Source: Catenulispora sp. MAP5-51
Lineage (GTDB): Bacteria; Actinomycetota; Actinomycetes; Streptomycetales; Catenulisporaceae
Reading direction: 5' to 3'
DNA length: 64,000 bases
Assembly: GCF_041261205.1 (NCBI RefSeq)
Contig: NZ_JBGCCH010000002.1
Coordinates: forward strand, 682,001-746,000
Numbering within the stretch: the stretch's first letter is position 1; every line of letters starts with the position of its first letter. Under the pieces are notes generated by a model. The model was not told where the DNA came from, searched no databases, and saw nothing but the letters and a program-made list of their open reading frames with translations. Made by a program: the position numbers and the translations under genes. Positions 1 through 64,000 of the stretch are shown here, in pieces.

Positions 1-205
1 GCCTCACCCATCCGGTACACGTCCACGCGGTGAGCTTACAGCGCAGACGCCAGGGCAACAGGCCGTGAGACCTTGCATATTCATAACGGATGGCGCACAT
101 CGTCTGGCAGGTGCCGTGACACCCCTTGCTTCCGCGCGCGCCCGCCCTAGGGTGGATCGTGGGCTGCGCCCGCCTTCGGACGCGGCCCGCGCGAGGGAGG
201 ATCCC

Positions 206-679
206 ATGCTCGGTGAGCAGGCCGGCGCCGTCCGGCCGGTCGAGGGCGGGCTCGTTCGGCTCGGCGGCGAGGTGCGCACGCCGCGGGTCCTGAGCGCGGC
301 CGACCTGTGGTCGCTGCGGCGTCACGAGTGCGAGGTGGAGTTCAGCTGCCGCAAGAGCGGGCCGCGCCGGCACCGCTTCGCCGGGCCGCTGCTGCTGGAC
401 GTGGCACATCTCGCCGAGCCGGCCTTCGTCCGCGGCGAGCGCAAGGACCGGCTGCGGTTCCTGCTCTCGATCCGCGCCCGCGACGGGCACCGGGTCGTGC
501 TGTCGTGGGCCGAGATCGACCCGGAGTTCGCGAACATCCCGGTCCTGCTCGGGCTCACACGGGACGGGAATCCCTTGGACTCGGAGGGTCCGCAGCTGGT
601 CGTGCCCGGCGACGTGTGCGGGGCGCGGCACATCAGCGGGGTCGCGGACGTGCGGATCCGCAGCGATTCGGGGGACTGA
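206..679 (+). CDS. small sulfite-oxidase-fold (molybdopterin-binding-like) protein
   Basis: A 157-residue protein. The stretch from about residue 16 (GGEV-T-P) through F-S-C48 and the late P-G-D-V-C-G motif resembles the compact oxidoreductase molybdopterin-binding domain of the sulfite oxidase superfamily, at about the size of stand-alone members. I chose the ATG at 206 because a strong GAGGGAGG ribosome site lies 5-6 bases upstream; a longer reading frame starts at 65 but has no such site. No signal peptide or membrane segment is visible, so it should be cytoplasmic. Whether it binds a molybdenum cofactor cannot be told from sequence. It stands alone, with its neighbour on the opposite strand. 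Confidence 0.6.
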   Translation: MLGEQAGAVRPVEGGLVRLGGEVRTPRVLSAADLWSLRRHECEVEFSCRKSGPRRHRFAGPLLLDVAHLAEPAFVRGERKDRLRFLLSIRARDGHRVVLSWAEIDPEFANIPVLLGLTRDGNPLDSEGPQLVVPGDVCGARHISGVADVRIRSDSGD

Positions 680-703
680 GCCCTCAGCGACTCATAACAG
701 CCC

Positions 704-1750
704 TCAGCGAAGGTAGGCGGGCTCCGGGGTGGGAAGCGGATCGGGATTGGCGATCACCCACGTCACGGCCAGCTCGCTGAGCCGCTGGGTGTGCTCCTCG
801 GGGCTGTTGCGGCGGTAGCCCGCGGCGAGCGTCTTCGCCTCGGCGAGCTGCGCTTCGGGCAGCGGGACACCGGAGGCGAGCAGGCCGGGAAGGGCGCGGA
901 CCATCGCCCGGAAGTCGTGGTCCCAGTTGATGCCGCCGTTGCCGAGGACCTCGTGGGCCAGCCGGCCGGTGATGCGTATGGCTTCGCCCTGGGCAGTGGC
1001 GGCCGGGCCCTTGCTGGGGACGAGGAAGTCCCAGAGCTCCTGGTGCCGGTCGTCCCACGCGGTGGCGGTCACGGTGATCGGCGAGGTGCCGTCGTGGGTG
1101 CGTCGCGCCTCGACCGGGGTGACGCCGAAGAGTCCGTACAGGCGCTCCAGCCCGGCCTCGGTCTGCGGAAGGTAGTCCGGGTTGAAGCCCGCGCGGTGGA
1201 ACTCGAACTTCTTGCCGATCGCCTCGACGCGCTCGCGCATCTGGTTGGTGACGGGGGTGCCGGCGTCGAGCAATGCCTCGGCGACATCAGCCATCTCCTG
1301 CAGCCGGATGTTGGTGCAGCGCGCGAGGCCGGCCGCGAGCGCGTTCTGCCGCCCGACGACGGCCAGCGGATCCGCGCCGCGCTCGAGCAGGAGGCGCACG
1401 GTCGACGGCTTGGCGCCTTCGGCGGCCGCGTGCAGGGCGGGCTGGTCCGGCGCCTGGATGTCGGCGCCGGCGTCCAGCAGAGCGCTGACGAGGTCGTCGC
1501 AGCCGGCGCGCGCGTGCTGCCACAGCGGGGTGCGGTGGTAGGTGTCGGCGGCCTCGATGTCGGCCCCCTCGGCGACCAGCCACGCCACCAGTTCCGGCGG
1601 GATGCCGTGCACGCCGAGCGCGGTCGGCCCGTAGGCGCCCTGGCGGGCGTCGAGCTCGGTGGTCGCGAAGACCGCCTTCATCGCTTCCAGATCGCCGGAG
1701 CCGAGCGCGGTGTCGAACTCCTTCGGCAGCCGCTTCTTCTTCCTCGCCAT
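704..1750 (-). CDS. ankyrin repeat protein
   Basis: The protein has about 348 residues. After a basic start (MARKKKRLPKEF) come roughly four to five ankyrin-type repeats in the first 170 residues, recognisable by the pattern of TPL, LL-x-GAD and ALHAAAEGA. The C-terminal half is a non-repeat domain rich in Trp and His that I do not recognise. Ankyrin proteins generally act as protein-binding scaffolds; no enzyme motif is visible. In-frame alternatives begin at TTG 1783 or ATG 1780, the former preceded by a GGGGGA. I preferred 1750 because the conserved sequence starts there. Confidence 0.75.
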   Translation of the reverse strand: MARKKKRLPKEFDTALGSGDLEAMKAVFATTELDARQGAYGPTALGVHGIPPELVAWLVAEGADIEAADTYHRTPLWQHARAGCDDLVSALLDAGADIQAPDQPALHAAAEGAKPSTVRLLLERGADPLAVVGRQNALAAGLARCTNIRLQEMADVAEALLDAGTPVTNQMRERVEAIGKKFEFHRAGFNPDYLPQTEAGLERLYGLFGVTPVEARRTHDGTSPITVTATAWDDRHQELWDFLVPSKGPAATAQGEAIRITGRLAHEVLGNGGINWDHDFRAMVRALPGLLASGVPLPEAQLAEAKTLAAGYRRNSPEEHTQRLSELAVTWVIANPDPLPTPEPAYLR

Positions 1751-1836
1751 GCCGGCAAGCATAGGGAGGGCTTCGGACATCAAGCTCGCGATTCCCCCGC
1801 CGAAACTGTCCTGACCGGCGACTACGCTCTCCGGCC

Positions 1837-2325
1837 ATGGGTGTGTTACACGACTACTTCCGAGCGCCCGACGCGCCGACGGCCATCGCCTGGGCCGTGG
1901 CCTCCGACACCGGGCTCGATGAGCACGGTGCCGACTGGTTCGACGCCAAGGGGCTCGACGTGCACATCGTGGTCGGGCAGTTGGTGTCGTTCGCCGAGGG
2001 CGTGCCGTTCCGCGTCGAGCGCGGGGAGGGGCCGCGGTTGGTGTGGCCGGACCAGGAGGCGTGGCCCTACGGGGAGGTGCGCCCCGGCGAGGAGTCGCCG
2101 TGGGATGCCGGGCTGCTGCTGGAGGTGATGCCGGAGGCGTGGGTGGCGACGCTGGCCTCGGTGAGCGACGACCACCTGCCGATGCTGGCCGCGCAGTGGA
2201 TGGAGATTCCCGAGGTCGCGTTCGACGACTTCGCCGACGCGAGGAGTGCCGTCGAGCAGTTCCGGGCGCTGGCGCGCCGCACGCAGGGGCACGGGCACGG
2301 GGTGTTCGTCCGGACCATCATCTAG
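1837..2325 (+). CDS. hypothetical acidic protein
   Basis: A 162-residue acidic protein without signal peptide, membrane segment or a motif I recognise. It is Trp- and Asp-rich, with conserved-looking segments such as DWFDAKGLDVHIVVGQ early and EIPEVAFDDFADA near residue 130. Codon use and GC at third positions look like a genuine gene, and it is divergently arranged from the ankyrin gene with an 86-base gap. Function unknown. Confidence 0.65.
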   Translation: MGVLHDYFRAPDAPTAIAWAVASDTGLDEHGADWFDAKGLDVHIVVGQLVSFAEGVPFRVERGEGPRLVWPDQEAWPYGEVRPGEESPWDAGLLLEVMPEAWVATLASVSDDHLPMLAAQWMEIPEVAFDDFADARSAVEQFRALARRTQGHGHGVFVRTII

Positions 2326-2349
2326 CCCGTCCAGCCCATCCAGCCGCAG

Positions 2350-4035
2350 CTAGCCGATCCGGTCCGGGTCCCACGGCCACTGTCCGTCCCCGCCGGCCTC
2401 GATGAACGGGATCAGCCGGAACGCGGCGTCGCTGAGGCCGCCGAAGGTGTGGCGCCGAGGGCCGGGCGCGGCGTGCCCGAACGCGTAGCCGGCCAGGTTC
2501 CAGGTGTACACCGGAACGTCGTCCGGGACCGGGGCGAACACCTGGCGCGCCGAGAGGAAGGCCTGCTCGTCAGTGATGACGACGACGCGGTCGTGCCCTC
2601 GGTAGTGCCGCTCGACGGCATCCGCCGTGTTGGTCCCGCCGCACTCGGTGAAGCGGCCCACGGTCTCCAGGACCGAGTCCTGCGCGGACAGCTCGATCCG
2701 GGTGCTGCGGGTGCCGAACTCGACGAGGTCCGCGGCTTCCGACCGCAGCGCCAGCGCGGTACCGAAGACGGCGGCGGCGTCGGCCCGGGTCAGTTCGGTC
2801 GCCCCCTCGGCGGCCCAGAACATCGAGCCGGAACGGTCTACCAGGACCAGCGTGCGCCCGGGCAGCGAAGGCACGCTGACCAGTGAATGCCCCAGTGCCG
2901 TCTCCAGCGCGCCGCCCCAGCGAGCCCGGTCGGCATGCCGGTACGCGGCCAGGAACCGGAACGGGAACTGCCGCGAGCGGGCCACCTCGTCGCGGTCGGA
3001 GAGCCGCCGCACCACCTCGGCCGTCGCCGCCTCGCCGATCCCGGCCTCGTCGAAGTTGCGCAGGTTGCGGACCAGCGCCATCGCGCCCATCGACGGGATG
3101 ATCGCCTCCCACGCCGCGGCGTCGAGCGGCCCCTGAAGCCACCCCGCCAGCGCCTCCCACGTCATCCCGGCCCTGGCCAGCACCTCGGCGGCGCCGGGAG
3201 CGGTCACCACCGCACGCCGCTCGGCCACCGGCACCGCCATCAGCGCGTGGTGCGCCACGAACAGCTCGGAGCCCGCCGGCGGCACCGCCCGCTTCGTGTG
3301 GTGACGCCGGTCCAGCGCGTACCGGAAGACGTCGGCCTGCCACGGCCGCTCCGGGTCCGGCGCGGGATGTGTCAGCTCCAGGACATCGCCGAAGCGGAAG
3401 GAAGTCGACCCCGAAGGAGTGTCGTACTTCAGCAGCGCGCGCCCCGTGTACAGCCGCCGCACCGCATCCGCGACACCGCGCTTCAGAGGCATCGGCAGCT
3501 GCCGCCCGAAGCGGCTGGTCCAGTACTGCAGGAACTCCCCCGGCTCGTCCGCACGCTGAAGCACCGCCGAGACGGCCTGTCGCGAGTAACCGTGCAGCCC
3601 CTTCTGCTGCCGCGCATGAACGAATTCCGCAGCGCCAACGAGGGAAGTCGTGCGCATGTTGCCGGTGGCGCGCAGCCAGCGCAGCAGGCCCACGGTCCAC
3701 TCCGGATCCGTCAGCGCCTGTTCCCGGACCAGCCGCAGGAAGCGCCGTTCACGGGCTTCGGCCTGCTCGTAGAACGTCGGCTGCCCGGCCATGTTCGCGG
3801 CGGCGAGCAGGAAGAGCTCTGTCTTGGGGTCGCGCAGGTACGCGGCCCCGCCGGAGTGGGGCCGCATGCACAGGAGATCCCGCCGGATCTTCTCGGCCTC
3901 CCAGGTGGGACGCACCATCTCGGCCGCGCGGGCCTGCTGCCAAGGAGCGAGCCGGCGCACCACGAGTTCGGCGGCGTCGTCCTTGATCTCGTCTCGGGTG
4001 GCGGTCTTGATCTGCTGACGGTTGAACCGGGGCAT
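2350..4035 (-). CDS. TROVE-domain (Ro60-like) RNA-binding protein with vWA domain
   Basis: A 561-residue protein with the TROVE HEAT-like ring in about residues 15-370 and a C-terminal von Willebrand A fold. The vWA metal site is visible as D-R-S-G-S-M near residue 400, followed by G-G-T-N-T and I-T-D-E. Family members (Ro60/Rsr) bind misfolded small RNAs and Y RNAs, and in bacteria help PNPase degrade structured RNA. The start at 4035 has GGAG eight bases upstream; an in-frame start at 4074 lacks one. It is divergent from the hydrolase at 4271, and the shared 235-base gap contains a strong inverted repeat that could be a structured leader or a Y-type RNA. An Rnl2-type RNA ligase lies 16 kb away in the same window. 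Confidence 0.9.
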   Translation of the reverse strand: MPRFNRQQIKTATRDEIKDDAAELVVRRLAPWQQARAAEMVRPTWEAEKIRRDLLCMRPHSGGAAYLRDPKTELFLLAAANMAGQPTFYEQAEARERRFLRLVREQALTDPEWTVGLLRWLRATGNMRTTSLVGAAEFVHARQQKGLHGYSRQAVSAVLQRADEPGEFLQYWTSRFGRQLPMPLKRGVADAVRRLYTGRALLKYDTPSGSTSFRFGDVLELTHPAPDPERPWQADVFRYALDRRHHTKRAVPPAGSELFVAHHALMAVPVAERRAVVTAPGAAEVLARAGMTWEALAGWLQGPLDAAAWEAIIPSMGAMALVRNLRNFDEAGIGEAATAEVVRRLSDRDEVARSRQFPFRFLAAYRHADRARWGGALETALGHSLVSVPSLPGRTLVLVDRSGSMFWAAEGATELTRADAAAVFGTALALRSEAADLVEFGTRSTRIELSAQDSVLETVGRFTECGGTNTADAVERHYRGHDRVVVITDEQAFLSARQVFAPVPDDVPVYTWNLAGYAFGHAAPGPRRHTFGGLSDAAFRLIPFIEAGGDGQWPWDPDRIG

Positions 4036-4101
4036 CAGAAGTCTCCAGCACCTCCCGAGATCCAGATGGGGCACCGGCGAGGGTTTTTCTTGTCAGAAGT
4101 A

Positions 4102-4161
4102 GCCGGGGCGCGCCGCGCAGCGGGAGGTGCGGCAGCAGACGCTACTAGGCCGCGCCCCGGC
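4102..4161. repeat. 11-bp inverted repeat between TROVE gene and hydrolase gene
   Basis: Perfect arms GCCGGGGCGCG (4102-4112) and CGCGCCCCGGC (4151-4161) enclose 38 bases. A competing shorter pairing exists between AGTAGC at 4098-4103 and GCTACT at 4141-4146. It lies upstream of both divergent genes and has no T-run in either direction, so it is not a usual terminator. Read on the minus strand it would be in the leader of the TROVE gene. Confidence 0.55.
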
Positions 4162-4198
4162 AGGCATCTGATTAATCGCGGCCGGTCCCGCACACTTA

Positions 4199-4249
4199 TG
4201 TAGTACCCACTACAGAACATGGTACGGTTCTTCTGTAGCGAGCACTACA
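4199..4249 (+). promoter_or_regulatory. paired palindromic operators upstream of alpha/beta hydrolase
   Basis: Two related inverted repeats lie 35 bp apart centre to centre: TGTAGT-N4-ACTACA at 4199-4214 and TGTAG-N6-CTACA at 4234-4249. The second ends 21 bases before the hydrolase start codon. The layout suggests a repressor covering the -35/-10 and transcription start. No regulator gene is adjacent, so it must act in trans. Confidence 0.6.
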
Positions 4250-4270
4250 AATACTTGTGAGGGGACTTCC

Positions 4271-5074
4271 ATGTCTGCCATCGACACGCTCCACGCCCCC
4301 GAGGCCGTCCTGGCCCGCACCGTCGGCGGCACCGGGCCCGGCCTGCTGCTGGCGCACGGCGCCGGCGGCAGCGTCGCGCTGAACTACGGCCCGATCCTGG
4401 AGGGCCTGGGAGCCGGGCACACCGTGGTCGGGATCGACTACCCGGGGACCGGCCGGTCGCCGCGCGCCGCCGGACCGCTGACCGTCGACTTCCTGGCCGA
4501 CCAGCTGATCGCCGCCGCCGACGCCGAAGGGCTGGAGCGCTTCGCGCTGGCCGGGTTCTCCCTCGGCGGCCCGGTCGCGATCCGGACCGCGGCCAAGCAC
4601 CCGGACCGCGTCAGCGCCCTGATCCTCACCGCGACGTTCGCGCACCGGGACGCGCGCCTGGATCTGGCCGCGAAGCTGTGGGGCGAGTTGTACGAGGCCG
4701 GCGACATCGTGCGGCTGGCGGAGTTCCTGACGCTGGCCGCGTTCAGCGCCGAGACGCTGCGGGCCATGCCGGAGCAGGAGCTGCGGGCGGCGATCGAGGG
4801 GCTGGCCCAGCTCATCCCGGCCGGCACGCCGGAGCACGTCGATCTGGTCCGGCGCGCGGACGTGCGCGGGGACCTGGCCTGGGTCACCGCGCCGACGCTG
4901 GTCGTCTCGACCACCGCCGATCCGCTGGTCGCCCCGAGCCTGCACGAGGAGCTGGCGGCGAAGATCGCGGGAGCGCGGCTGGCCCGCATCGCGACCGGGC
5001 ATCTGCCGTTCGCCGAGCGGCCCGCGGAGTGGCTGGGGCTGATCACCGGGTTCCTGGCCGAGCACGCGGTCTGA
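4271..5074 (+). CDS. alpha/beta hydrolase
   Basis: A 267-residue alpha/beta-hydrolase fold protein. The oxyanion region LLLAHGAGGS is at residues 26-34, the nucleophile elbow G-F-S97-L-G-G at 95-100, the acid is probably the Asp in TADPL near residue 217, and the base the His in ATGHLPF near 243. There is no signal peptide, so it should be a cytoplasmic esterase, lipase or epoxide-hydrolase-like enzyme with unknown substrate. GAGGGGAC lies just upstream of the ATG. Expression is probably repressor-controlled through the two palindromes in its promoter. Confidence 0.85.
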   Translation: MSAIDTLHAPEAVLARTVGGTGPGLLLAHGAGGSVALNYGPILEGLGAGHTVVGIDYPGTGRSPRAAGPLTVDFLADQLIAAADAEGLERFALAGFSLGGPVAIRTAAKHPDRVSALILTATFAHRDARLDLAAKLWGELYEAGDIVRLAEFLTLAAFSAETLRAMPEQELRAAIEGLAQLIPAGTPEHVDLVRRADVRGDLAWVTAPTLVVSTTADPLVAPSLHEELAAKIAGARLARIATGHLPFAERPAEWLGLITGFLAEHAV

Positions 5075-5088
5075 GCGAGGCAGGCACC

Positions 5089-6480
5089 TCAGTGGTGGAA
5101 CGCCGTGTGCTCCGCGTCCGGAAGCGGCTCGGTCAGCTTCTCGAGGTAGGCGACCGCGTCCTCGATGTCCCGCATGAGGTTGGCGGCCAGGTCCATGCTC
5201 ATCCCGTTGCGGATCACGACCCGCTGCACGACGGTGTCCGACAGGTTGTCGGGCAGCGGGTACGCCGGGACCAGCCAGCCCTTCATCCGCAGCCGGTCTG
5301 AGACGTCGTACAGCGTCCAGTTCGCGGTGTGGCCGGGCTTCTGGCGCCAGGCGAAGACGGGGATGTCGGAGGCGTCGTGCATCAGCTCGAAGGCGGGCAT
5401 CGCGCCGATCCGGTCGGCGAGATACTGCGCGACCTCCTGTGACGCCTTCTGGACCTCCTGGTACCCCAGACGGCCCAGGCGCAGGAACTGGAAGTACTGC
5501 ACCAGCACCTGCGCGGCCGGGCGGGAGAAGTTCAGGGCGAACGTCGGCATGTCGCCGCCGAGGTAGCTCACCTTGAAGACCAGGCTCTCCGGCAGCAGGT
5601 CCACATCGCGCCACAGGATCCAGCCCAGGCCCGGGTTGACGAGCCCGTACTTGTGGCCGGAGGTGTTGATGGAGGCGACGCGCGGGACCCGGAAGTCCCA
5701 TTCCAGATTCGGCTGCAGGAACGGGGCGACCATCGCGCCGGAGGCGCCGTCGACGTGGATCGGGATGTCCAGGCCGGTCTCGCGCTGGATCTCGTCCAGG
5801 GCCCGGCTGACCTTCAGCACCGGCTCGTACACCCCGGTGTAGGTGACGCCGAGGATGCTGACCACGCCGATGGTGTTCTCGTCGACGTAGGACCTCAGGT
5901 CCGTGCCGTCGAGCGTCATGTGCTCCTCGGTGATCGGCACGTAGCGCGGTTCGACGTCCCAGTAGTTGCAGAACTTCTCCCACACGACCTGCACCGCCGA
6001 GCTCAGCACCAGGTTCGGCCGGTCGGTCGGCTTTCCGGCCGCCCGCCGTGCCTCCTGCCAGCGCCGCTTGAGGGCCAGGCCGCCGAGCATGCAGGCCTCG
6101 GAGGAGCCGATGGTCGAGCAGCCGACGGCCCGCGCGGGGTCCGGCGCGTGCCACAGGTCGGCCAGGATCCGCCAGCACCGCTCCTCGATCGCCGCGGTGC
6201 TCGGGTACTCGTCCTTGTCGATCATGTTCTTGTCGAAGGCTTCGAGGTACAGCCGGCGTGCCTGGTCGTCCAGCCAGGTGCCGACGAAGGTCGCCAGGTT
6301 CAGCCGCGCGTTGCCGTCGAGCATCGCCTCGTCGTGCACCACCTGGTAGGCGGTCTCCGGCAGCATCGGCGTGTCGGCCAGCCGGGTCCGGGGCCGGCTG
6401 CGCAGCTCGCCGGGCCGGGCGAACAGCGGGTTGACGTCCACGTCGCCGCTCAGATCACGGTCGCTGTGGTGATGCGGCAT
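5089..6480 (-). CDS. gadB: glutamate decarboxylase (PLP-dependent)
   Basis: The 463-residue length and sequence match bacterial GadB. Visible landmarks are GSSEACMLGGLALKRRW (about 125-141), H-V-D-G-A-S-G at 242-248 for PLP contact, and the Schiff-base lysine in S-G-H276-K277-Y-G. The enzyme removes CO2 from glutamate to give GABA, consuming a proton, and is usually tied to acid tolerance or GABA metabolism. The start at 6480 has AAGGAGG seven to eight bases upstream. No gadC antiporter gene is nearby. It converges with the hydrolase, with only 14 bases between stop codons. Confidence 0.95.
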   Translation of the reverse strand: MPHHHSDRDLSGDVDVNPLFARPGELRSRPRTRLADTPMLPETAYQVVHDEAMLDGNARLNLATFVGTWLDDQARRLYLEAFDKNMIDKDEYPSTAAIEERCWRILADLWHAPDPARAVGCSTIGSSEACMLGGLALKRRWQEARRAAGKPTDRPNLVLSSAVQVVWEKFCNYWDVEPRYVPITEEHMTLDGTDLRSYVDENTIGVVSILGVTYTGVYEPVLKVSRALDEIQRETGLDIPIHVDGASGAMVAPFLQPNLEWDFRVPRVASINTSGHKYGLVNPGLGWILWRDVDLLPESLVFKVSYLGGDMPTFALNFSRPAAQVLVQYFQFLRLGRLGYQEVQKASQEVAQYLADRIGAMPAFELMHDASDIPVFAWRQKPGHTANWTLYDVSDRLRMKGWLVPAYPLPDNLSDTVVQRVVIRNGMSMDLAANLMRDIEDAVAYLEKLTEPLPDAEHTAFHH

Positions 6481-6569
6481 GTGTGCCCCTCCTTGAGAAC
6501 CAGCTCCCCGAACAACGCTCTCCCGCAACGCCGGGCCCGGCAAACCCTATGGCGCGTCGCGGAAAAGGC

Positions 6570-6602
6570 AGGACCCCGGGCCGTGGTACGGCCCGGGGTC
6601 CT
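6570..6602 (-). terminator. rho-independent-type hairpin after chaplin gene
   Basis: Arms AGGACCCCGGGCC and GGCCCGGGGTCCT form a perfect 13-bp stem with a 7-base loop, 17 bases past the chaplin stop codon. A weak T-tract (CCTTTTCC) follows on the minus strand. Confidence 0.7.
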
Positions 6603-6618
6603 GGGGAGCGTCAGCGCG

Positions 6619-6852
6619 TCAGCGGTTGACGCAGACGGTGTCGTCGCTGCCGAGCAGCGCCGACAGGATCCCGATGTTGTCACCGCAGACGTTGACCGGG
6701 ATGTTGATCGGGATCTGAACGTTGTTGCCGGACAGCAGGCCGGGCGAGTCGCTGGCCCCGCCGATCGCGCCCGCGCCCGAGGCGGAGGCCGTGCCCGCGG
6801 CACCCAGGACGGCGAACGCGGCGACCGCCACGGCGACGAGAGTCTTGCGCAT
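6619..6852 (-). CDS. short chaplin (secreted hydrophobic surface protein)
   Basis: A 77-residue precursor. Residues 1-24 form a signal peptide ending AxASA, followed by one chaplin domain with SPGLLSGN, alternating hydrophobic residues (VQIPINIPVNVCGDN) and two cysteines, in N-V-C and T-V-C-V-N. Short chaplins assemble into amyloid-like films that lower surface tension and let aerial hyphae or spores break the water surface. GGGAG precedes the ATG. A single chaplin with its own terminator indicates a monocistronic unit, and its presence is strong evidence for a mycelial actinomycete. Confidence 0.93.
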   Translation of the reverse strand: MRKTLVAVAVAAFAVLGAAGTASASGAGAIGGASDSPGLLSGNNVQIPINIPVNVCGDNIGILSALLGSDDTVCVNR

Positions 6853-7042
6853 GATTGAAGCTCCCTGACGTTAGAAGATGCGAATCATGCAACCTCTACC
6901 CTTTCCGTCTATACCTCGTAAACCGGACTACATCTTCCGAGCGACAAGCCTCCGGCTGCGGAATATCCGGTCCGGTACAAGGTCGCCGCAGGTCATGGCT
7001 TTGCGAAACGACTTCCTGAAAAGTCACCCATACGGACGGATC

Positions 7043-8545
7043 TCAGTGGGACGCCACGAGCGCCGGCGCGGCCGCCTCGGCCGCCTGCGCCGGCCGATCC
7101 GGTGCCGGCTTCATCACCAACACCAACACCGCCAGGGCGGCGAAGACGACAGCGGCGATCATGCCGTTCGCGTGCACACTGGCGGTGAACGCGGCGCGCG
7201 CCGTGTGCAACGTCGCAGCTGCCTGCTCCGTGCTCTGGTGGCCGCTCGCGGCGAGCGCGGAGGCCAGGGAGTCCGAGGTGCCGTGGGTGTGGGCCCGGTA
7301 GACGACGGCCGCCACGGCACCGAGCAGCCCCAGCCCCAGCGATCCGCCCAAGTAGTTGCCGGTCTCGGACATGGAGGCGGCGCTGCCGGCCCGCTCGGGC
7401 GGGACGCTGCCGACCACCAGGCCGGTCCCGAGCGCGAACAGCGGACCCGCCCCGAAGGCAAGAACGGCGATGCCGGCCATCAGCAGCGGCAGCGTGCCCG
7501 GGCCGTCAACGCCGGTCAGCAACAGCCCGCCGACCGCCGAGACCGCCAGGCCCGCGGCGATCGCGGTCGGCTGCTTCATCCGGCGGGTCAGCGCCGGAGC
7601 GGTCATGGTGCCGACCGCGACGCCCAGGCCCATCGGGGCGAACAGGATCGCCGCGGTCATCGGCGTGTGGCCGAGCACGCCCTGCAGGTACTGCGTCACC
7701 AGCAGCCCGGTGCCGGCCATCGCCAGGCCCGCGAAGACCAGCGCGATCAGGACCGCGGTGAACGGCCGGCTGCGCAGCAGCCGCAGGTCCAGCAGCGGCG
7801 CGGGCAGCCGGAGCTGGCGGCGCACGAACACCACGCCGAGCGCCGCACCGACCGCCAGCGCCGCCAGCGGCACAGCGACCGTGTCCGCGATCGCCAGCTG
7901 CTTGATCCCGTAGACCATCAGCAGCACCGCCGCCAGCGACAGCGCGACGCTGGCCGGATCCAGCCGCCCGTCCCGCGCGCCCTTGGACTCCGGCAGCACG
8001 AACGGCCCTGCGACGACCAGCAGCACCATCGCGGGCACCGCCGCCAAGAACACCGAGCCCCACCAGAAGTGCTGCAACAGGAACCCGGCCAGCACCGGCC
8101 CGACCGCTCCCCCGGTGAACTGGCAGGTGGCCCAGATCGCGATGGCCCGGCCGCGGTCGCGGTCGTCGGGGAACATGGTGGTGATCAGCGCCAGGATGGA
8201 CGGCGCCAGGGTGGCCCCGGCGATCCCCAGCAGCGCCCGCACGACGATCAGCATCAGCGGATCCACCGAGAACGCCGCCACCAGCGACAGCACCCCGAAG
8301 GCCGCGGCCCCGGTCAGCAGCAGGCGCCGGCGGCCGATGCGGTCGCCCAGCGTCCCCATCGTGATGACCATCCCGGCGACCATCAGCCCGTAGGAGTCGC
8401 TGATCCACAGCTGCTGGACCGCGCCGGCCCCGAGGTCCGCACTCAGGTGCGGCAGCGCCAGGATCAGCGCCGTCACGTCCATCGCGACCAGCAGGGTGGG
8501 CAGCATGAGCAGGGTCAGTCCCAGCCAAGCTCTGTCGACTCGCAT
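7043..8545 (-). CDS. MFS drug/solute exporter (DHA2-type, about 14 TM)
   Basis: A 500-residue membrane protein with about 14 hydrophobic segments. It has a motif-A-like GDRIGRRRLLLTG after TM2 and a motif-C-like GPVLAGFLL in TM5, as in the DHA2 proton-driven multidrug exporter branch (QacA/SmvA type). GAGGAG lies seven bases upstream of the ATG. It is divergent from the YCII-sigma pair and carries an ECF-type promoter that mirrors theirs, so it is probably a target of that sigma factor. The exported substrate is unknown. Confidence 0.9.
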   Translation of the reverse strand: MRVDRAWLGLTLLMLPTLLVAMDVTALILALPHLSADLGAGAVQQLWISDSYGLMVAGMVITMGTLGDRIGRRRLLLTGAAAFGVLSLVAAFSVDPLMLIVVRALLGIAGATLAPSILALITTMFPDDRDRGRAIAIWATCQFTGGAVGPVLAGFLLQHFWWGSVFLAAVPAMVLLVVAGPFVLPESKGARDGRLDPASVALSLAAVLLMVYGIKQLAIADTVAVPLAALAVGAALGVVFVRRQLRLPAPLLDLRLLRSRPFTAVLIALVFAGLAMAGTGLLVTQYLQGVLGHTPMTAAILFAPMGLGVAVGTMTAPALTRRMKQPTAIAAGLAVSAVGGLLLTGVDGPGTLPLLMAGIAVLAFGAGPLFALGTGLVVGSVPPERAGSAASMSETGNYLGGSLGLGLLGAVAAVVYRAHTHGTSDSLASALAASGHQSTEQAAATLHTARAAFTASVHANGMIAAVVFAALAVLVLVMKPAPDRPAQAAEAAAPALVASH

Positions 8546-8579
8546 CTGTGACTCCTCTTCTCGACGTTTTCACGGGGGA

Positions 8580-8648
8580 GTCGGAGCGGCCCGCGGATTC
8601 TTGACGTCTTCCGGCGGAGGATGTCAAGAACGCCGCGGCGGCTCCGAC
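8580..8648. promoter_or_regulatory. divergent pair of matching ECF-type promoters
   Basis: On the plus strand TGTCAA (8622-8627), 17 bases, then CGAC (8645-8648). On the minus strand CGTCAA (8606-8601), 17 bases, then CGAC (8583-8580). Both -35 elements continue as GTCAAGAA and both -10 elements sit in GCTCCGAC. The plus copy faces the YCII-sigma operon and the minus copy the MFS gene. The shape (GTC-type -35, CGA-type -10) fits what I recall of ECF42 promoters. Confidence 0.7.
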
Positions 8649-8698
8649 AACTGGGTGAAAGGGCCCCGCCGGGCGCCCCCGACCCGAGGAGTGACGAG

Positions 8699-9070
8699 AT
8701 GAAGTTCCTGATCAGCATGCACATCAACCCCGCCGTGCTGGACGCGCTGACCGAGGAGGAGATGGCCGGGATCGGTGAGGGCCACGGCCGGTTCATGCAG
8801 GCCCTGAAGGACTCCGGGGAGCTGATCGTGACCCAGGCCCTGGTCGACCCCTCCCAGGCGGCCGTGGTGCGGGTCCGCAACGGCCAGCCGGTCGTCACCG
8901 ACGGCCCGTTCCTGGAGGCCAAGGAGTACCTCGGCGGCTTCTACCTGGTCGACGTCGAGGACAAGGCCCGGGCGATCGAGCTGGCCGCGCAGATCCCGGA
9001 CACCGCGATCGAGGGTCTGGGCGTGGAGGTGCGGCAGGTCATGTTCTCCGATGGACAATTGGAGGCATGA
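8699..9070 (+). CDS. YCII-related DGPF-family protein
   Basis: A 123-residue YCII-fold protein with the signature D-G-P-F at residues 68-71, followed by LEAKEYLGGFYLVD. DGPF proteins are the hallmark genomic partners of ECF42 sigma factors, and their biochemical role is unsettled. AGGAG is seven bases upstream of the ATG. The last codons overlap the sigma gene start by four bases (ATGA), so the two are translationally coupled. Confidence 0.9.
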   Translation: MKFLISMHINPAVLDALTEEEMAGIGEGHGRFMQALKDSGELIVTQALVDPSQAAVVRVRNGQPVVTDGPFLEAKEYLGGFYLVDVEDKARAIELAAQIPDTAIEGLGVEVRQVMFSDGQLEA

Positions 9071-10299
9071 CGGCACCGGTGACCGAGGACCTGCTCCGCG
9101 ACCTCACCCCGCAGGTCCTCGGCGCGCTGGTGCGCCGGTACGGCCGGTTCGAGGGGTGCGAGGACGCGGTGCAGGAGGCCGTCCTGGCCGCCACGGTCCA
9201 GTGGCCGGCCGAGGGCGTGCCGGACAACCCGCGCGGCTGGCTGACCACGGTCGCCTCGCGCCGGCTCATCGACCAGGTGCGCAGCGACTCCGCCCGGCGC
9301 GAACGGGAGGAGCAGGTCTGGGCCTCGGAGGTGACGCCGGAGGAGATCCCGGACACCGACGACACCCTGGTCCTGCTCTTCCTGTGCTGCCACCCGACGC
9401 TCACCGCGGCCTCGCAGATCGCGCTGACCCTGCGCGCGGTCGGCGGGTTGACCACCGCCGAGATCGCCCGCGCCTTCCTGGTCCCGGAGGCCACGCTGGC
9501 GGCCCGGATCAGCCGCGCCAAGCAGCGGATCAAGAACGCCGGGAGCACCTTCGAGCTGCCGGGCGGCGCCGAGCGCGAGGAGCGGCTGCAGGCCGTGCTG
9601 CACGTGCTCTACCTGATCTTCAATGAGGGCTACACGGCGTCCTCCGGCGCCGAGCTGGACCGCGTGGACCTCGCGACCGAGGCGATCCGGCTGACCCGGA
9701 TGGTGCACGCGCAGCTGCCCGACGACGGCGAGGTCGCCGGGCTCCTGGCGCTGATGCTGCTCACCCACTCCCGGCGCGAGGCCCGCACGACCGCGGACGG
9801 CGACCTCGTCCCGCTGGACGAGCAGGACCGCACGAAGTGGGACGCCGAGCTGATCGCCGAAGGCCTGGAGCTGACGAAGGCCTCGCTGGCCGGCCCCGAG
9901 CTGGGGCCGTATCGGCTCCAGGCCGCCATAGCCGCCACGCACGCCGTCGCCACCGACCCCGCGGACACCGACTGGCGGCAGATCCACGCGCTGTATCTGG
10001 TCCTGGAACGCATCGCGCCGAACCCGATGGTCACGCTGAACCGCGCGGTCGCGCTCGCCGAGATCGAGGGCCCGCAAGCCGGGCTCGCGGTGCTGGCGAC
10101 ACTGGACGCGGACGAGCGGATGGCCAAGCACCACCGGCTGCTGTCCGTGCGGGCCCACCTGCTGGAAATCGCCGGCGACACCGAGGGCGCGTACGAGAAT
10201 TACCGGCTCGCGGCCAAGGCGACGGCAAGTATTGCCGAGCAGCGCTACCTGGAGTCCAGGGCGAGAGCGCTAAGGGGCCCCCTCCCCACAGACTTCTGA
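9067..10299 (+). CDS. ECF42-type RNA polymerase sigma factor with TPR-like C-terminal extension
   Basis: A 410-residue sigma factor. Regions 2 (about 10-80, GCEDAVQEAVLAATVQWP) and 4 (about 110-170, TTAEIARAFLVPEATLAARISRAKQRI) are followed by a long helical C-terminal extension of about 230 residues. That length, the extension and the adjacent DGPF protein assign it to ECF42. In this group there is no anti-sigma factor and the extension is thought to control activity. It probably drives its own operon and the divergent MFS exporter through the paired promoters at 8580-8648. Confidence 0.92.
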   Translation: MTAPVTEDLLRDLTPQVLGALVRRYGRFEGCEDAVQEAVLAATVQWPAEGVPDNPRGWLTTVASRRLIDQVRSDSARREREEQVWASEVTPEEIPDTDDTLVLLFLCCHPTLTAASQIALTLRAVGGLTTAEIARAFLVPEATLAARISRAKQRIKNAGSTFELPGGAEREERLQAVLHVLYLIFNEGYTASSGAELDRVDLATEAIRLTRMVHAQLPDDGEVAGLLALMLLTHSRREARTTADGDLVPLDEQDRTKWDAELIAEGLELTKASLAGPELGPYRLQAAIAATHAVATDPADTDWRQIHALYLVLERIAPNPMVTLNRAVALAEIEGPQAGLAVLATLDADERMAKHHRLLSVRAHLLEIAGDTEGAYENYRLAAKATASIAEQRYLESRARALRGPLPTDF

Positions 10300-10337
10300 T
10301 ACAAACAGCTGCATCAGCTGCGCAGAAGGGGGCTCGT

Positions 10338-10649
10338 ATGTCTGACGACACCTTGAAAATGGACGCCGACGCGCTCGACGGCTTCACCACTCAGCTCACC
10401 GATCTGATGCGATACGAGTCGGCGACCATGTTCCCAGCCTCCTTCGCCGGACAGATGGGCGACTCCGGGGTCGAGAACGCCATATCCGACATGGCGAACA
10501 CCGACCTGTCCGTCGGCCAGCGCCTCAACAACTACCTGTCCGCCCTGGCCGGGCTCACCGGCGCCAGCGCGAAGGCCTCCCGCGCCATGGACCAGCAGCT
10601 GGCGGACAGCGCGAACAACCCGCCGCACGGGAAGCTGGCGCAGCTCTGA
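10338..10649 (+). CDS. WXG100-like small helical protein
   Basis: A 103-residue predicted helical hairpin protein without signal peptide. It resembles the WXG100-like protein encoded at 40068-40355: both have D-A-D-A-L-D-G/N-F near the start and G-Q-M-G-x-S-x-V-E near residue 38. The W-x-G turn itself is absent. WXG100 proteins are exported by ESX/type VII systems or act as partners of large toxin-like proteins. Its stop codon overlaps the next start (TGATG), so it is coupled to the 765-residue protein. No ESX core genes lie in the window. Confidence 0.65.
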   Translation: MSDDTLKMDADALDGFTTQLTDLMRYESATMFPASFAGQMGDSGVENAISDMANTDLSVGQRLNNYLSALAGLTGASAKASRAMDQQLADSANNPPHGKLAQL

Positions 10650-12946
10650 TGGCCCCGCGGAACAGCAACGACTGGCGCGTGTTCGGGCTCTCCGGCGACC
10701 CGGTGCCCGGCGACCCCTCGTCCGTCCAGAACGTCGCGCAGATGCTCACCGCCCGCGAGACCGCCGCGTACGAGGTCAGCGTCGGGGTCAACGGCCTGGC
10801 CACCGACCAGGAGGTGAACGCCTGGCTCGGCTCCAGCGGCGACGCCTTCCGCAAGACCCTGGAACCGGTGCCCGGCCTGCTGCGGCAGATGGTCGACGCC
10901 TACAACGAGGCCGCGGCCGCGGTGAGCAAGTACGGCTCGGACCTGGCCACGGCGCAGCACTTCGCCGACTCCGCCTACCAGCGGCGGGTGGCCACCATCA
11001 ACGACTGGAAGAGCAAGAACCCGGGCAAGCCGCTGCCGCCGGACGGCACCCCGCCCCTGGACGTCGACCTCGGCCAGTGGAACAGCGAGCAGGCGGCCAT
11101 CACCGAAGGCGCCATCCCGGGCCGGGACCAGGCCGCGAGCACATGCCTGAAGGCACTGCAGGACGCCGAGAGCAAGCTGCGCCGGGTGCAGTCGGCGCTG
11201 GGCGACCCCAAGTTCGCGAACTTCAACAACACCTACGTGGCCAACGGCGGCGACCTGTCCGAGTTCACCCGGTCCTACGCGCCGGTCAACGTCTTCGGCG
11301 ACGTTCTGGAGAAGGCCGAAGTCACCGACTTGAACAACATCCTCAACGGCGGCAAGACCGACGCCAGCCCGGACGTGGTGCGCGCGGAGCTGACCGATCT
11401 GACCTCCGAGTACCAGAGCGACAGCGCGTTCTGGCACCAGTTCGGGCCCTCGCTGGGCACCGTCGTGGACTGGATCCACAACAACAAGGGCCCCGAGAGC
11501 ACCGACGCCTCCGACCAGATCCTCATCAACACGCTGGGACAGCACACGGCGGCGGCGGCCTCGAACGGCTCGCTCAGCTCGCTGGACGTCACCGGCCTGG
11601 GCACCGCCGGCATGATCGGGCTGGCCAAGCTGCTGGGCACGACCAAGGGCTCGGACTACCAGAACCAGAGCGGTCAGGACTTCCTGGCGTTCACGACCCA
11701 GGCGTACATCGACGGCGAGTCGAACGTCGACGCCTGGGACAAGCAGAACTACGACGGCGCCATGAACACGATGCTCGGCGTGACCGGGCAGAACGACGGC
11801 GCGGCGCGGACCCTGTTCGCCGGCAGCGACGGCCAGCACCTGGTGACCGAGCTGCTGACCGGCGAGGCGAACGTGACGCGGTCGCAGTACGCCGGCCGCG
11901 CGGGCAGCACCACCGTCACCGCCGGCGGCTACGAGGGCGTCGACCCGAACAACATCGCCAAGCTGCTGGACGCGGCCCGGGCCCCGGTCGACGGCAGCGG
12001 CGTCCGCGGGGACGACCAGGCCGACACCGACCGGATCAGCGCGGCGAACAACATCATCCAGGCCGCCGCGGCCTTCGACCACTACAACCCGCAGACCAAC
12101 TCGCTGTCCCAGGTCACGGGATGGAGCCTGCCGCCGGCGGTGACCAACTCGCTGGAGGGCTACGCGAAGTCGTACTCCTTCGACCTGGCGATGTCGACCA
12201 CCGACCAGAACAACGGCGCCGGCCTCACCACGGTCGACGGGCAGCCCAACGGGCAGCCGATGTTCCTGGTCACCGCGGCGCAGGCGCACGACTTCCTCGA
12301 CCTGTCGTTGAAGGACCCGCACGCCGCCGGGGACTACCTGGGCTTCGCGAAGGCGCAGTTCCAGAACTCGGTGAAGCTGGACATGATGAGCAACGGCACG
12401 GTCGACCACACCACGGGCTACGCCAACCTGGTCGCCACCTCGCAGCAGATCATCGACGAGCAGCACATGTCCGCGGCCCAGGCCCAGGACGCGGCGGCCG
12501 CGCAGCGCGCGGCGGTGGTGAACGCACTGCTGGGGGCGGCCGGCAACGCGCCGGGCGAGGGCGCGGTCGTGGGCGTCGGCCAGACCCTGGACGGCCTGGT
12601 GACGCCGTTCGTCGACCAGCTGCCGGGCCTGCAGTCCGGCCACGCCGCCGACATGGCGGTCGCCAACCACCAGGCGGACCTGCTGATCGGCGGCCAGGCC
12701 GACATCTCGGTGGTGCAGGCGGCCGTCGACAGCGGCAAGCTGACGGTCGGCACCGGGACGGACCAGATCCCGCCGGGGATCCTGGACGGCAGCGGACACG
12801 TGCAGGACGACCCGCAGTTCCGCGCCTGGTTCGGCTCCAGCGGCCAGAACCTGATCGTGGCGCCGACCAACGATCCGCACCTGAAGAGCCTGAGCCTGGA
12901 GGACTACGTGAACCGGATGAAGGGCGCGATGGCCGGGCACTCCTGA
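10649..12946 (+). CDS. large hypothetical protein coupled to WXG100-like gene
   Basis: A 765-residue protein with no signal peptide or membrane segment, Ala/Gln/Asp-rich and mostly helical in appearance. The N-terminal 120 residues look like an ESX-type four-helix partner region (alternating Ala, Tyr-Asn-Glu-Ala-Ala-Ala). The remainder contains long segments rich in Asn and Asp, with no catalytic motif I can name. Similar large proteins downstream of WXG100 genes occur in actinomycetes, sometimes annotated only as domains of unknown function. The one-base stop/start overlap with the preceding gene implies joint production. Confidence 0.7.
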   Translation: MAPRNSNDWRVFGLSGDPVPGDPSSVQNVAQMLTARETAAYEVSVGVNGLATDQEVNAWLGSSGDAFRKTLEPVPGLLRQMVDAYNEAAAAVSKYGSDLATAQHFADSAYQRRVATINDWKSKNPGKPLPPDGTPPLDVDLGQWNSEQAAITEGAIPGRDQAASTCLKALQDAESKLRRVQSALGDPKFANFNNTYVANGGDLSEFTRSYAPVNVFGDVLEKAEVTDLNNILNGGKTDASPDVVRAELTDLTSEYQSDSAFWHQFGPSLGTVVDWIHNNKGPESTDASDQILINTLGQHTAAAASNGSLSSLDVTGLGTAGMIGLAKLLGTTKGSDYQNQSGQDFLAFTTQAYIDGESNVDAWDKQNYDGAMNTMLGVTGQNDGAARTLFAGSDGQHLVTELLTGEANVTRSQYAGRAGSTTVTAGGYEGVDPNNIAKLLDAARAPVDGSGVRGDDQADTDRISAANNIIQAAAAFDHYNPQTNSLSQVTGWSLPPAVTNSLEGYAKSYSFDLAMSTTDQNNGAGLTTVDGQPNGQPMFLVTAAQAHDFLDLSLKDPHAAGDYLGFAKAQFQNSVKLDMMSNGTVDHTTGYANLVATSQQIIDEQHMSAAQAQDAAAAQRAAVVNALLGAAGNAPGEGAVVGVGQTLDGLVTPFVDQLPGLQSGHAADMAVANHQADLLIGGQADISVVQAAVDSGKLTVGTGTDQIPPGILDGSGHVQDDPQFRAWFGSSGQNLIVAPTNDPHLKSLSLEDYVNRMKGAMAGHS

Positions 12947-12964
12947 GCCCTCCAGCTCACCCCC

Positions 12965-14413
12965 TCACTCCAGATGGACCGTCTCGATCCACTGCGGGGG
13001 ACGGCAGTCGACGAAGTTGTTGTCGCTGTCGAAGTAGGTCAGGGAACGGCTTGAGGCGAACAGGCCCGCGACGACGCGGCACCCCGGCTCCTCCTTGGGC
13101 CACGGGGTGCCGCCGTCGGTGAGGACGACGGTCACGTCGGGGCGCGGCGTGCGGGCCATCGCTGCGCGGATGCCCTTGCGCAGGTCGGTGCCACCCCCGC
13201 CGATCAGCGTGAGCTCCTCGGCCCGGCACACGTGCTGCGCGGTCGCCACGGCCGCGTCACAGGTGTAGACGGCGACGTTGCGGCCGGTGACGCCGACGGC
13301 CCGGGTGATCGCGGCCACCTCGGTCAGGGCACTGCCGAGGTTCACGTCGGACACCGAGCGGGAGGTGTCGATGACCACGGCCACCTGCGGCAGCGGCCGG
13401 CGCAGACTCGGCAGCACCAGCCGCCCGCCCAGGCTCGCGGTCCGGCGTCCGGGGCGGCGGTAGGTATAGTCGCCGGCGCCGGCCGCCGCGCCGAGCGAGG
13501 CGCGGAAGGCTGCGCCCAACAGGGTGCGCCAGTCCTGCGGGGCCCTGTCGTAGCGCTCTGCCCAGCGCTGCCAGCCGGCCGGGGCCGTCCCGCGGCCGGC
13601 GGCGATGGCGTCGCGGACGCTGATGCGGATGGCGGCGGCCTCGTAGTCGCCGAGGGGGTGGGCGCCGGCGGCGTCATCCTCCCAGAAGGCCGGTCCGTCG
13701 TGCGCGCCGGAGCCGCAGTCGGTCCAGTGGTCGGCGACCATCGAGGGCGTGACGTCGTGCACGTACTCCTCGAAGAGGTCCCGTTCCGGGACGCGGAGGC
13801 TCTCGGGGGTCAGGGCGCCGTCGGGCAGGCGCGGCCCGCTGTCCTCGGCGCCCGGCGGACCGGTCAGGCTCTTGAGGAGGTCGTCGTTGATCTCCAGATC
13901 CATCGCGATGTTCAGCCGGACCTGCTCGCGCCGGGGGTTGGCGGGATCGAGCGCGGCCGAGCCGGGCCGCCCGGCCGCCTCGTGGCGGGCACTGGCCTCG
14001 GTGAGGCGGCGGGCCCGGGTGTGGTGGTCGCGAACCAGGTGGGAGACCTCGTGGAGCCAGACACCGGCGAGGTCGCGGACGCTGTGGGCCACGACGAAGG
14101 CGGGGTTGACGTAACAGCGCCAGTGGCGGTCGACGCCCATGGTGGGAACGGCGTAGGTGGGAACGACGGCGATCGCGTGCAGGGCGACGGCGAGGTAGGG
14201 GCAGGCGGTGACGGCCAGGCGGCGCGCGGCGAGGAGCTTGGGGGCGTCGAGGGCTTCGGCGGCTTGGGTGCGGTCGGGCTTGTCGGGTTCTTGGTGGGGC
14301 TGGTGCGGCTGCGGCTGCGGCTGGATCGGCCGGGACGCCACCGCTACCGGGCGCGCGGCCAGGCGGCTGGGACCGGCCATGACGGCCGGCGTCGGAATCG
14401 TCGGTGCCGTCAC
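12965..14413 (-). CDS. vWA-containing putative metallopeptidase (DUF2201-type)
   Basis: A 482-residue protein starting at GTG 14413, which overlaps the upstream ATPase stop by four bases (GTGA). Residues 1-55 are a Pro/Gln-rich tail. The metallopeptidase-like domain carries H121-E-V-S-H125-L-V-R-D-H-H, matching the zinc motif of DUF2201 proteins. A C-terminal vWA fold starts near residue 345 with V-V-I-D-T-S-R-S-V and ends with L-T-D-G-G. Such proteins pair with MoxR ATPases as chaperone or remodelling units, as in RavA-ViaA. Much longer reading frames extend upstream but overlap the ATPase gene and are not real. Confidence 0.88.
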   Translation of the reverse strand: MTAPTIPTPAVMAGPSRLAARPVAVASRPIQPQPQPHQPHQEPDKPDRTQAAEALDAPKLLAARRLAVTACPYLAVALHAIAVVPTYAVPTMGVDRHWRCYVNPAFVVAHSVRDLAGVWLHEVSHLVRDHHTRARRLTEASARHEAAGRPGSAALDPANPRREQVRLNIAMDLEINDDLLKSLTGPPGAEDSGPRLPDGALTPESLRVPERDLFEEYVHDVTPSMVADHWTDCGSGAHDGPAFWEDDAAGAHPLGDYEAAAIRISVRDAIAAGRGTAPAGWQRWAERYDRAPQDWRTLLGAAFRASLGAAAGAGDYTYRRPGRRTASLGGRLVLPSLRRPLPQVAVVIDTSRSVSDVNLGSALTEVAAITRAVGVTGRNVAVYTCDAAVATAQHVCRAEELTLIGGGGTDLRKGIRAAMARTPRPDVTVVLTDGGTPWPKEEPGCRVVAGLFASSRSLTYFDSDNNFVDCRPPQWIETVHLE

Positions 14414-15813
14414 TCGCCCCACCCCAGGAGTGCGTCGAGCGCGCCGAGACCGTCCAGCTGCGCGGGAAGCTCCCACACCGGATCGCGCAGCGCCGCGAGC
14501 TGCATCGCCGGCGCGGCAAGGAGGTCGACGGGGACGGTCGCGCACAGGCGCGCGACGAGGGTCCAGCCGGCTTCCCAGCGTGTGCGGGTGGTGTCGCGGC
14601 CGACGGCGTCGACGACGGCCGCGAGGGTGGCATGGACCAGGTCGCCGCGCTCGGGAAGCTCGGCACCGGCCGGATCGGCGAGGACGGCCTCGGGATCGGG
14701 CAGGTCCTGGCGCTCCAGGAAGGCGAGGAGCTCCAAGCCCGCGCCGTCGCCGACGGCCCCGCGCACGGCGAGGGCCACCGCCTCGGGCGCGGCGTCGGCC
14801 GCATAGCCGAAAGCCAGAAGCCGCATGACCATCTCCCAGGTCCGCGGCGAAGGCCAGGCCCCGGCACGCGCCGCGGCGGTGGCGGGCATGCGGTGGGTGT
14901 AGTCGGGACGCACGGTGAGGAACGCACAGACCGCAGTCCGAGCCCGGGCCACAGAGCGCTCCAACTTCGCCGGATCGAGCTGCGGCAACGGCACCTCCGG
15001 CCACACCCCGCCAAGACCGCGCACGACGACATCGGGATCATGCAGCCACGCCAGATGGACGAAGCGGTTGGCCAACGGCGGCGCCAACTGCCACCCGTCG
15101 GCGGCACTCCCCGCAGGATTCGCGGCCGCGACGATGCGCACCGCGCCGGGCAACTCGAGGCTGCCGACGTGCCGCTCCAACACGACGCGCAGCAACGCGG
15201 CCTGCACCGCGGGCGGCGCAGAGGAGATCTCATCGAGGAACAACAGACCGCTCCCGGCACGATGCAGCCGCACGGCCCAGTCCGGAGGCGCCATCGCCAC
15301 CCCCTGCGAAGCCGGATCAGCGCCGATGATCGGCAACCCCGCGAAGTCGGAGGGATCATGCACACTCGCGATGACAGTCTCCAACGGCAACCCGAGCCCC
15401 CGCCCAAGCTGCACAAGCGTCGACGACTTCCCGATCCCCGGCTGCCCCCACAGAAGCACCGGCAGATTCGCCGCGACCGCGAGCGCCAGGGCCTGTACAG
15501 CCGGATCGGGCCGGGCCTCGGTGGCCGTGGCCCGGGTGAGGGCGATGAGGTGGTCGGCGGCTTGGAGTTGGGTGAGGGCGGGCGGTTCGGCGGCGGGCTC
15601 GGCGGACGGCGCGGCAGCAGGGCTGGTGCTTTCGGCGGGGCTCGCGGCGGCAGGCCCGGCGGGCAGCGCAGCACCGAGGCTGGCGCTATCGGCGAAGCTC
15701 GCGGCGGCGGGTTCGGCGGGCGGCGCGGCAGCAAAGTTGGTGCGCTCGGCGAGGCTTGCAGCGGCAGCGGCGAGCTCTATCTCGGCGGTCTGAATCTCAG
15801 CAGTCAGTGTCAT
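14410..15813 (-). CDS. MoxR-type AAA+ ATPase
   Basis: A 467-residue AAA+ ATPase with Walker A G-Q-P-G-I-G-K-S at 123-130, Walker B L-L-F-L-D-E-I-S near 185, and a sensor-type AAANPAG near 225. Residues 25-80 form an Ala/Pro/Ser-rich insert with repeated AEP-type units ahead of the AAA core, absent from typical MoxR proteins. It should power remodelling of a target together with the downstream vWA protein. An alternative GTG start at 15819 would overlap the preceding stop; I kept the ATG at 15813. Confidence 0.88.
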   Translation of the reverse strand: MTLTAEIQTAEIELAAAAASLAERTNFAAAPPAEPAAASFADSASLGAALPAGPAAASPAESTSPAAAPSAEPAAEPPALTQLQAADHLIALTRATATEARPDPAVQALALAVAANLPVLLWGQPGIGKSSTLVQLGRGLGLPLETVIASVHDPSDFAGLPIIGADPASQGVAMAPPDWAVRLHRAGSGLLFLDEISSAPPAVQAALLRVVLERHVGSLELPGAVRIVAAANPAGSAADGWQLAPPLANRFVHLAWLHDPDVVVRGLGGVWPEVPLPQLDPAKLERSVARARTAVCAFLTVRPDYTHRMPATAAARAGAWPSPRTWEMVMRLLAFGYAADAAPEAVALAVRGAVGDGAGLELLAFLERQDLPDPEAVLADPAGAELPERGDLVHATLAAVVDAVGRDTTRTRWEAGWTLVARLCATVPVDLLAAPAMQLAALRDPVWELPAQLDGLGALDALLGWGE

Positions 15814-15815
15814 GG

Positions 15816-17441
15816 TCACCTGTGTGTTCGGGCCGCGACCCCCTTCCGGGCAGGCCGGCGGTCGGGGTCGGAGGGGCGGGGTCGGGTGGCGTCGGCGAGG
15901 ATCATGCGGTGGCGGATCGTGGTGGCGGCGAAGGTGTTCAGGGCCTCGGTGACCGTGCCGCCATCCGGGAGCCTCACGCGGCTCAGCGCCGCGCGGGTTC
16001 CGGCGTGGGTTTGGAGGAGGTCGCGCACGTCTGCGGTGCGGCCGTGGGCGAGGAGGGCTTCGGCCAGCTCGATGACGTGCCGTCCCGAGACCAGGTAGTT
16101 CAGGGCCTGCTGACACGGGTTCGTCGGGCCGCCGAGGCGGGACAGGAGGGCTTCGCGACCTGCGTTGGCCGCGTGGTCGAGGATGTGCCAGGCGTTGTCG
16201 CGGAAGGCGATGCGGTGGCGGTCCGTCCCGCAGTCGATCCACAGCGCCGGGCCGCCATCCAGCTCACAGGGGCCTGCGATGAAGGGGACTTCGCGGTAGA
16301 GCCATTCGTCGGTGCCGGGAGCGGCGGGCTGCCGATCGGCGAGCAGCGCCGGAGCGATCAGCGGGTGCAGCTCGTGCGCGCCGAGGTACCCGAAGCGGAG
16401 CAGGTCGGCGTCGAGGACCCGTGTCCACACAGCGTTCGGCACGATCGGCAGCCCGAGCGACTCCGACTCCCGCTCCGGCTCCCGCTGCAACTCCCGCTCG
16501 GGCTCCCGCAGCAACTCCCGCTCTGAATCCCGATCCCCGGCCACCCGCACGACCACCGCGCCCGAGTTCAACCCACTGAGCACCAACGCCCCGACACCCG
16601 ACCGCACCACGGCCGCATCCGCACCGGGCAGCGCCAGCCGCACCCGGTCGGCAAGCCCCGGGATCCGGATCGGGAGCGCGGCCAGCCACCGTACTCGGCG
16701 CGGCGACTCGGGAAGCAGCACCTCGAAACCCGCCGCGTGCCAAGCCTCCGCGACGCAGCCGGCGTCCTGCAACGAGGTGATCTCCCGCTCCGCAGGCGTG
16801 GCGTCGCACAGCCCGGCCAACTTCGGCGCGGCATCGGCGCTCCACAACATGCGATGCCCCACCAAGCCGAACCGCTCCGGATACTTCAGCCGCACTGCCG
16901 CCAGCACCGAACGCGTCACCCCGTCATCACGCCCGCCGAGCAGCACCAGCACGACACGCTGCCCGGCATCCAGCGCGAACTGCGGCGTCGCAGCCGCCAG
17001 CGTCAGCCGCCGGACCCCGTCCGTGAGATCCGCCAGCGGCACCAACAGCCCCGCGAGCAGATCACCCGAACCGTGCCCGCGCCGCGGCAGGTGCCAGCGC
17101 AACAGATCCGGCGACAGCTCCCGCAGGACGCCCAGCAACTGATCGGCGATCGCGGAACCGTAGTACCGCCGCACCGAATCAAGCCTCAGGGACACATCGA
17201 CATCGGCGGCGGCACACGCGCCCCGCCAATCGCCGACCGCACGCCGCTGCGCGACCGCCGCGATCATCGTCGGCGGGACCCCATACCGACGCGCCGCCAC
17301 AGCAGCGCGTGCACGGGTCTCAGTCAGAGTCGCCGAAGAACCCGGTGCGTCATCGGCACCGGAACCATGGGGGCCGTCAAGCGCTCCATCAGAGCGCGAT
17401 CCCCCGCAATCAGCCGTCCGCACCGGCTCCGTTCCCGTCAT
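15816..17441 (-). CDS. large unknown protein, first gene of MoxR/vWA operon
   Basis: A 541-residue protein I do not recognise. It is cytoplasmic-looking, with a helical N-terminal half and a hydrophobic strand pattern at about 160-300. A low-complexity tract at residues 303-329 alternates Arg-Glu-Pro-Glu (RELLREPERELQREPERES in outline). The C-terminal part has W-I-D-C-G-T-D-R-H-R-I-A-F-R-D. It is two bases upstream of the MoxR ATPase, making a three-gene operon, and is therefore probably the substrate adaptor or effector of that machine. The start codon has only a weak ribosome site, so an internal start is possible. Confidence 0.7.
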   Translation of the reverse strand: MTGTEPVRTADCGGSRSDGALDGPHGSGADDAPGSSATLTETRARAAVAARRYGVPPTMIAAVAQRRAVGDWRGACAAADVDVSLRLDSVRRYYGSAIADQLLGVLRELSPDLLRWHLPRRGHGSGDLLAGLLVPLADLTDGVRRLTLAAATPQFALDAGQRVVLVLLGGRDDGVTRSVLAAVRLKYPERFGLVGHRMLWSADAAPKLAGLCDATPAEREITSLQDAGCVAEAWHAAGFEVLLPESPRRVRWLAALPIRIPGLADRVRLALPGADAAVVRSGVGALVLSGLNSGAVVVRVAGDRDSERELLREPERELQREPERESESLGLPIVPNAVWTRVLDADLLRFGYLGAHELHPLIAPALLADRQPAAPGTDEWLYREVPFIAGPCELDGGPALWIDCGTDRHRIAFRDNAWHILDHAANAGREALLSRLGGPTNPCQQALNYLVSGRHVIELAEALLAHGRTADVRDLLQTHAGTRAALSRVRLPDGGTVTEALNTFAATTIRHRMILADATRPRPSDPDRRPARKGVAARTHR

Positions 17442-17583
17442 GGGGAAACGGTGGTGTCGGCGGCCTCCAATCTCTGCATCAGCATTCTTCGTTGGTGGTC
17501 ATCGGGGACGATGGACAACCGGCATCATGCACCGCGCCCCGGTTCAAGCGCAACCGCGATCGAGAACACGAACAGAAACCAGA

Positions 17584-17619
17584 ACCGGCCGCCCAGCCCC
17601 GAAGGGCGAGACGGCCGGT
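17584..17619 (-). terminator. hairpin after S53 peptidase gene
   Basis: Arms ACCGGCCG and CGGCCGGT flank an inner GCCC/GGGC pairing, about 65 bases past the peptidase stop codon on its own strand. Confidence 0.45.
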
Positions 17620-17683
17620 CCGTTCACTGCCGCGCGGGTCCTGTCACCAGGTCGGGCGTGGCTTCACTTGCTGCTTCACTTAC

Positions 17684-19705
17684 TCAGTGGCCGAAGCCGA
17701 ACGACCGCAGGAACAAGGCGTTCGGGGAACCGACGCCGGTGGCCTCGTCGTAGCCGCGGGCGGCCGGCAGGCCCTCGTCCAGGCCGTACTGGATCAGGCG
17801 GTACTGGCCGGCAGCGGGGCTGCTGGCCGGGTACTGGAACACCACCGAGTGCGTCGGCGAGCCCGCGATCTGCGCCGGGTTCTGGACCACGTCGGAGGTC
17901 AGGAACGAGCGGGCGTAGATCGCCGGGTTGGCGAAACCGACCGGGATGCCCCACTGAGCCTGCTGCGCGTCGGCCAGGATGCCGGCCCACGAGGGCGCGG
18001 ACACCGAGGTGCCGCCGTAGCCGGACTCGCCGTAGACGCCGTTGGTCGACATGCCGACCAGGGTGCTGCTGAAGTACAGGTCGCCGTTCAGCGCGATGTC
18101 CGGCGTGGTGCGCATCGGGTGCGCGGCCTTGGCGCCGCTCATCAGCGTGGTGGACAGCTTGTTCGGGACCGTCCAGCTCTGGTACCAGGGCTGCGCCTCG
18201 GTCTCGCTGACACCGCCGCCGCCGCCGAAGGTCTCACCGGCCGGGGTCCACGAGGTGGAGCCCGGGGCGGTGCGCCCGCTGCGGGTGTCGCCCATCGGCG
18301 TCTGGAAGGCGATGTTGCCCTGCTTGTTCAGCGCCAGAGCGGTACCGCCGACCGAGGTCACCCAGGGGGAGGACGTCGGCCACTCGACCTGCGCGCGGGC
18401 GGAGGTCGGGTCGCAGTTCAGACCCTTGGAGATGGAGTAGGCGTCGTCGTTCATGCAGTCGCCGGAAGAGAAGTCGAAGGCGATGCCCTCGGCCGCGCCG
18501 TCCATGAAGATCTGGTTGTACGACGCCTCCAGGGCCGGGTCGATGTTCCCGCCGGTGGAGTACTGGATCTCGCCCCAGCTGTTCGACACGACGTCGGCCA
18601 GGTGCTTGTCGACGATGTTCGCCTCGGCGGCCAGCAGGTCGCTGTCGAAGCAGGAGTTCGCCGCGACCGTGATGATCTTGGCGTCCGGGGCCAGCCCGTG
18701 CGCCATGTCGACGTCCAGCGACTCCTCGCCGAAGTCGCCGTAGCCGCACAGCTGCTGGTTCGTGTACTGCGACGGGTCGTTGACCTCGGAGTACTGGCCC
18801 GGCGCGAACGGCTTGTCGCCGTGGTTGACCGAGTACTGGTTGGCGTCGGCCTCCATGGTCGGCGAGCCGTACCAGTTCACGATCGCGATCGTGGCGCCCT
18901 TGCCGGTCAGGCCGGTGTTGCTGACACCGTAGGCCTGGCGGAGCTCGGACGGGACCACCGAGCACTGCGCCAGCGTGGCGGGCGTGGTGTAGCCGGCCGG
19001 CACAGCCGGAGCCGAGGACGGCGCCTTCTTCTGGCCGTAGTAGTCCGAGCAGGACGGGTCGTTGTTGGCGACCGGGCCCTTCTTCGTCGTGGTCTGCGGG
19101 TCCGTCGAGTGGTTGGTGACCGCGTGCACAGTGTCCTGCGACAGGCCGGTCACGCCGCTGATGACCCCGGCCAGCGCGTCGGGGATCTTCGCGTCGCTCT
19201 GCGGCGCGCGCAGCGTGCCCTGGGGCGTCTTGAAGTTGTGCAGCTGCGTGCCGAACGCCTTCTGCGCGTCGGCCACCGAGCCGGTGACGTCGATCCAGTG
19301 GCTGTTCGTGCCGGTGACCTTCAGGCCCGACGTGTTCAGCCACGCGGTGACCGCGTCGATCTGCTTCTGCGAGGCGCCGAAGCGGCTCTGGACCTGCGCG
19401 GCGCTCAGGTACTGGTGGTACTGGGGGCTGGACGGGTCGCTCACGGCGCGGGCGAAAGCCGCCAGCCCAGCCGAGTCCTGACCCGAGAGGAACACCCGCA
19501 CGCTCAGCTGCGCGGCGGTGGCGGTCTGGCCGAGGTCGGCCGAAGCGGTCGCGTAGGCCGGGGTGCTGCCTGCGAGCGTCGCCGAGCCGGAGTCGGCGTT
19601 CGACGGCGCGGCCATCGCCACGCCGGCGGTCACGAACGCCGCGACGGCCGTCATGGTCGTGGCCGTGGCTATTCGTCGGCGGTGCCGTGGTACGGCATTG
19701 GTCAT
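17684..19705 (-). CDS. secreted S53 (sedolisin/kumamolisin-type) serine-carboxyl peptidase
   Basis: A 673-residue precursor with a signal peptide (residues 1-32, basic start then Ala/Val-rich core), a pro-kumamolisin activation domain (about 40-210) and a catalytic domain. The S53 triad is visible as E-E-S-L-D-V-D, the oxyanion Asp in F-S-S-G-D, and the nucleophile in G-G-T-S567-V-S-A-P. The C-terminal E-A-T-G-V-G-S-P-N fits the calcium-binding end. The serine motif starts G-G-T-S instead of the usual S-G-T-S. Family members act outside the cell at acid pH. The start at 19705 is preceded by GGAAGGG. Confidence 0.93.
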   Translation of the reverse strand: MTNAVPRHRRRIATATTMTAVAAFVTAGVAMAAPSNADSGSATLAGSTPAYATASADLGQTATAAQLSVRVFLSGQDSAGLAAFARAVSDPSSPQYHQYLSAAQVQSRFGASQKQIDAVTAWLNTSGLKVTGTNSHWIDVTGSVADAQKAFGTQLHNFKTPQGTLRAPQSDAKIPDALAGVISGVTGLSQDTVHAVTNHSTDPQTTTKKGPVANNDPSCSDYYGQKKAPSSAPAVPAGYTTPATLAQCSVVPSELRQAYGVSNTGLTGKGATIAIVNWYGSPTMEADANQYSVNHGDKPFAPGQYSEVNDPSQYTNQQLCGYGDFGEESLDVDMAHGLAPDAKIITVAANSCFDSDLLAAEANIVDKHLADVVSNSWGEIQYSTGGNIDPALEASYNQIFMDGAAEGIAFDFSSGDCMNDDAYSISKGLNCDPTSARAQVEWPTSSPWVTSVGGTALALNKQGNIAFQTPMGDTRSGRTAPGSTSWTPAGETFGGGGGVSETEAQPWYQSWTVPNKLSTTLMSGAKAAHPMRTTPDIALNGDLYFSSTLVGMSTNGVYGESGYGGTSVSAPSWAGILADAQQAQWGIPVGFANPAIYARSFLTSDVVQNPAQIAGSPTHSVVFQYPASSPAAGQYRLIQYGLDEGLPAARGYDEATGVGSPNALFLRSFGFGH

Positions 19706-20092
19706 GGTGCTTGTTCCCTTCCCGAAAAGAGGGACGAATGTTCCCAATGCCCGATTGACGCTTTGTGGGCACAGGGATAAAAGCCCGCGTCGGTCATTTC
19801 TATAGATGGCCGCCAGAGAAACACAAGGGTAAGAAGCACACGAGTTTGATGGCCGCCGCCGAGTTGATCAGGATTTTACGAAACCATCACGGTCCGTCGC
19901 CGCGCACACACCCCGGGAACTCGGCGAAACACCACGAACCGGTGACAATCCTTTGCAGTGGCGGGAAACCCCTAGGCCGGAAGCGGCCATCACGGCCGAC
20001 CCGGCCGGCCGTCCCGCAGGGGTCGCCGACCGACGCACCGTGACGGCATTTTTCCGGTTGCGCGGTAGCCGCCGACGGGCAAGGATCCGCGA
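19706..20092. other. 387-base gene-free gap
   Basis: This gap separates the divergent S53 peptidase and RNA ligase. It is less GC-rich than its surroundings around 19740-19870, where TATAGA and TTTTATCC on the minus strand could serve the peptidase promoter. I see no convincing small gene or repeat in it. Confidence 0.4.
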
Positions 20093-21130
20093 ATGCTCCG
20101 GCCTTATCCGAAGATGGCGTCGAAGGGGAAGGGCGACACGCCCGCCGCCCGCGAGTGGGTCGCGACCGAGAAGGTGCACGGGGCACACTTCGCGCTCGTC
20201 TGCGACCGGACCGGGGTCCTGCCGGCCAAGCGGCGGGAGGTGCTGGACGAGGACGGCCTCGACGGGTTCTTCGGCGTGAGCCGGATCTGGCCGGCGTTGT
20301 CGGTGGCCGCGGCGCGGTGCGCGGCGGTACTGCGCGAGGCGGCGCTGCGCGATGCGGCGGACGGCGAGGGCCGCGAGGGTCGCGAGGGTCGCGAGGACGC
20401 CGTGGTGACGCTGTACGGGGAACTGGCCGGCGGACGTTATCCGCATCCTGATGTCCCCGAGGCCGAGGGCACACAGCCGGTGCAGACCGGGGTCTGGTAC
20501 GCGCCGGGCTTGTTCTGGCTGGTGTTCGACGCGCAGGTGACGCTCGGCGAGCGGCGGCGGTGGGTCGCGGAGCGGGACGTGCGCGCGGCGGCCGCGGACG
20601 CGGGGCTGCTGAGCGTGCCGGTGCTGGCGCGCGGGGCACTGAAGCATTTGCAGGATCTGCCGGCGGCGTTCGCGAGCCGGGTGCCGGCGCTATTCGGGTT
20701 GCCGGAGCTGGAGGACAACCTGGCCGAGGGCTATGTACTGAAGCCGGCGGTCGCGTGGGAGGAAGGCGATGCGCGGCCGTTGATGAAGGTGAAGCAGAAG
20801 GCTTTCGCCGAGGACGAGCGGTTCGCCGGTGCCCGACCTTATATAGCGCCGCCGGAAGGTGCGGCGGGGGTGCCGGCGTGGCTGGTGGTCCAGGCGACGG
20901 CGTTGCTGACGCCGACGCGCGCCGCAGCCGCGGTGAGCAAGCTCGGACCGGGGACTGCGGCGGAGCTGGTGGCCGCGGAGATCGCGAAGGACGCCGCGGA
21001 GGAGATCTCGGAGGAGCTCGGCGGGCTGGATCCGGTGCAGATGGAAGGGCTCGCCGACGCGCTGATGGCGGGAGCGCGGACGCTGGCGGACTTCGACGCG
21101 GCGGATCGGGCGCGCGCCGCGAGACGGTGA
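20093..21130 (+). CDS. Rnl2-type RNA ligase
   Basis: A 345-residue nucleotidyltransferase. Motif I is E-K27-V-H-G-A-H-F, with K27 the predicted AMP-binding lysine in the K-x-H-G form typical of T4 Rnl2-like ligases. Motif III is Y-G-E-L-A-G-G, motif IV A-E-G-Y-V-L-K-P, and motif V L-M-K-V-K-Q-K. The C-terminal 80 residues are a helical domain. Rnl2 ligases seal 3'-OH/5'-P RNA nicks. An in-frame triple Gly-Arg-Glu repeat (20368-20397) sits in a loop. AAGGA precedes the ATG. No kinase or phosphatase gene is adjacent, so substrate and partners are unknown. Confidence 0.88.
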   Translation: MLRPYPKMASKGKGDTPAAREWVATEKVHGAHFALVCDRTGVLPAKRREVLDEDGLDGFFGVSRIWPALSVAAARCAAVLREAALRDAADGEGREGREGREDAVVTLYGELAGGRYPHPDVPEAEGTQPVQTGVWYAPGLFWLVFDAQVTLGERRRWVAERDVRAAAADAGLLSVPVLARGALKHLQDLPAAFASRVPALFGLPELEDNLAEGYVLKPAVAWEEGDARPLMKVKQKAFAEDERFAGARPYIAPPEGAAGVPAWLVVQATALLTPTRAAAAVSKLGPGTAAELVAAEIAKDAAEEISEELGGLDPVQMEGLADALMAGARTLADFDAADRARAARR

Positions 21131-21195
21131 TGACGGCAGCTGGCCGGCGATCGGCGGCTGCTCGCGGCGGCTGGCGGCTGGCGACCGACACCCAC

Positions 21196-22113
21196 CTACT
21201 CCCCCGCCGCCTCCGCAGCCGCCCGGCTCACCGCCCAGATGTCCGCGACCGGCCCCAGGTGCGCGAGCTTGTCCGGGTTCACCACCGCCTGGATGGCCTG
21301 GATCCGCCCCTCCGCCACATCGAGCGTCAGCACGCTGAGGACCTTCCCGTCCGGCGCCCGGAAGATGGCGCCGGGCTGCCCGTTGAGCACGTGCGGCTCC
21401 AGGTGCACCCCGATCTGGTCGAACCGCGCCGCCACCAGGGTGACCAGCCCCATCACCGCCTCCGCGCCGTACGCCTCCTGCGCGACCAGCGGGGCCTTGC
21501 CGCCGCTGTCGCCGACCAGGCTCACGTCGGCGGCCAGCAGTTCGCGCAGGCCTGCGACGTCGCCTTCGCGGAAGGCGTCGAAGAAGCGCTCGGCGAGTTC
21601 CTCGCGTTCGCGGCGGTCGGCCTCGAAGCGCGGGCGGCCGTCGTTCATGTGCCGCCGGGCCCGGACCGCGAGTTGGCGGCAGGCCGCCTCCGAGCGGCCG
21701 ACCGCCGAGGCCACCTCGGGGAAGCCGAAGCCGAAGACCTCGCGCAGCACGAACACCGCGCGCTCCAGCGGGGACAGCCGTTCCAGCAGGAGCAGCGCGG
21801 CCATCGACAGCGAGTCCGCCAGTTCGGCCGCGCGCTCGGGGTCCTCGTACGGGTCGGACAGCAGGGGCTCGGGCATCCACGGCCCGACGTACTCCTCGCG
21901 CCGGACCCGGGCCGAGCGCAGCACGTCGATCGAGATCCGGGTGACCACCGCCGACAGGAAGGCCTTCACCGAGGCCGGCTGGGTGGCCGTCCCCTGCCAG
22001 CGCAGCCACGTGTCCTGCACCGCGTCCTCGGCCTCGGTCACGCTGCCCAGGATCCGGTAGGCGATCGAGAACAACAGCGGACGCAGGTCCTCGAACTCCT
22101 CGTCGCGCGTCAC
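21196..22113 (-). CDS. ECF41-type RNA polymerase sigma factor with SnoaL-like C-terminal domain
   Basis: A 305-residue sigma factor with regions 2 and 4 in the first 165 residues, then a SnoaL-like domain. The ECF41 hallmarks are present: Y-V-G-P-W-M-P-E-P-L between the sigma domains and N-P-D-K-L near residue 280. In this group the C-terminal domain replaces an anti-sigma factor. The GTG start has GGAAGGGG upstream. The group usually controls itself and a neighbouring oxidoreductase, epimerase or decarboxylase gene; here the neighbour is a quinone-type oxidoreductase. A matching promoter lies at 22154-22180. Confidence 0.92.
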   Translation of the reverse strand: MTRDEEFEDLRPLLFSIAYRILGSVTEAEDAVQDTWLRWQGTATQPASVKAFLSAVVTRISIDVLRSARVRREEYVGPWMPEPLLSDPYEDPERAAELADSLSMAALLLLERLSPLERAVFVLREVFGFGFPEVASAVGRSEAACRQLAVRARRHMNDGRPRFEADRREREELAERFFDAFREGDVAGLRELLAADVSLVGDSGGKAPLVAQEAYGAEAVMGLVTLVAARFDQIGVHLEPHVLNGQPGAIFRAPDGKVLSVLTLDVAEGRIQAIQAVVNPDKLAHLGPVADIWAVSRAAAEAAGE

Positions 22114-22145
22114 AGCCGCCCCTTCCCGTCGTGATCATCCTGTCA

Positions 22146-23192
22146 TCACCCGAGACGAGACAGGCTTCCCGGCTGTGACATCGCCTCGATGACGACCTTC
22201 CCGAAGCTCTCCTCGTCGCGGTAGGAGCGGTACGCCTCGACCGCGTCGCCGAAGCCGAAAACCCGGTCCACGACCGGCCGGATCCGGTGCGCCGCGACGG
22301 CGCGGCACAGCGCCTCCAGTTCCGAGCGGTTGCCGACGAACTCGCGGCGGATGGTGGCCAGGGACCCGGAGAGGTCGTCCTCGGTGATGGTCAGGACCTC
22401 CGGCCGCGGGGACACGACCCACAGCAGGCAGATCTGCGCGTAGGTCGCCGCGGCGCGCAGCGACTGGCCGAAGGTGGCCGGGCCCTGTGTCTCGACGACC
22501 AGGTCCGCGCCGACGCCGCCGGTCAGCGCGCGCACTTCCTTGAACCACTCCGGCGACGCGGCATAGTCCACCACCTCGTCCACCCCGAGCTCGCGCAACC
22601 GCTCGGCCTTCGCCGCGCTGGACGTGGTGGCGATGACCCGGCAGCCCATCGCCTTGGCCAGCTGCGCCGCGAACAGGGAGACGTCGCCGGTCCCGAGCAC
22701 CAGCACGGTCTGCCCGGCGACCAGCGTCCCCGGCCGGGTGAGCGCGTTCCACGCCGTCACCCCGGCGCACGGCAGCGCCGCCACTTCGGCCCAGCTCAGG
22801 TGGTCGGGGACGAGCACGGCCGCGTTCTCGTCGATGAGCGCGTACTCGGACAGCCAGCCGTCGACGGTACAGCCGAGCTGGTCGATGACCTCCGGGCGCA
22901 GCGGACCGCTGATCCAGCGCGGCCAGTACGAGGCGGTGATCCGGTCGCCAGCCGCGAACCGGCTCACGGCGCCCCCGACCGCGACGACCTCGCCGGCCCC
23001 GTCGCTGAGCGGGACGACGCCGGTGCGCGCCGGGAGCGGATACCGGCCGGCCGTGATGAGCAGGTCACGGCGGTTGATCGACGCTGCCCGGGTCTTGACC
23101 AGGAGCTGGGTCGGGCCGGGGGTCGGCACGTCTTCGGTGCCGAGCGTGATGTCGTCCGGAGAGCCGGGTCCCGACAGGCGATAGGTGCGCAT
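22146..23192 (-). CDS. zinc-independent quinone/alcohol-type NAD(P)H oxidoreductase
   Basis: A 348-residue medium-chain dehydrogenase/reductase. The GroES-like N-terminal half (NRRDLLITAGRYPLP, G-V-V-P-L-S-D-G-A-G-E-V-V) lacks the usual zinc cysteines. The Rossmann half begins V-L-V-L-G-T-G-D-V-S-L-F-A-A-Q-L-A near residue 165. This fits the NADPH:quinone reductase branch. Its start at 23192 faces a divergent XRE regulator gene, with a perfect palindrome between them. It lies directly upstream of an ECF41 sigma gene, the usual type of ECF41 partner, although no ECF41-like promoter is visible ahead of this gene. Confidence 0.87.
   Translation of the reverse strand: MRTYRLSGPGSPDDITLGTEDVPTPGPTQLLVKTRAASINRRDLLITAGRYPLPARTGVVPLSDGAGEVVAVGGAVSRFAAGDRITASYWPRWISGPLRPEVIDQLGCTVDGWLSEYALIDENAAVLVPDHLSWAEVAALPCAGVTAWNALTRPGTLVAGQTVLVLGTGDVSLFAAQLAKAMGCRVIATTSSAAKAERLRELGVDEVVDYAASPEWFKEVRALTGGVGADLVVETQGPATFGQSLRAAATYAQICLLWVVSPRPEVLTITEDDLSGSLATIRREFVGNRSELEALCRAVAAHRIRPVVDRVFGFGDAVEAYRSYRDEESFGKVVIEAMSQPGSLSRLG
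22154..22180 (-). promoter_or_regulatory. ECF41-type autoregulatory promoter
   Basis: On the minus strand TGTCACA (22180-22174), 16 bases, then CGTC (22157-22154), about 40 bases before the sigma factor's start codon. This matches the -35/-10 pair known for ECF41 sigma factors. The element lies inside the 3' end of the oxidoreductase gene. Confidence 0.75.
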
Positions 23193-23226
23193 GGATCCAG
23201 CGTGCGGCGGTCCGTGCGGTGATCCA

Positions 23227-23242
23227 ATTCCCTGGAGGGAAT
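23227..23242. promoter_or_regulatory. palindromic operator between oxidoreductase and XRE regulator
   Basis: ATTCCCT-GG-AGGGAAT is a perfect 7-2-7 inverted repeat in the 67-base gap between the divergent genes. Its size and place fit the operator of the adjacent XRE/MmyB-type regulator. Confidence 0.65.
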
Positions 23243-23259
23243 GGACCGGCGGCGTCCCG

Positions 23260-24120
23260 ATGCCGAAGACTTCCGGTGTGAGCACCGCTACCACCAAAGC
23301 CTCACCCGCGTTCGGCAGCGAGCTGCGACGCTGGCGCACGCTGCGCCGCGTGAGCCAGCTGGAGCTGGCCAACCGCGCCGGAACCACGCAGCGCCACCTG
23401 AGCTTCATGGAGCAGGGGCGCTCGCATCCGGGGCGGGCGATAGTGCTGCGGCTGGCCGAGTCGCTGCGGCTCACGCTGCGGGAACGCAATGCCCTGCTGC
23501 TCACGGCCGGCTACGCCCCGGCGTACGAGGAGACCCACTACGACGCGCCGGCGTTCGCCCCGGTGCGGGAGGCGATGGAGCGGGTGATCGAGGGGCACCT
23601 GCCGTATCCGGCGCTGGTGCTGCGGCGGCCGGGCCGGGTGGTCGCGGCCAACCGGGCGTTCTCCGTGTTCTTGGAAGGCTGCGCCCCGCATCTGCTCGAG
23701 CCGCCGATCGACCTGCTGCGCGTCATGCTGCATCCCGAGGGGATCGCGCCGCGGATCGACAACCTCGCGCAGTGGGGCCGGCACGTGATCGACAACCTGC
23801 GGCTGCTGGCCGTGCAGAGCCCTGACCGGAGGCTGGACGCGCTGGTGCAGGAGCTGGCCGGCTATGTCCCGGAAGCCCCGGCGGACCAGGCGGACCAGAC
23901 GTATCTCGGGTTCGCGGTGCCGATGCGGCTGCGCTTGCCCGAGGGCGAGCTGCGGCTGATGACGGCGCTGACCTCGTTCGCGACGGCCGTGGACGTCACG
24001 GTGGCGGAGTCGGTGCTCGAATCGTTCCTGCCGGCCGACGCCGAGAGCGCCGAGATCCTGGCGGCCCGGGACCGGCTGGCCGCCGAGCGGGACGAGCCGC
24101 GGCTCCTCGCCGGACTCTGA
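23260..24120 (+). CDS. XRE-family regulator with MmyB-like ligand-binding domain
   Basis: A 286-residue protein. An XRE helix-turn-helix spans about residues 18-75 (LRRWRTLRRVSQLELANRAG, then T-Q-R-H-L-S-F-M-E-Q-G-R-S-H-P). It is followed by a PAS-like MmyB ligand-binding domain with L-R-R-P-G-R-V-V-A-A-N near residue 130. Such regulators usually control the divergent dehydrogenase gene, here at 22146. The ATG at 23260 or the in-frame GTG at 23278 could be the start; neither has a strong ribosome site. Confidence 0.88.
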   Translation: MPKTSGVSTATTKASPAFGSELRRWRTLRRVSQLELANRAGTTQRHLSFMEQGRSHPGRAIVLRLAESLRLTLRERNALLLTAGYAPAYEETHYDAPAFAPVREAMERVIEGHLPYPALVLRRPGRVVAANRAFSVFLEGCAPHLLEPPIDLLRVMLHPEGIAPRIDNLAQWGRHVIDNLRLLAVQSPDRRLDALVQELAGYVPEAPADQADQTYLGFAVPMRLRLPEGELRLMTALTSFATAVDVTVAESVLESFLPADAESAEILAARDRLAAERDEPRLLAGL

Positions 24121-24249
24121 CACCGGATCGGACCGCCGCGGATCCCCGTCCGGCCGCTCGGACACCATTCGGGTCACCACGCGTGCCGTCGCCCCCGGCC
24201 CCGCCCACGATGGCAGAGGCGACCGCCGACCCGCCGCGGGCAGGCGAGA

Positions 24250-25827
24250 ATGCGAGCGACGATGCAAGGCTTCTCCCGGGAACCCGGCACGACCGGCCCG
24301 ATCACCATCACCCTGCCCAAGGCCGGGGAGCGGCGGATCTGGGGCTGGGCGGTCATCATCGCCGTCGGCGGCTTCCTGTTCGGGTTCGACACCGGGGTGG
24401 TGTCCGGGGCGCTGCTCTACATCACGCAGGACTTCCACCTGTCGAACTCCGAGAAGAGCAGCGTGGTCAGCGTCCTGCTGATCGGCGCGATGATCGGCGC
24501 GCTGGTGGCCGGCCGGATCTCCGACGGTCTGGGCCGCAAGAAGACGGTCACCATCTTCGGCCTGGTGTTCGCGCTCGGGACCCTCATCGCGGTCGTCGCG
24601 CAGGACTACGGGACGCTGCTGGCCGCGCGCTTCATCCTGGGCCTGGCCGTCGGCGGCGCCTCGGCGCAGGTCCCGGTCTACCTCGGCGAGATCTCGCCGG
24701 CGAACATCCGCGGCCGCATCCTGTCGCTGAACCAGCTGCTGATCACCGTCGGCATCCTGTGCTCGTACCTGATCGACCTGGCGTTCTCACACAGCGGGAA
24801 CTGGCGCGCGATGTTCGCCTTCGGCGCCATCCCGGCACTGATCCTGAGCCTGGGCGTGTGGTTCGTGGTGCCGGAGTCGCCGACCTGGCTGTACACGCAC
24901 GGACGCACCGAGCAGCTCCGCAAGGGCCTGCTGATGGTCACCGACGCCGCGCAGGCCGACGAGATCATCGAGGTCTACGGGGAGCGCCAGAGGCAGGCGG
25001 CGCGGATGGAGGCCACGCGCGGCGCGGAGGAGAAGGGCTGGCGGATCCTGCTCACCCCGGCGGTGCGCCCGGCCATGATCGTCGGCCTGACGATGGCCGC
25101 GCTGCAGCAGTTCGGCGGTATCAACACGATCATCTACTACGCCCCGACGATCATCGAGCAGACCGGCCGCAGCGCCAGCAACTCGATCATCTACTCGGTC
25201 TACATCGGCATCATCAACTTCGTGATGACGGTGGTGGCCATCAACACCATCGACCGCCTGGGACGGCGCCAGCTGCTGCTGCTCTCGCTGGCCGGGATGG
25301 CCGGGTTCGTGGCGCTGCTGGGCTTCAGCTTCATCTGGAGCTGGAACTCCAACCTGACGCTGCTGTTCATGGTCGCCTACATCGCGGCCTTCGCCGGGGG
25401 CCTCGGGCCGGTCTTCTGGGTGCTGGTCGGCGAGATCTTCCCGACCCGGGCCAAGGCCGACGGCTCCAGCGCGGCGACCACCGTGAACTGGCTGTCGAAC
25501 TTCATCGTCAGCCAGTCCTTCCTGACCGTGGCCAACGGCATCGGCCAGGGCCAGACGTTCCTGATCTTCGCCGGGGTCTGCGTCGCGGGCCTGCTGTTCG
25601 TCGGCCGCTTCGTGCCGGAGACCAAGAACCGCGACACGAACGAGGTGCAGAAGGCGCTGTTCGAGCGGTTCGGGAAGAAGACGGTTCCGGAGGCGCGGAC
25701 GTCCACGGCCGCGTACGACGCCGGGCGCTTGGACGCCGGACGCGCAGGCACCGGGCACCCGGACACCGGCCGCACCGACGCCGGCTCGGCGGTCAATCCT
25801 GCGGATCCTCGTCAGGATCGCCGGTGA
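24250..25827 (+). CDS. sugar porter (MFS SP family)
   Basis: A 525-residue, 12-segment transporter with the sugar-porter signatures: G-F-D-T-G-V-V-S-G-A-L in TM1, G-R-I-S-D-G-L-G-R-K-K after TM2, E-I-S-P-A-N-I-R-G-R near 155, Q-Q-F-G-G-I-N in TM7 and F-V-P-E-T-K-N-R at the end of TM12. It should import a hexose, pentose or polyol by proton symport. The C-terminal tail beyond residue 485 carries degenerate DAGR/DTGR repeats, unusual for the family. It converges on zwf and the aldose epimerase, suggesting a sugar-use cluster. Confidence 0.92.
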   Translation: MRATMQGFSREPGTTGPITITLPKAGERRIWGWAVIIAVGGFLFGFDTGVVSGALLYITQDFHLSNSEKSSVVSVLLIGAMIGALVAGRISDGLGRKKTVTIFGLVFALGTLIAVVAQDYGTLLAARFILGLAVGGASAQVPVYLGEISPANIRGRILSLNQLLITVGILCSYLIDLAFSHSGNWRAMFAFGAIPALILSLGVWFVVPESPTWLYTHGRTEQLRKGLLMVTDAAQADEIIEVYGERQRQAARMEATRGAEEKGWRILLTPAVRPAMIVGLTMAALQQFGGINTIIYYAPTIIEQTGRSASNSIIYSVYIGIINFVMTVVAINTIDRLGRRQLLLLSLAGMAGFVALLGFSFIWSWNSNLTLLFMVAYIAAFAGGLGPVFWVLVGEIFPTRAKADGSSAATTVNWLSNFIVSQSFLTVANGIGQGQTFLIFAGVCVAGLLFVGRFVPETKNRDTNEVQKALFERFGKKTVPEARTSTAAYDAGRLDAGRAGTGHPDTGRTDAGSAVNPADPRQDRR

Positions 25828-25894
25828 ACCGGAACCGCCGCAGGCGACGCCGGCGGGTCTCCTCGGCCTCGGCTGCCGACGGGGTGACCGGCAC
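25793..25894 (-). CDS. possible 33-residue basic protein
   Basis: A short GTG-initiated frame reads as an Ala/Glu stretch, a run of arginines (RRRRLRRFRF) and an acidic end (DPDEDPQD). It overlaps the 3' end of the sugar porter on the opposite strand and is too short to score by codon use. It is listed because the composition looks protein-like; I am not sure it is translated. Confidence 0.25.
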   Translation of the reverse strand: MPVTPSAAEAEETRRRRLRRFRFTGDPDEDPQD

Positions 25895-25934
25895 GAGCCG
25901 AGTGTAATCGGTCGATCACCGGGCTCCGGGGACC

Positions 25935-27383
25935 TCAGTCCCCGTCGATGGGCGGCGGGTCGAGCAGCTCCACAGTCGGGTTGTGCCAGCCGTCCTCGCC
26001 GGGCAGCTGCGCCGCCGCCTCCGGTCCCCAGCTGCCGGTCTTGTAGACGGTCGGGTCGGAGCTCTTCAGGATCTCCCCGACGATGCGCCAGCTCTCCTCG
26101 ATGGCCGGGAAGAACGCGAAGCCGCTGGAGTCGCCGACGATCGCCGCGTGCAGGATGTTCTCGTAGGGCTTGGCCTGGCCGCCGAGCACCTTCTCGAAGT
26201 CGATGCCCATCGGGAACGACACCGGAAGCTGGCCGCGCTCGCCCCGGCGCGCCATCAGCTCGAAGGCGATCCCGGCGCCGGGCTCCAGGCGGATCCGGAT
26301 CAGGTTCGGCGGAACGTCGGCGGCCAGGCCCCGGAAGAGCTCCGAGGGCGGACGCCGCAGCTGCACGCACACCTCGGTCGCGGTCACCGCCAGCGCCTTG
26401 CCGCTGCGGATGTAGAACGGCACCCCGGCCCAGCGCCAGTTGTCGATCCACAGCCGCAGCGCGATGTAGGTCTCGGTCTGCGAGTCCTTCTTCACTCCCT
26501 TGACCTCGTGGTAGCCCTCGTACTGCCCGCGCACGACGTCGGCCGGGTCGACCGTGCGCACGGCGTGCAGCAGCCGCCACTTCTCCAGCGACTGCGCCTG
26601 CGGGTCGCCGACGTTCGGCGGGTCCATCGCCAGCAGTGTCATGACCTGGAACAGGTGGTTCTGGACCACGTCGCGCAGGGCCCCGACGGCGTCGTAGAAG
26701 GAGCCGCGGTCGGCGACGTCGAAGTCCTCGGCCAGGGTGATCTGCACGTTGTCGATGGAGGAGCGGTCCCACACCGGGGCCAGCAGGTTGTTGGCGAAGC
26801 GGAAGGTGCCCAGGCCCTCGACCGACTCGTCGCCCAGGAAGTGGTCGACGCGCAGCAGGTGGTCGCGGTCGAAGTACTGCTCCAGCACGGCCTCCAGTTC
26901 GCGCGCCGAGGCCAGGTCGTGGCCGAAGGGCTTCTCCACCACCAGCCGCGCGTTCTTGTTCAGGCCGGCCTCGGCCAGGCCCGCGGCGACCTTGTCGAAC
27001 AGCGAGGGCGGGATCGCCAGGTAGTGCGCGGCGAAGCCCTTCCCGGCGATCGCCCGGCCGATCTTCGCGTAGATCGCCGGGTCGGTGAAGCCGCCGGTGA
27101 CGATGCTCAGCGCGGCGGCGAACCGCTCGAACACCTTCTCGTCGATGGCGTAGCCGGCCTCGACGACCGACTGGCGGGCGGCCGCGCGCAGCGCTTCGTC
27201 GTCGAAGTCGGAGTAGGCCACGCCGACCACCGGGACGGTGAGCAGACCGCGTTCGGTGAGCTTGTACAGCGCCGGCAGCAGCATCTTCTTGGCCAGGTCG
27301 CCGGTGATGCCGTACAGGACCAGGATGTCAGCGCCCTCCAGGTCGGTGTTGTGGGTCGAGGTCACGCTGGAGGACAGCGGCAT
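25935..27383 (-). CDS. zwf: glucose-6-phosphate 1-dehydrogenase
   Basis: The 482-residue length is standard. The NADP-binding loop is G-I-T-G-D-L-A near residues 25-31, the glucose-6-phosphate region E-K-P-F-G-H-D at 150-156, and the active-site signature R-V-D180-H-F-L-G-D-E at 178-186. The enzyme makes 6-phosphogluconolactone and NADPH at the entry to the oxidative pentose phosphate pathway. Start 27383 has AAGGGAG about ten bases upstream. It lacks the usual actinobacterial neighbours (tal, opcA, pgl), so this may be a second copy dedicated to a sugar cluster with the epimerase 86 bases upstream. Confidence 0.95.
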   Translation of the reverse strand: MPLSSSVTSTHNTDLEGADILVLYGITGDLAKKMLLPALYKLTERGLLTVPVVGVAYSDFDDEALRAAARQSVVEAGYAIDEKVFERFAAALSIVTGGFTDPAIYAKIGRAIAGKGFAAHYLAIPPSLFDKVAAGLAEAGLNKNARLVVEKPFGHDLASARELEAVLEQYFDRDHLLRVDHFLGDESVEGLGTFRFANNLLAPVWDRSSIDNVQITLAEDFDVADRGSFYDAVGALRDVVQNHLFQVMTLLAMDPPNVGDPQAQSLEKWRLLHAVRTVDPADVVRGQYEGYHEVKGVKKDSQTETYIALRLWIDNWRWAGVPFYIRSGKALAVTATEVCVQLRRPPSELFRGLAADVPPNLIRIRLEPGAGIAFELMARRGERGQLPVSFPMGIDFEKVLGGQAKPYENILHAAIVGDSSGFAFFPAIEESWRIVGEILKSSDPTVYKTGSWGPEAAAQLPGEDGWHNPTVELLDPPPIDGD

Positions 27384-27469
27384 GATGCGGACTCCCTTGC
27401 TGGTGGTGTCGGCGGCGGGGCGGCGGCAGGACGGCGCCGGGTCGGCGGTGAGTGAGGTCGGGCAAGCGA

Positions 27470-28381
27470 TCAGCCGGCCGCGATCCCCCACGATCCCCGG
27501 TACTCGGCCCCCGGTTCCAGGCGGATGAGGTCGACACCGCTGGCGAAGGCGTTCGGCGGCCCGGTCATCGGCTCGCAGCCCAGGCCGAGGCGCCGGGATT
27601 CGGCGGGGACGTCGTCGGCCGTGTAGATCTCCAGCCACGGCTGCGCCTCGTCCATCCAGAACGACGTGCTGCGGCTGCTCCCGGCCAGGCGGACCCGGGT
27701 CAGGCCGTCGGCACCCCGCCGCAGACCGGTGTAGGCGATGTCGATCTTCTGTGCGCCCAGGACGCGGCCGTCCCGCAGGTCGTACTCACTGCCCGCGACG
27801 TCCTTCGGTCCGCCGATCGGGATCATCCGGTCGTCCACCGGCTGGTAGAGGCCGCCGGGGATCCGGACGGTGCAGGCGTCGAGCGGCTCGCCCACGGTGA
27901 TGTAGGGGTGCATGCCGTGGGCGTAGGGGAGCGCGCGGGTGCCGGGGTTGGCGGCCGAGAGGGTGACCGTCAGGCCGCTCTCGACGTCCAGGCGGTACTC
28001 GGCCTGGACGTCGAGGCGGAACGGGTAGCCGGTCGAGCCGTGCAGCGAGCAGGCCAGCACGACGGTGTCCGGCCGCTGCTCCACCGGGGACCAGGCGGCC
28101 CAGCGCGTCAGGCCGTGGATGGCGTTGTCCAACTCCGGCTCGGACAGGTCGAGCTGGTACTCGCGGTCGTCGAAGATGTAGCGGCCGTGGTCCACCCGGT
28201 TCGGCCAGGGGATCAGGAGCTGCCCGAACGCCGCCGGGGCCGGCTCGTCGGCGGCGTGGGACAGGACGAGGCGTTCCCCGTCGTGGGTCAGCTCTCTGAG
28301 CCCGGCGCCTTCTTCCGTGATCACCGCGCGGTAGGGACCCGCGGTGAGCTCGTACTGCTCGCCGGTGAGGAAGTCGGACAT
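27470..28381 (-). CDS. aldose 1-epimerase
   Basis: A 303-residue galactose-mutarotase-fold enzyme with the expected landmarks: P-W-P-N-R near residue 57, H-G-L-T-R-W near 88, the second catalytic His in H-G-M-H-P-Y near 150, and the catalytic Glu region G-C-E-P-M-T near 270. It interconverts alpha and beta aldose anomers. AAGGA lies three bases before the ATG. It lies upstream of zwf on the same strand, consistent with co-transcription. Confidence 0.9.
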   Translation of the reverse strand: MSDFLTGEQYELTAGPYRAVITEEGAGLRELTHDGERLVLSHAADEPAPAAFGQLLIPWPNRVDHGRYIFDDREYQLDLSEPELDNAIHGLTRWAAWSPVEQRPDTVVLACSLHGSTGYPFRLDVQAEYRLDVESGLTVTLSAANPGTRALPYAHGMHPYITVGEPLDACTVRIPGGLYQPVDDRMIPIGGPKDVAGSEYDLRDGRVLGAQKIDIAYTGLRRGADGLTRVRLAGSSRSTSFWMDEAQPWLEIYTADDVPAESRRLGLGCEPMTGPPNAFASGVDLIRLEPGAEYRGSWGIAAG

Positions 28382-28421
28382 GCGTCCTTCGTAGCCGGGG
28401 TGCGGCGCGGGCGCGCCCCGG

Positions 28422-28475
28422 ACGGCGCGGGCTGCCGCCATCCGGTCAACGGCGCGGGCTGCCGCCACCCGGTCA
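28422..28475. repeat. 27-bp tandem repeat, two units
   Basis: Two 27-base units (28422-28448 and 28449-28475) differ at one base, followed by a partial third unit starting ACGGCGCG. They fill the gap between the epimerase start and the upstream NmrA-type gene's stop. This could be a variable-number repeat. Confidence 0.85.
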
Positions 28476-28486
28476 ACGGCGCGCGC

Positions 28487-29317
28487 TCAGCTCCAGCACC
28501 CGGTGGCCGCGGCGGCGACGACGAAGTCCTCGAAGCTGCGCGGGGCCCGGCCCAGCGCCTTCTCGACGCCGTCGGTCAGGCCCGCGACGGAGCCGTCGGC
28601 GCCGCGCACCACCAGCCCGGCCATGCGCTCGGCCGTCTTCCGCGGCAGGCCGTCGGCGACTTGCTGCTCCACGAAGGCCTCCGAGGTGACCGCCACGTAC
28701 CGGAGCGGCTTTCCGGACGCCGCCGCGATCAGCTCGGCCGCCTCGCCGAAGCCGAGCGCCCGCGGCCCGGTGAGCTCGTAGACCTGGCCGGCGTGCCGGT
28801 CCTCGGTGAGCGCGGCGGCGGCGACGTCGGCGATGTCCTCGGCGTCGATGAACGGGATCCGGCCCTCTCCGGCCGGCAGCGCCAGGGTCCCGCTGCGGAC
28901 GGCGGGGAGCCAGAAGTCCTCACTGAAGTTCTGCGCGAACCAGCCCGGGCGCACGACGGTCCATTCCAGACCTGACCCGCGGACCGCCTGCTCGGTGGCG
29001 TGGAGGGGGTGGTACTCGCTGTCCGCGCCGGGCGCGGACAGCAGGACCAGGCGGCGGACTCCGGCCGCCACCGCAGCGTCGACCAGGGCGGCCATGCGCG
29101 GGGGGTTGTTGTCGCCGGAGACGCTCCCCGGTTCGATGAGGTAGGCGGCGGTGACCCCGTCCAGGGCCGGGGCGTGGGTCGAGGGGTCGTCGAGATCGAT
29201 ACGGACGTCGCCGCCGGTGCGGCTGGCGGTGCGCACCTGGTGGCCGGCGGCGGTGAGGCGGGACGCGATGCGGCGGCCGGTCTTGCCGGTGCCGCCGAGG
29301 ATCAGGAAGTTCTTCAT
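28487..29317 (-). CDS. NmrA-like NAD(P)H-binding oxidoreductase
   Basis: A 276-residue atypical short-chain dehydrogenase with G-G-T-G-K-T-G-R at residues 8-15 for NADP binding and a W-x-x-V-R-P-G-W-F-A-Q-N-F motif typical of the NmrA/QOR2 branch. Substrate is unknown; relatives include quinone reductases and redox sensors. GGAG precedes the ATG. It is divergent from an AraC regulator with a short palindrome between them, a very common pairing. Confidence 0.88.
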   Translation of the reverse strand: MKNFLILGGTGKTGRRIASRLTAAGHQVRTASRTGGDVRIDLDDPSTHAPALDGVTAAYLIEPGSVSGDNNPPRMAALVDAAVAAGVRRLVLLSAPGADSEYHPLHATEQAVRGSGLEWTVVRPGWFAQNFSEDFWLPAVRSGTLALPAGEGRIPFIDAEDIADVAAAALTEDRHAGQVYELTGPRALGFGEAAELIAAASGKPLRYVAVTSEAFVEQQVADGLPRKTAERMAGLVVRGADGSVAGLTDGVEKALGRAPRSFEDFVVAAAATGCWS

Positions 29318-29346
29318 ATCTCCAGGGAACCGTGATCGCCCTGGAC

Positions 29347-29359
29347 TCTCCATGGGAGA
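29347..29359. promoter_or_regulatory. small palindrome between NmrA-type gene and AraC gene
   Basis: TCTCC-ATG-GGAGA is a perfect 5-3-5 inverted repeat in the 91-base divergent gap. It could be an operator, but AraC proteins more often use direct repeats. Confidence 0.35.
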
Positions 29360-29408
29360 ACGTCGCCAAAACCTTTGCCATCGTCTGGCGCTCGTCTAGC
29401 CTGGGGTG

Positions 29409-30410
29409 ATGGACACGCTCAGCGACCTGCTCCGCCGCGGCGGGGCGGGGGACGCACAGGTGCGGCAGCTGATCCAGCGGCCGCCGTGGTCGATGACGTA
29501 TGCCGAGGCCCCGCCGCTCACGCTGTTCGCCACCCTCGGCGGGCACGCGGCGCTGCGGCTGGACGACGTGCCCTCGACACCGCCGGCCCACCTCCGCACC
29601 GGGGACATCGCGCTGGTCGCGCACAGCACGCGGCACACGATCTCCGACGATCTGGCGACCCCGCCGCAGGTGGTGATCAGCGGCGGCCGCAAACAGTTCC
29701 TCGGCGATCCGGACAAGCACGCCGAGCTGGCGGCGAACCTGGCGCCGCGCACCTGGGGCGACGGCCTGCCCGGCGCGACCACCGTCCTGCGCGGCATGTT
29801 CCAGCTCCGCGGCGAGGCCGGCCGGCGGCTGCTGGCGATCCTCCCGCCGCTGGTCGTCATCCCGGCCGGTCCGCGCACCGGCGCGGCCTTGGACCTGCTG
29901 GCCTCCGAGGCCGCGCGCGACGAACCCGGCCAGGAGGCCGTCCTGCACCGCTCGCTGGACCTGGTGCTGGTCCTGGCGATGCGGTCGTGGTGCGCGGGCT
30001 TCGGCCCGGCCGACCCGTCCTGGTACAGCGCCCTCGCCGACCCCTCGATCGGCACCGCCCTGGACCACCTGCACACCGATCCGGCGCGGCGCTGGACGGT
30101 CGCCGACCTCGCAGCCACCGCCGGCCTGTCCAGGGCCGCCTTCGCGGCCCGCTTCACCGAGCTGGTCGGGCAGCCGCCGATGGCCTACCTGGCCGGCTGG
30201 CGCATGGCGCTGGCCGCCGACCTGCTGCGCGAGGACGCCGGGACGACGGTCGCGGCCGCCGCGCAGGCGGTCGGGTATCAGGACGCGTTCGCGTTCAGCG
30301 TGGCCTTCAAGCGGGCGAAGGGGATGAGCCCTTCGCAGTGGGGACGCGCGGGCGCCGACGCATCCGTCGCATCCGACGCACCGCTCAGCGCGACCCCGCG
30401 TACAAGGTAG
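29409..30410 (+). CDS. AraC-family transcriptional regulator
   Basis: A 333-residue regulator with an N-terminal cupin ligand domain (about 1-170, with LRTGDIALVAHSTRH) and a C-terminal double helix-turn-helix (about 215-310). The DNA-binding half shows WTVADLAATAGLSRAAFAARF and the conserved A-F-S-V-A-F-K-R-A-K-G-M-S-P. A GTG at 29406 directly precedes the ATG. It probably controls the divergent NmrA-type gene. Its 3' end overlaps the convergent lipoprotein gene by 26 bases. Confidence 0.9.
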   Translation: MDTLSDLLRRGGAGDAQVRQLIQRPPWSMTYAEAPPLTLFATLGGHAALRLDDVPSTPPAHLRTGDIALVAHSTRHTISDDLATPPQVVISGGRKQFLGDPDKHAELAANLAPRTWGDGLPGATTVLRGMFQLRGEAGRRLLAILPPLVVIPAGPRTGAALDLLASEAARDEPGQEAVLHRSLDLVLVLAMRSWCAGFGPADPSWYSALADPSIGTALDHLHTDPARRWTVADLAATAGLSRAAFAARFTELVGQPPMAYLAGWRMALAADLLREDAGTTVAAAAQAVGYQDAFAFSVAFKRAKGMSPSQWGRAGADASVASDAPLSATPRTR

Positions 30411-31221
30411 CCAGCTTCCCGGCGGCGACCTTCACGTCGTGCTGCACCGCGCTGGCCCCCGGGTCCTTCGCCACGGACGGCCCGGACACGTTCACCACGG
30501 TCAGGCTGTTGCCACGAAGGATGACCGCCATGTAGTCGATGCCCTGGACGCCCCCGGCCGAGGCCGGCTGGCCCGGCGCGCTGATGACGACCCGGATGCC
30601 GTAGCTGTTGGCCACGCCGTTGGGCGCCATGTTCGTGATCGAGTACGCCGCCGGCGCGTCCGTCCACTGGAAGCGGCTCGCGCAGCCCGCGAGCCAGCCG
30701 CGGTGCTTGGCGAAGTCCGAGCTGGCGGAGGCCGCGGACGCGTAGGTGATCACCGACTCGGTGACCTGCGAAGTGTCCGAGGCCGACCACGACATGGAGC
30801 GCATCTTCACCCAGGCGGGATTGTGCGGGTAGGTGGGGTCCGGGTACTGCGGACGCACGACCGGGTCGCAGTTGTCCGGGTCGACGATCTGCGAGGCGGG
30901 GACGGCCGGGTTGGTGACCTGCTGCCACGACCCGCCCGAGGACGGCACGAGGTCGGCCGTCGAGAGCATCGCGATGTCGGGGATGTCGGGCTGGCCCGAG
31001 GTCTGCTTCGGCGGTGCGGTCTGGTTGGACGAGGTCGGCGCGCTCGACGAGGCCGACGGGGCCGACGAGCCGGCCGTCGTGGCCGGATCAGCCGGGGAGG
31101 AAGCCGTCGCCGGAGCCGCCCCGGCCGCCGCGCCGGCCTTGGACGGTGACGACGCGCAGGCGCTGAGCCCGACGGCCGACACCGCCAGGACGACCGCGGC
31201 GACCGTTGCCTTGATGTTCAT
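30385..31221 (-). CDS. lipoprotein with PknH-like extracellular sensor domain
   Basis: A 278-residue precursor with a type II signal peptide and lipobox L-S-A-C21. A Ser/Thr/Pro/Ala linker spans about residues 25-75, then a globular domain contains paired cysteines (D-N-C-D-P and A-G-C-A) and a pattern (AWVKMRSMSW, S-D-F-A-K-H) like the PknH C-terminal sensor domain. It should sit on the outer face of the membrane. No kinase gene is adjacent, so it may be a stand-alone relative. GGGGAGG precedes the ATG. Confidence 0.75.
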   Translation of the reverse strand: MNIKATVAAVVLAVSAVGLSACASSPSKAGAAAGAAPATASSPADPATTAGSSAPSASSSAPTSSNQTAPPKQTSGQPDIPDIAMLSTADLVPSSGGSWQQVTNPAVPASQIVDPDNCDPVVRPQYPDPTYPHNPAWVKMRSMSWSASDTSQVTESVITYASAASASSDFAKHRGWLAGCASRFQWTDAPAAYSITNMAPNGVANSYGIRVVISAPGQPASAGGVQGIDYMAVILRGNSLTVVNVSGPSVAKDPGASAVQHDVKVAAGKLATLYAGSR

Positions 31222-31289
31222 GCGTTTCCTCCCCAGGACTGCGCTTGCCTCTCGACCATGAAGACGTCCCACTCACGGGGAGGTTGCGT

Positions 31290-31976
31290 CTATCCCAGTC
31301 CGCTGATCACCCGGGCGAGCATCCGCTCGAAGGTCTCGTCGGCGTCCGGCGGTTCCGCCCCGCTCTCGGCCATCGCCTCCGCCAGGCGGGGATAGGCGCC
31401 CGACGCGACGGCGGCGGCCAGATAGCGCGCGTTGGACGCGGCGAACTCGCGCACGTCGCCGGTCGTGCCGAGCGCCTGCTGCTGCGCCACCTCGTAGCCG
31501 ACGTGGCTCGCCACGAACCCGCTGACCAGGGCGAAGGCCTCGGTGCCCGCCCGCGGCGACAGGCCCGAGGGGGCGAGCAGGGCCAGCGCGTGGTCCAGGG
31601 CCCGCAGGGTGTTCGGCCCCAGCGTGCGGCGGCCGGTGAGGGCGACCGGCAGCCAGGGGTGGCGGTGCATCAGCGCCCGCTGTTCCCGGGCGAAGGCGGC
31701 CAGGTCCGCGCGCCAGTCGCCGGTCGGCGGCGGCAGCGGCTGCTCGCCCGTCACGGCGTCGATCATCAGCTCCAGGAGCGCGTCGCGTTCGGACACGTAC
31801 GTGTAGAGCGACATCGTGCCCGAGCCGAGCGCGGCGGCCACGCCGCGCATGGTCAGCGCCGACAGGCCTTCGGCGTCCGCCACGCCGACGGCGGTGGCGA
31901 CCACCGCCTCCCGGGTGTGCGCCGGCGGCCGACCCCGGTGGTGGCGGCGCTCGGACCACAGCGTTTCGGGATCCAC
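31290..31976 (-). CDS. TetR-family regulator
   Basis: A 228-residue TetR protein with N-terminal helix-turn-helix T-M-R-G-V-A-A-A-L-G-S-G-T-M-S-L-Y-T-Y-V and a TetR_C-type ligand domain. I chose GTG 31976, which has AGGGGA about nine bases upstream; in-frame starts at 32024 and 32030 would add 16-18 residues. It is divergent from a CocE-type hydrolase with a large palindrome between, so it most likely represses that gene and itself. Confidence 0.88.
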   Translation of the reverse strand: MDPETLWSERRHHRGRPPAHTREAVVATAVGVADAEGLSALTMRGVAAALGSGTMSLYTYVSERDALLELMIDAVTGEQPLPPPTGDWRADLAAFAREQRALMHRHPWLPVALTGRRTLGPNTLRALDHALALLAPSGLSPRAGTEAFALVSGFVASHVGYEVAQQQALGTTGDVREFAASNARYLAAAVASGAYPRLAEAMAESGAEPPDADETFERMLARVISGLG

Positions 31977-32044
31977 GCCTTGATTCCCCTGGTTCGGTCG
32001 GCCGATTCGCGAGATCGGTTGCACAGACAATCTTGCCAGTTTTA

Positions 32045-32065
32045 TTCTCGTACATGGTACGAGAA
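32045..32065. promoter_or_regulatory. 9-3-9 palindromic operator, TetR/hydrolase
   Basis: Perfect arms TTCTCGTAC (32045-32053) and GTACGAGAA (32057-32065) are separated by ATG. It sits between the divergent TetR and hydrolase genes and is of typical TetR operator size. Confidence 0.75.
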
Positions 32066-32113
32066 CTACCTGAGAACAGCCCCGGAACAGCCCAGCAACG
32101 AGGAGCCGCCACC

Positions 32114-33700
32114 ATGAAACTGCCGCTCAGCACCCGCATCGCGCGCCGAACCCTCGGCGGGCTGCCCGCGCCGCGGTTCGCCGTGTCCTACGAACCCCGC
32201 CTGCCGGTGCCGATGGCCGACGGCGTGGAACTGCTGACCGACCACTACTTCCCGGCAAGCCCCGGGCCGCAGGACTTCCCGACCCTGCTCGTGCGCTCGC
32301 CGTACGGCCGCGGCTTCCCCTGGGCCGCGCTGTACGGCGCCGCCTTCGCCGAGCAGGGATTCCATGTCCTGATCCAGAGCGCCCGGGGCACCGCCGGCTC
32401 GGGCGGGGTCTTCCAGCCCTGGCGCGACGACGGTCCCGACGGCCGCGCGACGCTCGGCTGGCTGCGCCGACAGTCCTGGTTCGACGGCCGGCTCGGCCTG
32501 GTCGGGCCCAGCGCGATGGCCTACGCGCAGTGGGCGCTGGCCGCGGATCCGCCGCCGGAGCTGCGGGCGATGGTCGTGCACGTCCCGCTCCACAACCCGC
32601 ACGGCTTCTTCCACCGGAACGGCGTGTTCGCCCTCGAGGACGCGCTGATCGCGACCACGGCGGTCCAGACCCAGCACCTCGGGCCGCGCCGGTTCCTCGG
32701 CGCGACGCTGCGGCTGGCCACGGCGATGAAGCGGATCGTCCGGGCCGAGTCGCCGATCGAGGCGTACGCCCGGGCCATGGGCCGCAGCCCCGCATTCCTG
32801 ACCGGCGCCGCGGCCCATCCCGATCCCGGTGACGGCTACTGGCAGGGCACGGATCTGCGGGACGCGGCCGACGGCCTCCCGGTCCCGACGCTGGTGGTCA
32901 GCGGCTGGACCGATGTGGCCCTGGACCAGGCGCTCCAGCAGTACGGCCGGCTGCCCGCCGGGCACCGGTCGCTGCTGATCGGGCCCTGGACCCACACCAC
33001 GGCGTTCCAGCGAGGCGTCGCCACGGTCTTCGCCGAGTCTCTGACCTGGCTGCGCGGGCACCTCGCCGATCCCGTGCCGCCGAAAGAGCAGGTGCGGGTG
33101 GCTCTCGGCGGCACCGGCGAGTGGCGTGACCTGTCGGCCTGGCCGCCGGCAGCCGTTCCGGTCTCCTGGTATCCGCATCCTGACGGCGGCCTGGTCCGGC
33201 AGTCGCCTCCGCCGGACACGGCAGCCGGGACTGTGCGATTCGACCCTGCCGATCCGACGCCGTCGATCGGCGGGAACGGCCTCGGCCAGAAGGCCGGCGT
33301 CCGCGACAACGCGGCGGTGGAGCAGCGCGACGACGTCCTCGTCTTCACCGGCGCGCCGCTGACCGAAGCAGTCGAGGTGATCGGGACGGTAGCCGCCGAG
33401 ATGCTGGTTGATCCCGGTATCGGAGCGGATTCCGCGACGCTGTTCGTCCGGCTCTGCGACGTCGACGAACGCGGCCGCTCCTGGAATGTGTGCGACGGCA
33501 TCACGCGAATCGTCGCCGACACCTCACGGCGGCCGGTCGCGGTCACCGTCGCGATGTCCTCAACGGCCCACCGCTTCCTGCCCGGACACCGAATACGCGT
33601 CCAGATCAGCGGCGGGGCCCACCCGCGCTTCGCCGCCGCCCGGGAGGCCTTCCATATCGAGGTCCGTTCCGGCTCCGCGATCGTGCTCCCCGTGGTCTGA
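32114..33700 (+). CDS. CocE/NonD-family hydrolase
   Basis: A 528-residue X-Pro dipeptidyl-peptidase-like alpha/beta hydrolase. The nucleophile elbow reads G-P-S133-A-M, where many relatives have G-x-S-Y-x-G. The acid lies in S-G-W-T-D near 290 and the base in G-P-W-T-H near 320. A C-terminal jelly-roll domain (about 370-525) ends with the typical H-R-I-R-V-Q-I-S. Relatives hydrolyse esters or acyl-amides, including cocaine esterase and glutaryl-7-ACA acylase. AGGAG is eight bases upstream of the ATG. No signal peptide is evident. Confidence 0.88.
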   Translation: MKLPLSTRIARRTLGGLPAPRFAVSYEPRLPVPMADGVELLTDHYFPASPGPQDFPTLLVRSPYGRGFPWAALYGAAFAEQGFHVLIQSARGTAGSGGVFQPWRDDGPDGRATLGWLRRQSWFDGRLGLVGPSAMAYAQWALAADPPPELRAMVVHVPLHNPHGFFHRNGVFALEDALIATTAVQTQHLGPRRFLGATLRLATAMKRIVRAESPIEAYARAMGRSPAFLTGAAAHPDPGDGYWQGTDLRDAADGLPVPTLVVSGWTDVALDQALQQYGRLPAGHRSLLIGPWTHTTAFQRGVATVFAESLTWLRGHLADPVPPKEQVRVALGGTGEWRDLSAWPPAAVPVSWYPHPDGGLVRQSPPPDTAAGTVRFDPADPTPSIGGNGLGQKAGVRDNAAVEQRDDVLVFTGAPLTEAVEVIGTVAAEMLVDPGIGADSATLFVRLCDVDERGRSWNVCDGITRIVADTSRRPVAVTVAMSSTAHRFLPGHRIRVQISGGAHPRFAAAREAFHIEVRSGSAIVLPVV

Positions 33701-33742
33701 TCTCACACGGCCTGATCTCACGCGGCCTGATCTCACACGGCC
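33698..33742. repeat. 15-bp tandem repeat x3 across two convergent stop codons
   Basis: Three 15-base units with consensus TGATCTCACACGGCC (middle unit has one change) run from 33698. The first unit supplies the hydrolase TGA stop and the third supplies, on the minus strand, the ArsR-type gene's TGA. The repeat therefore forms the whole junction between two genes. Confidence 0.9.
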
Positions 33743-34323
33743 GGCGGATCCTCCGGCGGTTCCGGGACGACGAACATCCGCAAGGCCATCATCCGCGCGC
33801 CCTCCGGCGCCTCGCGCTGATCGGCGTGCCCGTACTTCCACTGCAGCTCGTTGTACTCGCGCAGGAACCCGGCTAGTTCTTCCTTGCCCATCCAGAACCC
33901 GCCGCGATACGCCTGAGCCCACCCTTCGGGTCCCTCGTACTGCGTGAGCATCCGGTAGTAGAGGTCGATGTCGTGCTTCGCCTGCGCCTTCACCCGATCG
34001 GCGAGCGCGGCGAACTCGGCGGGGTCCATCGTGGCCGGATCCGGCGCCTCCACCGAGATCGGCAGCGCCCGCCACCAGCGCTCGCGGCCGGCGGAGCGCT
34101 CCGGGATCTCCTCGACGAACCGCAGCTCGGCGAGCTTGCGCAGGTGGTAGCTGGTGGTACCGGTGCTCTCGCCGAGGGCCTTGGCCAGGCTCGTGGAGTT
34201 GGCCTCCCGGTGCTGCTGCAGGTACGCGAGCATCCGGCGGCGCAGCGGATTGGCCAACACGCGGAAGACGGTGGACCGGTCGCCGTCCGGGCCGCCGACC
34301 GGTTCGGGAGGGGTTTGGGGCAC
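33733..34323 (-). CDS. ArsR-type winged-helix regulator
   Basis: A 196-residue protein with an N-terminal winged helix (about 15-90: F-R-V-L-A-N-P-L-R-R-R-M-L, then T-T-S-Y-H-L-R-K-L-A-E-L) and a helical C-terminal domain with several Trp and Tyr residues. It starts with GTG. No metal-binding cysteines of classic ArsR are present, so it is likely a ligand or protein-sensing relative. Target unknown; the convergent hydrolase is not an obvious one. Confidence 0.85.
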   Translation of the reverse strand: MPQTPPEPVGGPDGDRSTVFRVLANPLRRRMLAYLQQHREANSTSLAKALGESTGTTSYHLRKLAELRFVEEIPERSAGRERWWRALPISVEAPDPATMDPAEFAALADRVKAQAKHDIDLYYRMLTQYEGPEGWAQAYRGGFWMGKEELAGFLREYNELQWKYGHADQREAPEGARMMALRMFVVPEPPEDPPAV

Positions 34324-34398
34324 GGCGTCACCCTATCCCGGGGCCGACGGCATGCAGAGAGTTCTGCAAAAGGGTTTTGCAGAGCTGGGGAGGAACGC

Positions 34399-34929
34399 TC
34401 AGACCACAGCGAGCGCGGTCTCCACACCGGCCCGCACGGCGTCCTGGTCCCCCAGGCCGCCGGCCACGGTGATGCCGTCGCGCACCAGCAGGAGCAGGTC
34501 GGCCTTCCGGTCGGGGTCGGGGCGGCCGGCCGCGACGAGGGCGTCGCGCATCAGGCCGCGGTACCAGGCGCGGTAGTCGTCGACGACGTGCCGCACCGGG
34601 TGGCCGGGGTCGGAGAACTCGGCGGCCGCGTTCAGGAACGGGCAGCCGCGGAACCCGGGGCCGGCGCTCACCTCGGCCAGCTTGGCCAGGATCGCCTCGA
34701 TGTGCTCGACGCCGCCGCCGGGGACGGCGGCCAGCATGGCCCGCTGACGCTCGTACTCGGTCGTCAGGTAGGCCAGGACCAGGTCTTCCTTGGACTTGAA
34801 GTGGTGGTAGAAGGTCGCCTTCGCGACGCCGGCCTCGGCGATCACCCGGTCGACGCCGACCGTGTGGATGCCCTCGGCGTAGAAGAGCCGGGTGGCGGTT
34901 TCCAGGACGCGGGCGCGGGCTTGACTCAC
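34399..34929 (-). CDS. TetR-family regulator, divergent from ohr-like gene
   Basis: A 176-residue TetR protein with helix-turn-helix G-V-D-R-V-I-A-E-A-G-V-A-K-A-T-F-Y-H-H-F and a C-terminal domain containing one cysteine in F-R-G-C-P-F-L-N, a motif common in this TetR subgroup. It starts with GTG. Two identical palindromes in the intergenic region point to self-control and control of the peroxide-resistance gene next door. Confidence 0.9.
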   Translation of the reverse strand: MSQARARVLETATRLFYAEGIHTVGVDRVIAEAGVAKATFYHHFKSKEDLVLAYLTTEYERQRAMLAAVPGGGVEHIEAILAKLAEVSAGPGFRGCPFLNAAAEFSDPGHPVRHVVDDYRAWYRGLMRDALVAAGRPDPDRKADLLLLVRDGITVAGGLGDQDAVRAGVETALAVV

Positions 34930-34944
34930 GCACTTGACGGTACC

Positions 34945-34994
34945 AGACAGATCTGTCTACTGTATGCAGCGAACCAGACAGACAGATCTGTCTG
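34945..34994. promoter_or_regulatory. two identical TetR operators
   Basis: AGACAGATCTGTCT, a perfect 14-bp palindrome, occurs at 34945-34958 and 34980-34993; the second extends to a 16-bp palindrome (34979-34994). Their starts are exactly 35 bp apart. The first begins 16 bases from the TetR start codon. Confidence 0.85.
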
Positions 34995-35029
34995 GTAGCC
35001 CGATCGTCCCGCCGCTCTGGAGGCCCGCC

Positions 35030-35443
35030 ATGAAGCCCATCTACACCGCCGTCGCCACCTCCGTCGGCCGCGAAGGCCGCTCGTTCACCGACGACGGCAA
35101 GCTCGACCTGAACATGTCGTTCCCGGAGTCGCTGGGCGGCAACGGCCAGGGCACCAACCCCGAGCAGCTGTTCGCCGCCGGCTACTCGGCGTGCTTCGCC
35201 AGCGCCATGCAGCTGGTCGCCAAGCAGCAGGGGCTGGACGTCTCCGAGGCGTCGGTGACCGCCGAGGTCACGCTGAACTCCCTGGACGGCGGCGCCTTCG
35301 GCCTGTCGGTGGTGCTGCGCGCCGAGCTCCCGGAGGCGCTGCACGGCGAGAAGGGCCAGGCCCTGCTCGAGGCCACGCACCAGGTCTGCCCGTACTCCAA
35401 CGCCACGCGCGGCAACATCCCGGTCGAGATCGTCGTCGAGTAA
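35030..35443 (+). CDS. ohr: organic hydroperoxide resistance protein (Ohr/OsmC family)
   Basis: A 137-residue OsmC-fold peroxidase with the two catalytic cysteines at C55 (Y-S-A-C-F-A-S-A-M) and C120 (V-C-P-Y-S-N-A-T-R-G-N). The C-terminal signature is that of the Ohr branch, which reduces organic hydroperoxides with lipoylated partners. TGGAGG lies seven bases upstream. Ohr genes are generally paired with a MarR-type OhrR; here the divergent regulator is TetR-type. Confidence 0.92.
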   Translation: MKPIYTAVATSVGREGRSFTDDGKLDLNMSFPESLGGNGQGTNPEQLFAAGYSACFASAMQLVAKQQGLDVSEASVTAEVTLNSLDGGAFGLSVVLRAELPEALHGEKGQALLEATHQVCPYSNATRGNIPVEIVVE

Positions 35444-35472
35444 CGAGCACCCCCCAGGGGGGCGACCGCCCC

Positions 35473-35892
35473 TCAGTTCTTGGCGCCGCCCTTGAACGGT
35501 TCCTCGCCGGGCTTGTCCGCGCGGAACCGCAGGGCGGACCAGACCTCGTCGATCGCGACCTGGCCGTTCGGCCGCATGCCGAAGGCCACGACGATCGGCC
35601 ACAGGCTGTCGCGGTTGATGTCGGTCCGGTTCGCCTTCGGGTAGGCGATCCAGACCACCGGCGGCTTGGTGATGTCGGCCTTGTTCGCGGTCAGCAGGGC
35701 CCGGACGGAGTCGGCGTCGTCGGCGTACAGGACCGCGACGTCGGCCGAGGCCAGCTCGTCGGTGCGGTCCGCACCCGCCGGGAGCTCGCCGACCGCGGCG
35801 AACCGGTCGGGGTGCGAGGTCCACACGGATCGGCCCGGCTTGATGGCGAGCTTCTCGGCGACGGTCTGCACCTTCTTGTTCAGCGTGGCCAT
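35473..35892 (-). CDS. DUF3052-like hypothetical protein
   Basis: A 139-residue cytoplasmic protein. The start (VAEKLAIKPGRSVWTSHPDRF) and the alternating strand pattern around V-A-V-L-Y-A-D-D and V-V-W-I-A-Y-P-K resemble small actinobacterial DUF3052-type proteins. CGGAGGA precedes the ATG. It follows a very strong terminator of the upstream MFS gene, so it is transcribed from its own promoter. Function unknown. Confidence 0.7.
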   Translation of the reverse strand: MATLNKKVQTVAEKLAIKPGRSVWTSHPDRFAAVGELPAGADRTDELASADVAVLYADDADSVRALLTANKADITKPPVVWIAYPKANRTDINRDSLWPIVVAFGMRPNGQVAIDEVWSALRFRADKPGEEPFKGGAKN

Positions 35893-35981
35893 GGAGTCCT
35901 CCGGCGGTTCGTGGCGTACTCGGCGTTCACAGCGAGCGGCGTTCGCGCTCCCAGTGCAACAGACGATGCCGCCCCGCGAAA

Positions 35982-36025
35982 CTCATCGGCGCCGGTCCCC
36001 TTGAAGGGGGACCGGCGCCGATGAG
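35982..36025 (-). terminator. 19-bp perfect hairpin after MFS gene
   Basis: Arms of 19 bases (35982-36000 and 36007-36025) pair perfectly around a 6-base loop TTGAAG. It lies 33 bases past the MFS stop codon and 90 bases upstream of the next gene's start. Confidence 0.85.
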
Positions 36026-36057
36026 CGCTCAGGCGTCCGTGACGCCGGCTGGTGACC

Positions 36058-37581
36058 TCAGCCGACCATCATGTCCTTCTCCCGCAGGACCAGGACGTCG
36101 AGCTCGTCTTCGAGTTCCTCGGCGAGGGTCGTCTCCACCGGGGTGCGGCGGCCGCGCAGCAGCCCGCCGGCCAGGATCAGCAGTCCGCCGACCGTGGCCA
36201 CGGCCACGAACACCAGGACCGGCCGGTAGCTGGAGAGCACCTGCGCGTTGGTCTGGGCGGCGTTGCCGCCGTTGGCGGCGATGATCGCGGTCGAGGCGGC
36301 CAGCACCACGGTGATGCCGACCTGCAGGGCCGTGTTCAGCAGTCCGGAGACCAGGCCCTGCTCCTCGTCGGCGATGCCGGAGGCGGCCTGCACGTTGATC
36401 GCCGGGAAGGCCATCCCGAAGCCCAGGCCCAGCAGCACGATCGAGGGCAGGATCACCCACCAGCTCGGGGTCTGGCCGATGCGCAGGAACTGCAGGTAGC
36501 CCAGCGACAGGGCGGCGAAGCCGGCGACGCCGACCCGGGCCGTGCCGTACTTGTTGAGGACGTCGGCGATCTTGAAGCTGGCGACCAGGACGATCAGGCC
36601 GGCCGGCAGGAACGCCAGGGCGGTGTGCAGCGCGCTCCACTTGGAAAGCGTCTGCAGGTACTGCGTCACCACGAACTGGAACGAGGCGTACCCGCCGAAC
36701 ATCAGGCCGCCGCCGATCAGCGCCCGGATCAGCGACGGCGAGCGCAGCACGCCCAGGCGCACCAGCGGGTTGGCCACCCGCAGCTCGGTCGCGACGAAGC
36801 CCGCCGCCAGCGCGGCCGCGCCCAGGAAGGTCCCGATCGTGACCGGCGCGAGCCAGCCGACCTGCGGGGCCCGCACGATGCCGAAGACCAGCAGCAGCAC
36901 CGAGCCGGTGCTGGTCACCGCGCCCAGGATGTCGTACCCGCCGCGCTGCTCCCGGGCGACCGGCTGGTCGCGGTGGATCAGCTTGGCGCCGACGGCCAGG
37001 ATCAGCGCCGCCACCGGCGCCGGCACCAGCAGCGTCCAGCGCCAGCCGACCTCGGTGAGCAGGCCGGAGAGCACCAGGCCGAGCGAGAACCCGGCGGCGC
37101 CGCAGGTGGTGTAGATGCTCAGGGCCCGGTTGCGGTCCGGCCCCTCGGCGAACGTGGTGGTGATGATGGACAGGCCCGCGGGGGCGGTGAAGGCCGCGCT
37201 GATCCCCTTCACGAACCGGGTCGCGATCAGCAGGCTGCCGTCGTCGACCAGGCCGGACAGCAGCGAGGCCACCGCGAAGACCGCCAGCGCGGTCAGGAAC
37301 ACCCGGCGCCGGCCGAGCAGGTCCGCCGCACGTCCGCCGAGCAGCAGGAATCCGCCGTAGCCGAGGACGTAACCGCTGACGACCCACTGCAACGACGAGG
37401 TGGACAGGTTCAGGGATTCACGGATCGACGGCAGCGCCACGCCGACCATCGAGGTGTCGAGCGCGTCGAGGAACAGGGCGCCGCACAGGACTATCAGGGC
37501 GCCCCACAAGCGGAGCGGCCAGCGTCCCGACGCGGCGGACTCGCCGGGACGCAGGGTTGTTGTGGTGTCGCTGTGGCTCAT
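36058..37581 (-). CDS. MFS multidrug exporter (DHA2-type, 14 TM)
   Basis: A 507-residue protein with about 14 hydrophobic segments, D-A-L-D-T-S-M-V-G-V-A-L-P in TM1, G-G-R-A-A-D-L-L-G-R-R-R after TM2, and a cytoplasmic acidic C-terminus. This is the DHA2 proton-antiport drug exporter pattern. It is divergent from a MarR regulator, with unusual tandem repeats in the shared promoter, so it is probably derepressed by a toxic ligand. Confidence 0.92.
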   Translation of the reverse strand: MSHSDTTTTLRPGESAASGRWPLRLWGALIVLCGALFLDALDTSMVGVALPSIRESLNLSTSSLQWVVSGYVLGYGGFLLLGGRAADLLGRRRVFLTALAVFAVASLLSGLVDDGSLLIATRFVKGISAAFTAPAGLSIITTTFAEGPDRNRALSIYTTCGAAGFSLGLVLSGLLTEVGWRWTLLVPAPVAALILAVGAKLIHRDQPVAREQRGGYDILGAVTSTGSVLLLVFGIVRAPQVGWLAPVTIGTFLGAAALAAGFVATELRVANPLVRLGVLRSPSLIRALIGGGLMFGGYASFQFVVTQYLQTLSKWSALHTALAFLPAGLIVLVASFKIADVLNKYGTARVGVAGFAALSLGYLQFLRIGQTPSWWVILPSIVLLGLGFGMAFPAINVQAASGIADEEQGLVSGLLNTALQVGITVVLAASTAIIAANGGNAAQTNAQVLSSYRPVLVFVAVATVGGLLILAGGLLRGRRTPVETTLAEELEDELDVLVLREKDMMVG

Positions 37582-37596
37582 GCGTTGGAGATTACA

Positions 37597-37606
37597 TGCA
37601 CGTGCA
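37597..37606. promoter_or_regulatory. TGCACGTGCA palindrome upstream of MFS gene
   Basis: A perfect 10-bp palindrome sits 16 bases upstream of the MFS start codon. TTGTGC/GCACAA half-sites recur across the gap. It is a plausible MarR site. Confidence 0.45.
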
Positions 37607-37620
37607 CTTAATGCGCAAGC

Positions 37621-37680
37621 AATTTGTGTCGAGGCATCTTGTGCAGCAGAACCTTGTGCACCGGAACCTTGTGCGTTCGC
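37621..37680. repeat. four 15-bp direct repeats in MFS/MarR promoter
   Basis: Four consecutive 15-base units share A-x-x-TTGTG in phase. Units start at 37621, 37636, 37651 and 37666; the last two are identical over the first nine bases (ACCTTGTGC). The whole array lies between the divergent genes, immediately upstream of the MarR gene. Confidence 0.75.
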
Positions 37681-37698
37681 ACGTGTTATCATGTGCCC

Positions 37699-38166
37699 AT
37701 GGAGTCCGAGTCCCTCCTTGAGCAAAACCTCGTCGAACAGTGGCGAGAGCTCGTCGCGCGCAAGACCCGCGTGTGGAACGCCTTGGAGCTGGAGCTCGAC
37801 CGACGGCACAGCCTGTCGGCCAGCGAGTTCGAGGTGCTGGACACACTGTCGGAGTACGACTGCGCCGACCCCCCGCGCGTGCAGGAACTGGCCGCGCACG
37901 TCCCGATCACGCAGAGCGCGCTGTCCCGCATGATCGGCCGCCTGGAGACGCAGAACCTGGTCACCCGCACCCTGTGCCACGCCGACCGGCGCGGCGTCTT
38001 CGTGGTGCTGACCGACGAGGGCATGCAGCGCCTGGCCGAGGCCCGCCCCACGCACCGCGCGGTGCTGGCCGCGGAGCTGAACGCGCCGATGGCGGCGGGC
38101 CTGCAGACCGCGGACGTGGCGAGTGCCGACGCGGTGCTGGTCGAGAGCGGGATGCACGGGGCCTAG
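37699..38166 (+). CDS. MarR-family regulator
   Basis: A 155-residue winged-helix protein with L-S-A-S-E-F-E-V-L-D-T-L, the recognition helix region I-T-Q-S-A-L-S-R-M-I-G-R-L-E and wing H-A-D-R-R-G-V-F-V-V-L-T. The ATG at 37699 has no clear ribosome site but a TATCAT hexamer ends seven bases upstream, so a leaderless message is possible. It is divergent from the MFS exporter that it probably represses. A longer in-frame start at 37624 would translate the promoter repeats and is unlikely. Confidence 0.9.
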   Translation: MESESLLEQNLVEQWRELVARKTRVWNALELELDRRHSLSASEFEVLDTLSEYDCADPPRVQELAAHVPITQSALSRMIGRLETQNLVTRTLCHADRRGVFVVLTDEGMQRLAEARPTHRAVLAAELNAPMAAGLQTADVASADAVLVESGMHGA

Positions 38167-38298
38167 GCGGGCTGGGCGGGCTGGGCGGGAGCGCTGCTCG
38201 CCTCACAACCTGCCCGCCTCACGACCTGCGCGGTGTGGCAACCGCCCACCGCACCGCCCGCGCCCTCGGCATGGATTCGGTCGGCGTAGATTCGGTCC

Positions 38299-38841
38299 AT
38301 GCCCACCGAAGCCGTAGTCCGCACCCCCGCCCTGGACCGTCCCGACCTGCTCGCCGCGCCGGTCGCGGCCGCGCTGCGTGCGCTGCCCGCGCTGGCGCCG
38401 ACGGTCGAGGTGGCGCGGATCGATCCGGAACTGGCCGACACCGAGGCCTTCTGCGCCGCGTACGGCGTCCTGCCCGAGGAGTCCGCGAACTGCGTGATCG
38501 TGGCGGCCCGCCGGGGCGAGCAGACCTCCTACGCCGCGTGCATGGTCCTGGCGACCACGAAGGCCGACGTCAACTCCCTGGTGCGCAAGCACCTCGGGGC
38601 GCGCAAGGCGTCGTTCGCGCCGATGGACACCGCGGTGGAGCTCAGCGGCATGGAGTACGGCGGCATCACGCCGATCGGACTGCCGGAGGACTGGCCGGTC
38701 CTGGTCGACGCGGCGGTGGCCGCGGCGCCGGTGGCCGTGGTGGGCTCCGGGATCCGCGGCTCGAAGCTGTGGCTGCCGGGTGCCGCGATCGCCGCGCTGC
38801 CCGGTGCGCAGGTCCTCGAAGGGCTCGGCATCGCGCGCTGA
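38299..38841 (+). CDS. YbaK/EbsC-family aminoacyl-tRNA deacylase-like protein
   Basis: A 180-residue protein with the YbaK fold pattern: N-C-V-I-V-A-A-R-R-G, then A-D-V-N-S-L-V-R-K-H-L-G-A-R-K-A-S-F-A and a late G-I-T-P-I-G-L-P. Relatives hydrolyse misacylated Cys-, Pro- or Ala-tRNA in trans. No tRNA synthetase is nearby. A strong hairpin terminator follows 26 bases after the stop. Confidence 0.88.
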   Translation: MPTEAVVRTPALDRPDLLAAPVAAALRALPALAPTVEVARIDPELADTEAFCAAYGVLPEESANCVIVAARRGEQTSYAACMVLATTKADVNSLVRKHLGARKASFAPMDTAVELSGMEYGGITPIGLPEDWPVLVDAAVAAAPVAVVGSGIRGSKLWLPGAAIAALPGAQVLEGLGIAR

Positions 38842-38867
38842 GCGGCACCGCGCCACGAGGGAACATC

Positions 38868-38906
38868 AGAGGGGTTCCGGACCGCCCCACGACCCGGAAC
38901 CCCTCT
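38868..38906 (+). terminator. 13-bp hairpin after YbaK-type gene
   Basis: Perfect arms AGAGGGGTTCCGG and CCGGAACCCCTCT enclose 13 bases shortly after the stop codon. Confidence 0.75.
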
Positions 38907-39087
38907 ACCCACTACGACGCCGCAGCCGCCGCATTACGTTGCTACCGAATCAGGGTTCGACCGCACCGCCGGCGCTGATGATCTGAGGCGTTCGCCACAC
39001 CCCGGATCCGGCGTGGAATGTTGCGGCGCAGGGTGCTGTTTCCCCACCATGGACAAGCCGGGTCGACCACCCGGCCTCCGGTCCGCC

Positions 39088-39126
39088 GGGCCGGCCGACC
39101 CCGCCATCACCGGGGCCGGTCGGCCC
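39088..39126 (-). terminator. imperfect 16-bp hairpin after Pro/Gln-rich membrane protein gene
   Basis: Arms 39088-39103 and 39111-39126 pair with one wobble and one mismatch, about 60 bases past the minus-strand gene's stop. The rest of the 38.85-39.18 kb gap holds no gene that I can see. Confidence 0.5.
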
Positions 39127-39185
39127 GGTGCCGTTTCAGCGGCAGTGCCCCGATCGCCCAGAGCCACCATGGACCCTCGAGTCCG

Positions 39186-39914
39186 TCACCAGTCGAGCAG
39201 CTGCGCGACCGCGGCGAGGCCCTCGAAGGTGTTCCGCACATTCCGGTTCAGCCGCACCCAGTACGGCCCGGTCCACAGCTGCGGGAACTTGGGATACATC
39301 GGCTGGAACAGCCGGTACTTCGAGCCACCCGAGGCCAGCGCCTTCACCAGCGAGAACCAGATGAGGCCGAGGCCGCAGAGCACGAAGTGGACGACCAGCG
39401 CGACCGGGGTCAGGAGCCAGCACAGGACCCAGTAGACGGCGAACGCCACGAAGGCCAGGGCTATGAACGGGCTGAACAGGACGATGAAGAAGGTGGCCCA
39501 GCCGCTGCGCTTCTTCTTCGGCTTCGGCGGGTTCTGCTCCTGGCCCGGCTGGCCCGGGAACGGCTGGCCGGGGAACTGCTGGCCCGGCTGGCCCGGGAAC
39601 TGCTGCGCGGGGTAGGGCTGCTGGCCTTGAAATTGCTGCGGGCCGGGGAACTGCGGCTGACCTTGCCCCTGCGGCCATCCGGGAGGCTGCTGCCCCGCAT
39701 ACTGCTGCGGCGGAACCTGCGGATATTGCTGCTGGGGATAAGCCTGCTGCTGCGGCGCCCCGTGCTGCTGCTGCGGATACGGCTGCTGCTGCCCATAGGG
39801 ATTCTGCGGCTGCTGCGGCGGCGGACCCTGATACCCCGGCGCCTGCCCCTGCGGCGGTGCGTACGGATACGGCGGCTGCTGATTCGGCTGACCGCGATTC
39901 GGCTGCTCGGTCAT
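39186..39914 (-). CDS. Pro/Gln-rich membrane protein next to WXG100-like gene
   Basis: A 242-residue protein. Residues 1-130 are low complexity, built from QQPYPQQ, GQPGQQFPGQPFPG-like units, followed by a basic stretch (PKPKKKRSGW) and two closely spaced hydrophobic segments (about 140-190). The C-terminal 45 residues are cytoplasmic-looking with several Trp and Tyr. The architecture suggests a membrane protein with a disordered cytoplasmic arm. It follows the WXG100-like gene by about 150 bases on the same strand. GGGGAGGG precedes the ATG. Function unknown. Confidence 0.7.
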   Translation of the reverse strand: MTEQPNRGQPNQQPPYPYAPPQGQAPGYQGPPPQQPQNPYGQQQPYPQQQHGAPQQQAYPQQQYPQVPPQQYAGQQPPGWPQGQGQPQFPGPQQFQGQQPYPAQQFPGQPGQQFPGQPFPGQPGQEQNPPKPKKKRSGWATFFIVLFSPFIALAFVAFAVYWVLCWLLTPVALVVHFVLCGLGLIWFSLVKALASGGSKYRLFQPMYPKFPQLWTGPYWVRLNRNVRNTFEGLAAVAQLLDW

Positions 39915-40067
39915 CGGTTCCCTCCCCGTACGTCTGACAAGCAGCTGACAGAGTACCGTCAGCTCCTCTGATGTCCCCGGGGTGCCCGACTGCCTGAGGC
40001 GCCGACGGTGGAACCGTCGGCGCCGTCCATCTCCCGACTGCTGCGACCGTTGCGACCGCAACAACCG

Positions 40068-40355
40068 CTACGACTGCTGCGTCAGCGGCTTCGCCATGTC
40101 CTCGTCGGTCTTCCGGAAGTTGTCCGCCGTGTTCTTCAGCATGTCGGACAGGGCCTTCAGCGACCCGTCGATCTCCGTGCGGCCGTCCTTCCAGCCCGAC
40201 GCGAACGAGTGCAGCGCGTCCTCGACCTGCGAGGCGCCCATCTGTCCGTCGTACTGGTGGGTCCAGTCGCGCGCGGCGTTCATCCGGTTGCGGATGGACT
40301 CCAACTGACCGCTGAAGTTGTCCAGAGCATCGACGTCTACCGCAAGATCTGGCAT
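40068..40355 (-). CDS. WXG100-family protein
   Basis: A 95-residue helical hairpin protein with S-G-W-K-D-G at the turn near residue 54, a degenerate WXG. The start V-D-V-D-A-L-D-N-F and G-Q-M-G-A-S-Q-V-E-D-A-L echo the protein encoded at 10338. GAGGGGGG lies just upstream of the ATG and a TATACA hexamer lies about 45 bases upstream on its strand. It is probably exported by, or associated with, a type VII-like system encoded elsewhere, and probably works with the Pro/Gln-rich membrane protein downstream. Confidence 0.8.
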   Translation of the reverse strand: MPDLAVDVDALDNFSGQLESIRNRMNAARDWTHQYDGQMGASQVEDALHSFASGWKDGRTEIDGSLKALSDMLKNTADNFRKTDEDMAKPLTQQS

Positions 40356-40450
40356 TGCACGCCCCCCTCGTGTTCAAGCCCACGCCTTACCGGCCAGTGT
40401 ATAAAAGCACGGATGACTGCGGAAAGCCCATAAGTTCGCAGGTACCGATC

Positions 40451-41818
40451 TCAGCGGACGATACGGCTCGCGACATCCAGCAGTGCCTCACGCGCCCCCG
40501 GCACCCCGTCCGAGAGCAGTATCCCGTCCCGCTTCACCACCCGGCCGTCCACGACGACCGTGTCGACGTTACCTGCGTGCGCCGACGAGACGACCGTACC
40601 GACCGGGTCGTGGTGCAGCGGCACCAGGTTCGGCGCGTCGGCGCGGAGCAGCACGAGGTCGGCGCGCTTGCCGGGACGGAGCGAGCCGACCCGGTCGGCC
40701 AGGCCGAGGATCTCGGCCCCGCCGAGGGTCGCGGCACGGAGCACGTCGGCCGGCCCGGGGCGTGAGCCCTCCCCCAGGTAGCCGGTGACCAACGCGGCGC
40801 GCATCAGCGTGAACATGTCGCCGGCGGTGGCCGTGACCACGTCGACGCCGAGCCCGTGGCCGACCCCGACTGCCCGGAGCCGGCCGATCATCGGCGCACC
40901 GTGGCCCATCTGCGCCTCGACCGCCGGGGCGATGGCGACCGATCCGCCCGACGAGGCGATCAGCCGCAGTTCCTCGTCCGGCAACGAGTTGCCGTGGACG
41001 TAGACCGTGCCGGGAGCGAGCAGCCCCTCACGCTCCAGCGTCTCGATCGGGCGCTCGGCCACCGGACCGGCGCCCACGTGCACCGCGATCGGGATGTCCA
41101 GCTCGCGCGCCAGCCGCCAGTCCTCCCGCACCGCCTCGATCGGCGAGTACGAAGGGCCCATCGGCGCCAGGGCCATGCTCAGCAGTCCGGCGTCCGAAGC
41201 GAAGTAGCGCTCCCGAACGCGGCGGATGTCGGCGAGGTCGCGCGAGGTGCCGAAGACCGGGAAGCCGTAGCCGAACACCGCGCGGATCCCGGAGGCCTCC
41301 AGCGCGGCGACCGCGGCGTCGGCATGGTCGGGGGAGCGCATCGCGTGGGCGAAGTCCTGCACCGTGGTGACCCCGGCGTCGAGGCATTCGAGCGCGCCGA
41401 AGTACGTGCTCGCTCGGAGGTCTTCCGGCGTGAACCGGGGTCCGATCCGGCCCGCGACCAGCTCCAGGTAGCCGCCGAGATCGGTCTCGGTGGTCAGGGC
41501 GCGGAGCGCGGTCAGCCACAGGTGGCGGTGGGTGTCGACGAAGCCGGGCAGGACCACGTGCCGCGAAGCGTCGATGACCTCGATGCCCTCGTCGGCCCCG
41601 TCGGCCCCGTCGGCGCCGGCAGTCCCGGCGCACAGGCCGACGCTGACCTCGACGACGCGGCCGTCCTCGATCAGCAGGTCGACGCCGGAGCGCACGGTCG
41701 GCGCGGCCGAGGGCACCGAGACGGCTGAGTCCGTCGAACCCGCAGTGTCCGCCGAGTCCGCGTCGTCGAAGTCGATGAGCCAGGCGATGCCCGAGACGAG
41801 CAGGCGAGAAGCACTCAT
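40451..41818 (-). CDS. amidohydrolase (TRZ/ATZ-type, metal-dependent)
   Basis: A 455-residue amidohydrolase-superfamily enzyme. The metal-binding H-x-H is in P-G-F-V-D-T-H-R-H-L-W near residue 95, further ligands lie in I-A-V-H-V-G-A-G and V-Y-V-H-G-N-S-L, and the C-terminal part carries P-G-K-R-A-D-L-V-L-L. The subgroup deaminates or dechlorinates N-heterocycles such as triazines, guanine or S-adenosylhomocysteine analogues. AGAGAGGA precedes the ATG. It is divergent from a MarR regulator with an AT-rich palindrome in the gap. Confidence 0.9.
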   Translation of the reverse strand: MSASRLLVSGIAWLIDFDDADSADTAGSTDSAVSVPSAAPTVRSGVDLLIEDGRVVEVSVGLCAGTAGADGADGADEGIEVIDASRHVVLPGFVDTHRHLWLTALRALTTETDLGGYLELVAGRIGPRFTPEDLRASTYFGALECLDAGVTTVQDFAHAMRSPDHADAAVAALEASGIRAVFGYGFPVFGTSRDLADIRRVRERYFASDAGLLSMALAPMGPSYSPIEAVREDWRLARELDIPIAVHVGAGPVAERPIETLEREGLLAPGTVYVHGNSLPDEELRLIASSGGSVAIAPAVEAQMGHGAPMIGRLRAVGVGHGLGVDVVTATAGDMFTLMRAALVTGYLGEGSRPGPADVLRAATLGGAEILGLADRVGSLRPGKRADLVLLRADAPNLVPLHHDPVGTVVSSAHAGNVDTVVVDGRVVKRDGILLSDGVPGAREALLDVASRIVR

Positions 41819-41837
41819 GACAGGTTCCTCTCTAGAA

Positions 41838-41853
41838 AGCTTTATTAAAAGCT
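41838..41853. promoter_or_regulatory. AT-rich palindromic operator, amidohydrolase/MarR
   Basis: AGCTTT-ATTA-AAAGCT is a perfect 6-4-6 inverted repeat, 20 bases upstream of the amidohydrolase start and 29 bases upstream of the MarR start. It is strikingly AT-rich for this genome. Confidence 0.7.
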
Positions 41854-41881
41854 ATCCGAGAAGAGGTCTAGGCTGTCAAGC

Positions 41882-42430
41882 GTGACCAGCACCCCGGACC
41901 GTGCCGAGCAGCTGATGGCCGCCTGGCGCGCCGAACTGCCGGAGGTCCTGGGCCCCACCACCGAACTCACCAAGCGCGTCCTGATCCTGGCCGGCCGCCT
42001 GGACGCCGCGACCCGCGCCGAACTCCCGGCCCTGGGGTTGACCGTCGCGGCCTACGACATCCTGCTCGCCCTCCGCCGCGCCGGCGCCCCCTACCGCCTG
42101 CGCTCCAACGAGCTCACCCAGGACCTCCTGCTCAGCACCGGCGGCACCAGCAACGTCATCAACCGCCTGGCCGCCGACGGCCTCGTCCACCGGGAGCAGG
42201 ATCCCGCCGACGGCCGCAGCACCCTGATCCGCCTCACGCCGGAGGGCGTCGCGCTCGCCGAGCGCGCGGTCCGCGCCACCAGCGCGGCCCACGAGGCGGT
42301 GTTCGCCGGGCTTCCGCCCGAGGTCGTCGAGGCCGCGACGGCGGCCCTGCGCGCGATCCCGGCCCCGCCGCCGCCCGGCGCGGCCCAGCCGGCGGCCGCT
42401 CGCGTGCGCCGGCACAGCACGCGGGCCTAG
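41882..42430 (+). CDS. MarR-family regulator
   Basis: A 182-residue winged-helix regulator with L-T-V-A-A-Y-D-I-L-L-A-L, recognition region S-T-G-G-T-S-N-V-I-N-R-L and wing D-P-A-D-G-R-S-T-L-I-R-L-T. It starts with GTG. The C-terminus ends in a Pro/Ala/Arg tail. It probably represses the divergent amidohydrolase through the AGCTTT palindrome. Confidence 0.88.
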   Translation: MTSTPDRAEQLMAAWRAELPEVLGPTTELTKRVLILAGRLDAATRAELPALGLTVAAYDILLALRRAGAPYRLRSNELTQDLLLSTGGTSNVINRLAADGLVHREQDPADGRSTLIRLTPEGVALAERAVRATSAAHEAVFAGLPPEVVEAATAALRAIPAPPPPGAAQPAAARVRRHSTRA

Positions 42431-42523
42431 ACGTGTCACAGATTCGTTCCACACGGAACCACCCCGAACATTCATGCGTCCCCCTGGAGTGAGTGGGCTC
42501 GGACAGATCGGGGTGGAGACAAA

Positions 42524-42937
42524 ATGGCGGGGCTCGACGAGCGGTGGAGGGCAGGGCTGACAGCCCTGGTGGCGGTGGGCATACCGGTCGCGGCAGGCGT
42601 CGCGGCGGGGATGCGCGGCGACGGGGACGGCCACATCTTCCAGGCCGGCGCGGTTCTCGGCGCGTGTGTCGCGACCGTGATGGCGACCCGTCGCGGGCTG
42701 TGGTGGCTGGTGCCGGCGCAGCCGATGATCGTGGTCCCCTCAGCTGTCCTGGGGATGCTGCTGGCCGAACCGGCCGGCACCAGCCGGACGAAGATGGGCA
42801 CTGACACCGTGAGCGCGCTGCACCATGCCTTCGTCATCACGCTCGTGGCGCTGGGAGCCGTGCTGGTCGTGGCCGGTCTCAAGGCCGTGGCCGGCCGGGG
42901 CGGCGAGCCCAAGCCGGCGGGGGCGCAGCGTGGCTGA
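42524..42937 (+). CDS. small membrane protein (DUF6542-like), coupled to LCP gene
   Basis: A 137-residue protein with four hydrophobic segments (about 11-29, 40-55, 61-82 and 103-125) and a basic C-terminus. It resembles the small four-helix membrane proteins found upstream of actinomycete LCP genes. GGTGGAG precedes the ATG. Its 3' end overlaps the LCP gene start by eight bases, so the two are coupled and it may assist cell-wall polymer attachment. Confidence 0.7.
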   Translation: MAGLDERWRAGLTALVAVGIPVAAGVAAGMRGDGDGHIFQAGAVLGACVATVMATRRGLWWLVPAQPMIVVPSAVLGMLLAEPAGTSRTKMGTDTVSALHHAFVITLVALGAVLVVAGLKAVAGRGGEPKPAGAQRG

Positions 42938-44615
42938 GACGAGGAAGGCCAAGGGCACCCCGACCAGACGCACCTCTCCAGCGATCATCGCCGCGCGCGG
43001 CGTCTTCGCGCTGACCGGGGCGGCCGTCCTGACCGGGTCGGGGGTGGCCTGGTACGGCGTGCACAAGCTGGACACCGGCGTGCAGGCGGTGGACACCAGC
43101 CACGTGCACCTGGCCGACGGGGCCCCGGTCCCCAAGCACACCGGCCTGGACAAGTCCGTCAATGTCCTGCTGATCGGCCTCGACTCGCGCTACGCGATGA
43201 ACGGCGACCCGCTGCCGGACAGCGTCGTGCACGACGAACTGCACGCCGGCTCCGCCTCCGACCTGCTCGGCGGGGAGAACGCCAACAGCGAGATCATCCT
43301 GCACATCCCGGCCGGCAACGGGACCCCGACGGCCGTGTCGATCCCCCGGGACGACTGGGTCGACGCCCAGGACGGCGCCGGCGACTCGATGGGCACGATG
43401 AAGGTGAAGGAGGCGTACGGCAACGCCTACGCCTTCGCGACCGACAAGGCCGCGGCCTCCGGAACCCACGACACCCACGCGCTGGCGAAGATCGGCCACG
43501 CGGCCGGCGTCAAGGCCCAGATAGCCACGCTGGAGAACCTGCTCGACATCCCCATCGACCACTTCGCCGAGGTGAATCTGATGGGGTTCTACGACGTCGC
43601 CGGCGACGTCGGCCCGGTCCAGGTCTGTCTGAACAAGGCCCGGAAGGAGGAGAACTCCGGGGCGGACTTCCCCGCCGGCGTGTTCACCCTCCAGACCCAG
43701 ACCCAGGCGCTGGCCTTCGTCCGCGAGCGCGAGGACCTGCCCAACGGCGACCTGGACCGCACGCACCGGCAGCAGGCCTACATCACCGCGGTGCTGAAGA
43801 AGCTCAAGGACGACGGCCTGCTCAGCGACGTGTCCAAGATGGACAGCCTGATCAGCACCGCCGAGAAGGACGTCATCATCGACAGCGGCTGGGACCTGCT
43901 GGACTTCGCCGGCAGCGCCTCCAGCCTGTCCGACGGCGGCACCTCGTTCCGCACCGCGCCGATCGTCACCGACTCGCAGTGGAAGTGGATCGGCAAGAAC
44001 CACGAGGTCGGCAACCAGATCGACATCCCCACGGTGCGGTCCTTCGTGAAGAACGCCTTCGCCGGGAGCGACGCCACCACACCGGCTCCGCCGACGCCGT
44101 CCGGATCGACGCCGGCCCCGGCACCGACCTCCAGCGCGACCAGCTCCGCGCCGGCGCACGTCACCGGCAGCGCCAAGGTGGTCAACGCCTCCGGCGCGAA
44201 CGGCGTCGCCGCCAAGGAGGCCTCGGCCCTGACCGCCCTCGGCCTGACCGCCACCGTCGACGGCACCATCCGGCCCTACCACCAGCACACGACGGTGCTC
44301 TACGGGACCGGCGCCTCGGCCGCCGCCCAGGCCGTGGCCGCGCAGCTCGGCGGCGTGACCCCGACGGCCGACGGTTCGCTGCAGGCCGGCACGGTCGAGG
44401 TCGTCATCGGCACCGACAAGGGCGACGCGATCGCCGCCGGGACGCTGGCGACGGCTCCGAGCTCGACCGGCCCGACCGGCCCGACCGGCTCGACGGCGAG
44501 CAGCCCGGCGACGACGAGCTCGGCGACGACCAGTGACTCCGGCAACGGCGAGAACGGCGGAACGATAGCCGGGAACGGCGCTGATTCGGTGAATGGAATT
44601 CCTTGCATAAACTGA
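42930..44615 (+). CDS. LCP-family (LytR-CpsA-Psr) cell-wall polymer ligase
   Basis: A 561-residue protein starting at GTG. One N-terminal membrane segment (about 25-45) is followed by the LCP catalytic domain (about 75-330) with V-N-V-L-L-I-G-L-D-S-R, V-S-I-P-R-D-D-W and D-L-D-R-T-H-R-Q-Q, the Asp/Arg residues that bind the polyprenyl pyrophosphate. A LytR_C domain lies at about 405-490, and the end is a Ser/Thr/Gly-rich low-complexity tail. LCP enzymes transfer teichoic acid or arabinogalactan-type polymers to peptidoglycan outside the cell. Confidence 0.92.
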   Translation: MAETRKAKGTPTRRTSPAIIAARGVFALTGAAVLTGSGVAWYGVHKLDTGVQAVDTSHVHLADGAPVPKHTGLDKSVNVLLIGLDSRYAMNGDPLPDSVVHDELHAGSASDLLGGENANSEIILHIPAGNGTPTAVSIPRDDWVDAQDGAGDSMGTMKVKEAYGNAYAFATDKAAASGTHDTHALAKIGHAAGVKAQIATLENLLDIPIDHFAEVNLMGFYDVAGDVGPVQVCLNKARKEENSGADFPAGVFTLQTQTQALAFVREREDLPNGDLDRTHRQQAYITAVLKKLKDDGLLSDVSKMDSLISTAEKDVIIDSGWDLLDFAGSASSLSDGGTSFRTAPIVTDSQWKWIGKNHEVGNQIDIPTVRSFVKNAFAGSDATTPAPPTPSGSTPAPAPTSSATSSAPAHVTGSAKVVNASGANGVAAKEASALTALGLTATVDGTIRPYHQHTTVLYGTGASAAAQAVAAQLGGVTPTADGSLQAGTVEVVIGTDKGDAIAAGTLATAPSSTGPTGPTGSTASSPATTSSATTSDSGNGENGGTIAGNGADSVNGIPCIN

Positions 44616-44621
44616 CCCGCC

Positions 44622-45275
44622 TTAGTCCGTCATTGCGATCCGGCGCACCACAATGACGTTCTCCGTGACCGCCGCCTTCTGCTTCTGCGGCCCGGTGGCC
44701 ATTCGCTGAGGCGCGTCGCACCGTTCGACGCGCCATCCCGCGCCGAGTTCCAGCGAGGCCAGCACCTCCTCGGGGCCGGGGAAGCGCACGTCCTGCCCCG
44801 CCTGCCAGGACCAGGGCGCGACCGAGGCGTGCTCCACCACGACCAGCAGCCCGCCCGGCGCCACGGCCCGGGCGGCGCGGCGCAGCACCTCGGTACGCGG
44901 GATGTCGATCGGCGTGTGGAAGTAGGTCGCGCAGACCAGGTCGAACTCGCCGGCCGGAAAGGTCTCGGCCAGGTCGTGGCGGACCGGGTGGACCCGCTGG
45001 GCGACGCTGACCGCCCACGCGCCCTCGGCGACCCGGTCCAGGGCGGTCTGCGAGACGTCGACGGCGGTGACGTCCCAGCCCAGGCCGGCCAGCCAGATCG
45101 CGTCGCCGCCGTGGCCGCATCCCAGGTCCAGCGCGCTGCCCGGGGTCGGCGCGAAGGCCGTGACCAGGTCCTTCAGCACGACGTTCGGCTTGGTGCCCCA
45201 GCTGGGGTCGAAGCGGGAGTAGTGCTTCTCCCAGAAGGTCGCGGAAGTGGTGTCGGTATCGAAGTCGCTGTTCAC
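44622..45275 (-). CDS. class I SAM-dependent methyltransferase
   Basis: A 217-residue Rossmann methyltransferase with motif I A-L-D-L-G-C-G-H-G-G-D near residue 48 and motif II V-T-A-V-D-V-S near 68. Overall it resembles small tellurite/thiopurine-type methyltransferases. Its GTG start has AAGGA nearby. It is divergent from an XRE-cupin regulator, a likely controller. Substrate unknown. Confidence 0.88.
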   Translation of the reverse strand: MNSDFDTDTTSATFWEKHYSRFDPSWGTKPNVVLKDLVTAFAPTPGSALDLGCGHGGDAIWLAGLGWDVTAVDVSQTALDRVAEGAWAVSVAQRVHPVRHDLAETFPAGEFDLVCATYFHTPIDIPRTEVLRRAARAVAPGGLLVVVEHASVAPWSWQAGQDVRFPGPEEVLASLELGAGWRVERCDAPQRMATGPQKQKAAVTENVIVVRRIAMTD

Positions 45276-45383
45276 CGCAGGTCCTTTTCACAGTTTCGGC
45301 GCAGTCTCGGCATGGCACCACCGACCTTGCGCCGCGAGCTGCCGAACTTGCAATCCTTCATGCCGGTTCAGCAACCTGGGCCC

Positions 45384-45956
45384 ATGCCGACCTCGAAGCA
45401 GCACGTCCTGGACGCCGTCGGACCCCGCCTGCGGGAGCTGCGGCGCCGCCGCGGGCTGACCCTGGCCGAGCTGGCCGAGCGCACCGGGATCAACGAGAGC
45501 ACGCTGTCCCGGCTGGAGGGCGGCAGCCGCAAGCCGACGCTGGAGCTCCTGCTCCCCCTCGCCGAGGTCTACGCCGTCCCGCTCGACGAACTGGTCGGTG
45601 CGCCGCGCACCGGCGACCCGCGCATCCACCCGCGCCCGGTGACCCGGCACGGCATGACCCACATCCCGCTCAGCCACCCCGGCGGCGTCCAGGCCCACAA
45701 GCTCCTCATCCCGCCCCGGCCCGGCGTCGAGCCCGACCCGAAGACCCACGAGGGCTTCGAATGGCTCTACGTCATCAGCGGCCGGCTGCGCCTCCTGCTC
45801 GGCGACCAGGACCTGGTGCTCAAGCCGGGCGAGGCCGCCGAGTTCGACACCCGCGTCCCGCACTGGCTCGGCGCCGACGGAGACCAGACCGTCGAGCTCC
45901 TGATCCTGTTCGGGAAGCAGGGCGAGCGCGCGCATCTCAAGGTACGTACGGCCTGA
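45384..45956 (+). CDS. XRE-cupin transcriptional regulator
   Basis: A 190-residue regulator. An XRE helix-turn-helix (about 12-65: L-T-L-A-E-L-A-E-R-T-G-I-N-E-S-T-L-S-R-L-E) is followed by a cupin sensor domain (H-E-G-F-E-W-L-Y-V-I-S-G near 125, P-G-E-A-A-E-F-D-T-R-V-P-H-W). It is clearly paralogous to the protein encoded at 46920, only 1 kb away. It probably controls the divergent methyltransferase. Confidence 0.9.
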   Translation: MPTSKQHVLDAVGPRLRELRRRRGLTLAELAERTGINESTLSRLEGGSRKPTLELLLPLAEVYAVPLDELVGAPRTGDPRIHPRPVTRHGMTHIPLSHPGGVQAHKLLIPPRPGVEPDPKTHEGFEWLYVISGRLRLLLGDQDLVLKPGEAAEFDTRVPHWLGADGDQTVELLILFGKQGERAHLKVRTA

Positions 45957-45994
45957 TCACCGCGCCGCCAGCCGTTTGCACCTACTGCAATGTC

Positions 45995-46816
45995 ATGAAC
46001 TCGCGGTACGGCCATATTCGCACTTCATCGGCAATCTCCGTCATACAGAATGCGTATAGCAATGAGCACCTCAATGCCGCGACTCCTTCACCGCCCTGGT
46101 CACATAGGCTCGTCAAAGCCCTCGTCGCGATTGTCACCGGCACCCTCGGCGCCGCCCTGTGCGCCGCCGGGACCGCTCAGGCCACTGATTCCTCCTCGAA
46201 GTCCGGCGGTCCGGACGTCAGCGGCCTGAAGCAGGCGCTGAGCAAGGTCGTCGCGGCCGGCGCGCCGGGCGTCTTCACCCGGATCGAGGACTCCGTGAAC
46301 GGGCACGTCACCAAGACCGACGTCTCCGTAGGCACCGGCAACCTGGCCACCGACTCGCCGGTGGACCCGCAGGGCCGGCATCACCAAGAACTTCACCGCG
46401 GTCATGGTGCTCAAGATGGTCGCCGCCGGCCGCGCGGACCTGGACTCCCCGGCCACCGGCTACCTGCCGGCCGGGCTGCTGCCGGCCGGCTCGGCGATCA
46501 CGGTGCGCGACCTGCTCGACCATCGCAGCGGCCTGTACGACTACACCAACGACCTGCTGCACCAGCAGATCACCGGGCCGCTCCACCTGAGCCAGACCAG
46601 CTACGTGGTGCCCCGCACCGGCATCGCGGCCCCGCACGCGGTCGGCTACCTCACCCAGGACGACCCGGCCAAGGGCCTGTCCGACGCCACCGACCAGAGC
46701 GGCGCCGCCAGGTGACGATCTCGGCGAACGCCTCGAACAACAACAATGTCTTCACCAGCCTGCGGGCCGCGCTGACCCCGGTGTTCTGCGGGGCCGCCAC
46801 GGCGCCGAAGAGCTAG
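45995..46816 (+). pseudogene. decayed serine beta-lactamase/DD-peptidase-like hydrolase
   Basis: The pieces of a secreted class C-type serine hydrolase lie in three reading frames. The first, from the ATG at 45995, has a signal-like region ending A-Q-A and V-S-V-G-T-G-N-L-A-T. The frame then shifts near 46372: the expected G-S-I-T-K nucleophile motif reads G-I-T-K, so the catalytic serine is gone. Next comes M-V-L-K-M-V-A-A-G-R-A-D-L-D-S and D-H-R-S-G-L-Y-D-Y-T-N, joined directly to Q-I-T-G-P-L-H-L, with about 100 residues including Y-x-N missing. A last shift near 46712 leads to N-V-F-T-S-L-R-A-A-L. It cannot make an active enzyme. Confidence 0.85.
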
Positions 46817-46827
46817 GAGGCCGACAG

Positions 46828-46860
46828 GGGCCTGGCGCTTGGAGGCCCGGCGCCAGGCCC
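46828..46860. terminator. 11-bp hairpin between pseudogene and XRE-cupin gene
   Basis: Perfect arms GGGCCTGGCGC and GCGCCAGGCCC around an 11-base loop sit in the convergent gap and could stop transcription from both sides. Confidence 0.65.
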
Positions 46861-46919
46861 TGCGCTCTCCCCCGAGCTACCGGGGACGGATCTTCTCGGG
46901 GTTGGCAACCAGCCGCCGC

Positions 46920-47630
46920 CTATCTGCTCGCCGCGCGGATGTGGGCCCGCTCGCCCTGCCGTCCGATGAGGCTCAGGTACTCGACGGACCCGGCCGACGT
47001 GGCGCCGAACCAGTGCGGGGTCCGCGTGTCGAACTCCGCGACCTCGCCCGCCTTGAGCAGCAGATCGTGTTCGCCGAGCACCAGGCGGAGCGTCCCGTTC
47101 AGCACGTAGACCCAATCGAAGCCCTCGTGGGCGCGCAGGTCGGGGGCCTCGTCGTCGCGGCCGGCCGGCCGGACGAACTTGTAGGCCTGGATCCCGCCGG
47201 GCCTGCGGGTCAGCGGCAGGACGATCGAGCCGTCGCCGCAGGCAATGGGGCGCAGGTGCAGGCGGGGGTCGCCGGTCGGCGGCGCGTCGACGAGCTCGTC
47301 GAGGGTGACGCCGTGCGCGCGGGCCAGCGGGAGCAGCTGCTCCAGCGTGGGGCGGCGCAGGCCCGCTTCCAGCCGGGACAGGGTGCTGGCCGAGATGCCG
47401 GTCTTCTTCGCCAGGTCGGTGAGGGTGATGTCGCTGCGCTGGCGGAGCCGCTTCAGCCGCGGTCCGACGGCGTCCAGGGTGCGGTCGATCTCCTCGTGCC
47501 CTTCGAGAGCTTCTGAGTCTTCTGCGGCCTCAAGGGCTTCTGGGGCTTCTGGGGCTTCTGGGGCTTCGAGGACTTCCGGGGCTTCGAGATCTTCTTGCGC
47601 TTCGCGGTTCTGTTCGCGGACTTGCTCCAT
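46920..47630 (-). CDS. XRE-cupin regulator with EAPE-repeat N-terminus
   Basis: A 236-residue protein. Residues 12-48 form an acidic low-complexity arm of EAPE/EALE units encoded by a 9-bp DNA repeat (core 47534-47569). The XRE helix-turn-helix spans about 58-112 and the cupin 130-225 (H-E-G-F-D-W-V-Y-V-L-N-G, F-D-T-R-T-P-H-W). It shares most of its core with the paralogue at 45384, which lacks the arm. It is divergent from an MFS exporter with a clean palindrome between. Confidence 0.9.
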   Translation of the reverse strand: MEQVREQNREAQEDLEAPEVLEAPEAPEAPEALEAAEDSEALEGHEEIDRTLDAVGPRLKRLRQRSDITLTDLAKKTGISASTLSRLEAGLRRPTLEQLLPLARAHGVTLDELVDAPPTGDPRLHLRPIACGDGSIVLPLTRRPGGIQAYKFVRPAGRDDEAPDLRAHEGFDWVYVLNGTLRLVLGEHDLLLKAGEVAEFDTRTPHWFGATSAGSVEYLSLIGRQGERAHIRAASR

Positions 47631-47639
47631 GCGGCCATT

Positions 47640-47653
47640 TTGCCATTTGGCAA
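47640..47653. promoter_or_regulatory. TTGCCA-TT-TGGCAA operator, XRE-cupin/MFS
   Basis: A perfect 6-2-6 inverted repeat lies ten bases upstream of the XRE-cupin start and 65 bases upstream of the MFS start. It is the probable operator for both. Confidence 0.75.
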
Positions 47654-47717
47654 GGAGGTTTGCGTTTCCGCCGCGCGGTTCGCACGCTGGCGGCGTACCG
47701 CTCGCGAAAGGGAACCC

Positions 47718-49352
47718 ATGCCGACCCCGAAATCACCGGCCCAGTCACCGGACCCCCAGCCACCAAACCCCCAGTCACCGCCCCCGCCGGCTCTCGACAC
47801 AGCCGTCCAAGACCCCCGGCAGCGCCGCACCATCCTGGCCGCCGTCTGCATCGCGCTCATGGCAGTCATCGCCTCGGTCTCCGGGCTGAGCGTCGCGCAG
47901 CCGGAGCTGTCCGCCTCCTTCGGCGCCTCGCAGTCCGAGGTCCTGTGGATCATCAACGTCTACACCCTCACCCTGGCCGCCCTGCTGCTGCCTCTCGGCG
48001 CGCTGGGCGACCGCCTGGGCCGCAAGCCGATGCTGCTGGCCGGCTTGCTGGTCTTCGGCGTGGCCAGCGCCGCAGCCGGTCTGGCCGGCTCGCCGGAGGT
48101 CATGCTCGGCGCCCGCTTCCTGAGCGGGGTCGGCGCGGCGATGATCATGCCGGTCACGCTCGCCGTCATCACCTCGACCTTCCCGGAGGAGGAGCGCGCC
48201 AAGGCGATCGGCGTGTGGACCGGCGTCGCCGGCGGCGGGGGCATCCTCGGGATGTTCCTGTCCGCGGCCCTGGTCGACCTGGCCAGCTGGCGGTGGCTGT
48301 TCGTCCTGCCGGTCGCGCTGGTCGTCGCGGCCGGCGCGATGACGCTGCGGGCGGTCCCGAACTCCCGCCGGAGCGCGGCCCATCCCTTCGACACGGTCGG
48401 CGCGCTGACCTCGCTGGTCGCCGTGGTCGGGCTCGTGTACTTCCTGCACCAGGGCCCGGACAGCGGGTGGACCGCGCCCGCGACGCTCGGGAGCGCGCTG
48501 GTCGGGGTCGTCGGCGGGGCCGCGTTCGTGCTCTGGGAACTGCGGAGCGCGGCTCCCCTGCTCGACGTCCGCCTGTTCCGCCGGCGCGGACTGGCCGGCG
48601 GCTCGATGTCGCTGCTGGCCACCTTCGGGGTGCAGGCGGGCATCTTCGTGGTCCTCTTCCCCTTCTTCCAGGCCGTCCTGGGCTGGTCGGGCCTGCGCTC
48701 CACGCTGGCGATGATGCCGATGGCGCTGCTGATGATGGCCGCCTCGGGCCTGGCACCCCGGCTGGCTGCGCGGATCGGCGGCCGCGCGACCATGGCCGCC
48801 GGCCTCCTGGTGAGCGGCGCGGGCCTGGTCCTGATGGCCGCCCTGGTCTCGGTCAGCGGCGGCTACCTCGCCATCCTGCCCGGCATGCTCGCGATGGGCC
48901 TGGGCATGGGCCTGACGATGACCCCCGCGACCGAGGCCATCACCAGCTCCCTGCCGCGCGAGAGCCAGGGCGTCGGCTCCGCGCTCAACGACGTCACCCG
49001 CGAATTCGGGACCGCACTCGGCGTGGCCCTGCTCGGCGCGCTGGTCACCGCCGGGTACCAGAGCGCCGTCGGCCCCCACCTCCACGCGCTCCCGGCGCAC
49101 ATCGCGGACACCGCGCGCCAGGGCATCGCCAACGCCCTCGCCGCCGCGCCCGAAGCCGGCTCCCAGGCGCACGCGCTGACCCTCGCAGCCCGCGACTCCT
49201 TCGTGAGCGGCTGGCAGAACGCGATGTGGGCCGGCGCGGTCGTGATGGGGATCGCGTTCCTGGCCATCGCGGTACCGGGCTCGCGGCGGCGGTCCGAGTC
49301 GGCGGGTGCTGACACACCGGTGGACGGTGAACTCGTCGCCGGGCCGCGGTGA
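47718..49352 (+). CDS. MFS multidrug exporter (DHA2-type, 14 TM)
   Basis: A 544-residue transporter with a Pro/Gln-rich cytoplasmic N-terminus (1-30), about 14 hydrophobic segments, L-G-D-R-L-G-R-K-P after TM2 and G-G-G-I-L-G-M-F-L in TM5. AAGGGA is seven bases upstream of the ATG. It is probably induced by ligand binding to the divergent XRE-cupin repressor. Confidence 0.92.
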   Translation: MPTPKSPAQSPDPQPPNPQSPPPPALDTAVQDPRQRRTILAAVCIALMAVIASVSGLSVAQPELSASFGASQSEVLWIINVYTLTLAALLLPLGALGDRLGRKPMLLAGLLVFGVASAAAGLAGSPEVMLGARFLSGVGAAMIMPVTLAVITSTFPEEERAKAIGVWTGVAGGGGILGMFLSAALVDLASWRWLFVLPVALVVAAGAMTLRAVPNSRRSAAHPFDTVGALTSLVAVVGLVYFLHQGPDSGWTAPATLGSALVGVVGGAAFVLWELRSAAPLLDVRLFRRRGLAGGSMSLLATFGVQAGIFVVLFPFFQAVLGWSGLRSTLAMMPMALLMMAASGLAPRLAARIGGRATMAAGLLVSGAGLVLMAALVSVSGGYLAILPGMLAMGLGMGLTMTPATEAITSSLPRESQGVGSALNDVTREFGTALGVALLGALVTAGYQSAVGPHLHALPAHIADTARQGIANALAAAPEAGSQAHALTLAARDSFVSGWQNAMWAGAVVMGIAFLAIAVPGSRRRSESAGADTPVDGELVAGPR

Positions 49353-49385
49353 GGCACGCCCGGTCCCGACGTCTTCAACCCCGTA

Positions 49386-49964
49386 TCAGAGCACGGCGAG
49401 CCGATCCACCACCAACTCCACCCTGCGCTCGACGTCCTCCGGCAGCAGCCGGCCGGCCCGGGTCAGGGTCACCAGGCCGTGCAGGGCCGCCCAGAACACC
49501 TCGGTGAACAGTCCCGGTTCGATGCCTTCCCCCGCTGCCTCGCCAAGGGTTTCCAGCAGGGCGGCGAAGGCGTCCTTGAGAGGCGCCGGGGTCTCCTCGC
49601 TCGCGTAGGTCAGGCCGCCGTCGAGCTGGAACAGGGCGTCGTAGACCGCCGGGTTGCGCTCGGCGAAGTCGAGATAGGCGTAGGCCAGCGCGGTCACCCG
49701 GGCTCGCGGTCCGTCCACCGCCGATGTCGCGGCGCGTATCGCCACCGCCATCTCGGTGGCGCCCTCAAGGGCGACGGCGCCGATGATCTCGCGCTTGCCG
49801 CGGAAGTGGCTGTAGAGGACGGGCTGGCTGTACTCGATGCGCTCGGCGAGCTGGCGGGTGGTGACCGCGTCCCAGCCCTGTTGTTCAGCGAGTTCGCGGG
49901 CTGTCGCGACGATGAGGCGTTCGCGCTGCGAGCGCTCGCGCTGCTTGCGTTCCTGGACCGACAT
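49386..49964 (-). CDS. TetR-family regulator
   Basis: A 192-residue TetR protein with helix-turn-helix T-T-R-Q-L-A-E-R-I-E-Y-S-Q-P-V-L-Y-S-H-F and a TetR_C_33-type ligand domain (F-W-A-A-L-H-G-L-V-T-L). Its start is ten bases from a CTAGC palindrome. The divergent gene encodes a DUF1772 membrane protein, its likely target. Confidence 0.9.
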   Translation of the reverse strand: MSVQERKQRERSQRERLIVATARELAEQQGWDAVTTRQLAERIEYSQPVLYSHFRGKREIIGAVALEGATEMAVAIRAATSAVDGPRARVTALAYAYLDFAERNPAVYDALFQLDGGLTYASEETPAPLKDAFAALLETLGEAAGEGIEPGLFTEVFWAALHGLVTLTRAGRLLPEDVERRVELVVDRLAVL

Positions 49965-49973
49965 GCCTCGATT

Positions 49974-50037
49974 CTAGCACCGCTAGACAATCGAGCGGCA
50001 GTAGTACTAGCGTTGCCTCAACAGCTAGCGACGCTAG
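49974..50037. promoter_or_regulatory. two CTAGCG-type palindromes, TetR/DUF1772
   Basis: CTAGC-ACC-GCTAG at 49974-49986 and CTAGCG-A-CGCTAG at 50025-50037 share the same arms. An extra half-site ACTAGCG lies at 50007-50013. They flank the divergent promoter region. Confidence 0.75.
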
Positions 50038-50053
50038 ATCCGGGGAGGATCCC

Positions 50054-50500
50054 ATGTTCAACGCACTCGAGGTGTTCACCACGGTGGTCGTCGGCGTGAT
50101 GGTGGGGGTGGAGTTCGCCGTCGCCGTCATCTTCAAGCGGATCCTCGACGCCCTGCCGGGCGACGCCGGCCAGCTCGGTCATGCCCACGGCGGCCGGATG
50201 CTCGGCGCCGTGATGCCGTTCTGGTACATCGGCTCGGTCGTGCTGGTCGGGATCTGGGCCGCGGGCCACTGGCACCACCACGGCACCGGCCTGGTCGTCA
50301 CCGCCGGCGTGCTGCTGATCGTCAGCGTGATCATGTCGGTCCTGCTGCTGGTCCCGATCAACAACCGGAACAAGACCTGGACGCCCGAGAACCGCCCCGC
50401 GGACTGGCAGCGGCAGCTGGACCGCTGGAACCGCCTGCACTACGTCCGCGTCGCCGACATCATCGCCGCCTTCGCGCTGCTGGTCGCCGCCCTCGTCTGA
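50054..50500 (+). CDS. DUF1772 (anthrone oxygenase-like) membrane protein
   Basis: A 148-residue protein with four membrane segments and the DUF1772 pattern: an early G-V-E-F-A-V-A, N-N-R-N-K-T-W near residue 100, and W-N-R-L-H-Y-V-R-V in the last third. GGGGAGG precedes the ATG. Some relatives are anthrone oxygenases, but the role here is unknown. A truncated VOC-type gene follows 82 bases downstream and was probably once in the same operon. Confidence 0.88.
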   Translation: MFNALEVFTTVVVGVMVGVEFAVAVIFKRILDALPGDAGQLGHAHGGRMLGAVMPFWYIGSVVLVGIWAAGHWHHHGTGLVVTAGVLLIVSVIMSVLLLVPINNRNKTWTPENRPADWQRQLDRWNRLHYVRVADIIAAFALLVAALV

Positions 50501-50582
50501 GTCCGACAGCCCTGGCTCGCACCGCCAAGACCCGCACGGCCGTAACCCGCACAGCCCATTCCCAAAAGAAGGAGAGCCACCG

Positions 50583-50662
50583 ATGACCATCCAGCTGAAC
50601 CACACCATCGTCCCCGCCCGCGACCCGCAGGTCTCCGCACACTTCCTGGCCGGGATCCTGCC
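50583..50662 (+). pseudogene. truncated VOC/glyoxalase-type gene
   Basis: The first 27 codons read M-T-I-Q-L-N-H-T-I-V-P-A-R-D and S-A-H-F-L-A-G-I-L, the standard N-terminus of small VOC (glyoxalase/bleomycin-resistance) proteins, with AAGGAGAG upstream. Homology then stops abruptly near 50663 and the frame runs into unrelated Arg/Pro-rich sequence. VOC proteins need about 120 residues, so this is a 5' fragment. Confidence 0.75.
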
Positions 50663-50993
50663 CAGAGTGTGGCACGACCCGAGGCGTCGTCGAGTCACGA
50701 CTCCAGGGCCCGGCCGTGGACCCGGAAGAGCGGCCGGTCGTGGAACGAGAACGGCTGGAGGCCGAACTGCGGCTCCGCAGAGGCCAAGCTCGTCCGGCAA
50801 CGCTCAGCCGCAGAGAAAGCTCAGCAGGCTGTCGACGACCTCCGGACTCGATTAAGCGTGCGCCACGGATGATGACTACCACACCGAGCAGTCCCAAATG
50901 CTGGCCGTCCTCGCAGACACCTAGCGCCGCGCACCTTGGGGCCTCATCACTATTCTGCCGCCCTGATTAACCTGGTCGTGACCAGACCAGGCA
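50663..50993. other. junction region with decayed coding fragments
   Basis: No intact gene. The frames contain a charged helical piece (V-E-R-E-R-L-E-A-E-L-R-L-R, then A-E-A-K-L-V-R-Q-R-S-A-A-E-K-A-Q-Q in another frame) that reads like the coiled-coil tail of a recombinase- or transposase-type protein with a frameshift. The region separates the VOC fragment from the pRiA4b ORF-3 gene and marks the left edge of the accessory region. Confidence 0.4.
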
Positions 50994-52289
50994 TCAGCCG
51001 CGCCCACGCGTGCCGCGTGTGATCCAGTCCGCGGCGACCCGGCGGTTGGCCGCGTCCACATCGAAGGCCGCCGGATCGAACTGTGCGGCGTGCTCGATCC
51101 CGAGCCAGTCCAGCATCTCCTGGTGATCTGCGGCGCCCGGGTCCGCCAGGGTCTCACGCAGGTCGCGGTAGCCCCAGACGCCGCCGCAGTCCTCCGGCGG
51201 GCAGGCCGCAGCCCCGTCAACACAACGCGGGTAGACGACGCCGGGCTCGGCAGTCACCACAACCTCTACAAGAATCTCGTGCTCCCAGCCGTCGCCGAAG
51301 TCGTATTCGTAGCCGATAACCGCTCCCGCCCCAGCGATGTCGGCCAGGCCCACAGCGTCCTCAGCGACGATGTCCTCGTCGAAGTCCGGATCCCGCCGGC
51401 CATAACGCGCTTCGCCCACGGTGAACAGGTGCAGATGCGAGTCGGTCCAGCCCAGCGCGGCCTGAAGAACGCCGTGCAGCCGATCCAGCCGGATCGACGC
51501 GGGCACCAGCACCCGCCGCCACACCTGCGGATCGGTGTCATCGAGGCTCACGCGCAGTTGGAACAGTTCCTCGCCGGGTTCGGCACCACCGCGCCCGGCC
51601 ATGACGGCGCCCAGCACCGCCCCAGACAACCGGACACGTCCTTCGTCGCCCTCAACCGCTCCCAGAGCACGCCACAGCGCCACGATGTGCGCCGTGTCAC
51701 GAGCAGTGATCTCGCGCAGCCGCGCCAGCCGCTCCCGGTCCAGATGATCCAGGACGAACCGCGGGGCGAGATCCGCCCACACAGCGCTCTGCAACGCCTC
51801 GAGCAGTACCCAGTCCCCGGAACCGAGCAGGAACCTCAGCTCCGTACACGTCTCCCGGAAAGCCAACAGCACCAGCGATGTGATCCACCCGGAAGGCACG
51901 ACCGCATCCACCGAAATCTTGACGAACGCCTCAAACAACGCCGCGCGCAACCGCTCCGACTCGGACAGCAGCTTCGCGTTCTTCTTCACCGGCACCAGCT
52001 TGCCGCCCACGACACGGACGAGCCCGGCGGCCTTGGCCCACTCGACCAACAGGTTCAGCCTCGGCAACTCCTGGCTGGACTTGGTGCGGAACACCCGATC
52101 ACCGATCACCGGATCGATCCGGTCGGCAGTGCCCAGCAACGGCACGAGCACACGAGCGTCACCCAAGGTGAGCCGCCCGGTCTGGGTCAGCTTGCGCCCG
52201 GCGCCGATCCACTCCACGAGCGCCTGGACCTGCTCCAGCAGAGCCAAACCGGTCTCATCCGGCCCCGCGGCATCTCTCACTCCGCTCAC
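50994..52289 (-). CDS. plasmid pRiA4b ORF-3 family protein
   Basis: A 431-residue protein starting at GTG 52289. The N-terminal 230 residues are a helical region (LLEQVQALVEWIGAGRKLTQ at the start). The C-terminal PRiA4_ORF3 domain, about 245-400, has Q-L-R-V-S-L-D-D-T-D-P-Q-V-W-R-R, L-G-W-T-D-S-H-L-H-L-F, Y-D-F-G-D-G-W-E-H and a Cys-rich loop. The family is named after a plasmid ORF and is frequent near mobile elements, with no established activity. A longer frame to 52739 overlaps the divergent gene and is rejected. Confidence 0.88.
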   Translation of the reverse strand: MSGVRDAAGPDETGLALLEQVQALVEWIGAGRKLTQTGRLTLGDARVLVPLLGTADRIDPVIGDRVFRTKSSQELPRLNLLVEWAKAAGLVRVVGGKLVPVKKNAKLLSESERLRAALFEAFVKISVDAVVPSGWITSLVLLAFRETCTELRFLLGSGDWVLLEALQSAVWADLAPRFVLDHLDRERLARLREITARDTAHIVALWRALGAVEGDEGRVRLSGAVLGAVMAGRGGAEPGEELFQLRVSLDDTDPQVWRRVLVPASIRLDRLHGVLQAALGWTDSHLHLFTVGEARYGRRDPDFDEDIVAEDAVGLADIAGAGAVIGYEYDFGDGWEHEILVEVVVTAEPGVVYPRCVDGAAACPPEDCGGVWGYRDLRETLADPGAADHQEMLDWLGIEHAAQFDPAAFDVDAANRRVAADWITRGTRGRG

Positions 52290-52371
52290 TTCGCCATCGT
52301 CGCACGTGCACCTACAGCCGAACCTTCTGTTTCCGCACACGGCATCCGCGCCGCACCGATAGCTTTGAAAC

Positions 52372-53100
52372 GTGAACGAGGACGTCATCCAGCAAACCCA
52401 TGCCCTGCGCGCAGACGGACTGGCTCCGAAGGCCATCGCCCGGGCGCTGGGAATCAGCGTCTCCGACGTCACCGCCGCGCTGAACGCCGGCACGCCGGCC
52501 AACGGTATGGACGAGCCGAGGTGCTGGATCAACACGGGCTGGAGCCACCGCGTCGACCTGACCGGCGCACCCCACTGGGCCGCCCACGACCGGCCGACCA
52601 GCGAGGACGAGGAGGCCGGCGGGCTGGCCGCGATCCTAGTCGCACGCGACGTCAGACATGCCAACAAGGCCCTGGTCGCCGGGTTCCTGCTGGACGTGTG
52701 GTGCCTGGGTGTGAAGAACGCTCTGCCGCCGGACCCCATGACCCCGGCCCACCTCGCCGAACAACGCCACGCCTACTTCAGCGCCCACCAGGCCCACCAC
52801 CAGATCCCCGCCGCCCTGGCCCGCGACCTCGTCTTCGGCGCCGAAGCCTACGCCCGCGCCCTCGGCTTCGAGCCCAACGGGGACTTCGGCGAAGCCGCCG
52901 CCGTCCTCGGTGAACCGGAACATCCCTCCCCGATCCGATTCGGCCGTGACGGGAAGCCGTTCTACGTCAACGGTCCCTACGACGACACCGCGTCCGTCCT
53001 GGCAACGCTGCGCCGCACTATTGGTGAGGGCAATTTCGACTTCGCCGTCATCGGACCCTCAAGCCAGCCCCGCCGACGCTTCGGCCGTGCCCGCGGATGA
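52372..53100 (+). CDS. HTH-containing hypothetical protein
   Basis: A 242-residue protein starting with GTG. Residues 8-40 form a resolvase-like helix-turn-helix (LRADGLAPKAIARALGISVS), followed by a domain I do not recognise containing T-G-W-S-H-R-V-D-L, L-D-V-W-C-L-G-V-K-N and a His-rich helix (H-A-Y-F-S-A-H-Q-A-H-H-Q). It is divergent from the pRiA4b ORF-3 gene with an 82-base gap, so the two may be functionally linked. Confidence 0.7.
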   Translation: MNEDVIQQTHALRADGLAPKAIARALGISVSDVTAALNAGTPANGMDEPRCWINTGWSHRVDLTGAPHWAAHDRPTSEDEEAGGLAAILVARDVRHANKALVAGFLLDVWCLGVKNALPPDPMTPAHLAEQRHAYFSAHQAHHQIPAALARDLVFGAEAYARALGFEPNGDFGEAAAVLGEPEHPSPIRFGRDGKPFYVNGPYDDTASVLATLRRTIGEGNFDFAVIGPSSQPRRRFGRARG

Positions 53101-53432
53101 CAGCGGCACCACGCTGGCACCACGCAGAGCGACCTCCTGAAGCAGCACCCTACATTTTCAGTTAACCGCCAAAGCTTGGGCGTGCATTAGCTGCGATCTT
53201 GGAATCCGCTCCGGCTCGACCACCCGCGCCAACCGCTGACAGATCAGCCCATGACCATGAAATGCCGCCATCACCAGCGGTTTCCTAGAACGGCCACAGC
53301 GTAGCCACCGCCGTGGGTCTCGTTCCTCAGGCCACGGTCGGGCCCGGGCAGCCCGAACCATCAGCTCCGCTCCATGCCGCCGACCTGCGGCGGAGCAATC
53401 GAACATAATTCGAAAACACGTTCGCAGGGTGC

Positions 53433-53541
53433 GTGGGACAGGAAACGTATTCGAGCACTCGGGCCCTGACATGCTGCGGAGCGCCTTGGGATAGGCGCTC
53501 TGCAACCGCTTTAGACGTGCATCAGCCGCGACCATCGAGAC
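53433..53541. repeat. left copy of a diverged direct repeat with conserved hairpin
   Basis: About 109 bases align with 60156-60264 in the same orientation. The ends are well conserved, for example GCATCAGCCGCGACCA followed by CGAGAC at the right. Inside is a hairpin (53475-53504) with stem TGC-GGAGCGCC/GGCGCTCT-GCA. Weaker similarity extends left to about 53160. A minus-strand frame starting M-V-A-A-D-A-R crosses both copies but looks decayed. Confidence 0.7.
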
Positions 53542-53755
53542 CTCATGCCCAATGTTGATCTACTTCGCGGATGGATGGCTTCACGGGCACTCGGCCAGGA
53601 GCATGCAGAGGCGAAGCATGCGACAGGCCTCTACCGCGGCGGACGAGACTCGAAGTCGCATTCTCAAGGTGGCCGTCTTCCACAGGATTGCCAGGCTATC
53701 CACAGGTCCTACGACCCGTGTTGCACCCACGGGATCGATAACTGACAGTCGAACC

Positions 53756-54772
53756 ATGAAAACCCCACACAAGCACACTTGTGCTGACAAATCCTACACG
53801 GCTGCCGTCAATACTCTGATCAGATTGCAAGATCACGTGGTGGCTCATCGCCAACTCGTCGAACTGGGATTCCCCGAGCGGGTCATTCGGCAGCGCACGA
53901 CGACGGGCGGGCCGTGGCAGCGCATCCTCCCCTCGACCTACTTGACGCAGACGGGGCCACCCTCGCGGCACCAACTGATGCGCTCCGCGCTGCTCTACTG
54001 CGGATCGGACCGCACCTGGGGCGCACTGCTCACGGGGACCGCGGCACTGGAGTTGTACGGTGTGCGACGGTTGCCACGGCAGAGCCGGATCCATGTGCTC
54101 GTGCCCTGCGACAGTCTGCGCACGAGCACAGGCCACGCCGTCATCGAGCGGACACCCCGGATGCCCGGCCAGGTCACACGGAGTGGAATGGCCTGCACTC
54201 CTTTCATACGGGCGTTGATTGATGCGGCACGCCGGTCGGAGGACGTCGACGAGGTACGGGCCGTGTTGGCTGAAGCGGTGCAACGGCGATTCTGCACGCC
54301 GGCCCAGATCCTTGAGGAGGTCGCCAACGGGCCCATGCGTCGCTCGCGGCTGGCGCACCAGGTGGCGTTGGAGATCGGCGATGGCGTCCGTTCGCCGGCC
54401 GAGGCATGGATGCGCGATGCGCTCATCCGGTTCCGCGTGCCTGCACCCCGATGGAACGCGGTCCTGCGCGACTCCGCGACCGCAAGAATAGTCGCGGTTC
54501 CCGATGCGCTGTGGGTTGGCAGCTGCCTCGTCGCGGAGGTCGACTCGAGGGACTACCATCTGAGCCCGGAAGACTGGCGTCGGACCCAACAACGGCACGC
54601 GATGCTCACGGCACTCGGATTCGTGGTTCTTCACTTCGCACCAACCCGAATCAAGGAGGATCCCGAGGCGGTCTGTGTCCAAGTCACGGCCGCTCTCGCA
54701 GCCAACGCGGGTCGCCCCTGGCCGCGTGGCATCACGGTGACCCGCGCTGATGGCGTCGCGAACGGGACGTAG
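53756..54772 (+). CDS. Vsr/DUF559-like nuclease with N-terminal AbiEi-type region
   Basis: A 338-residue protein. The N-terminal part (LIRLQDHVVAHRQLVELGF, then V-I-R-Q-R-T) resembles the winged-helix start of AbiEi-type antitoxins. The C-terminal 100 residues have the PD-(D/E)XK pattern of the DUF559/Vsr fold: V-P-D-A-L-W near 262, V-A-E-V-D-S-R-D-Y-H, then R-R-T-Q-Q-R-H-A-M-L-T-A-L-G-F-V-V-L-H-F. Codon use is less GC-biased than in the neighbours, suggesting transfer. No clear ribosome site precedes the ATG. Confidence 0.75.
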   Translation: MKTPHKHTCADKSYTAAVNTLIRLQDHVVAHRQLVELGFPERVIRQRTTTGGPWQRILPSTYLTQTGPPSRHQLMRSALLYCGSDRTWGALLTGTAALELYGVRRLPRQSRIHVLVPCDSLRTSTGHAVIERTPRMPGQVTRSGMACTPFIRALIDAARRSEDVDEVRAVLAEAVQRRFCTPAQILEEVANGPMRRSRLAHQVALEIGDGVRSPAEAWMRDALIRFRVPAPRWNAVLRDSATARIVAVPDALWVGSCLVAEVDSRDYHLSPEDWRRTQQRHAMLTALGFVVLHFAPTRIKEDPEAVCVQVTAALAANAGRPWPRGITVTRADGVANGT

Positions 54773-54966
54773 TCCTGCCAACGATCCACAGGCCGCCTGG
54801 GACCACACAACAAAGCAGCCGCCATGCCACCGCCTCGGACCGGCCGACCTCCCGGCCAGGGAGTGGATCGGGACCGGGGCCACCGCCTGACAGCCCTCAG
54901 TGCCAGCGTCTACAACAGGCGCCGTTCCGGCCCGGCTCAGGCCGTCGAACTGTGCCGCCCCATGCC

Positions 54967-56487
54967 TCAACCCGCTTGCCCGTAGAGCGTTGCGAGGCCG
55001 ACCAGCAGGATCCCGCCTGACGACTGTTGAGCGGCGGCCAGGGCTTCATCGGTGAATCCCGAGGTGCTGAACAGCCCGAGTCTCGCCGTCGACGCGTCGT
55101 GACCGGAGGCGGTGAGCAGGCTTCGAACGTGCTCCAAACGTTCCAGTTGGGCTGTTCCGGGTCGGCGATCGCGGGACTCGGCTTCACCGATGAAGGCGAT
55201 CGGCGCCCCCGTAGTGCGTGGTCTGGCTCCCCGGGCCAGGGACAGGATGTCGATCTCGTGTCCGGTCTTGTGCTCGCGGCATGGGACGACGGTCTGCCCG
55301 GTGACACCGACGTCGAGTCCGGCGTCGTCGGCGGCGTGCCGTCTCACCCATTCTGCGGCGAGGGTCTCGAAGTGCGGTCCCAGGATCTTCGACTCCACGG
55401 TGTGCGCGGATTCAGCCCAGACCCGACGGGCCCGGCCGGCTTCCAAGTCGGCCTGGTAGGGCTCGGTGACCAGGTGGTGCAGGCGGATGACCGGGTCGTT
55501 GACAGCGATGACCGGTCGCCGTTCCAACAGCAGGTCCTGGGCCCGGTCCAGGAACCCGGCCGATTCCAGCATGGCGAGTTGGTGGGTCAGCGAGGTCGCG
55601 GGCCGTTCGAGCAGGCCGCCGATCTTCGTCGGCGAGCTCTCGCCTGCCGCTACGACCGCGAGGATGGAGCTGTACAAAGCGGCGTCGCGGATGCGCGGGT
55701 CTTCGTGGACGACCCGGTTGGCCTCGTCGAACAGTGGAGCCGACGGCCGCAGGACGTTACGGGCGATCCACTCGGCGACAGCGTCAGGTGTTTCCCCGAC
55801 GTGCGGATCGGGGGCGAGTTCGCGGTAGCCGGGCGTGCCTCCGATCAGGGCGTTGTGCAGGAACGCGGTCTGCAGATCCTCGATCTGCCAGAAGGCGCGC
55901 GCCTCGCGGTGGCCGAACGGCTTCACCTTCAGCTCCAGGGCACCGCGTCCGCGCAGCGCCTTGGTCCCGGACAGCAGGCCGGACATGACCGAGATCGCCG
56001 AGCCGCACAGGACCAGCCGCAAAGGCGTGGGCTGCCCGAGCCCGCCGGGGCCGAGCCGGTCGTAAAGCCCTTGGATGATCGAGGGCAGGCCCTGGGTTTC
56101 GCTGGCGAGATACGGGAACTCGTCCAGGACGAGCAGCGGCGGGACGCCGTCGCGCACACTTCGGCGCGTCATAAACTCCGTGGTGCTGTCCAGTGCGTGC
56201 TCCCAGTTCCGGAAGCCCAGCGCTCCGGCTGGCAACTGCTGCCATTCAGCGACGGAGTCGGCGAACCGCCGCAGCGACACCGCCTCGGCCTGCTCGGTCG
56301 CCAAATGGTAGAGGCCCCCGCAGGCTTCGGCCAGCCGCCGCAGCAGGTATGACTTGCCCTGACGGCGGCGGCCGTAGACCACAGCGATCCGCAACCCGGG
56401 TAGCGATGAAGCGGCGAAGTCCGCAAGATCGGCCCACTCCGCGTCCCGACCGAAGACGTCCTGCGGTTTGGCAAGTGCGGACACCAC
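54967..56487 (-). CDS. archaeal-type AAA ATPase with C-terminal nuclease-like domain
   Basis: A 506-residue protein starting at GTG. Walker A is G-R-R-R-Q-G-K-S at 39-46 and Walker B P-P-L-L-V-L-D-E-F near 118. A winged helix (about 290-340) follows, then a DUF234-like region with G-H-E-I-D-I-L and F-I-G-E-A-E-S. The last motif normally reads E-C-K in the nuclease-like fold, so the catalytic lysine seems missing. CTAAGGAG precedes the start, and TATACT with TTAGCC upstream look like a promoter. An 88-bp fragment of a second copy lies at 60456. Confidence 0.85.
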   Translation of the reverse strand: MVSALAKPQDVFGRDAEWADLADFAASSLPGLRIAVVYGRRRQGKSYLLRRLAEACGGLYHLATEQAEAVSLRRFADSVAEWQQLPAGALGFRNWEHALDSTTEFMTRRSVRDGVPPLLVLDEFPYLASETQGLPSIIQGLYDRLGPGGLGQPTPLRLVLCGSAISVMSGLLSGTKALRGRGALELKVKPFGHREARAFWQIEDLQTAFLHNALIGGTPGYRELAPDPHVGETPDAVAEWIARNVLRPSAPLFDEANRVVHEDPRIRDAALYSSILAVVAAGESSPTKIGGLLERPATSLTHQLAMLESAGFLDRAQDLLLERRPVIAVNDPVIRLHHLVTEPYQADLEAGRARRVWAESAHTVESKILGPHFETLAAEWVRRHAADDAGLDVGVTGQTVVPCREHKTGHEIDILSLARGARPRTTGAPIAFIGEAESRDRRPGTAQLERLEHVRSLLTASGHDASTARLGLFSTSGFTDEALAAAQQSSGGILLVGLATLYGQAG

Positions 56488-56910
56488 TCCGGCTCCTTAG
56501 CTCGACTACACTTACACTAAGTATACTCAGGCTAACCTGACAAAGCCCGCCGGCTCGCCGACAGAATCGGCCAGCCTTGAGTTCGGGGGTGTGATCCCCG
56601 CCGCAATAGTCACAGCCACGTGCACCGTGCGTGACCCAGTCAGCGGTGATCCGGCGGACACGATGGCCCAGGCGGCGCAGCTCGCCCTGCATGTCGACGC
56701 GACGGCTCGGGCGGGGCGGACGGACGGCCCACAGCGCTGTTCCGCACTGAATCGTTACCAGCGTCGGCGCGGCACCACCGGCGTCGCCGAGCTCCGGACG
56801 CGCCGCCATGGTGATCCGCGCTCAGTGGCCGGACCTTGCAGACCGTGATCAGGTCACGGAACCGCTCTGAACCGTCCGTCCGGCTCACCTCCCGATGGGA
56901 GGATGTATCA
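56488..56910. other. 423-base gap with possible integrase remnant
   Basis: There is no intact gene. On the minus strand around 56630-56700 a frame reads D-M-Q-G-E-L-R-R-L-G-H-R-V, very like the I-Q-G-E-L-x-x-L-G-H-x-V helix of IS3/IS481-type transposases, followed by unrelated sequence. The ATPase promoter (AT-rich, about 56500-56540) is at the left end. Confidence 0.45.
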
Positions 56911-58278
56911 GTGGGCAACCAAAACCGGCAACGAAGATCGGCCAAGAAGCAGAAGGCGGACCGGCGCCGCGAGCAGGCGCGGTTTGGTGACTTCGACCTG
57001 TTCGGCAAGGCCCAGAATCTCGCTGTCGAAGCCCTGGAACACCTTGCATGCCCCGATACAGAAGCATGTGGCGGTCGAGGCGCTCGTGCTCTCGGCGTGC
57101 TGGTTGATGAGACCCGTGGCGTCGGATGGTGCCGCGCGGTGGACACCGTTCTGTTCGGTCTCCACATGGATGTGTTGGGGAAGAAGTGCTGGCCGGACGG
57201 CTGGCAGCCGGCCGATCTGGCGCGCGTCGCGGACCGTGAGCTTGGCGCCGCGGCCCGCCGCGGTGTGACCGACATGATGGCGGCCGAGCTGCGTCGCTAC
57301 GCCCCGACCAGCATCGACGACGCCTGGCACGACCAGCTCGCCGAGCTGCAGGCCGCGGTCTGGTGGTCGACGGACGCCGAATACGTCCGGGAATCTGCCG
57401 CGGCTCGCCGGACGACCCGGTCGGCGACGGTCGAGCTGCTGGTGCGGATGTTACGGCTGCTGGACGCGCTACCCGCGGTGGAAGTGCTCACCCCGTTACC
57501 GGGGGCCGCGCACGGCACCGGCGGCTCTTCGGCGGGGTCGGGCAGCGCGGTCGATGAGAAGCTGCTCGCACGGGTCCGCGCGTTGCTGGCCAAGGCCGAG
57601 GGCACCAACTACGAAGCCGAAGCCGAGACGTTCACCGCCGCCGCCCAGGCCATGATGGCGCGCCACAACATCGACGAGGCGATGCTGCGCAGCCGCCAGA
57701 GCGCCGGCCGTTCGGGCAGGTTCGCCGGTGACGGGCCCGGGGGTATCCGGCTCGGCGTGGACAACCCCTACGCCGAGCCCAAGGCAATCCTTCTGCAGCA
57801 GGTGGCCGAAGCGAACCGGTGCCGTACGGTCTGGAGCAGGGACCTGGGTTTCAGCACCGTCATCGGGTTCCGTTCCGACACCGCGTGGGTGTCGCTGCTG
57901 TACACATCGCTGCTCCTGCAGGCGAGCACGGCGATGGCCCGGGCTGGCACGAAGACCTCGAAGTCCGGCGTCTCGCGCACCCGCGCGTTCCGCGCGTCGT
58001 TCCTGGAGTCCTTCGCCGTCCGCATCGGCGAACGGCTGCGCGACACCACCGCACATGCACAGGAGGATGCCGTCACTGCCAACGGGCCCGACTTGCTCCC
58101 CGTACTCGCCTCACAGGAGCGGGCCGTGGAAGACGAGGTCAGCCGCATCTTCCCCGACATCAGCCGAAGCGTACGCTCGGGACGCCGATGGGACCTCGAA
58201 GGCTGGCATGCCGGACGGGCCGCCGCCGATCTCGCCGATTTGGCCCGCGGCAACGCCATCGGCGACGGAGCCGCGTAG
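56911..58278 (+). CDS. DUF2786-domain protein
   Basis: A 455-residue protein starting at GTG 56911, with GGGAGG eight bases upstream. The N-terminus is basic (QNRQRRSAKKQKADRRR). The DUF2786 domain lies at about 205-245 (R-V-R-A-L-L-A-K-A-E-G-T, A-E-T-F-T-A-A-A-Q-A-M-M-A-R-H-N-I-D). The C-terminal region has F-R-x-S-F-L-E-S-F-A-V-R-I-G-E-R-L and ends with a W-x-x-G-R-x-A-A-D helix typical of longer DUF2786 proteins. These occur in phages and mobile regions; function is unknown. The next gene begins 150 bases downstream on the same strand. Confidence 0.85.
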   Translation: MGNQNRQRRSAKKQKADRRREQARFGDFDLFGKAQNLAVEALEHLACPDTEACGGRGARALGVLVDETRGVGWCRAVDTVLFGLHMDVLGKKCWPDGWQPADLARVADRELGAAARRGVTDMMAAELRRYAPTSIDDAWHDQLAELQAAVWWSTDAEYVRESAAARRTTRSATVELLVRMLRLLDALPAVEVLTPLPGAAHGTGGSSAGSGSAVDEKLLARVRALLAKAEGTNYEAEAETFTAAAQAMMARHNIDEAMLRSRQSAGRSGRFAGDGPGGIRLGVDNPYAEPKAILLQQVAEANRCRTVWSRDLGFSTVIGFRSDTAWVSLLYTSLLLQASTAMARAGTKTSKSGVSRTRAFRASFLESFAVRIGERLRDTTAHAQEDAVTANGPDLLPVLASQERAVEDEVSRIFPDISRSVRSGRRWDLEGWHAGRAAADLADLARGNAIGDGAA

Positions 58279-58427
58279 AGCCGAGCCACACGGGGCCGCG
58301 CAGTGCCGGTCGGCAACAGCGCGGGCTGGCCGGACCCGTCGGCACCGCGGGTCGGACTCCGGTGCCCTACGGCCCAGGTCCCCCAATCCGCCCGCAGGTC
58401 GCCGCGGCGCTCTCTACGATTGAACCC

Positions 58428-59855
58428 GTGCCAGCGTCCAAGCCACGTAAGAAGAAGCCCGCCCGCACCGCGTCCAGATCGGGGAACCCCGCGACCCGGC
58501 GCGCCGAGCGGGAGTCCGCCGAGGAGCGCCGGGTGTCGCGCGCAGCGTGGCAGCACTCGGACAGCCCGTTCGGCGAGTACCGACGCCAGCTCGACCGGCA
58601 ACGGATGAAGAACGCGTCGTACGACGCCGAACCGATCGTCGCCGACCTGTTGAGTCTCGACGGGACGGTGGACCAGGTCGAGGACGCCCTGTGCCGCATG
58701 CTGGGCGAAACGCTCGCAGAGCAGGACCAGGTGAGCGATGCGGCACTGGCGCGTTCACAGGAGGTACTCGGCGCGTACAGTCCGGACCAGTTGCTCCAGG
58801 CCGTGACCGACATCGCGGTCCGGGAAGCCCGCCGGGCCGTCGCGGTCGACGGCGACCCGCAGACGCGGGATGCGGCCTGGCAGATGCAGCTGGCGATTTG
58901 CCGCATCACGCCGTATCCGGCCGCCGAGCTCACCATCGCGGCCGGCGACCAGCTGCGCGCCATGGCCACACCACGCCCGGACGGAGACACAACCGCCACA
59001 CCACAAGGCCCAGCCCTGTGGTGCCGCGACGCCTACGGGACCCGGTTCGCCATCACGGCGCCGTTCGCCACCGACGCCAACACGCCCACGGCAGGCAGCC
59101 CCGCGCGCTGGTACCTGTGGGACATCGACGCCTGCGGCTCCGATGCCTACACCGTCGGCGCCGGCTACTTTCCCGACGCCGACGCTGCCCTGGCCGCCTG
59201 GCGCGCCGCCGCCGGGACACGTGCCACCGCCGGAGCAGTCCTCGAACCGGTCACCGACCCCTGCCTGGCCGCGCGTTTGCTGCCGGGGCTGCCTGCGTTC
59301 TTCCACCCGGGCGGGGAGAACCAGGAGCAGTACGCGGAGTTTCACCGCTGTCGCCGCCTTGCCCAGGCGCTGCGGAGCTCGAAGTACTTCGACGGAAGCG
59401 CGACCGGTTCCGGTCCCGCAAGCCCTCCGGCGCCGGAGGACCGCGAGTGGTTCGACCAGCAGGATTGGGATGGCAAGGACCAGTGGATCGGCGAGTTCGC
59501 CGCTTGGCGCGCGATGCACCGGCCCGGAGCACGCGCCATCCCGGAGGACTTCCCGATCGTCGAAGGCGCCGATCCCCTCACCGAGAACGAGCTGTACCGT
59601 GAGTTGCTCTCGAGCTGGTTCACCGGCGAGTTTCCAGAATTCGCCTACTGCTGTTCCCCACACCGGATCGCGCTGCTCCACGACCACCTGACGGATTTCT
59701 ACGACGACGACTTCGCGCAAGTCATCACCGGCCTTGTCCCGGACCTCGTCGCCTGGCTCTCCGAGCAGGCCACCCTCCCCGCCGACCTGGTACCGCAACC
59801 TGCTGCCGACACCGCCCGCGACCACCTCAATCCCCTGGACCGGGTTCAGGAATAG
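58428..59855 (+). CDS. hypothetical protein paired with DUF2786 gene
   Basis: A 475-residue protein starting at GTG 58428. A basic N-terminus (KPRKKKPARTASRSG) precedes an acidic, Trp-rich body with W-Y-L-W-D-I-D-A-C-G-S-D and E-W-F-D-Q-Q-D-W-D-G-K-D-Q-W. No known motif is visible. The basic tail, as in its DUF2786 neighbour, could bind nucleic acid. The two genes probably form one operon inside the repeat-bracketed block. Confidence 0.65.
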   Translation: MPASKPRKKKPARTASRSGNPATRRAERESAEERRVSRAAWQHSDSPFGEYRRQLDRQRMKNASYDAEPIVADLLSLDGTVDQVEDALCRMLGETLAEQDQVSDAALARSQEVLGAYSPDQLLQAVTDIAVREARRAVAVDGDPQTRDAAWQMQLAICRITPYPAAELTIAAGDQLRAMATPRPDGDTTATPQGPALWCRDAYGTRFAITAPFATDANTPTAGSPARWYLWDIDACGSDAYTVGAGYFPDADAALAAWRAAAGTRATAGAVLEPVTDPCLAARLLPGLPAFFHPGGENQEQYAEFHRCRRLAQALRSSKYFDGSATGSGPASPPAPEDREWFDQQDWDGKDQWIGEFAAWRAMHRPGARAIPEDFPIVEGADPLTENELYRELLSSWFTGEFPEFAYCCSPHRIALLHDHLTDFYDDDFAQVITGLVPDLVAWLSEQATLPADLVPQPAADTARDHLNPLDRVQE

Positions 59856-60155
59856 CGACCACCCGCCGGAGCCGCCAGTGCATCGCAGTCCAACTCGTCT
59901 GCTACCGGTGTTGTCACGGTGACAGCCGCCGAGATGACCGCGATGCCGGGTACCGGATCGTCCACGCAATCTGTCCGCGTATTAGCCGAGATCTTGGTAC
60001 CAGGCCCTGACACGCCCGCCCATCGACAAGAAGCCCGATCGTCACCTCGACCAAGGAAAACAGCGATCTACCTGCGGAGCAGCTGTTACGCAGCATACCG
60101 GAACCCGGTATGGACCATGTAAACCAAGGCCACCGTAAGGCCCTATAGGCCTTGC

Positions 60156-60264
60156 GTGGGATAGGAAATTGTGTTCGAGTATTCATGCCCTGACACGTGG
60201 TGGAGCGCCCGAATCGGGCGCTCCACCGCTGATTCGGACGGGCATCAGCCGCGACCACCGAGAC
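60156..60264. repeat. right copy of the direct repeat with conserved hairpin
   Basis: This copy aligns with 53433-53541. Its hairpin (60199-60227) is a perfect 14-bp stem, GGTGGAGCGCCCGA/TCGGGCGCTCCACC. Relative to the left copy, outer pairs change together (TGC/GCA to GGT/ACC), so pairing is kept while sequence differs. Weaker similarity continues left to about 59960. Confidence 0.7.
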
Positions 60265-60455
60265 TCGTTGTTCCCTCTTGATCCGGGGACGAGCCGGATC
60301 GTGGCCGTGCCTCGACGGCGTATCCGAAGTTGTCGTCGTCCGCCAGACTGCACACGCAGGCGTTGTCGAGTCTGGTGACCGTCCTGAACTTGGCCGACGA
60401 GGGCCGGATCAAGTGCGGCGAGTAGACCAAGCGTCCGAGCGCGGCCAGCGTGGCC
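60265..60455 (+). other. gene graveyard: C-terminal remnant of an unknown gene
   Basis: A plus-strand frame ending at the TAG 60423-60425 reads S-S-L-V-T-V-L-N-L-A-D-E-G-R-I-K-C-G-E, which looks like the end of a helical protein with no matching upstream part. It directly precedes the ATPase fragment. No intact gene is seen from 59856 to 60674. Confidence 0.35.
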
Positions 60456-60543
60456 GATTCCACCGTGTGCGCGGATTCGGCCCAGACCCGCAGGGCCCGG
60501 CCGGCTTCCAGGTCGGCGTGATAGGGCTCGGTGACCAGGTGGT
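60456..60543 (-). pseudogene. 88-bp fragment of a second archaeal-type ATPase gene
   Basis: This stretch matches 55391-55478 inside the ATPase gene at about 90 percent by eye. Translated on the minus strand it reads H-L-V-T-E-P-Y-H-A-D-L-E-A-G-R-A, then R-V-W-A-E-S-A-H-T-V-E-S, as in the intact protein. Similarity stops sharply on both sides. Confidence 0.8.
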
Positions 60544-60674
60544 AAGCGGCGGGGCTGGTTCGGTTCGGGGTCGGGTGCGGATTCCCGTCACCCGAATGGT
60601 GCGGTCGTCGAGCGGGTGGACCGGCGGCACGCTCAACTGGCCCTGTCCACATCACTCCCGCAGAGGAGACACGC

Positions 60675-60968
60675 ATGGCAGTCGTCGCGGTTTTCGAACT
60701 CCCGGGGATGACCCAGGACATGTACCAACAGATCACGAACAAGCTGAGCGACGGCAGGGGCGCGAAAACTCCTTCGGACTGGCCTGTGGCCGGCCTCCTC
60801 TCACACACCACCGCCACCACCCCTGACGGGTTGCTCATCGTTGACGTCTGGGAATCCGAAGAGTCCCTCCAACAGTTCGGACAGATCGTCGCCCCGCTAC
60901 ACCAGGAGTTCGGGGCCCCGACGCCAAAGCCGAAGATCTACCCCGTGTTCAATCTGGTGACCGCCTGA
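60675..60968 (+). CDS. ABM-fold small protein
   Basis: A 97-residue protein with the pattern of dimeric alpha/beta-barrel (antibiotic biosynthesis monooxygenase-like) proteins: V-V-A-V-F-E-L-P-G-M-T-Q-D-M-Y at the start, L-L-I-V-D-V-W-E-S-E-E-S-L-Q-Q-F in the middle. Relatives are often stress-induced and of unknown activity. GAGGAG precedes the ATG. It is the first intact gene right of the accessory region. Confidence 0.8.
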   Translation: MAVVAVFELPGMTQDMYQQITNKLSDGRGAKTPSDWPVAGLLSHTTATTPDGLLIVDVWESEESLQQFGQIVAPLHQEFGAPTPKPKIYPVFNLVTA

Positions 60969-60977
60969 GCAGATCTT

Positions 60978-61010
60978 CCCGGCCGGCGGACCGGCCGGAC
61001 CCCGGCCGGG
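60978..61010. terminator. CCCGGCCGG hairpin between convergent genes
   Basis: Arms CCCGGCCGG (60978-60986) and CCGGCCGGG (61002-61010) pair perfectly just after the ABM gene stop. An internal CCGGCCGG offers an alternative partner. Confidence 0.6.
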
Positions 61011-61130
61011 CGATGGGCGGTTGTTACCGTCTGGAACGGTAGCCGAAGCCCGGCCCGCCAACCTGACGCTGGCCGACACCACGCTGGCGCAGGCGGCCTG
61101 GCCGTGCCGTGTCGATCAGGCCGCCGGTGT

Positions 61131-61595
61131 TCAGAGCGCCGGGGTCGGCACTTCGATCAGCCGGGCGGTCTCCCGGGCTCGGTCGGACCACGGCGTGGGG
61201 CGGAATGTGAGGCTGTCGAGGCGGACGACAGTGCGTGTGCCGTGCGCATGCGTGGTATCCCCGTCGGCTGAGCACACTCGGAAGCCCGCTGTGGCCGAGG
61301 CGTTGCCCATGTGTTCCATCCACAGATGCACGGCGCGCTTTTCGAATCCGGTCACTGGAAGGTCGTAGGTGATGGAGAAGGCCTTGACGACGTGGAAACC
61401 GTCCCCTTCGAAGCCGGACTCGCCGCCGAAGCCCTGGCCGCGCCAGAACTCCCCCCATGCTCGCTCGACCCACACCTGGTACCGACTGTTGTGCAGCATG
61501 CTCATCGGATCCAGTTCGTCGAAGTGGACTTCCACCGGTATCAGGACACCGACGTCGGAGGTCGGCATGACGTCGGTTGGAGCGGAAGGGTTCAT
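61131..61595 (-). CDS. hot-dog-fold acyl-CoA thioesterase
   Basis: A 154-residue protein with the 4-hydroxybenzoyl-CoA thioesterase pattern: V-H-F-D-E-L-D-P-M-S-M-L-H-N-S-R-Y-Q-V-W-V-E-R-A near residue 25-48, where the Asp is the usual catalytic residue. AGGAGAG precedes the ATG at 61595. It lies downstream of the FAD oxidase gene on the same strand, 53 bases after it, suggesting co-transcription. Confidence 0.88.
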   Translation of the reverse strand: MNPSAPTDVMPTSDVGVLIPVEVHFDELDPMSMLHNSRYQVWVERAWGEFWRGQGFGGESGFEGDGFHVVKAFSITYDLPVTGFEKRAVHLWMEHMGNASATAGFRVCSADGDTTHAHGTRTVVRLDSLTFRPTPWSDRARETARLIEVPTPAL

Positions 61596-61648
61596 CGTTC
61601 TCTCCTGGTAAGGCGTATACGTGGTGAGTTGGTGGCGGCGGATGAGGG

Positions 61649-62995
61649 TCAGGCGAGCGTGTGACCGGCCCCGAACATGCCGGCGGGGTCCAAGCGGCGC
61701 TTCACGGCCAGGAGTCGGGCCCTGTCCTGCTCGCTCCACAGGCCTGCCACCCGGTCGGGCGTGGCGGGGCCGATGAAGTTGAACGGGTCCGAGGCGGCAC
61801 GCCACGGGGCGACGGCTGCGACGATGCCGTCGATGAGGCCGGGAACGACCGGGGCCGTCTCGGCGGTCATGAGACCGACGGTCGACAGGGCGTAGGCGGC
61901 ATCCCGACCGGACACCGCGTTGGGGATCGCCGGCGGGCGGGCCATCGCGCCGCCTTGCAGCCGGACCTCGACCAGGGGGACGGGGATGTCCCGGCCCGGC
62001 CCGGCGACCTCGAGCAGCGCGTCGATCGCGGCGGCCGACAGCCCGGTCAGGCCGGCGCCGCCGTCCCAGAACGGCATCGGGTCGGTGGGGTCCTGATGGA
62101 TCGAGTCGACCGCGGCGTAGGGGATGTCCCGGACGGTGTCGACGAGCGGTGCGGCCACCGTGCGCAGCGGCTCCAACAGCGCGGCGCCCGGCTCGGCTCC
62201 GTCAAGGTGTGCGTAGCGGAGCTGGACGACGAACTGGCCGCGCAGCGGCTCGGGAAGCTCGGGCAGCGGCGGCAGCCGCAGCATCGCCACCGACGTGGTC
62301 GACACCTGTTCGGGCAGGTCGGCCGACCATTCGGCGAAGGCGTGCAGGACATCGCGGGCAGCGGCGCCCGGGTAGAAAACCGACCCGCCGTAGAGCCTGG
62401 CCACGGGCATCAGCCCGATCTCGAGTTCGGTGACGATGCCGAAGTTGCCCTTGCCGCCGCGCAACGCCCAGAACAGCTCGGGATCACTGTCGGCGTCGAC
62501 GTCGTGGACGGTGCCCTCGGCGTCGACCAGGCGGGCGCGCCGGACGTGGTCGGCGGCGAACCCGTATGCGCGCGACAAGGGGCCGCTTCCGCCGCCCAGG
62601 GTGTATCCGACAGCGCCGACAGCGCAGGACGAGCCATTCATCGGCGCCAGACCGTGCGGAGCGGCAGCCTCCAAGACCTGCGACCACCTGGTGCCCGCCT
62701 GGACCGTGGCCGTGCGCGCGTCAGAATCGATCCGTACATCAGCCATCCGCTCGGTGGTGATCAGCACACCGTCCTCGACGGGGGCATTGAGCCCGTGCCC
62801 GGTGGCCATCACCGCCACCCGCTTTCCGTGCCGCGCGGCCCACAGCACCGCGGCGGTGACGTCCGCGGTGTGCGCGGCCGAGACCAGAGCAGCCGGGCGC
62901 AGCGGAAAGGCCGGGTTGAAGGGCTCGAAGTCCGGCTCGGTGAGCAGTCGGCCTTCCAGCACGGCCGACAGCTCGTCACTTCCCAAAGTGGTCAT
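61649..62995 (-). CDS. BBE-type FAD-linked oxidase
   Basis: A 448-residue berberine-bridge-enzyme-like oxidase. The PP-loop FAD domain contains A-T-G-H-G-L-N near residue 66, where the His is in place for covalent FAD attachment, and V-G-Y-T-L-G-G-G-S-G-P-L-S-R near 135. The C-terminal BBE segment has D-P-F-N-F-I and K-R-R-L-D-P-A-G-M-F. There is no signal peptide. Relatives oxidise sugars or natural-product intermediates. GGAAG precedes the ATG at 62995. Confidence 0.9.
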   Translation of the reverse strand: MTTLGSDELSAVLEGRLLTEPDFEPFNPAFPLRPAALVSAAHTADVTAAVLWAARHGKRVAVMATGHGLNAPVEDGVLITTERMADVRIDSDARTATVQAGTRWSQVLEAAAPHGLAPMNGSSCAVGAVGYTLGGGSGPLSRAYGFAADHVRRARLVDAEGTVHDVDADSDPELFWALRGGKGNFGIVTELEIGLMPVARLYGGSVFYPGAAARDVLHAFAEWSADLPEQVSTTSVAMLRLPPLPELPEPLRGQFVVQLRYAHLDGAEPGAALLEPLRTVAAPLVDTVRDIPYAAVDSIHQDPTDPMPFWDGGAGLTGLSAAAIDALLEVAGPGRDIPVPLVEVRLQGGAMARPPAIPNAVSGRDAAYALSTVGLMTAETAPVVPGLIDGIVAAVAPWRAASDPFNFIGPATPDRVAGLWSEQDRARLLAVKRRLDPAGMFGAGHTLA

Positions 62996-63159
62996 CACAG
63001 GGTCTTCCAGTCGATGCCGGCGCCCGCGGTTCGGGCACCGATCCCGACTGCCACCCTCAGCCACCTCACCCACGACTCTGAAGACCACAATGGTGGGCAC
63101 AAGCCATCCCAGAAACCTGGGAGTGCACGATCGACACCGGCGCTGGCATAGTCCGGCCC

Positions 63160-64000
63160 ATGCCGACAACGCACGCCGACCGGATCCACGCGCACCTCGC
63201 GCAACTGGCGACTGCCGGCTTGGACGCACCGGCCTTCACCGACGCCGCCCTCGCGCTGCTGGCCCGCGCCGTCCCGTTCGGATCGGCGTGCATGGCCACC
63301 GCCGACCCGGCCACCCGCATCCTCACCGGCACCACCAAGTGGGGCGAGCTCGGCAACGCCTCCGACACCGAATGGGCCCGATTCGAGTACGAAGTGCCCG
63401 ACGTCTACGACTTCCGCGACGTCGCCGACCGGCCCGGCATGGTCACCTCACTGCGGGCCGAGACCGCCGACCACCCGGAACGCTCTGCCCGCTTCGCCCG
63501 CTACCTGCGGCCGGAGTGGGGATTCACCGACGAACTGCGCGCCGCGCTGCGGGCCGACAACGGCGACATCTGGGGCTACCTGGCTCTCTACCGCGGCGAC
63601 GGAGCTCCCTTCAGCCTGGCCGACCAGCAGTTCGTCAGCTCCGTCGCCCCGCAGCTGGCGATCGGAATGCGCGTGGGACTGCTCGCCGCCGCAGCACATG
63701 GCGTGCAGCTGGACACTCCCGTCGTCCTGGTCATCGACGCCGAGGGCCAGATCAGCCAGTCCAGCCCGGGCACTGAGGAACTCGCCGCCGACCTGGGAGC
63801 AGGACCGCTCGACCGGTTCCTGCTGCCCGTCGCGCTCCGCTCCCTCGTCGACGCCGCCCGCACCACCGACGGGCAACCAACCGTCCCCCGTGCCCGGCTG
63901 CGCACTGCTTCCGGCCGATGGCTCGTCGCCCGCGCGGCACCGCTACGCTCTCGCGACGGCACCGGCAACGACGTCGTGGTCACCATCGAGGACGCCCGCC
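63160..64000 (+). CDS. GAF/LuxR-type transcriptional regulator, cut by window edge
   Basis: An open frame of 280 codons runs off the right end. The N-terminal region (I-H-A-H-L-A-Q-L-A-T-A-G-L-D, then V-P-F-G-S-A-C-M-A-T-A-D-P) and the following GAF-like fold match actinobacterial LuxR-family regulators, whose helix-turn-helix would lie beyond the edge. No ribosome site is seen, but CATAGT lies seven bases upstream of the ATG, so a leaderless message is possible. It is divergent from the FAD oxidase and may control it. Confidence 0.7.
   Translation, partial: MPTTHADRIHAHLAQLATAGLDAPAFTDAALALLARAVPFGSACMATADPATRILTGTTKWGELGNASDTEWARFEYEVPDVYDFRDVADRPGMVTSLRAETADHPERSARFARYLRPEWGFTDELRAALRADNGDIWGYLALYRGDGAPFSLADQQFVSSVAPQLAIGMRVGLLAAAAHGVQLDTPVVLVIDAEGQISQSSPGTEELAADLGAGPLDRFLLPVALRSLVDAARTTDGQPTVPRARLRTASGRWLVARAAPLRSRDGTGNDVVVTIEDAR

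What the first reader, a model, noticed from the sequence alone, without database searches (positions are those of the whole stretch)
53433..60264. Direct repeats with a covarying hairpin bracket a 6.6-kb block
Two diverged copies of an about 109-bp sequence, in the same orientation, flank a nuclease, an ATPase, a DUF2786 protein and a partner gene. Both fold a hairpin at the same place. The core GGAGCGCC/GGCGCTC is shared, while the outer pairs differ together (TGC/GCA in one, GGT/ACC in the other), which implies selection on structure. They could be ends of an unrecognised mobile element (IS605-like ends carry hairpins), a structured RNA, or scars of recombination.
Basis: partly seen in the sequence, partly recalled or inferred. 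Interest (0 to 1): 0.75.

Follow-up and report, generated by a model that had tools for sequence, protein, structure and literature searches.

The report
Old attachment sites of stacked islands
The two hairpin repeats are worn attachment sites left where mobile DNA islands were inserted one behind another next to a transfer-RNA gene; this is a familiar way for bacterial genomes to collect genes such as anti-phage defences, with one unusual feature, a conserved hairpin inside the attachment site.

Summary
Copies A (53433-53541) and B (60157-60264) are same-strand, about 75% identical (E about 1e-12) and share a hairpin whose paired bases change together. They are not IS605-like ends and not the two ends of one element. 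Each copy is the right-hand half (P' arm) of an attachment site for islands that integrate at the 3' end of a tRNA-Lys gene, which lies outside the window at C2:769827-769900. A third copy, C (C2:759809), lies between B and that tRNA. Each site has a worn tRNA-Lys 3' end, a hairpin, an arm-type motif on the right, and the same motif again on the left. Relatives (Catenulispora) give four more copies. One (G002) ends a 30-kb island with an exact 20-base tRNA-Lys repeat, and G009 carries the matching empty site. Integrase remnants sit beside tRNA-Lys in G000 and G002. So the 6.6-kb block is an integrase-less, attachment-site-flanked islet (like a CIME) in a stack of three or four, carrying AbiEi-like and ATPase defence-type genes. 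Seven copies were found, all in one genus. The hairpin's role is unproven: it is strong in four copies, weak in one and broken in two. I favour a terminator or insulator beside the site.

The parts
53433..53541 (+). Copy A: right half (P' arm plus worn core) of an old tRNA-Lys attachment site, right end of islet E1
   Evidence: 75% identical to B; seven-copy family
60157..60264 (+). Copy B: the same for the next island, E2, which runs on beyond the window to C2:759.8 kb
53427..53446 (-). Core remnant at A: GTTTCCTGTCCCACGCACCC, 4 mismatches to the tRNA-Lys 3' end GGTTCGAGTCCCACGCGCCC
   Evidence: best match in 47 kb apart from the tRNA itself, same strand; 18/26 over the longer core, background 1.5e-5
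60154..60165 (-). Core remnant at B (CCTATCCCACGC), strongly decayed
   Evidence: alignment with other copies; on its own not significant
53473..53506 (.). Hairpin of copy A
60197..60229 (.). Hairpin of copy B, 13-15 bp stem
53508..53533 (-). Arm-type motif, right (P') side of site A
60231..60256 (-). Arm-type motif, right (P') side of site B
53173..53198 (-). Arm-type motif, left (P) side of site A, about 234 bp from the core; score 17.1, above every score in 469,200 background positions
   Evidence: motif model built from right-side sites only
59968..59993 (-). Arm-type motif, left (P) side of site B, about 163 bp from the core; score 20.4, above all background
53447..60153 (.). Islet E1: block between the two attachment sites, no integrase
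53756..54772 (+). AbiEi-like protein with DUF559/MTES_1575-like nuclease end (weak, sub-threshold Pfam); 92% identical DNA in the G008 tRNA-Lys contig
54967..56487 (-). ATPase_2-type AAA protein, matches defence candidate PDC-S27
56911..58278 (+). DUF2786/DUF7168 protein
58428..59855 (+). Partner gene, no family match
50980..51005 (-). Probable right-arm remnant of a further islet, E0 (50.98-53.43 kb), with a different short hairpin beside it; suggestive only
   Evidence: motif score 11.4; hairpin CCTGGTC/GACCAGG
50583..50660 (+). Broken VOC-like gene at the far edge of the array; intact in G008, where a repeat copy begins about 40 bp after its stop codon

Best explanation
A and B are relics of attachment sites made by successive integrations of related tyrosine-integrase islands at the 3' end of a tRNA-Lys gene. 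Each integration leaves a site whose left side belongs to one island and whose right side belongs to the next. Right side, read along the tRNA: arm-type motif, hairpin, conserved TATTCGAA stretch, then the tRNA-Lys 3' end as core. Left side: the same arm-type motif again, about 145-235 bp after the core, then (where it survives) the integrase. The 6.6-kb block is therefore an integrase-less islet (CIME-like) that could once be moved by a related element's integrase acting on its flanking sites. Shown by sequence: repeat family, core, arms, empty site, integrase remnants. Inferred: that the motif is where integrase binds, and the order of events. Hairpin role, inferred and weaker (about 0.45): a terminator or insulator at the island's end, keeping transcription out of the site.
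For: Seven copies by covariance model, E 2e-15 to 2e-22, all Catenulispora, none convincing elsewhere in 392 order genomes. The G002 copy is followed by an exact 20-base tRNA-Lys 3' end and lies 30.3 kb from the G002 tRNA-Lys. Empty site: G009 tRNA-Lys is followed directly by the flank found beyond the G002 distal repeat, 83% then 95% identity. In G000 the tRNA-Lys faces copies C, B and A; its exact end occurs once and the next-best same-strand match in 47 kb is at A. Taking out a 1.74-kb IS with 63-bp inverted repeats joins C's arm to GTGGGTTAAAGGCCCCACGCG. A motif model trained on right arms finds a left arm in the same orientation at +142 to +169 (A: +234) at seven island sites (weakly at G009), and not at tRNA-Lys of G001, G004, G006 nor on chromosomal flanks. 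Integrase tail about 210 bp from tRNA-Lys in G000 and about 180 bp in G002; full integrase in G008, further ones in G009 and G002 C112. The MFS locus is 2.4-5 kb from tRNA-Lys in G001, G004, G006 but about 38 kb away in G000.
Against: The core at B is so decayed that it is not significant alone (11/26). No integrase lies inside the 6.6-kb block, so its own mobility is not shown. The G002 C112 copy has no recognisable tRNA-Lys core. The G009 C223 element sits at a non-tRNA site. The G009 empty site is read across two contig ends overlapping by about 9 bases. Left-arm scores at G002, G009 and the G000 tRNA site are modest one by one. The hairpin lacks a T-run, so a terminator role is unproven.
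Confidence: 0.88

Rival explanations
1. The hairpin is itself part of the recombination machinery: extruded as a cruciform or folded from single-stranded DNA, it is read by the integrase or a directionality factor, like folded attC or CTX-phage attP sites.
For: It lies between arm motif and core at a constant place, and six of 15 pairs changed on both sides; it folds well as DNA in B, C and G002 C112 and moderately in A.
Against: Not folded in the G002 attR next to the intact core, nor well in G008. Absent from the attP of a related Streptomyces plasmid-form element, so not general to this integrase family.
Confidence: 0.17
2. A and B are ends of an IS200/IS605-like or other transposon whose transposase was lost.
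For: Hairpins near borders; direct, not inverted, repeats.
Against: tRNA-Lys core, left arms and integrase remnants all point to a tyrosine integrase; no Y1 transposase in the block. Copies sit at different islands with different cargo.
Confidence: 0.03
3. A structured RNA (leader or small RNA) conserved upstream of a gene family.
For: Covariation on one helix.
Against: No Rfam family; the genes beside the seven copies differ; the conserved flanks are explained by core and arm motif.
Confidence: 0.04
4. Integron-like cassette array with attC hairpins.
For: Hairpins separating gene blocks in one orientation.
Against: The integrase relates to actinomycete element integrases at about 41%; the core is a tRNA end; the spacing is kilobases with several genes per block.
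Confidence: 0.01

Closest known systems
Tandem arrays of actinomycete integrative elements in tRNA genes (e.g. Fean5518/Fean5534 in a Frankia tRNA-Lys, PMC3218068)
   Same: Tyrosine integrase, tRNA-Lys 3' end as core, several elements stacked head to tail; integrase about 41% identical to Streptomyces plasmid-form elements that carry SpdB and FtsK-type transfer genes
   Different: Here most members have lost integrase and transfer genes, and the right end has a conserved hairpin that the Streptomyces relative lacks
CIMEs and accretion islands of the ICESt1 family and of streptococci (reviewed in PMC5704250)
   Same: Integrase-less blocks that keep both attachment sites and accumulate by accretion
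   Different: Different host and integrase family; sites here are more decayed; movement not tested
Stem-loops at ICE ends that limit transcription, ICEKp1 (PMC13023037)
   Same: Stem-loop within the end of a tRNA-integrated element
   Different: In ICEKp1 the loops lie in the integrase 5'-UTR by the tRNA; here the hairpin is at the opposite end, and the integrase reads towards the tRNA

Membership tests
tRNA-integrating tyrosine-recombinase island | Direct repeat of the tRNA 3' end at both ends | tested here: met
   Exact 20-base repeat in G002; 16/20 at A in G000
tRNA-integrating tyrosine-recombinase island | Empty site in a relative | tested here: met
   G009 against G002, read across a contig junction
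tRNA-integrating tyrosine-recombinase island | Integrase gene beside an attachment site | tested here: met
   Remnants by tRNA-Lys in G000 and G002; none within the 6.6-kb block itself
tRNA-integrating tyrosine-recombinase island | Integrase arm-type sites on both sides of the core | tested here: met
   Sequence motif only; binding not testable
AICE | FtsK-type transfer protein, replication gene and integrase in one element | tested here: not met
   Block E1 has none of them; the G002 island has an FtsK/SpoIIIE protein
CIME | Keeps both attachment sites, lacks integrase and transfer genes | tested here: met
CIME | Can be excised or mobilised in cis | not testable with these tools
   Needs experiment
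IS200/IS605 | Y1 transposase (TnpA) with hairpin ends | tested here: not met
   No Y1 transposase match among E0/E1 proteins or the E2/E3 proteins scanned
Rfam RNA family | Score above gathering threshold | tested here: not met

The most novel reading that the evidence does not exclude
The hairpin is an active, structure-selected part of a tyrosine-integrase attachment site, set between arm site and core, so that folding (cruciform or single strand) or RNA termination controls recombination; an attachment-site layout not described for tRNA-integrating elements, as far as I know.
Probability: 0.2. Interest if true: 0.62.

Novelty: new member of a known kind. Interest (0 to 1): 0.4.

Why it matters
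It turns two puzzling repeats into a record of island stacking at one tRNA gene in Catenulispora, shows that a defence-type gene block was delivered this way, and supplies seven natural variants of an attachment site with a covarying hairpin, which makes a simple test of hairpin function in site-specific recombination or insulation possible.

Tried and rejected
Rfam and tRNA scans of the window gave nothing: the tRNA is 24 kb outside it. An exact pattern scan of GTDB genomes found only C. pinisilvae and three Holophagales contigs, taken as chance and not followed up; viral contigs none. Two Streptomyces-family model hits turned out to be GC-rich hairpins without core, integrase or tRNA. G001/G004 weak model hits do not align over the conserved flanks. 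Flank search for the G009 C223 element: the G002 counterpart lacks a longer 14-kb segment, so it does not give a precise empty site. No second tRNA-Lys core was found next to the G008 integrase. No solved structure is close to the integrase by sequence. No literature on this island in Catenulispora was found.

Full report
Observation. The hairpin is strong in B and weaker in A. A sensitive search of the same genome gave a third copy, C, at C2:759809, again on the same strand; the window is C2:682001-746000. Two more were found in G009 and G008, and a covariance model added two in G002. A second model from seven copies found exactly these seven in 392 genomes of the order; two further hits in the order are hairpins without the rest. 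G009's contig C223 has the length of the Catenulispora pinisilvae NH11 contig found by pattern, so the genus is Catenulispora.

What it is. The G002 copy (C257:34663-34753, minus) adjoins GGTTCGAGTCCCACGCGCCC, the exact 3' end of tRNA-Lys, which also occurs at the tRNA-Lys gene itself in the relatives. In the window's own genome that tRNA-Lys is at C2:769827-769900, minus, so its 3' end faces C, B and A in turn. The best other same-strand match to its last 20 bases in the 47 kb examined is at copy A (16/20). G008's copy keeps 19/26 of the longer core and A 18/26, both rare in background (6e-6 and 1.5e-5 per position), while B, C and G009 are too decayed to count alone. Copy C is split by a 1.74-kb IS with 63-bp perfect inverted repeats; joining its flanks brings the arm back next to GTGGGTTAAAGGCCCCACGCG.

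Island evidence. In G002 the tRNA-Lys and the distal repeat bound 30.3 kb. In G009 the tRNA-Lys is followed at once by the sequence that in G002 lies beyond the distal repeat (83% over the first 316 bases, 95% over the next 1.6 kb), read over two contig ends that overlap by about nine bases. An MFS gene cluster that lies 2.4-5 kb from tRNA-Lys in G001, G004 and G006 is about 38 kb away in the window's genome. An integrase C-terminal remnant lies about 210 bp from tRNA-Lys in G000 and about 180 bp in G002, reading towards the tRNA; G008 has a full-length integrase followed by a helix-turn-helix (excisionase-like) gene and an N6/N4 methylase, and the methylase is kept next to the remnant in G000 (65% identity). 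The G008 integrase is about 41% identical to those of Streptomyces plasmid-form integrative elements with SpdB and FtsK-type genes.

Arm sites. A 26-bp motif, GATCGCGGCTAATACGCGCCCAAATC in its fullest form, lies inside every right end. A weight matrix made only from these right-side sites was used on the 300 bp on the other side of each core. It found the motif in the same orientation at +142 to +169 (A: +234) at A, B, C, and tRNA-Lys of G000, G002 and G008, and weakly at +146 in G009 C223; at A and B the scores exceed all 469,200 background positions. It was absent at tRNA-Lys of G001, G004 and G006 and on the chromosomal side of the G002 and G008 sites. This is the expected pattern of P and P' arm sites and gives the order E3 (C to tRNA), E2 (B to C), E1 (A to B, the reported block) and probably E0 (51.0-53.4 kb).

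The hairpin. It sits between the right arm motif and the core. Pairing is kept in 87% of cells; six of 15 pairs have changes on both sides (2.8 expected). It is present in A, B, C and G002 C112, weak in G009, lost in G008 and in the G002 attR with the intact core. A related Streptomyces attP has no such right-side hairpin. It has no T-run and is not called as an intrinsic terminator. I think insulation of the site from transcription is most likely; a direct role in recombination is possible.

Cargo. E1 carries an AbiEi-like protein, an AAA ATPase matching candidate defence family PDC-S27, a DUF2786/DUF7168 protein and an unknown partner. E3 carries a LeoA-like dynamin and a methylase.

Known context. 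Stacking of integrative elements in tRNA genes, including tRNA-Lys in Frankia, is described (PMC3218068), as are integrase-less CIMEs and accretion (PMC5704250). Stem-loops at the other end of ICEKp1 limit transcription (PMC13023037). This case is a new member of that kind, with the hairpin as its unusual part.

Noticed in passing
window 60455-60543: An 89-bp relic, 91% identical to part of the ATPase gene (55390-55478), lies just inside the right end of E2: a sister cargo gene was probably once there.
   Followed up: partly
L034:11059-12799: Insertion sequence with DDE_5 transposase (IS701-like) and 63-bp perfect inverted repeats inserted within attachment site C.
   Followed up: yes
L036/L134, G009 C223:87.3-96.3 kb: A related element with a partly deleted integrase sits at a non-tRNA site beside TauE/DUF1634-like genes: probable use of a secondary site.
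   Followed up: partly
L121, G002 C112: A repeat copy directly follows an integrase gene (attP-like order) about 6 kb from a cas3 (type I-E-like) gene and beside a Tad/Flp-type gene cluster.
   Followed up: no
L113:8495-13126: The G002 island carries an RHS-repeat protein with a T7SS-type signal domain.
   Followed up: no
L034:13347-15449: Dynamin-like protein matching LeoA/LeoBC defence models in island E3.
   Followed up: no
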